This document shows positions 1-15,394 of a DNA stretch of 15,394 nucleotides, piece after piece. The stretch's first letter is position 1; every line of letters begins with the position of its first letter. Source of the DNA: an uncultured Collinsella sp. (lineage in GTDB: Bacteria > Actinomycetota > Coriobacteriia > Coriobacteriales > Coriobacteriaceae); contig CALJNY010000036.1 in the NCBI GenBank assembly GCA_937981515.1, forward strand, positions 1-15,394, in the 5' to 3' direction. A program made the translations under genes and the position numbers. The notes under the pieces are model-generated. The model ran no database searches and was not told the DNA's origin. It worked only from the letters and a program-made list of their open reading frames with translations.

Positions 1-1
1 C

Positions 2-187
2 GAGACGCTGCAGCTCCTGTATAGAGATTTCAGTCTTGACGGGTCGAACCTGAACCAGCTGACGCGCGAGGTCCATATCACTCACGACCCCGGCCGGATC
101 GCCCCGTTCCTCGCTGCCGCGCTCATAAAGGTCGGAGACGCAGCCGACGCCGTCTCGGACTTCCTGGCCGACGCCCGCAACGTCTAG
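2..187 (+). CDS. MobC-like relaxosome accessory protein, 3' end only
   Basis: Only the last 61 codons are present; the frame is open at the left edge and ends with TAG at 185-187. The visible tail contains a G-S-N-L-N-Q-L-T-R-E segment, which resembles the conserved 'NNLNQIAR' core of MobC-type mobilization proteins, followed by an Ala-rich helical tail. MobC proteins bind oriT and help the relaxase open the DNA. The gene sits 11 nt upstream of a VirD4 gene, and its stop codon overlaps the VirD4 ribosome site, so the two are in one operon. The location fits a relaxosome protein, but the identification rests on a short motif and gene order. Another small DNA-binding or recombination accessory protein is possible. 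Confidence 0.5.
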   Translation, partial: ETLQLLYRDFSLDGSNLNQLTREVHITHDPGRIAPFLAAALIKVGDAADAVSDFLADARNV

Positions 188-198
188 GAGGAAATCCC

Positions 199-2157
199 AT
201 GCGCAATCTTAAGTTCAACGCAGTCCTCTCGGCTTCGTTCGCCGCCGTCCTTACCGTCGCGTGTTATCCCCTGATAGCACCCGTAATCGCCTGCGCCGCC
301 TCATCGCTCCCCATCGATTGGGTCGCCTGGCTCGACGCCATCGGTTTCGACATGTGGTCGGTCTTCTGGCTTTCCGGGGCATGGCTCGGTCACATTCCGT
401 TCATGTTCGCAGCGTTCTGCCTCCTGTTTCTCGTTCTCCTCGGCTATACGGTCGCAAAGGACGCCGAACGTAACCGGGACGTCGACGAAGGCATCTACGG
501 CGACGCCCGCGTCGTCCGGGGCGCAGCGGAACTCAACCGCCGCAACGATTTCTGGGACGGGTCTGGAACTCCGGTCAGAGCGGGCTTCGTGCTCGGAGCA
601 AACAAGGGCGGTTACTGGTACGACTCATCCGTTCCGCACGCAATCAGCATTGGAAAAACGGGGTCTGGTAAATCGCAATTCCAGGTCTTGGAAGATATGC
701 ATATGTTCCTGGCAGCCGGTTGGAACGTCGTCTCCACCGGAAAGCCCGAGATCCTCGAGCTCACCGCCGACAAGGCGCGGGAGCTCGGCTACGAGACCAT
801 CGTCCTCGACCTGACCGGCTATCCCGGCGCCAGCTCGTACAACCCCATCGGACTCGTAGCCGACGCCGTCGAGGCGGGAGATGCCGACACCGCCGTGAGA
901 ACGGCCCGGCAGGTCGCCGTCGACCTTATTCCGATCGGCGGGGAGAAGAACACGTATTTTCCCAAGGCGGCGCGCAACATGCTCGCCGCCTGCATCCTCG
1001 TCGTCTGCACGGCGGACATCCCGCGTAAACAGAAGAACCTCGCGAGCGTAGCCGCGCTCGTCGAGCGCGGGACCGCCGGCGACGACCCGAAGGACCCCTC
1101 GGCCCCGCTCAAGGATTACATCCGCGGGCTCGGCCCGACGCACCCGGCGTTCTCGCCGGCGTCCGACCTCCTCGGGGACGGCGGGGCGACGACGGCCGGC
1201 AAGAACGTCGTCTCCACCCTCAAGGACGCCCTGAGCATCTTCTCGGACGGGGCGCTCCGCGCCGTGACGTCAGAGAGCAGCGTGTCGATCCGCGACCTCA
1301 TCGAGAAGAAGACGACTGTCTACATCGAAATGCTCGACGAGGGCGATCCGTACGGGGTCGTCTACACCTGCTTCCTCAATCAGTGGTGGCAGATGGCGCA
1401 GAGGGCGTGCAAGGAGAACGGCGGCCGGATGCCTCACGAGACGGCGCTCGTGCTCGACGAGATCGGCAACCTCAACGTCAAGGTCGCTTGCCTGCCGGCC
1501 ATCGCGACGCTCGGACGGTCGATGGGGATTCACGAGCAGCTCTTCGTGCAAAATCTCAAGCAGCTCAATGCCTATAACGATCCTGGCGACGGCGGAGCCG
1601 GGCGCGACAAGTTGATCGGCTCCATCGGCACCAAGGTCGCCCTGTCCCTCTCCGAGCCCGAAGACTTCAAGTTCTTCACGGCGCTCGCCGGAAAGCGGAC
1701 CGTTCGCTCGATGGGAACGTCTAGCCAGAAAGGCGCAGGGCGTTCCTCATCTGGCACGAGTTACAACGAGGCGGCCGTTCCCCTGATAAACGAATGGGAG
1801 TGGCAGAACCGCATCCCCATCCGCGACGGCCTCATCGCGATCAAGGGCGGGGAGAACTCGAAGCCCGGGCGTGAGGGCGTCTTCGAGTTCCCGCTCGACT
1901 ACGCCAACAGGACGCCCGCCGGCCCGTTCTTCGGACTCGGCGACGAACAGGTCGAGCGCGCGAAGCGGGCCGCTTACTACGCCCGCGCGAAAGTCGCCGC
2001 AGAAGGCAACGCATATGAAGCCCCCGCCCCATGGTGTCCCGAATTCGGCACCGGGGACGACGCCGCCGATAAAGAGGAAATCGCCCCAGACGACCCCGCC
2101 AAGGCCGACGAGGACAACGCGACCTTCCCAGACGAGTGGGCAGCCTGGGACGAATAG
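199..2157 (+). CDS. VirD4/TraG-type conjugative coupling ATPase
   Basis: This 652-residue protein is a type IV coupling protein, the inner-membrane ATPase that brings the relaxase-DNA complex to the conjugation channel. Two hydrophobic segments lie near residues 8-33 and 66-86. The soluble part has a Walker A motif GKTGSGKS at residues 152-159 and a Walker B-like ALVLDEIG around D420-E421. The segment near residue 182 (STGKPE) matches the 'DPKGE' region of the family. The C-terminal ~60 residues are acidic and Ala/Asp/Glu-rich, a likely substrate-docking tail. Length is normal for VirD4/TraG. The start is well supported: AGGAGG at 186-191 lies 7 nt before the ATG. The gene follows a MobC-like gene and precedes a relaxase, a classic mobilization arrangement. 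No channel (VirB4 or VirB6) genes are in the window, so self-transmissibility cannot be judged. Confidence 0.93.
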   Translation: MRNLKFNAVLSASFAAVLTVACYPLIAPVIACAASSLPIDWVAWLDAIGFDMWSVFWLSGAWLGHIPFMFAAFCLLFLVLLGYTVAKDAERNRDVDEGIYGDARVVRGAAELNRRNDFWDGSGTPVRAGFVLGANKGGYWYDSSVPHAISIGKTGSGKSQFQVLEDMHMFLAAGWNVVSTGKPEILELTADKARELGYETIVLDLTGYPGASSYNPIGLVADAVEAGDADTAVRTARQVAVDLIPIGGEKNTYFPKAARNMLAACILVVCTADIPRKQKNLASVAALVERGTAGDDPKDPSAPLKDYIRGLGPTHPAFSPASDLLGDGGATTAGKNVVSTLKDALSIFSDGALRAVTSESSVSIRDLIEKKTTVYIEMLDEGDPYGVVYTCFLNQWWQMAQRACKENGGRMPHETALVLDEIGNLNVKVACLPAIATLGRSMGIHEQLFVQNLKQLNAYNDPGDGGAGRDKLIGSIGTKVALSLSEPEDFKFFTALAGKRTVRSMGTSSQKGAGRSSSGTSYNEAAVPLINEWEWQNRIPIRDGLIAIKGGENSKPGREGVFEFPLDYANRTPAGPFFGLGDEQVERAKRAAYYARAKVAAEGNAYEAPAPWCPEFGTGDDAADKEEIAPDDPAKADEDNATFPDEWAAWDE

Positions 2158-2169
2158 GAGGGGGTGGAC

Positions 2170-3138
2170 ATGACGGCCATCAAACAGATCGCGATAACGA
2201 ACGCCCAGCACATGAAGAGCCTATCGGGCTATCTCGACCGGGCGAACGGGAAGCACGACGTTCTCGACTTCGACTCACGGAACCTCACCGACCCCGAGAA
2301 CTGGTCCCGGGAGATGGACCGTACGCGCGAAGCCTACGGGCACAACGAGCCCGGCCGCAAGGGATCGAAGTGCACCTACTGCTACCACCAGATCATCGCG
2401 TTCAACCCCGATGAGTGCGACGTCAACGGTGGGAAGATGTCCGAGGGCGACTGCATGGAATTCGCACGCGAGTGGGTCGAGCGCTACTACCCGAACCAGG
2501 AGGCGGCGTGGGCACTCCACCTTGAGCACTCTAGAGACGGAACCGACCGGTACGCCGTTCATATCGCAATCAACCGAACCGACCTCGAGACCGGCAAGCG
2601 CCTCAACGACGGCAGGGCGTCTCACCAGAAGACTCTTCACGCGGAGAGAATGCGGGGCATGGACGAGCGCTGGGGGCTCGTCCAGCTGGAGCGCGGGACG
2701 CGCAACAGCCGCGTCCACGCCCGGCAGGAGTCGAGGGGCGAGCGGCGGGCCCGCGAAATCGGCTCGAAGGCCGACCCGGGCTTCGAGACCGACCAGGACC
2801 ATGTGCGCCGGGTCGTACGCGAGAGCGTCCGCGAGGTCGCGGCGTCCGGCGCGCCGAACAGGATGCGCGCACTCAACGAGGCCTTGGAGCGGAGGGGCGT
2901 CCACATGCGCCTCAGCCGCGACCGGAACCTCGGGGAGCGCGACCTCGTCTTCGAGTACCGCCCGACATACGACCGCAGGGACGCGCGCGGGCACGCCGTC
3001 AGGAAGGCCGCGATCAGCGGCCGCAAGCTCGGCCGCGGCTTCACGAGGGGCGGCATACAGCACGCCCTGGGCATCGGCGCCGCCGTCTACCGGATGGCGG
3101 AGAGGTCGATGGACGACGGCCGGGACAACGAAATGTAG
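2170..3138 (+). CDS. MobA/VirD2-family relaxase (MOBP-like)
   Basis: This 322-residue protein resembles the relaxase/mobilization nuclease family, which nicks one strand at oriT and stays bound to the 5' end through a tyrosine. The probable catalytic tyrosine is Y21 in the context SLSGYLDR. The metal-binding segment is HLEHSRDGTDRYAVHIAIN followed by RTDLETGKRL, with H120 and H131; where the family usually has H-x-H this protein has A129-V-H131. The C-terminal half is very basic and ends with a GRKLGRGFTRGGI segment like the end of the relaxase domain. I chose the ATG at 2170 because AGGAGG at 2156-2161 is 8 nt upstream; the in-frame GTG at 2164 is only 2 nt from it. The gene starts 12 nt after the VirD4 stop, so the two are co-transcribed. 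It is short for a relaxase, with no primase or helicase domain. Confidence 0.85.
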   Translation: MTAIKQIAITNAQHMKSLSGYLDRANGKHDVLDFDSRNLTDPENWSREMDRTREAYGHNEPGRKGSKCTYCYHQIIAFNPDECDVNGGKMSEGDCMEFAREWVERYYPNQEAAWALHLEHSRDGTDRYAVHIAINRTDLETGKRLNDGRASHQKTLHAERMRGMDERWGLVQLERGTRNSRVHARQESRGERRAREIGSKADPGFETDQDHVRRVVRESVREVAASGAPNRMRALNEALERRGVHMRLSRDRNLGERDLVFEYRPTYDRRDARGHAVRKAAISGRKLGRGFTRGGIQHALGIGAAVYRMAERSMDDGRDNEM

Positions 3139-3176
3139 AAGGGTGCGAGATGCGCCCGGCGAGAGGAGTAATGGCT

Positions 3177-3428
3177 ATGGAAATCAATATCAAGCTCGAT
3201 GCCAAGCTCAAAATGCGCGATGGCATAGCCGAGCTGAGGCTTACCGACAATGTTCCGGATTCCCCCTGGTACCAAGATGGTGCAGGAAAGGATTTCTTCG
3301 ACGCTCTCTGCCGCGTCGATGGAGATGGCGGGGGATTCCGCGTGCGCCGCGCTTCCGGTCACACGGCCGTCCTCGTGGTACGCGACACGGGCATCGATAC
3401 CGGTTGGGCGAACGAGCAACAAGCTTAA
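3177..3428 (+). CDS. Small hypothetical protein, last gene of mobilization operon
   Basis: This gene of 83 codons encodes a protein I do not recognise. It begins MEINIKLDAKLKM and looks like a small mixed alpha/beta soluble domain with alternating hydrophobic residues (GIAELRLTDN, then FRVRRASGHTAVLVVRDTG). There is no signal peptide or membrane segment. Three in-frame ATGs exist (3150, 3171, 3177). The AGGAG at 3164-3168 is spaced 8 nt from the ATG at 3177 but only 2 nt from the one at 3171, so 3177 is preferred. It begins 38 nt after the relaxase stop and ends 13 nt before a strong hairpin, which makes it the last gene of the operon. A role in DNA transfer or element regulation is a guess from context only. 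Confidence 0.55.
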   Translation: MEINIKLDAKLKMRDGIAELRLTDNVPDSPWYQDGAGKDFFDALCRVDGDGGGFRVRRASGHTAVLVVRDTGIDTGWANEQQA

Positions 3429-3441
3429 TCGGCACATCTTG

Positions 3442-3463
3442 AAGAGGGGCCAAGGCCCCTCTT
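3442..3463 (+). terminator. Hairpin terminator closing the mobilization operon
   Basis: A perfect 10-bp inverted repeat, AAGAGGGGCC / GGCCCCTCTT with a 2-nt centre, lies 13 nt after the stop of the preceding gene. The realistic fold is an 8-bp stem with a loop of about 6 nt. The downstream arm ends in TCTTCTCGTCT, which is only moderately T-rich, so termination strength is uncertain. Confidence 0.6.
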
Positions 3464-3524
3464 CTCGTCTCCCGGGACCGGGACGCAACAGGCGTCCCGC
3501 AAGCCCGGGGGACGGCCCCGCAGG

Positions 3525-3587
3525 GCAAGATATCCGTGCGTGCTCGGCGGCTGCAGGACGCCGTGTACGCACGGATACACATCTTGC
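3525..3587 (+). other. Candidate origin of transfer (oriT)
   Basis: A nested inverted repeat is visible: outer arms GCAAGAT (3525-3531) and ATCTTGC (3581-3587), middle arms ATCCGTGCGT (3532-3541) and ACGCACGGAT (3567-3576), and inner arms CGGCG (3545-3549) and CGCCG (3559-3563). The IncP/VirD2-type nick consensus is about YATCCTG^C. Here the + strand reads CATCTTG^C with the cut expected at 3586/3587. The minus strand reads TATCTTG^CCC with the cut expected at 3526/3525; this is one base from the RP4 TATCCTG^CCC. An inverted repeat just 5' of the nick is typical of these origins, and a MOBP-like relaxase is encoded next door. The + strand nick would send the relaxase gene in last, the usual order. 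Confidence 0.5.
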
Positions 3588-3660
3588 ATCGACCGGCAGC
3601 CGCATGTCGGCCCCGTCCGACGAGGCTGCGTCGAGGTGAGCCCCGGCTGAGCCGCGCGCA

Positions 3661-3833
3661 GGGGGACGCGACCCTGGGGAGCATCCCCCGTACGCACGGC
3701 GACCCGGGGCGAGAGGCCCCGGCCGGTGACCACGGCGGAATGATGGCGACCTCTGGGAGCCATCGAATGCAGCCGTTCACCGTCCGGGGCCGGCGTGAGC
3801 GGAGGCGTACGAAACGCGACCCTGGGGAGCGTT
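3661..3833 (+). repeat. Three hairpins sharing an 11-nt loop
   Basis: Three stem-loops present almost the same loop, always closed by GC pairs. Copy 1: loop GACCCTGGGGA at 3670-3680 on stem GGGGGAcGC/GCaTCCCCC. Copy 2: loop GACCTCTGGGA at 3748-3758 on stem GATGGC/GCCATC. Copy 3: loop GACCCTGGGGA at 3818-3828 on stem AACGC/GCGTT. Copies 1 and 3 also share a 17-nt direct repeat (3666-3682 and 3814-3830). The stems differ in sequence but still pair, which suggests selection on structure plus loop. In copy 3 an alternative stem CCCTGG/CCAGGG (3820-3825 and 3835-3840) competes. Confidence 0.6.
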
Positions 3834-3960
3834 GCCAGGGAGCCACAGCGAGAGCGGCGCGGAACGCGGCGCGGGCGCCCCCGCATCCCGGCGGGGACGC
3901 ATCGGCCGAAAGGCCGATCCGACGGGACACGGTGACGCCCGAAGGCATGTGTCCGCCGTG

Positions 3961-3987
3961 CCGTCATTCCCGTCATGCCCGTCATAC
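3961..3987 (+). repeat. Three tandem 9-nt repeats (CCGTCATNC)
   Basis: CCGTCATTC, CCGTCATGC and CCGTCATAC follow each other without gaps and differ at one position only. Such iteron-like tandem repeats often bind a dimeric or multimeric protein, for example at oriT or a replication origin. No binding protein can be named. Confidence 0.6.
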
Positions 3988-3992
3988 GGGTC

Positions 3993-4014
3993 CCAAGGGG
4001 CCTAGGCCCTTTGG
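3993..4014 (-). terminator. Hairpin, probable terminator of the DUF2958/DUF4313 operon
   Basis: CCAAGGGGCC (3993-4002) and GGCCCTTTGG (4005-4014) pair with one G-T position around a TA centre. The hairpin lies 93 nt past the stop of the minus-strand DUF4313-like gene and has the same style (GGGGCC core) as the terminator at 3442-3463. There is no T-tract, so it could instead belong to the neighbouring structured region. Confidence 0.4.
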
Positions 4015-4107
4015 CGCGCAGGGGTCCGGGGATGGCGCGGTCAATCCCCGGGAAACGCCGCGAGGGGCACGCCGTCGCCGGCATGCCCGTGCGGGTGGCG
4101 GCCGTGG

Positions 4108-4710
4108 CTATTCCGCCGCGGTCGCGTAGACCGTCCGGCCCGTCTCGCAGTCGATGGTCTCGGCATCCCCGAAACCGACCCGGACGGCCGCCCATCCGCC
4201 GGCACCCGCCAGCGCGTCGGCCTCGGACCTCGCGGCGGCGATGAGGCGCTCAAGCTCGGCCGAGCCCGCCGGCGCGGCCCCCACCTCGAACGCCCCGCCG
4301 TCGCCTCCCGACTCGTACTCGACGACGACCGTCGAGCCGAGGGCCTCCTCGAGGGTCTCGCTCAAGCCGCCCATGCCGTCGAGGGCGTGCCAGGCGACCG
4401 TGGCCAGCGGGTAGCGGGCCATCCCGGACGCCGCCGAGCGGTCGGCCATCCGGACCGTGCCGGCGGCCTCGAGCGCCTCGAGGAGCGCCGTGGGCGTGTC
4501 GGCGTCGATGGCGATGTTGCCTCGCCCGCGGCACCACTCGGCGGCCGCCGGTACGCTCGCCGTGAGTACGCCCCACTCGGCCATGTAGCCCTCGGAGCGC
4601 GGGTCCGTGGCGTCGAGGAGGAGGACGGCCAGGCCGCCGCCCACGTACTCATCGGCCACGAGGGCGAGGCGGACCGCCTCGCCCATGGAGTCGAACACGA
4701 CCGTGACCAT
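4108..4710 (-). CDS. DUF4313-like accessory protein of mobile elements
   Basis: This 200-residue protein resembles DUF4313 proteins, which occur on integrative elements and have no firm function. The matching part is the N-terminal half: a first strand pair around VRLALVADEYVGGGLAVLLLD, then an acidic loop, NIAIDADT (about residues 65-72), and a segment ending RYPLATVAWHAL that corresponds to the family's 'cxYPLYxF' end. The last ~80 residues are Ala/Glu-rich and less typical, perhaps a fused small domain. It has no signal peptide or membrane helix. The ribosome site is strong: AGGAGGAGG (complement of 4718-4726) lies 7 nt before the ATG. It starts 4 nt after the DUF2958-like gene, so the two are co-translated. 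Its place beside an oriT candidate hints at an anti-defence or establishment role; that is inference. Confidence 0.6.
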   Translation of the reverse strand: MVTVVFDSMGEAVRLALVADEYVGGGLAVLLLDATDPRSEGYMAEWGVLTASVPAAAEWCRGRGNIAIDADTPTALLEALEAAGTVRMADRSAASGMARYPLATVAWHALDGMGGLSETLEEALGSTVVVEYESGGDGGAFEVGAAPAGSAELERLIAAARSEADALAGAGGWAAVRVGFGDAETIDCETGRTVYATAAE

Positions 4711-4714
4711 GCGG

Positions 4715-5014
4715 CTACCTCCTCCTGACGGCGCTGAGCGGCTTCGGGGAGAAGTGCTCGTCGCGCTCGACGGCGGCGAACCCCATCTGGCGGTTCAGCT
4801 CGGCCATCTCCTTGATGCTGAAGTAGCCGAGCTCGTCGTCGTAGCCCTCGACGAGGCCGAACGCCTCGTCCGTTCCGTCGAACTCGAGCAGCCACCAGTC
4901 CCATCCGTTCACGCACGAGAAGTAGTGGGCGTAGACCGTGGGGTCCTCCGCCCCGTCCTGCCCGTAGAGCCTCGGCACCGTCTTGGCGATTTCCTCGGTC
5001 ATCAGCTGCTGCAT
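4715..5014 (-). CDS. DUF2958 family protein
   Basis: This 99-residue protein fits DUF2958 well along its whole length. It opens MQQLMTEEIAKTVPRLYGQD, continues through DPTVYAHYFSCVNGWDWWLLEFDG, then FGLVEGYDDELGYFSIKEM, and ends with ERDEHFSPKPLSAV. These segments match the family's usual order. The function is unknown; members are found on plasmids and integrative elements, often with antirestriction genes. The frame is open further upstream, but the start at 5014 is chosen because homology begins there and GGAGG (complement of 5020-5024) lies 5 nt before the ATG. It is the first gene of a two-gene operon with the DUF4313-like gene, 4 nt apart. It is small, acidic and probably cytoplasmic. 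Confidence 0.82.
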   Translation of the reverse strand: MQQLMTEEIAKTVPRLYGQDGAEDPTVYAHYFSCVNGWDWWLLEFDGTDEAFGLVEGYDDELGYFSIKEMAELNRQMGFAAVERDEHFSPKPLSAVRRR

Positions 5015-5353
5015 GTCTTCCTCCGTTCCGGGCACGTGGCCCTCAACATCTCGCCCCTGCGGGCAAAGCCGAATGGCGACGCCGCGCGTCGTCGTCGGCT
5101 TTGCTCCCTGCAAAGCCGCACCGGAGCGAAGACGGGTCAATGGAGGTCCATGACGACCTCCACCAACCGGAGCGGAGCGGAGGTTTGTGCGGGGTCTCAT
5201 GGGCCCCCTTGACGCGGCGTAGCGGAGGTGCCACCCGGCCGCGAAGCCGTGGCCATGCGACGGCGTATGCCGTAAAACGTAAAACGCTGTTTATGCTGGC
5301 CCGGACAGCACCTGCTATCATCGCCTTTCTCGCATAGAGAGGATTGTTTCGGC
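5015..5353. other. Intergenic region with two perfect hairpins
   Basis: This stretch of 339 nt between divergent genes holds no credible gene. Two 8-bp perfect inverted repeats stand out: CGGCTTTG/CAAAGCCG at 5096-5118 with a 7-nt loop, and TGGAGGTC/GACCTCCA at 5141-5162 with a 6-nt loop. A further CAAAGCCG copy lies at 5064-5071, which could compete for pairing. The short direct repeat TAAAACG occurs twice at 5272-5285. The hairpins lie in the leader or promoter region of the DUF2958 operon; no clear -35/-10 pair was found for that operon. Confidence 0.5.
5313..5321 (+). promoter_or_regulatory. Extended -10 promoter for the small gene at 5354
   Basis: TGCTATCAT is an extended -10 element (TGN plus TATCAT, 4 of 6 to consensus) 32 nt before the ATG. 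No good -35 is seen. The same TGN-TATCAT lies upstream of the HNH gene at 6508, which adds a little support. Confidence 0.35.
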
Positions 5354-5584
5354 ATGAAAGAACGTCATGTCACGACGGGGGACGGGCCGAGCGAAGCCGC
5401 CCAGCGGCTCATGGACGGTATCGGGGTATTCTCCGAGATCGAGGATTATGGCAGAAGGATTGAAGTCCTCGCCGAGGCCATGTCGGTCGGGATCAGGATC
5501 GCGAACTACGAACTGCTCGCGGCATGCGGTGCGCTCCTCGCGGCGACGAGGAACCGGAGCGAGTGGACCGGAGCTTGGCTCTAG
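5354..5584 (+). CDS. Small hypothetical protein
   Basis: This 76-codon gene encodes a protein I do not recognise. It is predicted mostly helical: a polar N-terminus (MKERHVTTGDGPSEAA), then an amphipathic stretch RLMDGIGVFSEIEDYGRRIEVLAEAM, then a mildly hydrophobic helix NYELLAACGALLAATR and a short Trp-containing end. Ribosome site GAGAGGA (5337-5343) lies 10 nt before the ATG, a little long. An extended -10 element lies at 5313-5321. It stands alone on the + strand between two minus-strand operons. A small DNA-binding or regulatory role would suit the location, but nothing in the sequence shows it. It may also be a spurious frame. Confidence 0.45.
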   Translation: MKERHVTTGDGPSEAAQRLMDGIGVFSEIEDYGRRIEVLAEAMSVGIRIANYELLAACGALLAATRNRSEWTGAWL

Positions 5585-5627
5585 CCGACGTCACCCTCTG
5601 CGTTCCGCATGACGACCCAACCCGCGT

Positions 5628-6026
5628 TCACCGGACGCGCGTGTCGGCAGGCGGTGCGGAAACGTCGTTCTTCGAGCGGGTGTTCTCGAACGCCCAGACC
5701 CACCATCGCAGGCGGTCATCTGCCCCGTGAATGGGGTCCTCCCTGTGGAAGTGCTCCAGCATGAGCTGAGTGGTCCAGCCGCCGAAGCGCACCGTGTAGA
5801 CCGCCGTCTGCGCGTCGTGGATGACCGCGCCGAAGGGGTCTATTCGAATGATTTGGTCGATCGTGAAGCCGCGGCCGTCCGGCCAGCAGACGCGGACAGG
5901 CACCGTCGTTCCGTCGGCGTTAGTGCGGGCGTAGACGTCTACGTACTGCTTATGGACGCGTCTGCCGGGCTTGTCGCCGTTGGCGCGAACGGTGATGCCG
6001 CCGCCGAAGTCCTTTGTGTGGCCCAT
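5628..6026 (-). CDS. Small protein of a Y-family-polymerase-linked family, copy B
   Basis: This 132-residue protein is related to the gene just upstream. Both share a core of beta strands with CWPDGRGF (WPDGR at 48-52), an IDxIIRIDPFG segment, a VYTVRF strand and a Trp-rich strand near the end (RWWVWAFE). In many Firmicutes a similar small protein, with 'WEDGR', 'IDRVLDV', 'YTVRIGG' and 'RWFVE' in this order, is encoded beside DinB-like DNA polymerases; its function is not established to my knowledge. The start ATG shares its A with the upstream gene's stop (TGATG), so it is translationally coupled; the frame extends further upstream but homology does not. It has longer tails than copy A. Expression should follow the SOS-type promoter at 6384-6412. 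Confidence 0.62.
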   Translation of the reverse strand: MGHTKDFGGGITVRANGDKPGRRVHKQYVDVYARTNADGTTVPVRVCWPDGRGFTIDQIIRIDPFGAVIHDAQTAVYTVRFGGWTTQLMLEHFHREDPIHGADDRLRWWVWAFENTRSKNDVSAPPADTRVR

Positions 6027-6343
6027 CACTCGGGCATCACCGCCATGCCGCCACCGCGCTCGACGAACCAGTCGCCGTGCTCCCACCAGACCGTTTTGCG
6101 CTGCCTCGCGATGCAGACGTCGTAACGCACACAGAGGTTACCGAAGATGGCGCGGCCGAACTCCTGGCGGGCGTAGATGCTCTCAACCTTCCAACTGCGG
6201 CCGTCCGGCCAGTGGATGGTGGCGGGATCGGACGGGCCGTGGTCGGGGTCGTCCGCGCCGTTGGCGTCCACGGGGATGTAGATGCGCTGTGCATCGGTGG
6301 GTATGCCGCAGGTTCCCGCAAGCGAGTGCTTTTTCATGATCAT
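6026..6343 (-). CDS. Small protein of a Y-family-polymerase-linked family, copy A
   Basis: This 105-residue protein is the closer match to the small beta-rich family found beside DinB/UmuC-type polymerases. In order it has RIYIPVDANG, IHWPDGRSW (WPDGR at 45-49), VESIYARQEFG, VRYDVCIARQ and WWEHGDWFVERGG. Start choice: the ATG at 6343 (MIMKK) follows a GGGGG run (complement of 6351-6355) at 7 nt; the in-frame ATG two codons later is possible. The long open frame upstream of it is not conserved-looking. The gene overlaps copy B by 1 nt. A LexA-like site sits inside the promoter spacer upstream, so DNA-damage induction is likely. No polymerase gene is in the window, which is unusual for this family. 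A role in DNA-damage tolerance is inferred from these associations only. Confidence 0.68.
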   Translation of the reverse strand: MIMKKHSLAGTCGIPTDAQRIYIPVDANGADDPDHGPSDPATIHWPDGRSWKVESIYARQEFGRAIFGNLCVRYDVCIARQRKTVWWEHGDWFVERGGGMAVMPE

Positions 6344-6355
6344 GCGCGTACCCCC

Positions 6356-6367
6356 GAACATCCGTTT
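6356..6367 (-). promoter_or_regulatory. Second, imperfect LexA-like site
   Basis: GAACATCCGTTT matches GAAC-N4-GTTC at 7 of 8 positions and lies 34 bp from the perfect box, within the untranslated leader of copy A. It could be a second LexA operator or chance. Confidence 0.35.
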
Positions 6368-6383
6368 GTATCTCACGGGCTTC

Positions 6384-6412
6384 ATTGTCGAACGAATGTT
6401 CTTGATTGTAAA
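6384..6412 (-). promoter_or_regulatory. Promoter of the small-protein pair with LexA box in its spacer
   Basis: On the minus strand TTTACA (6412-6407; 5 of 6 to TTGACA) and GACAAT (6389-6384; 4 of 6 to TATAAT) are separated by exactly 17 nt. The spacer contains the perfect palindrome-like site GAACGAATGTTC (6390-6401 read on +), which fits the Gram-positive LexA/DinR consensus GAAC-N4-GTTC. The flanks (TCGAAC on one side) also suit the actinobacterial form. LexA bound here would block RNA polymerase. Confidence 0.72.
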
Positions 6413-6507
6413 GCGAACGTGGTGTGGGGGTTCGGTGTGCGGTGTCCGGGCGGAGGGGCATGGATGTATCGCGTGGAAAGCGCCCGCGATCCGGAAGACC
6501 CGCGTCT

Positions 6508-6516
6508 TGGTATCAT
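6508..6516 (+). promoter_or_regulatory. Extended -10 promoter for the HNH gene
   Basis: TGGTATCAT (TGN plus TATCAT) lies 29 nt before the ATG at 6546, followed by AAGGAAG as ribosome site. No good -35 at 17 nt. Confidence 0.35.
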
Positions 6517-6545
6517 TTTGCCATCCTTGGGGAAGGAAGAATGCC

Positions 6546-7295
6546 ATGACTCAGCTCTATGAGATAGACGGGTACCACTATATAGTCGACCTGACGCCCT
6601 ATTTCGTTCTCGGCGTGCTGGCCATAGCCCTGGTCTGTGCAATCGCGGTCCTGGTTCGCAGGATTCTGGCGAGCCCCTTTAGGTATCCCTACTACGTGGC
6701 CCGCTTCGATGTGTCTGGCAGGCGCAACGTGAGGATCGAGGACTACATCGACCGTCACCTGATGGACCCGGCCGGTTGGGACGCCATCGTCGCCCATAGA
6801 GCATACATCCAGAACTGGAAGCACGAGCAAGAAGAGTATCTGAAAACCTGCCGGCTCCGCAGCCGGCGCAAGCGTCAGTACGCCGAGGCGGTCGACGATG
6901 ACAGGGCCTTTAGGTTCATCACCCGCCGCGACCAGACGAGGTACAAGCAGGCCAACTACGTGAAGACGTCCTACAAGGTGTCCGTGGACGATAGCGTGAT
7001 GGCCGTGAGCTGGGACTGGGTTGTGAACAGGCGAAACCGCCTCGCCGCCATTAACGACGAGGCGACGCTCAGGGATTACCATGCTCGCAACCAGCGGAAG
7101 CTGATGACTAAACAGCTGCGCGAGCAGATAGCGCGAAGGGACAACTACACCTGCCAGATATGCGGGAAATACATGCCGGACGGCGTGGGCCTGCACGTCG
7201 ACCATATCGTGCCGGTCGCGAAGGGCGGCAAGACCGTTCCATCCAACCTGCAGGTGCTCTGCTCGAAATGCAACGGGCGGAAGGGCGCGCGGTAG
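6546..7295 (+). CDS. Membrane-anchored HNH endonuclease
   Basis: This 249-residue protein combines one N-terminal membrane helix (about residues 17-38, VDLTPYFVLGVLAIALVCAIAVLVRRI) with a C-terminal HNH nuclease. By the positive-inside rule the basic region after the helix, and hence the nuclease, would be cytoplasmic. The HNH part shows CQIC (C203, C206), HVDH (H217, H220) with following PVAKGG, N234 and CSKC (C239, C242), giving a complete zinc-stabilised HNH fold (McrA/Cas9-type beta-beta-alpha). The middle 130 residues are basic and helical with several Tyr/Arg repeats and no recognised domain. The start is set by AAGGAAG about 7 nt upstream of 6546; the ATG at 6541 stops at once. It converges on the Mrr gene with 20 nt between. 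A role against incoming phage or plasmid DNA at the membrane is plausible; self-cleavage after infection is another option. Confidence 0.82.
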   Translation: MTQLYEIDGYHYIVDLTPYFVLGVLAIALVCAIAVLVRRILASPFRYPYYVARFDVSGRRNVRIEDYIDRHLMDPAGWDAIVAHRAYIQNWKHEQEEYLKTCRLRSRRKRQYAEAVDDDRAFRFITRRDQTRYKQANYVKTSYKVSVDDSVMAVSWDWVVNRRNRLAAINDEATLRDYHARNQRKLMTKQLREQIARRDNYTCQICGKYMPDGVGLHVDHIVPVAKGGKTVPSNLQVLCSKCNGRKGAR

Positions 7296-7315
7296 CGGCG
7301 CGTTGCAGACACGCG

Positions 7316-8254
7316 CTATTCGTCGAAGAAATCGGTGTCAACGGCCTTGATCTCGTAGACCTGTCTCGTGCTCACGCCGACGCCGTAGTCGATCATGAGG
7401 CCGGCGAGCGCGGGGCCGTCGACGAGCACGACCGTCTGCCCCAGTAGGCCCTCAGCATATTTGCGGGCATCCTTGGAGAAGCGAGCCGTGGTGATGAAAA
7501 GGCCCTTCGATACGCCCTTTCCGGAAAGCGCCCCGACGAATGCCTGAACCTCCGGCCGTCCAACCGTCCTTTGCGGATCCCACCGCTTAGCCTGGTAGCA
7601 GATGGTTCCAAATCCGAGTCGGTCCTCACGGACGACGCCGTCTATCCCCTCGTCACCACTCTTTTTGGTGACGTCGGCACGGGAGTCCAGGCTCTCGCCG
7701 TAACCCATCGCCACGAGCAGCTTTCCGACCAGGTGCTCGAAGAAATACGGATCTTTTCCCATGATGATCGAAATGAGGTCGTCGGCGAGCGCGTCGCGAA
7801 TCTCGCCGTAGGCAGACTCCATCGCCTCCTGAGGGGACTCCTGGTCCTCCAGCGTCGAAACGCCCTCGGGCTCTGAAGCGTTTTTGGCCTTGCTTGCGGC
7901 CTGATAGCCGTCTTTCCACTTCTTGAATGCCGTGCAGTTCTCATAGAGACCCTTGGCTGTAATGGGTCCGGGATAATCAGAGAGGTACGTCCTGCCGGCA
8001 TCGGTGATACGGTAGGTTCCCTTCTTCTCGCCGTATTCCAGAAGCTTAGCCTTCTCCAAATCGGTGATACCCCAGTACACGCGGTTGTAGAGTCTCGACT
8101 GGCCGCTCTTGAGACGCTCGGCCCGTTCGTCATCGGTCATGTCGAATTCGATCGCCACGGCATCCTGGAGGTCGGTGCCTGCCAGATATCCATCGACATG
8201 CGCCAGCGCTTCAAGGACGGGCCGCATGGTCTCATGCCATTTGGGCATCGTCAT
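7316..8254 (-). CDS. Mrr-type restriction endonuclease
   Basis: This 312-residue protein has the two-domain layout of Mrr. Residues 1-105 look like an Mrr_N winged helix (LSGQSRLYNRVYWGITDLEKAKLL-like core, here YWGITDLEKAKLLEY, then GTYRITDAGRTYL). After a polar linker (about 120-150), residues 165-300 form the PD-(D/E)xK nuclease: E173 in FFEHLVGKLLVAMGYG, D205 in GDEGIDGVV, and Q221-A-K223 in CYQAKRW, so the active site is complete. Mrr enzymes of this type cut modified (usually methylated) DNA and are grouped with type IV restriction. The start at 8254 overlaps the EcsC-like gene by 23 nt; a second ATG at 8248 is equally possible. It is the last gene of the MmeI-EcsC-Mrr unit. If it is methyl-dependent it must ignore the methyl mark of the first gene. 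Confidence 0.88.
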   Translation of the reverse strand: MTMPKWHETMRPVLEALAHVDGYLAGTDLQDAVAIEFDMTDDERAERLKSGQSRLYNRVYWGITDLEKAKLLEYGEKKGTYRITDAGRTYLSDYPGPITAKGLYENCTAFKKWKDGYQAASKAKNASEPEGVSTLEDQESPQEAMESAYGEIRDALADDLISIIMGKDPYFFEHLVGKLLVAMGYGESLDSRADVTKKSGDEGIDGVVREDRLGFGTICYQAKRWDPQRTVGRPEVQAFVGALSGKGVSKGLFITTARFSKDARKYAEGLLGQTVVLVDGPALAGLMIDYGVGVSTRQVYEIKAVDTDFFDE

Positions 8255-9170
8255 CGCTCATCATCCCCTTCATTTCAGCAAAATCAGTAAAAGGCTCAAC
8301 CGCCACTGCGGTCAAGGGGCCTGTCGCCTGTGGCAATGACCTGAGCTCCCCTGCAAGTCTCCTGGACCCGCCCTTGAGGCTGACGAACGTGAGGCCTCCC
8401 GAGATGAACCCACCGACGACCGGAACGACTTTGCTCACCGCGTCGCCGAAACTGCTTTTGGTGATCTTGACGCCGATCCCGGCAAGTACCTTTTTGATGA
8501 TCGGGTAGTAACTTGTCTGCATAAGCGCCTTGTTGGCGACCTTCTTGGCCACATTGGCCTGAACCGTTTTGGAAAACGCCGTCAAGGCGGAGTTGGCACC
8601 GCTCACCCCGGCCATCACGGCCAGGAGAAGGGCGAAGGCCGCCAAGGTCTCATCGTCCATTTCGTCGCAATCGTCGATGAAGGACTGCCAGCCGTAGAGA
8701 TACGCCAGTTTCTGCATGATTCGAAAGGCGTGGACATAGTACTGCGTCACGTCCGCCGGGATCGTCCCGAGCATCGCGAGTCCTCCGGGCAATCCCGCGG
8801 AGAACGAAAGGACGGTCGATTTCTTCGTTTCGAAATCAATGACGTCCCTCGCGATGGAGTCGACAAGGTCGGAATCCATCCCGGCGGCGGCTGGGCTCGT
8901 TGGAATCGCGAGCTCTACCCGCTCGTCCGCAACGCCCCGTTTCCGGAACTCTGAGCGGAGGAAATGGTCGCGCTCGATTGCCACTCCTTTCAGCCTCATA
9001 ACCTTCTTGAGGAAGGCGATGGCACATCTTTGGGCTTCCTCCTCCTGTCGATCGGCCTCGGCCTTTAGGTCCCCAATACCCTCCCCGACACTATCTAACA
9101 CAGATAATTCCGTTCGTTCTTTTGGCTTTGGAATGTTTCTCCTCACGCTACTCACCAACTTTTTCGGCAT
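8232..9170 (-). CDS. EcsC-family protein, probably membrane-associated
   Basis: This 312-residue protein resembles the EcsC family. The signature is GLPGGLAMLGTIPADVTQYY followed by VHAFRIMQKLAYLYG (about residues 126-160), close to the family's 'P.g..a..AD...ll.lq..l...ia..YG' core. Further hydrophobic stretches lie near residues 176-191 (LAAFALLLAVMAGVSG) and 248-263 (VVPVVGGFISGGLTFV), so membrane binding is likely though helices are short. The N-terminal 80 residues are polar and probably helical. Start is uncertain: the ATG at 9170 overlaps the MmeI-like gene by 23 nt and has no clear ribosome site, as translational coupling would allow; an in-frame ATG at 9212 is also possible. EcsC proteins have no known biochemical function. 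Its place inside a nuclease operon suggests a defence role, perhaps as membrane effector or sensor; that is inference. Confidence 0.75.
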   Translation of the reverse strand: MPKKLVSSVRRNIPKPKERTELSVLDSVGEGIGDLKAEADRQEEEAQRCAIAFLKKVMRLKGVAIERDHFLRSEFRKRGVADERVELAIPTSPAAAGMDSDLVDSIARDVIDFETKKSTVLSFSAGLPGGLAMLGTIPADVTQYYVHAFRIMQKLAYLYGWQSFIDDCDEMDDETLAAFALLLAVMAGVSGANSALTAFSKTVQANVAKKVANKALMQTSYYPIIKKVLAGIGVKITKSSFGDAVSKVVPVVGGFISGGLTFVSLKGGSRRLAGELRSLPQATGPLTAVAVEPFTDFAEMKGMMSDDDAQMA

Positions 9171-11934
9171 AAAGACTGAACAGATGGGCGACGATCTTTT
9201 CTTCGTCTCCATCGAAACTCATGCCATATGCAGACTCAACGGCCGCGTCCAAATCAGAATGGGCCTTAACTAAATCGCTGAACAGGAAGAACGAATCGGC
9301 TCCATACAGTATTGCCAAGGAGCAATCAGGGTAATTGGACCTAGCCTTTATAACAGCTTTCGCCCGCTCCTCAATTTCGTTGATGTCGTCTTGGTCAGCA
9401 TCTGGATAGGGAAAGTTGTAGTACACGGATGGAGCATATCGGTAGTCATTTTTCAACCTACCGGCAACGGTTCTCATCCAGGCATTGTGTGTCTGCGACA
9501 TGAGCAACCCGAAGTCAAACATGCTTGCTCCGTCAACGATTACAACGGCGTCGCTCGCCACCACACTTCTGGAGACATAGCCAATAGGAATGTACTTCCG
9601 CCGTGCGGACGAAACTCTAGGAATTATGATGTAGTCGTTCTCCGGCTGCCTAATCTGTGTAAATAGTTGTGGGCTATCAGCGGTCTTGCGAATTCTCGGA
9701 ATTTTGTTTGATGCGCGATACTCACGAACGGCTCTGATACGTTTCATTATTTCAGTGTTGTTCGTATACTCCGCAGGATTAACTCCATCAAGCCAGAGAC
9801 AGTAGCGTGAGAAGTCGGTTTCATTCAGAAACTCGCGGCTTCCAACGAAGGGACGAAATAGCTTTTCGCAATCTGGATATCTACTCAGGAACTGCTTCTT
9901 TTCTTCAGCCGAAAAGAGAAGCTGCCCATTCTCCATAGGCTGACTCCCCTGCGTGACTTTGCAGCCGCGCCGATTAATACACTTTTTCCTGTTTTTAATC
10001 CATACGTCTGGAGCGCTCTTTAGGTATCCATTGATATGAGAAGCGAATATTGGCCCATCAGCGCCGAACAAGACCTTTTTATGGCCATCTTCAAACATCG
10101 AGAAGCCAACGATAACGCACATCACGCCCGCTTTGTCTGAAGCCTCGCTATCCCAAAGGAACGTCGTATACGCAAAATTAATCACGCAGCCCACTTCGGA
10201 AAGAATCTTCCAAAGGGATCCCACTGATTCGCCCTGACAAATGGAATTCGAAGAAACGAAAGCGCATCGAATGTTGGTGCCCTTGGAATAGTCGGCCGCC
10301 TTTTTAAACCAGCCAGCAACATAGTCCAGTTTTCCCGCATTGCTTAACCCATCGAACAGCGAGGAAACATCATTCGATTGTTCTTTTGACTGCATGGCCT
10401 GACCCAAGAACGGCGGGTTTCCGAGGACGTAGTCGACCCTATCAGCCGCGACGACGTCGTTCCAGTCGGTACGTAGCGCGTTGGCGTTGACGATGCCCTC
10501 ATAGTCCGTGAGCGGGAGTTCCTGGTAGACGCGCTGCGTCACTTTTGCGGTGTCAGCGTCCGCCTGCTTCTCGGCGATCCAGAGAGCCGTGCGGGCAACG
10601 CAGCAAGCGAAGTCCTCCAGCTCAATACCATGGAAGTTCTTTAGGTTGACCAGCACGTCGCGATCGCCGGAATCCTCGAAGCTGAACGATGCCTGATCGC
10701 CCTGGAGCTCGAAGAGGATGCGGTTCTCCAGCCGCCTCAGGCACAGGTAGCTCTCCGTCAGGAAGTTGCCTGACCCGGCAGCCGGGTCGAGGATAGAGAC
10801 GCTACCGATCTTTTCATGCAGGTCCTTGAGCGCACGGGTCCTCGCGCCGCCCGCGACGGGCTTGGCGCAGGCCTCATCGAACTCGGCCTTGAGGCCGTCG
10901 AGGAAGAGCGGGTCTATGACCTTGTGGATGTTCTCGGGGCTCGTGAAGTGCTGGCCGTTTGCGCGGCGGTGGTCGTGGGACAGCGCGCCCTCGAAGATGG
11001 AGCCGAAGACCGTGGGGCTCACGCCCGACCAATCGAACTCCTGGCACCCCTCGACGATGAGCGTATGGCGGAAGTTCTCGGACAGGGGCGGAATCTCCGT
11101 CTTCTCGCGGAAGAGGCCGCCGTTCATGTAGGGCAGTTTCTTCAGCCAGGGCTCGGCGTACTTGTCGCGTTCCTCGTCCTTGGTGTCGAGCCAAACGAAA
11201 ATGTCCTTGAGGCCGCGCCTGAGATCGCCTGCCGAGAAGTGGGCGACGTAGTCGCGGAAGGCGTTGGGGGCCACGAGTCCCGAGTCCTCGCAGAACATGA
11301 GGAACATGAGGCGCGTCATGAGCACGGAGAGCGCATGGTGATTCTCGGGCGTGTCGGGGTCATCGAACGCCTCGGCCACCTGGTCATGAAGTTTCGACAT
11401 GATCTTGCCTGCCTCGACGGAAACGGCACGGGAGATCGTGGCCGGGGCCTCTGCCCCGCCCTTGAGGAACTGAATGGCCGCAAGGTTCTTGGGGAGCTCC
11501 GCGAGCGGCAACTTGAAAAGCGGCTCCCGACATAGCGAGTCCCGCTCGCGGTCGAAGACCCAAAACTCGGCAAAATTGCAAGCGATGATGTAGCGCGGCT
11601 GTTGCGAGAGGGGCATGCCCTGGGCGTAGGCGTTGCCCTGCTTCGCGGGCGTCACCTTGCGGCCCTGGCGCGTCTCCTCCTTGGCGAGGTCGATTCCCAG
11701 CGACTTCTGTTCGACAAGGGTCTTGGCCGACGGCATGAAGACGTCGATATACCCATCGTGCGTGCTCGCATCGGTGGAGACGGGCTTCTCGAACTCAAGT
11801 CTCGAGACCGCATCCTCAACACCCAGGACATTCTGATAGAAGTCGATCCAGAACCGTTGCGTGTCCTGGTTCTCATTTCCCTTGTTCGCCCACCTGCTTG
11901 CAAAAGCTTCTGCATCGGCTTTCTTTCCCGGCAT
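9148..11934 (-). CDS. MmeI-like type IIG restriction-modification enzyme
   Basis: This 928-residue protein is a single-chain enzyme that both methylates and cuts DNA. Order of parts: N-terminal PD-(D/E)xK nuclease with D64 (GYIDVF) and E75-x-K77 (VEQK); a helical spacer to about residue 310; an N6-adenine methyltransferase with SAM motif I ILDPAAGSGNF (D383) and catalytic NPPF (N506); then a target-recognition and C-terminal region (about 640-928, with NFPYP near 865). Length matches the MmeI family (~900-950). Key residues are intact, so the enzyme should be active. Start: ATG at 11934 with GTGAGGG 6 nt upstream; an in-frame GTG at 11946 is part of that ribosome site. Hand counts give 60-63% GC in the first half (10501-10560, 10861-10920) but 42-43% in the second (9301-9360, 10021-10080), suggesting a swapped recognition region. 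It heads the EcsC and Mrr genes. Confidence 0.88.
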   Translation of the reverse strand: MPGKKADAEAFASRWANKGNENQDTQRFWIDFYQNVLGVEDAVSRLEFEKPVSTDASTHDGYIDVFMPSAKTLVEQKSLGIDLAKEETRQGRKVTPAKQGNAYAQGMPLSQQPRYIIACNFAEFWVFDRERDSLCREPLFKLPLAELPKNLAAIQFLKGGAEAPATISRAVSVEAGKIMSKLHDQVAEAFDDPDTPENHHALSVLMTRLMFLMFCEDSGLVAPNAFRDYVAHFSAGDLRRGLKDIFVWLDTKDEERDKYAEPWLKKLPYMNGGLFREKTEIPPLSENFRHTLIVEGCQEFDWSGVSPTVFGSIFEGALSHDHRRANGQHFTSPENIHKVIDPLFLDGLKAEFDEACAKPVAGGARTRALKDLHEKIGSVSILDPAAGSGNFLTESYLCLRRLENRILFELQGDQASFSFEDSGDRDVLVNLKNFHGIELEDFACCVARTALWIAEKQADADTAKVTQRVYQELPLTDYEGIVNANALRTDWNDVVAADRVDYVLGNPPFLGQAMQSKEQSNDVSSLFDGLSNAGKLDYVAGWFKKAADYSKGTNIRCAFVSSNSICQGESVGSLWKILSEVGCVINFAYTTFLWDSEASDKAGVMCVIVGFSMFEDGHKKVLFGADGPIFASHINGYLKSAPDVWIKNRKKCINRRGCKVTQGSQPMENGQLLFSAEEKKQFLSRYPDCEKLFRPFVGSREFLNETDFSRYCLWLDGVNPAEYTNNTEIMKRIRAVREYRASNKIPRIRKTADSPQLFTQIRQPENDYIIIPRVSSARRKYIPIGYVSRSVVASDAVVIVDGASMFDFGLLMSQTHNAWMRTVAGRLKNDYRYAPSVYYNFPYPDADQDDINEIEERAKAVIKARSNYPDCSLAILYGADSFFLFSDLVKAHSDLDAAVESAYGMSFDGDEEKIVAHLFSLYAEKVGE

Positions 11935-12090
11935 ACGGACCCTCACTTGATAGCCTTTTCCACTGAGGAAGATTCTACGGGTTCTTCACTTCTATTTAGC
12001 TGGTTTTAGTTTTATTGGCATCTGTTTTGCCTTGGCGGTCGTTGCAATCTGCTCATATTCCGCTCAGGAGTCCTCGCAGCATTGTCAAGA
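11935..12090. other. AT-rich spacer between defence operon and tRNA
   Basis: This 156-nt stretch is clearly more AT-rich than its surroundings and must hold the promoter of the minus-strand MmeI operon. TTGACA occurs on the minus strand at 12088-12083, but no -10 sits at a proper distance. The element/chromosome boundary may lie here or at the tRNA 3' end. No gene is seen. Confidence 0.4.
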
Positions 12091-12129
12091 TAAAAGAAAA
12101 CAGCTCAGAGGAACAATACCTCTGAGCTG
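12091..12129 (-). terminator. Rho-independent terminator of tRNA-fMet
   Basis: CAGCTCAGAGG (12101-12111) and CCTCTGAGCTG (12119-12129) form a perfect 11-bp stem with a 7-nt loop. On the minus strand the stem is followed by TTTTCTTTTA, a strong T-tract. It begins 11 nt after the encoded CCA of the tRNA. Confidence 0.92.
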
Positions 12130-12139
12130 CTAAAAGTCT

Positions 12140-12216
<77 letters not shown>

Positions 12217-12247
12217 ATGTCTGGGCGCCTCATGTGCGCAAGAAAGA

Positions 12248-12276
12248 ATATTACGCGGGAGTTCGGTAAACGGCAA
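12248..12276 (-). promoter_or_regulatory. Promoter of tRNA-fMet
   Basis: On the minus strand TTGCCG (12276-12271) and TAATAT (12253-12248) are 17 nt apart, each 4 of 6 to consensus, with the tRNA 5' end 31 nt beyond the -10. Confidence 0.5.
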
Positions 12277-12413
12277 GGAAAATCTCGTAGAGCATAATTC
12301 CTTCATATTTAAAACCCCTCAGCCCCTATCACCGTAAACGAATCGCAGCCGAGCGCCGTCGACGGCACGTATACAATGGTGCGCGTCCTTTTATGCCGAC
12401 ACCGGGAGTAGAC

Positions 12414-13187
12414 ATGCTGCTCGCTATCGATATGGGAAACACGCAGACGGCCATGGGCCTGTTTGACGGAGACGAGCTGGTGCAGTCGTGGCGCATGCCC
12501 ACCGACCGCTCCTATACCGCCGACGAGATCCATGTGCGCCTGATGGGTTTCTTTAAGATGTACGGCCTTTCGCTCGATGCGGTCGACGCGATCGCCTTTG
12601 CGGGCGTGGTGCCGCAGCTCTCGCGCGAGTGGCACGCCGTGGCCGACCGCATTGCCGCGGACGCCATCGTCATCGGGCCGCAGACGGCCGCCGTAACCAA
12701 GCTGCGGGCGGCGCGCCCCCAGGCCGTTGGTGCCGACCGCATCGCCAACGCCGTCGCTGCCGAGACCTTCTATGGCGCGCCGGCGATCGTGGTGGACTTT
12801 GGCACCGCGACCAATATCGACGTCATCGATGAGGACGGTTATTACATTGGCGGAGCGATCGCGCCGGGCATTCGCATCTCCATGGACGCGCTTGCCGCCC
12901 GTGCCGCCAAGCTCGCCAGCGTGCCGCTCGAGGCGCCCGAGCACGCCATCGGCCGCGATACCGAGGAGTGCATCAAGGTCGGCGCCGTAACGGGCGCCGC
13001 CGCCATGGCTGAGGGCCTGGTCGCGCGCATGAAGCGCGAGCTGGGCCGCGAGGATGCCACCGTTATCGCCACGGGCGGTCTCGCCAGCATCGTCGCCGAT
13101 TCGACCGATGCCTTCGACGTGGTCGACGGACAGCTCACCATCAAGGGTATCTGCGAAATCTACCGCCGCATGCAGGAGCTGGGATAG
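12414..13187 (+). CDS. coaX: Type III pantothenate kinase
   Basis: This 257-residue enzyme phosphorylates pantothenate with ATP, the first step of coenzyme A synthesis, in the cytoplasm. It is full length for CoaX and carries all signature motifs: the ATP phosphate loop D6-M-G-N-T10, GADR (106-109, with the proposed catalytic Asp108), DFGTATNID (from D128), and GGAIAPGI (146-153). A late ATGGL motif near residue 224 (VIATGGLASIV) completes the ASKHA fold. The start at 12414 is chosen because homology begins at MLLAIDMGNT and GGGAG lies 6 nt upstream; an in-frame ATG at 12393 adds seven atypical residues. TACAAT at 12372-12377 may be the -10. Downstream it converges on the biotin-ligase-like gene; CoaX and BirA genes are often linked or even fused in bacteria. 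Confidence 0.95.
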   Translation: MLLAIDMGNTQTAMGLFDGDELVQSWRMPTDRSYTADEIHVRLMGFFKMYGLSLDAVDAIAFAGVVPQLSREWHAVADRIAADAIVIGPQTAAVTKLRAARPQAVGADRIANAVAAETFYGAPAIVVDFGTATNIDVIDEDGYYIGGAIAPGIRISMDALAARAAKLASVPLEAPEHAIGRDTEECIKVGAVTGAAAMAEGLVARMKRELGREDATVIATGGLASIVADSTDAFDVVDGQLTIKGICEIYRRMQELG

Positions 13188-13265
13188 GACAGGGGCTTAA
13201 GTCGAACACGCCCGATGCCACAGTCCCCGCAAAGGCTCGCCAAACCTATTCCTCAGACAGGCGAA

Positions 13266-13293
13266 ACCCTCCCCGGCACAGGCCGAGGAGGGT
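13266..13293. terminator. Terminator between convergent coaX and biotin-ligase-like gene
   Basis: ACCCTCC (13266-13272) pairs with GGAGGGT (13287-13293), and inside it CGGC (13274-13277) pairs with GCCG (13282-13285) around an ACAG loop, with one C-A mismatch between. On + it is followed by CTTGTTGTC. The site lies 78 nt after the coaX stop and 40 nt after the other stop, so it probably serves both. Confidence 0.7.
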
Positions 13294-13332
13294 CTTGTTG
13301 TCATCGTTGTCTTTGCGCGCTGGCGCCTCGCG

Positions 13333-14034
13333 CTACAGCCCGCGAATCCGTACGGCCTCGGGCGGAAACTCCTGCTCGCCGGCATCGGTCTTGATGGTCG
13401 CGCGGCCCCAGATGTCCAGGCCCGCAAACACACCGACCGCAAGCGGCAAGCCGTTGGGAGACACCGCCGCAACCTGGCGGCCCAGCAGCGGCACCATGTC
13501 GAAGTACTCGCCCAGCACGGGAGCCAGCGGCCCTGCGGCGCCTTGCGGCGTGTTGGCAACAACCGCCCAGGCGTCCACGCGGGCCAGCACGGCGGCGGCC
13601 AGCGTCTCGAGCAGCGCTTCGTCAGCCACGTCCACACCAAGCTCGCTCAGCGCCGAACGCTCAATATCCACCGTCACGGCACCGAACATGCCCGCAGCAC
13701 CGGCACCGCCGTTCACGGCAACACGCGCGAGCGACGTCTCAAACGCAGGCGCACCGCACACGATATCGCTCGGCCACTGGATACCCACCTTACCGGCAAG
13801 GCCCAGCCCCGGTGTCGACGCCGCGCCCACGAGCGCGTCCATCATGCCCATCGCGGCCACAAACGGCAGGCCGTGGAAGGCATGCATGTTCACATCCGGG
13901 CGCACGACCAGCGAAAACGTCAACGACGCCTCGCCCGCGCTCCAAGCGCACCAGCCCGCGGACGCACCCTCGCGGCCCGCGTCACGCGCGGCGTCAAGCT
14001 CGGTACCGGCGGCAACAGCATTCATCTCGATCAT
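13333..14034 (-). CDS. Biotin-protein-ligase-like protein (degenerate BirA domain)
   Basis: This 233-residue protein has the outline of the biotin/lipoate ligase catalytic domain: SLTFSLVVRPDV (residues 37-48), then a helix rich in Ala/Met, then QWPSDIV (86-92) in place of the usual KWPNDL, and a C-terminal SH3-like end with LLGRQVAAVSPNG and GVFAGLDIWGRATIKT. The biotin-binding loop GRGRxGRxW is poorly kept (AGREGASAGWCAW), and the segment that normally has the catalytic lysine in 'KxxGILVE' reads FETSLARVAVNG without that lysine. It may therefore have lost ligase activity or changed its substrate. There is no N-terminal helix-turn-helix repressor domain. It starts directly after the FolP-FolK stop, with no spacing and a weak ribosome site, so translation is coupled. 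Linkage with coaX supports the family call. Confidence 0.62.
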   Translation of the reverse strand: MIEMNAVAAGTELDAARDAGREGASAGWCAWSAGEASLTFSLVVRPDVNMHAFHGLPFVAAMGMMDALVGAASTPGLGLAGKVGIQWPSDIVCGAPAFETSLARVAVNGGAGAAGMFGAVTVDIERSALSELGVDVADEALLETLAAAVLARVDAWAVVANTPQGAAGPLAPVLGEYFDMVPLLGRQVAAVSPNGLPLAVGVFAGLDIWGRATIKTDAGEQEFPPEAVRIRGL

Positions 14035-15394
14035 CTACATACGCCCCAATTCGCCCACGATATGGCCCACGCGGTCCTCGGGCTCCTTGACCTCGACACC
14101 GTTGTAGCGGAAGAACCGCGCCGGGTCGTGCATCAGGTCCTCGAGCGGCACCAGCACAAAGTCGCGTTCGCCGATCAGCGGATGCGGCAGGCGCAGCTTT
14201 TTGCCGCCGTGGGTCTCGCCGTCCATCCACAGCAGGTCCAGGTCGATGGTACGCGGACCGTTGGCCTTGGCCTTTTTGGAGCGGTCGCGCCCCAGCTCGG
14301 CCTCGATCTTCATGAGCTCGTCGAGCAGCACCAGCGGCGCAAGCTCGGTCTTGATCTCGATGACGGCGTTGGCAAACGCGTCCTGGCGCGTCTCGTAGGC
14401 AGGCTCGCTCTCGTAAATCTTGGAGGAGTTAGACACGCAGGTGAGTGGAATCTCGGCGATCATCTCGCGTGCGGCGCGGATGTTGTCGCAGCGATGCCCC
14501 AGGTTGGAGCCCACGGCCACAAACGCGCGGCGCGGCTGTGGCTTGGCAACCGCCCAGTAGCCGTTCAGGAACTGCGCAAAACCCGCGGCGTCGTGCACGC
14601 GCACGATGTTGGCACCGGCCTGGATAGCGCCCAGGCACACGCCAAACGTAGCGGCATCGCGCTCGGCGGCCTCGGTCACGCCCGAGACGGCGCCCACAAA
14701 GCGCTTGCGCGACACGGCGCACATGAGCGGATAGCCCAGTGACGCCATCTTGGCAGTCTCGCGCTGGATGACGATGTCCTCGTTAGCCGACTTACCAAAG
14801 CCCGGGCCAGGATCGATGCAGATGCGGTCGCGCGACACGCCGGCATGGATGAGCGTGCGGGCCTGGTCGGACAGAAAGCCCATGACGCGGCGCATGATGG
14901 GCGCCGAATCGGGCAGGGTGAAGCGGCGGAGCTGCGAGGTGGGCACGTAGGCTTCCTCGCGGCGGGCGCTGCGGCGCATCATGGCGGCCAGGCGGTCGCT
15001 GGGCTCTGGCGCGGCTTCGGTAGCTGCGGGCACGGTCTCGGGCTCAGCGGCGGCGGGGGCAGCCTGCTCGGCAGCCGGCGTCTCTGGCTCGGACTCGGGC
15101 GCGGGCTCCGGTTCGCCAAACGGCAGCGAGGGCTGTACCACACCGCCCGGAAGCTTGGCCTCAACCTTGGGCTCGCCCAGCAACTTGCCGCGACGGCGAC
15201 GGGCCGGCTTCTCGGCCTCGCGCGCGGCCTCGGCAGCCGCTTCGCGTGCCTTCTCGGCAACAAACGCCGCAGCCGAGGTATCGAGCTGCACCGTCGCGTG
15301 CGTGCGTGCGGGTGTGGCGACCTCGCCGGCGTGCATTACGATGACGCCGCAGGTGCTCGTCTTAACGAACTCAACCATCTTGGGATCGGTGAAA
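14035..15394 (-). CDS. Dihydropteroate synthase-HPPK fusion (FolP-FolK), 5' end missing
   Basis: This bifunctional folate enzyme runs off the right edge; the visible part is 452 codons. Numbering from the internal Met at 15378, the N-terminal piece FTDPKMVEFVK...GVIVMHAGE is dihydropteroate synthase (FolP) up to its MH strand. It resumes near residue 158 with SAPIMRRVMGFLSDQA, then ICIDPGPGFGKSANEDI (the pterin-binding DPGxGFxK motif), SRKRFVG and AAxFGVCLGAIQAGANIVRVHD, the end of the barrel. Between them, residues 20-155 are an Ala/Pro/Glu-rich, probably disordered insert. The C-terminal 160 residues are HPPK (FolK): FVAVGSNLGH, then GPRTIDLDLL (the Mg/ATP motif) and LPHPLIGERDFVLVPL. The two activities are consecutive: FolK makes the pterin diphosphate that FolP joins to p-aminobenzoate. 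The stop abuts the biotin-ligase-like gene. Confidence 0.9.
   Translation of the reverse strand, partial: FTDPKMVEFVKTSTCGVIVMHAGEVATPARTHATVQLDTSAAAFVAEKAREAAAEAAREAEKPARRRRGKLLGEPKVEAKLPGGVVQPSLPFGEPEPAPESEPETPAAEQAAPAAAEPETVPAATEAAPEPSDRLAAMMRRSARREEAYVPTSQLRRFTLPDSAPIMRRVMGFLSDQARTLIHAGVSRDRICIDPGPGFGKSANEDIVIQRETAKMASLGYPLMCAVSRKRFVGAVSGVTEAAERDAATFGVCLGAIQAGANIVRVHDAAGFAQFLNGYWAVAKPQPRRAFVAVGSNLGHRCDNIRAAREMIAEIPLTCVSNSSKIYESEPAYETRQDAFANAVIEIKTELAPLVLLDELMKIEAELGRDRSKKAKANGPRTIDLDLLWMDGETHGGKKLRLPHPLIGERDFVLVPLEDLMHDPARFFRYNGVEVKEPEDRVGHIVGELGRM

What the first reader, a model, noticed from the sequence alone, without database searches (positions are those of the whole stretch)
3661..3833. 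Three hairpins with different stems but one shared 11-nt loop
Loops GACCCTGGGGA, GACCTCTGGGA and GACCCTGGGGA sit on unrelated but fully pairing stems (GGGGGAcGC/GCaTCCCCC, GATGGC/GCCATC, AACGC/GCGTT), always closed by GC. Conserved loop plus changing stems within one locus is the pattern of a repeated recognition element: either an RNA module bound by a protein or a ssDNA hairpin read during conjugative transfer. I know of no described RNA family with this loop. A partly similar GACCC-GGGG stretch at 3701-3709 may be a decayed fourth copy.
Basis: partly seen in the sequence, partly recalled or inferred. Interest (0 to 1): 0.7.

Follow-up and report, generated by a model that had tools for sequence, protein, structure and literature searches.

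The report
Folded leader DNA beside transfer origin
The three look-alike hairpins are part of a conserved, strongly folded stretch of non-coding DNA next to what looks like the start point for DNA transfer between gut bacteria, so it probably folds on the single strand that enters the new cell first.

Summary
In detail: three hairpins with unrelated stems share the cap GC-GACCNNNGGGA-GC at 3670-3828 (0 of 1000 shuffles give three). The "11-nt loop" is a GA/GA mismatch pair enclosing two covarying base pairs and a 3-4 nt loop. They belong to a ~330-nt fold conserved in Collinsella and other families of its order, with strong covariation. The fold follows an inverted-repeat hairpin whose 3' arm is ATCTTGC in 29 of 30 loci, one base from the published MOBP nick consensus. 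A MobA/VirD2-like relaxase lies on its 5' side in 29 of 29 loci that have one, whichever way the gene points. Promoter candidates are absent within 250 nt in 17 of 30 loci, against 0 of 52 for tmRNA and RNase P. Best reading: oriT plus a folded single-stranded leading region, probably a second-strand start (like ICEBs1 sso1). Shown: conservation, covariation, position. Inferred: folded strand (G.A caps; the wobble test is inconclusive), nick, ssDNA state, priming. Main rival: an oriT-linked RNA such as SGI1 sgm-sRNA. No Rfam family matches.

The parts
199..2157 (+). VirD4-like coupling protein gene (T4CP)
   Evidence: Pfam T4SS-DNA_transf E 1.6e-26, TraG-D_C E 6.2e-13
2164..3138 (+). MobA/VirD2-like relaxase gene
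   Evidence: Pfam Relaxase PF03432, E 4.4e-12
3441..3464 (+). hairpin GAAGAGGGGCCAAGGCCCCTCTTC 3' of the mob genes (no T run in the window; T-tailed stems at about this place in several relatives)
   Evidence: fold; relatives
3526..3586 (+). oriT-like inverted-repeat hairpin CAAGAT-[variable stem]-CACATCTTG
   Evidence: present in 30 of 31 loci tried, the 31st (L161) has CCAGG/CCTGG
3586..3587 (+). putative nick ATCTTG|C (inferred, not shown)
   Evidence: 3' arm ATCTTGC exact in 24 of 25 distinct segments, 5' arm GCAAGAT in 14 of 25; MOBP consensus (C/T)ATCCTG(C/T) from passages of PMC3772185
3587..3918 (+). folded leading region (the conserved element)
   Evidence: DNA-parameter fold of 3524-3918 z -7.4, RNA fold of 3440-4110 z -8.9; covariation
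3661..3689 (+). GA-capped hairpin I (cap 3670-3680)
3699..3710 (+).
   Evidence: fold; relatives
3734..3774 (+). module II with GA-capped hairpin II (cap 3748-3758)
   Evidence: model R2 hit, 68.1 bits; this sequence was in the training set
3795..3855 (+). module III GTGAGCGGAG..GCGAGAGC with GA-capped hairpin III (cap 3818-3828)
   Evidence: model R1 hit, 60.9 bits; this sequence was not in the training set

Best explanation
The region is an oriT and the first ~330 nt of the leading region of a mobilisation system of Coriobacteriia. The relaxase probably nicks after ATCTTG at 3586, so that the + strand is the transferred strand and the hairpin array 3587-3918 is the first DNA to enter the recipient. 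There it folds as single-stranded DNA. Helices punctuated by G.A mismatches and closed by tight caps keep it folded and give recognition sites. The most likely task is to start complementary-strand synthesis (an orientation-specific single-strand origin placed 3' of oriT, as in ICEBs1). Shown here: the conserved fold, the covariation, its position beside relaxase genes and the nick-like hairpin. Inferred: that the + strand is the one that folds, the nicking, the ssDNA state, the priming role.
For: Covariation: A6, 26 rows, 91.6% of cells paired (shuffles 65.1%), 101 double changes (shuffles 30.8), score 0.567 against at most 0.105 in slid versions; A5, 24 rows, 97.0% (shuffles 81.7%), 38 double changes against 7.8. 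Folded strand: conserved GA/GA mismatches and GNRA-like caps are on the + strand and would be TC/TC on the other (inference). Position: the nick-like hairpin lies at 26 of 26 loci whose relaxase scores 143 bits or more (GA caps in 21 of these 26), also beside the broken relaxase of G002; not seen in the 5 weaker loci fetched. Polarity: relaxase on the 5' side in 29 of 29, gene on the same strand 20, opposite 9. Nick-like hairpin in 30 of 31 loci tried; ATCTTGC more constant than its pairing partner (24 against 14 of 25 distinct segments, p 0.002); the more distant relaxase of L161 (25% identity) goes with CCTGG, still paired. NikA-like ribbon-helix-helix genes in the four relatives tested. Promoter-like score of 8 or more within 250 nt 5': 3 of 30 elements, 16 of 26 tmRNA, 22 of 26 RNase P; no candidate at all: 17 of 30, 0 of 26, 0 of 26. 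Intrinsic terminator right before the element in L160, T-tailed stems within 300 nt 5' in 7 of 30. sso1 of ICEBs1 also lies 3' of oriT (PMC4595007).
Against: ATCTTG differs by one base from the published ATCCTG core. A second CACATCTTG stands at 3433-3441 in the window, and ATCTTG also recurs 5' of the hairpin in L142 and L143 (3 of 30 loci). The wobble test for the folded strand is inconclusive: my first count (23 G.T, 5 A.C, p 0.0009) chose hairpins by a rule that favours G.T; with a rule blind to both it is 23 to 8 (p 0.01), with a symmetric rule 23 to 16 (p 0.34), over all 46 candidates 27 to 16 (p 0.13). Folding energy does not tell the strands apart (DNA z -7.4 and -7.5). T-tailed stems lie 3' on the element's strand in 5 of 30 loci, and L101 has a good promoter-like site 5' (score 10.5), as an RNA would. 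GNRA-like caps and G.A motifs also suit RNA. In L095, L096 and L144 1.9-2.9 kb separate relaxase and element. L101, L102 and L091 have no relaxase of this family in the DNA read. L146 has the nick-like hairpin with a short fold and no GA cap. No DNA match to the window's element in plasmids or phages, so no known sso is matched by sequence; that negative is weak, since the plasmid NZ_OY725718.1 carries a relative and was missed too. Many loci are close relatives, so the 29 of 29 stands for far fewer independent events.
Confidence: 0.48

Rival explanations
1. It is a structured non-coding RNA encoded beside oriT, needed for or regulating mobilisation, like sgm-sRNA of SGI1; the oriT may lie inside the primary transcript.
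For: Very ornate fold with GNRA-like caps and G.A motifs, z -8.9 with RNA parameters; precedent of an oriT-adjacent sRNA processed from a longer transcript (PMC9299015, abstract and passages); T-tailed stems 3' in 5 of 30 loci and a good promoter-like site in L101.
Against: Candidate promoters within 250 nt are rare compared with tmRNA and RNase P of the same genus; 0 promoter-like sites in window 3001-4200 on either strand; T-tailed stems within 300 nt 5' in 7 of 30 loci. A distant promoter is not excluded.
Confidence: 0.31
2. It is an ssDNA promoter of the Frpo/ssi kind that lets host RNA polymerase transcribe leading-region genes or make a primer on the incoming strand.
For: Position in a leading region and strong hairpins; Frpo works by mimicking duplex DNA (PMC11541004 passages).
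Against: No -35/-10 pair in window 3001-4200 on either strand, and the conserved parts are caps and internal loops, not promoter boxes.
Confidence: 0.08
3. It acts as duplex or cruciform DNA: an enlarged oriT whose repeats bind accessory relaxosome proteins or the coupling protein in the donor.
For: Directly next to the nick-like hairpin and mob genes; the wobble counts do not clearly favour one strand.
Against: Stem sequences turn over while pairing persists; duplex binding sites would conserve sequence. The conserved GA/GA mismatches make sense on one strand only.
Confidence: 0.1
4. Ordinary GC-rich inverted repeats without function.
For: High GC content; inverted repeats are frequent here.
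Against: Shuffle controls and compensatory changes across families.
Confidence: 0.01

Closest known systems
sso1 of ICEBs1 (single-strand origin; PMC4595007, passages and section 20)
   Same: Non-coding, stem-loops, downstream of oriT; sso1 is orientation-specific and the present element keeps one polarity
   Different: sso1 has three stem-loops similar to pBAA1 sso; here ~330 nt with several modules, G.A-punctuated helices and repeated caps; no sequence match found; function untested
MOBP oriT of RP4/VirD2 type (PMC3772185, passages)
   Same: Inverted repeat directly 5' of the nick sequence, MobA/VirD2-like relaxase; NikA-like RHH partner in the relatives tested
   Different: Core ATCTTG instead of ATCCTG; nick sequence itself paired to a 5' arm; large conserved fold directly 3' of it
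sgm-sRNA of Salmonella genomic island 1 (PMC9299015, abstract and passages)
   Same: Encoded next to oriT and mobilisation genes, needed for transfer
   Different: sgm-sRNA has a mapped promoter; promoter-like sites are mostly absent within 250 nt here
Frpo/ssi ssDNA promoters (PMC11541004, passages)
   Same: Folded ssDNA in a leading region
   Different: No -35/-10 boxes found here
STAXI motif (PMC2864571, section 26)
   Same: Repeated structural motif near DNA-handling genes, RNA or ssDNA in doubt
   Different: Tandem pseudoknots; no Rfam hit here
Large ornate RNAs OLE, ROOL, GOLLD (PMC12286853, search listing only)
   Same: Large and ornate
   Different: No Rfam match; oriT-linked; promoter candidates mostly lacking

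Membership tests
MOBP-type oriT | Inverted repeat immediately 5' of the nick sequence | tested here: met
   30 of 31 loci tried, L161 with a variant
MOBP-type oriT | Core nick hexamer ATCCTG | tested here: not met
   ATCTTG in 29 of 30, ATCTCG in 1; L161 TTCCTG. So it is called oriT-like, not filed as a MOBP oriT
MOBP-type oriT | Relaxase with MobA/VirD2-like nuclease domain nearby | tested here: met
   PF03432 in window, L099, L103, L161; tblastn match in 29 of 32 loci
MOBP-type oriT | Cleavage with covalent 5' attachment | not testable with these tools
   needs a nicking assay
single-strand origin (sso) | Non-coding, stem-loop rich, fixed orientation on the transferred strand | tested here: inconclusive
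   stem-loops and fixed polarity to the relaxase gene shown; that the + strand folds and is transferred is inferred, wobble counts do not settle it
single-strand origin (sso) | Sequence match to a known sso-bearing replicon | tested here: not met
   no blastn match in plasmids or phages at E 1e-5; PMC4595007 notes that structure may matter more than sequence
single-strand origin (sso) | Promotes second-strand synthesis | not testable with these tools
   needs an ssDNA accumulation assay
Frpo/ssi ssDNA promoter | -35 and -10 boxes in the stem | tested here: not met
   0 found in window 3001-4200, both strands
independently transcribed sRNA (e.g. sgm-sRNA) | Promoter 5' of the element | tested here: inconclusive
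   3 of 30 with score 8 or more, 17 of 30 none; only 250 nt searched
Rfam families (4227 models) | Covariance-model match over the element | tested here: not met
   none in the window at E 1 or in L089, L095, L101, L156 at E 0.5; L160 only a sub-threshold Atu_C7 match at the 5' part, 25.7 bits against 45, E 0.05; other loci not scanned

The most novel reading that the evidence does not exclude
A new class of element: an ornate, multi-domain fold made of single-stranded DNA, built with the devices of large structured RNAs (G.A punctuation, interchangeable tight caps, conserved internal loops), carried at the 5' end of the conjugative strand behind the relaxase and acting in the recipient before the strand becomes double.
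Probability: 0.33. Interest if true: 0.85.

Novelty: new variant of a known kind. Interest (0 to 1): 0.63.

Why it matters
How an incoming conjugative strand is made double, and how its 5' end is handled, is known from few model elements. This gives about 30 natural variants of a folded leading region in gut Actinomycetota, tied to one relaxase clade, with strong covariation that defines the structure. It also offers an oriT signature for elements that typing tools miss: the Collinsella plasmid NZ_OY725718.1 is listed as non-mobilizable although it carries an annotated relaxase gene and this element. If it is an RNA instead, it is a new oriT-linked RNA class.

Tried and rejected
Rejected: a known RNA family. 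A decayed fourth copy. Occurrence outside the class: of the 48 stretches found by pattern in genome contigs the six with the module and its frame are Collinsella or Coriobacteriaceae (L022, L029, L038, L050, L061, L062). Not all 48 were scanned with model R1; of those that were, an Aridibacter (L048, E 0.00065), a Nitrososphaerales MAG (L064, E 0.0012) and four Streptomyces (E 0.017-0.04) gave weak matches that I did not follow. GCGACCNNNGGGAGC hairpins in rumen Clostridia were not followed. The one viral-contig hit lacks the stem. A phylum-wide search with R2 gave 7 of 396 genomes: two known carriers of the order and five weak matches (24-31 bits) whose surroundings I looked over only by eye and which show no nick hairpin. 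Searches with R1 beyond the genus added 6 genomes and no more, partly because only 13 candidates per genome were scored. The conserved block 3988-4110 was first taken for oriT; it also occurs apart from the element and I did not see it after the element in L001 and L003, so it was dropped. The PDB gave no relaxase match at E 0.1. Papers: searches, in an open-licence library only, listed none that I recognised as describing this element; I opened five papers (PMC2864571, PMC9299015, PMC3772185, PMC4595007, PMC11541004), for passages or single sections.

Rows dropped: tmRNA 26 of 28 loci (L177 left out without cause, L184 short flank) and RNase P 26 of 28 (L205, L207 short flanks) were used. One search had 46 distinct candidates, 38 with at least 5 pairs counted. 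The 19 segments include at least 3 that are not the element (L102 11418, L149 4842, L151). Of 35 relaxase rows, G279 and G322 were not fetched. My search for the nick hairpin allowed more variants in the 5' arm than in the 3' arm; only L161 failed it, and L091 was not put through it (one search finds one arm-like word there). The element intervals used were set by me from earlier calls. Models R1 and R2 were built from some of the sequences later counted, and A5 and A6 are fitted to them.

Full report
Observation. The hairpins are real and at the stated places. A structural descriptor finds three on the + strand of the whole window and none on the - strand; shuffling 3440-4020 a thousand times gives 0.011 on average and never three. 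The loop is better written GA-CC-NNN-GG-GA: tandem G.A mismatches enclosing two base pairs and a 3-4 nt loop. Relatives bear out the inner pairs: GA-GG-GATG-CC-GA and GA-AG-GATG-CT-GA occur in the same frame; among 38 distinct hairpins the inner pairs are CC/GG 25, GG/CC 6, CT/GG 2, TC/GG 2, AA/TT 2, AG/CT 1 (the two AA/TT cases are doubtful).

The larger element. The region 3440-4110 folds far better than shuffles (RNA z -8.9 for the + strand and -7.3 for the - strand). Fourteen of 58 relative genomes, 13 of the same genus, have DNA similar to some part of it, in several only to 3988-4110. In one search the named carriers of the module are Collinsella aerofaciens, C. phocaeensis, Collinsella sp. 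and Coriobacteriaceae MAGs. The model R1 of module I/III hits 13 of 43 same-genus genomes and 17 of 395 genomes of the order, in 6 of 123 genera. Modules: an outer GTGAGCGGA..GCGAGAGC frame with a GNA/GNA internal loop, a GA-capped stem inside it, and a middle module with two covarying R-Y pairs between internal loops. GAGCG and GCGAGAG both occur within 520 nt of the nick-like hairpin in 27 of 30 loci, not in L144, L146 and L150. Some loci replace GA caps by hairpins with CCAGTGA/CCAGTGG loops.

Covariation. On A6 (26 rows fitted to R1) 91.6% of cells pair against 65.1% in shuffles; 15 of 17 pairs have a change on both sides (shuffles 11.2); the score is 0.567 against at most 0.105 in slid versions. 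On A5 (24 rows fitted to R2) 97.0% against 81.7%, 10 of 13 pairs with double changes (shuffles 4.7). A test that does not use a fitted alignment: of 19 non-redundant segments picked by flanking sequence alone, native halves fold at -21.4 kcal/mol on average and swapped halves at -13.2; in 12 of 19 the native beats all 18 chimeras (at least three segments are not the element, one of them among the 12).

Which strand. The conserved GA/GA mismatches and GNRA-like caps stand on the + strand; on the other strand they would be TC/TC. This points to the + strand but is an inference. My first wobble count (23 G.T, 5 A.C) used a selection rule that favours G.T. Recounted: 23 to 8 with Watson-Crick pairs alone as the rule (p 0.01), 23 to 16 with a symmetric rule (p 0.34), 27 to 16 without a rule (p 0.13); on the fitted alignments 19 to 5 (A6) and 5 to 4 (A5). 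Cells are not independent. The test leans to the + strand and does not settle it. Folding energy does not tell either.

Surroundings. The window has a VirD4-like coupling protein and a MobA/VirD2-like relaxase just 5'. The relaxase was found in 32 of 392 genomes of the order, 35 rows. All 26 rows with 143 bits or more have the nick-like hairpin in the DNA fetched around them, 21 of the 26 with GA caps; so does the broken relaxase of G002; the five weaker rows that I fetched (G351, G348, G337, G311, G313) do not show it; G279 and G322 were not fetched. In the 32 element loci collected, 29 hold a relaxase, always on the 5' side of the + strand: 20 on the same strand, 9 on the opposite strand. 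L091, L101 and L102 hold none, nor do the remaining parts of the contigs of L101 and L102. NikA-like RHH proteins are encoded in L090, L101, L103 and L161, the four tested.

An oriT-like start. The element begins with a hairpin CAAGAT-[stem of free sequence]-NNATCTTGC. It was found in 30 of 31 loci tried; L161, whose relaxase is only 25% identical, has CCAGG/CCTGG at this place, and L091 was not tried by that search. The 3' arm is ATCTTGC in 24 of 25 distinct segments, the 5' arm GCAAGAT in 14 of 25 (Fisher p 0.002, with the caveat on my search pattern). So the 3' arm carries a sequence constraint beyond pairing. The published MOBP nick consensus is (C/T)ATCCTG(C/T), with a more variable inverted repeat upstream (PMC3772185, passages). 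ATCTTGC is one base away. A second CACATCTTG lies at 3433-3441 in the window, and ATCTTG recurs 5' of the hairpin in L142 and L143 (3 of 30). If the nick is at 3586, the transferred strand is the + strand, its 5' end is C3587, the fold is the first DNA to leave, and the mob genes come last whatever their orientation. This is inference from sequence; no nick was shown.

RNA or ssDNA. Within 250 nt 5' of the hairpin 17 of 30 loci have no TANNNT-type promoter candidate and 3 of 30 score 8 or more; the same scan gives 16 of 26 for tmRNA and 22 of 26 for RNase P of the genus, with none empty. In the window no promoter-like site exists on either strand of 3001-4200. L160 has a textbook terminator just before the element and 7 of 30 loci have T-tailed stems within 300 nt 5'. 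Against this, 5 of 30 have T-tailed stems 3' of the hairpin and L101 has a good promoter-like site. The SGI1 sgm-sRNA shows that an RNA beside oriT can be essential and can come from a distant promoter (PMC9299015, abstract and passages). I put the ssDNA readings ahead of RNA by a little under two to one.

Function. [quoted passage not shown]). The present element has the same place, if the nick is right, and is larger and more ornate. Frpo promoters are another folded leading-region ssDNA (PMC11541004, passages), but no promoter boxes were found. I commit to a second-strand start with the caps as recognition or stabilising elements, and mark this step as inferred.

Standing. No Rfam family matches the element in the window or in four of five relatives scanned, and the fifth has only a sub-threshold match. 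My paper searches listed none that I recognised as describing it. I rate it a new variant of a known kind (leading-region ssDNA structure next to oriT), with an open chance that it is a class of its own.

Noticed in passing
window 3961-4110: Three CCGTCAT-type repeats, an inverted repeat (CCAAGGGGCCTAGGCCCTTTGG) and a conserved block follow the element; similar DNA follows the element in L005/L006 and L105 and occurs without it elsewhere. Possibly a further binding region or replication origin.
   Followed up: partly
window 3433-3441: A second copy of the nick-like word CACATCTTG, just after the small ORF and 85 nt before the oriT-like hairpin; L142 and L143 have one too.
   Followed up: partly
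window 12124-15393: From 12124, just beside the tRNA-Met (12140-12216), the window is 95-97% identical to the chromosomal locus L164 of G014, with coaX-like and folate genes; the mobile element probably ends at this tRNA.
   Followed up: partly
L099 (G007:C50, 12,492 bp): First and last 55 bp are identical, so this is probably a circular molecule of about 12.4 kb; in it the element points away from the coupling protein and relaxase genes.
   Followed up: partly
L236 (NZ_OY725718.1): Collinsella aerofaciens plasmid of 27,038 bp, listed as non-mobilizable by MOB-suite, has an annotated relaxase gene and, exactly, the nick hairpin and element of L145.
   Followed up: yes
L025, L031, L032, L053: Rumen Clostridia carry an intergenic-looking sequence with a GCGACCNNNGGGAGC hairpin (CACTGCGACCNNNGGGAGCAG or alike); tRNA or tmRNA genes lie in the same loci.
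   Followed up: no
L033, L040, L047, L051: Four Streptomyces genomes share a conserved stretch GTGAGCGGAG..GCGACCACAGGGAGCCTGCAT with the same hairpin core.
   Followed up: no
L142, L143, L144, L157, L158: Hairpins with CCAGTGA/CCAGTGG-type loops occur where other loci have GA caps.
   Followed up: partly
window 7316-8254 (-) and 9148-11946 (-): Mrr restriction endonuclease and a large protein with weak, sub-cut-off matches to DNA methyltransferases of defence systems; likely cargo.
   Followed up: no
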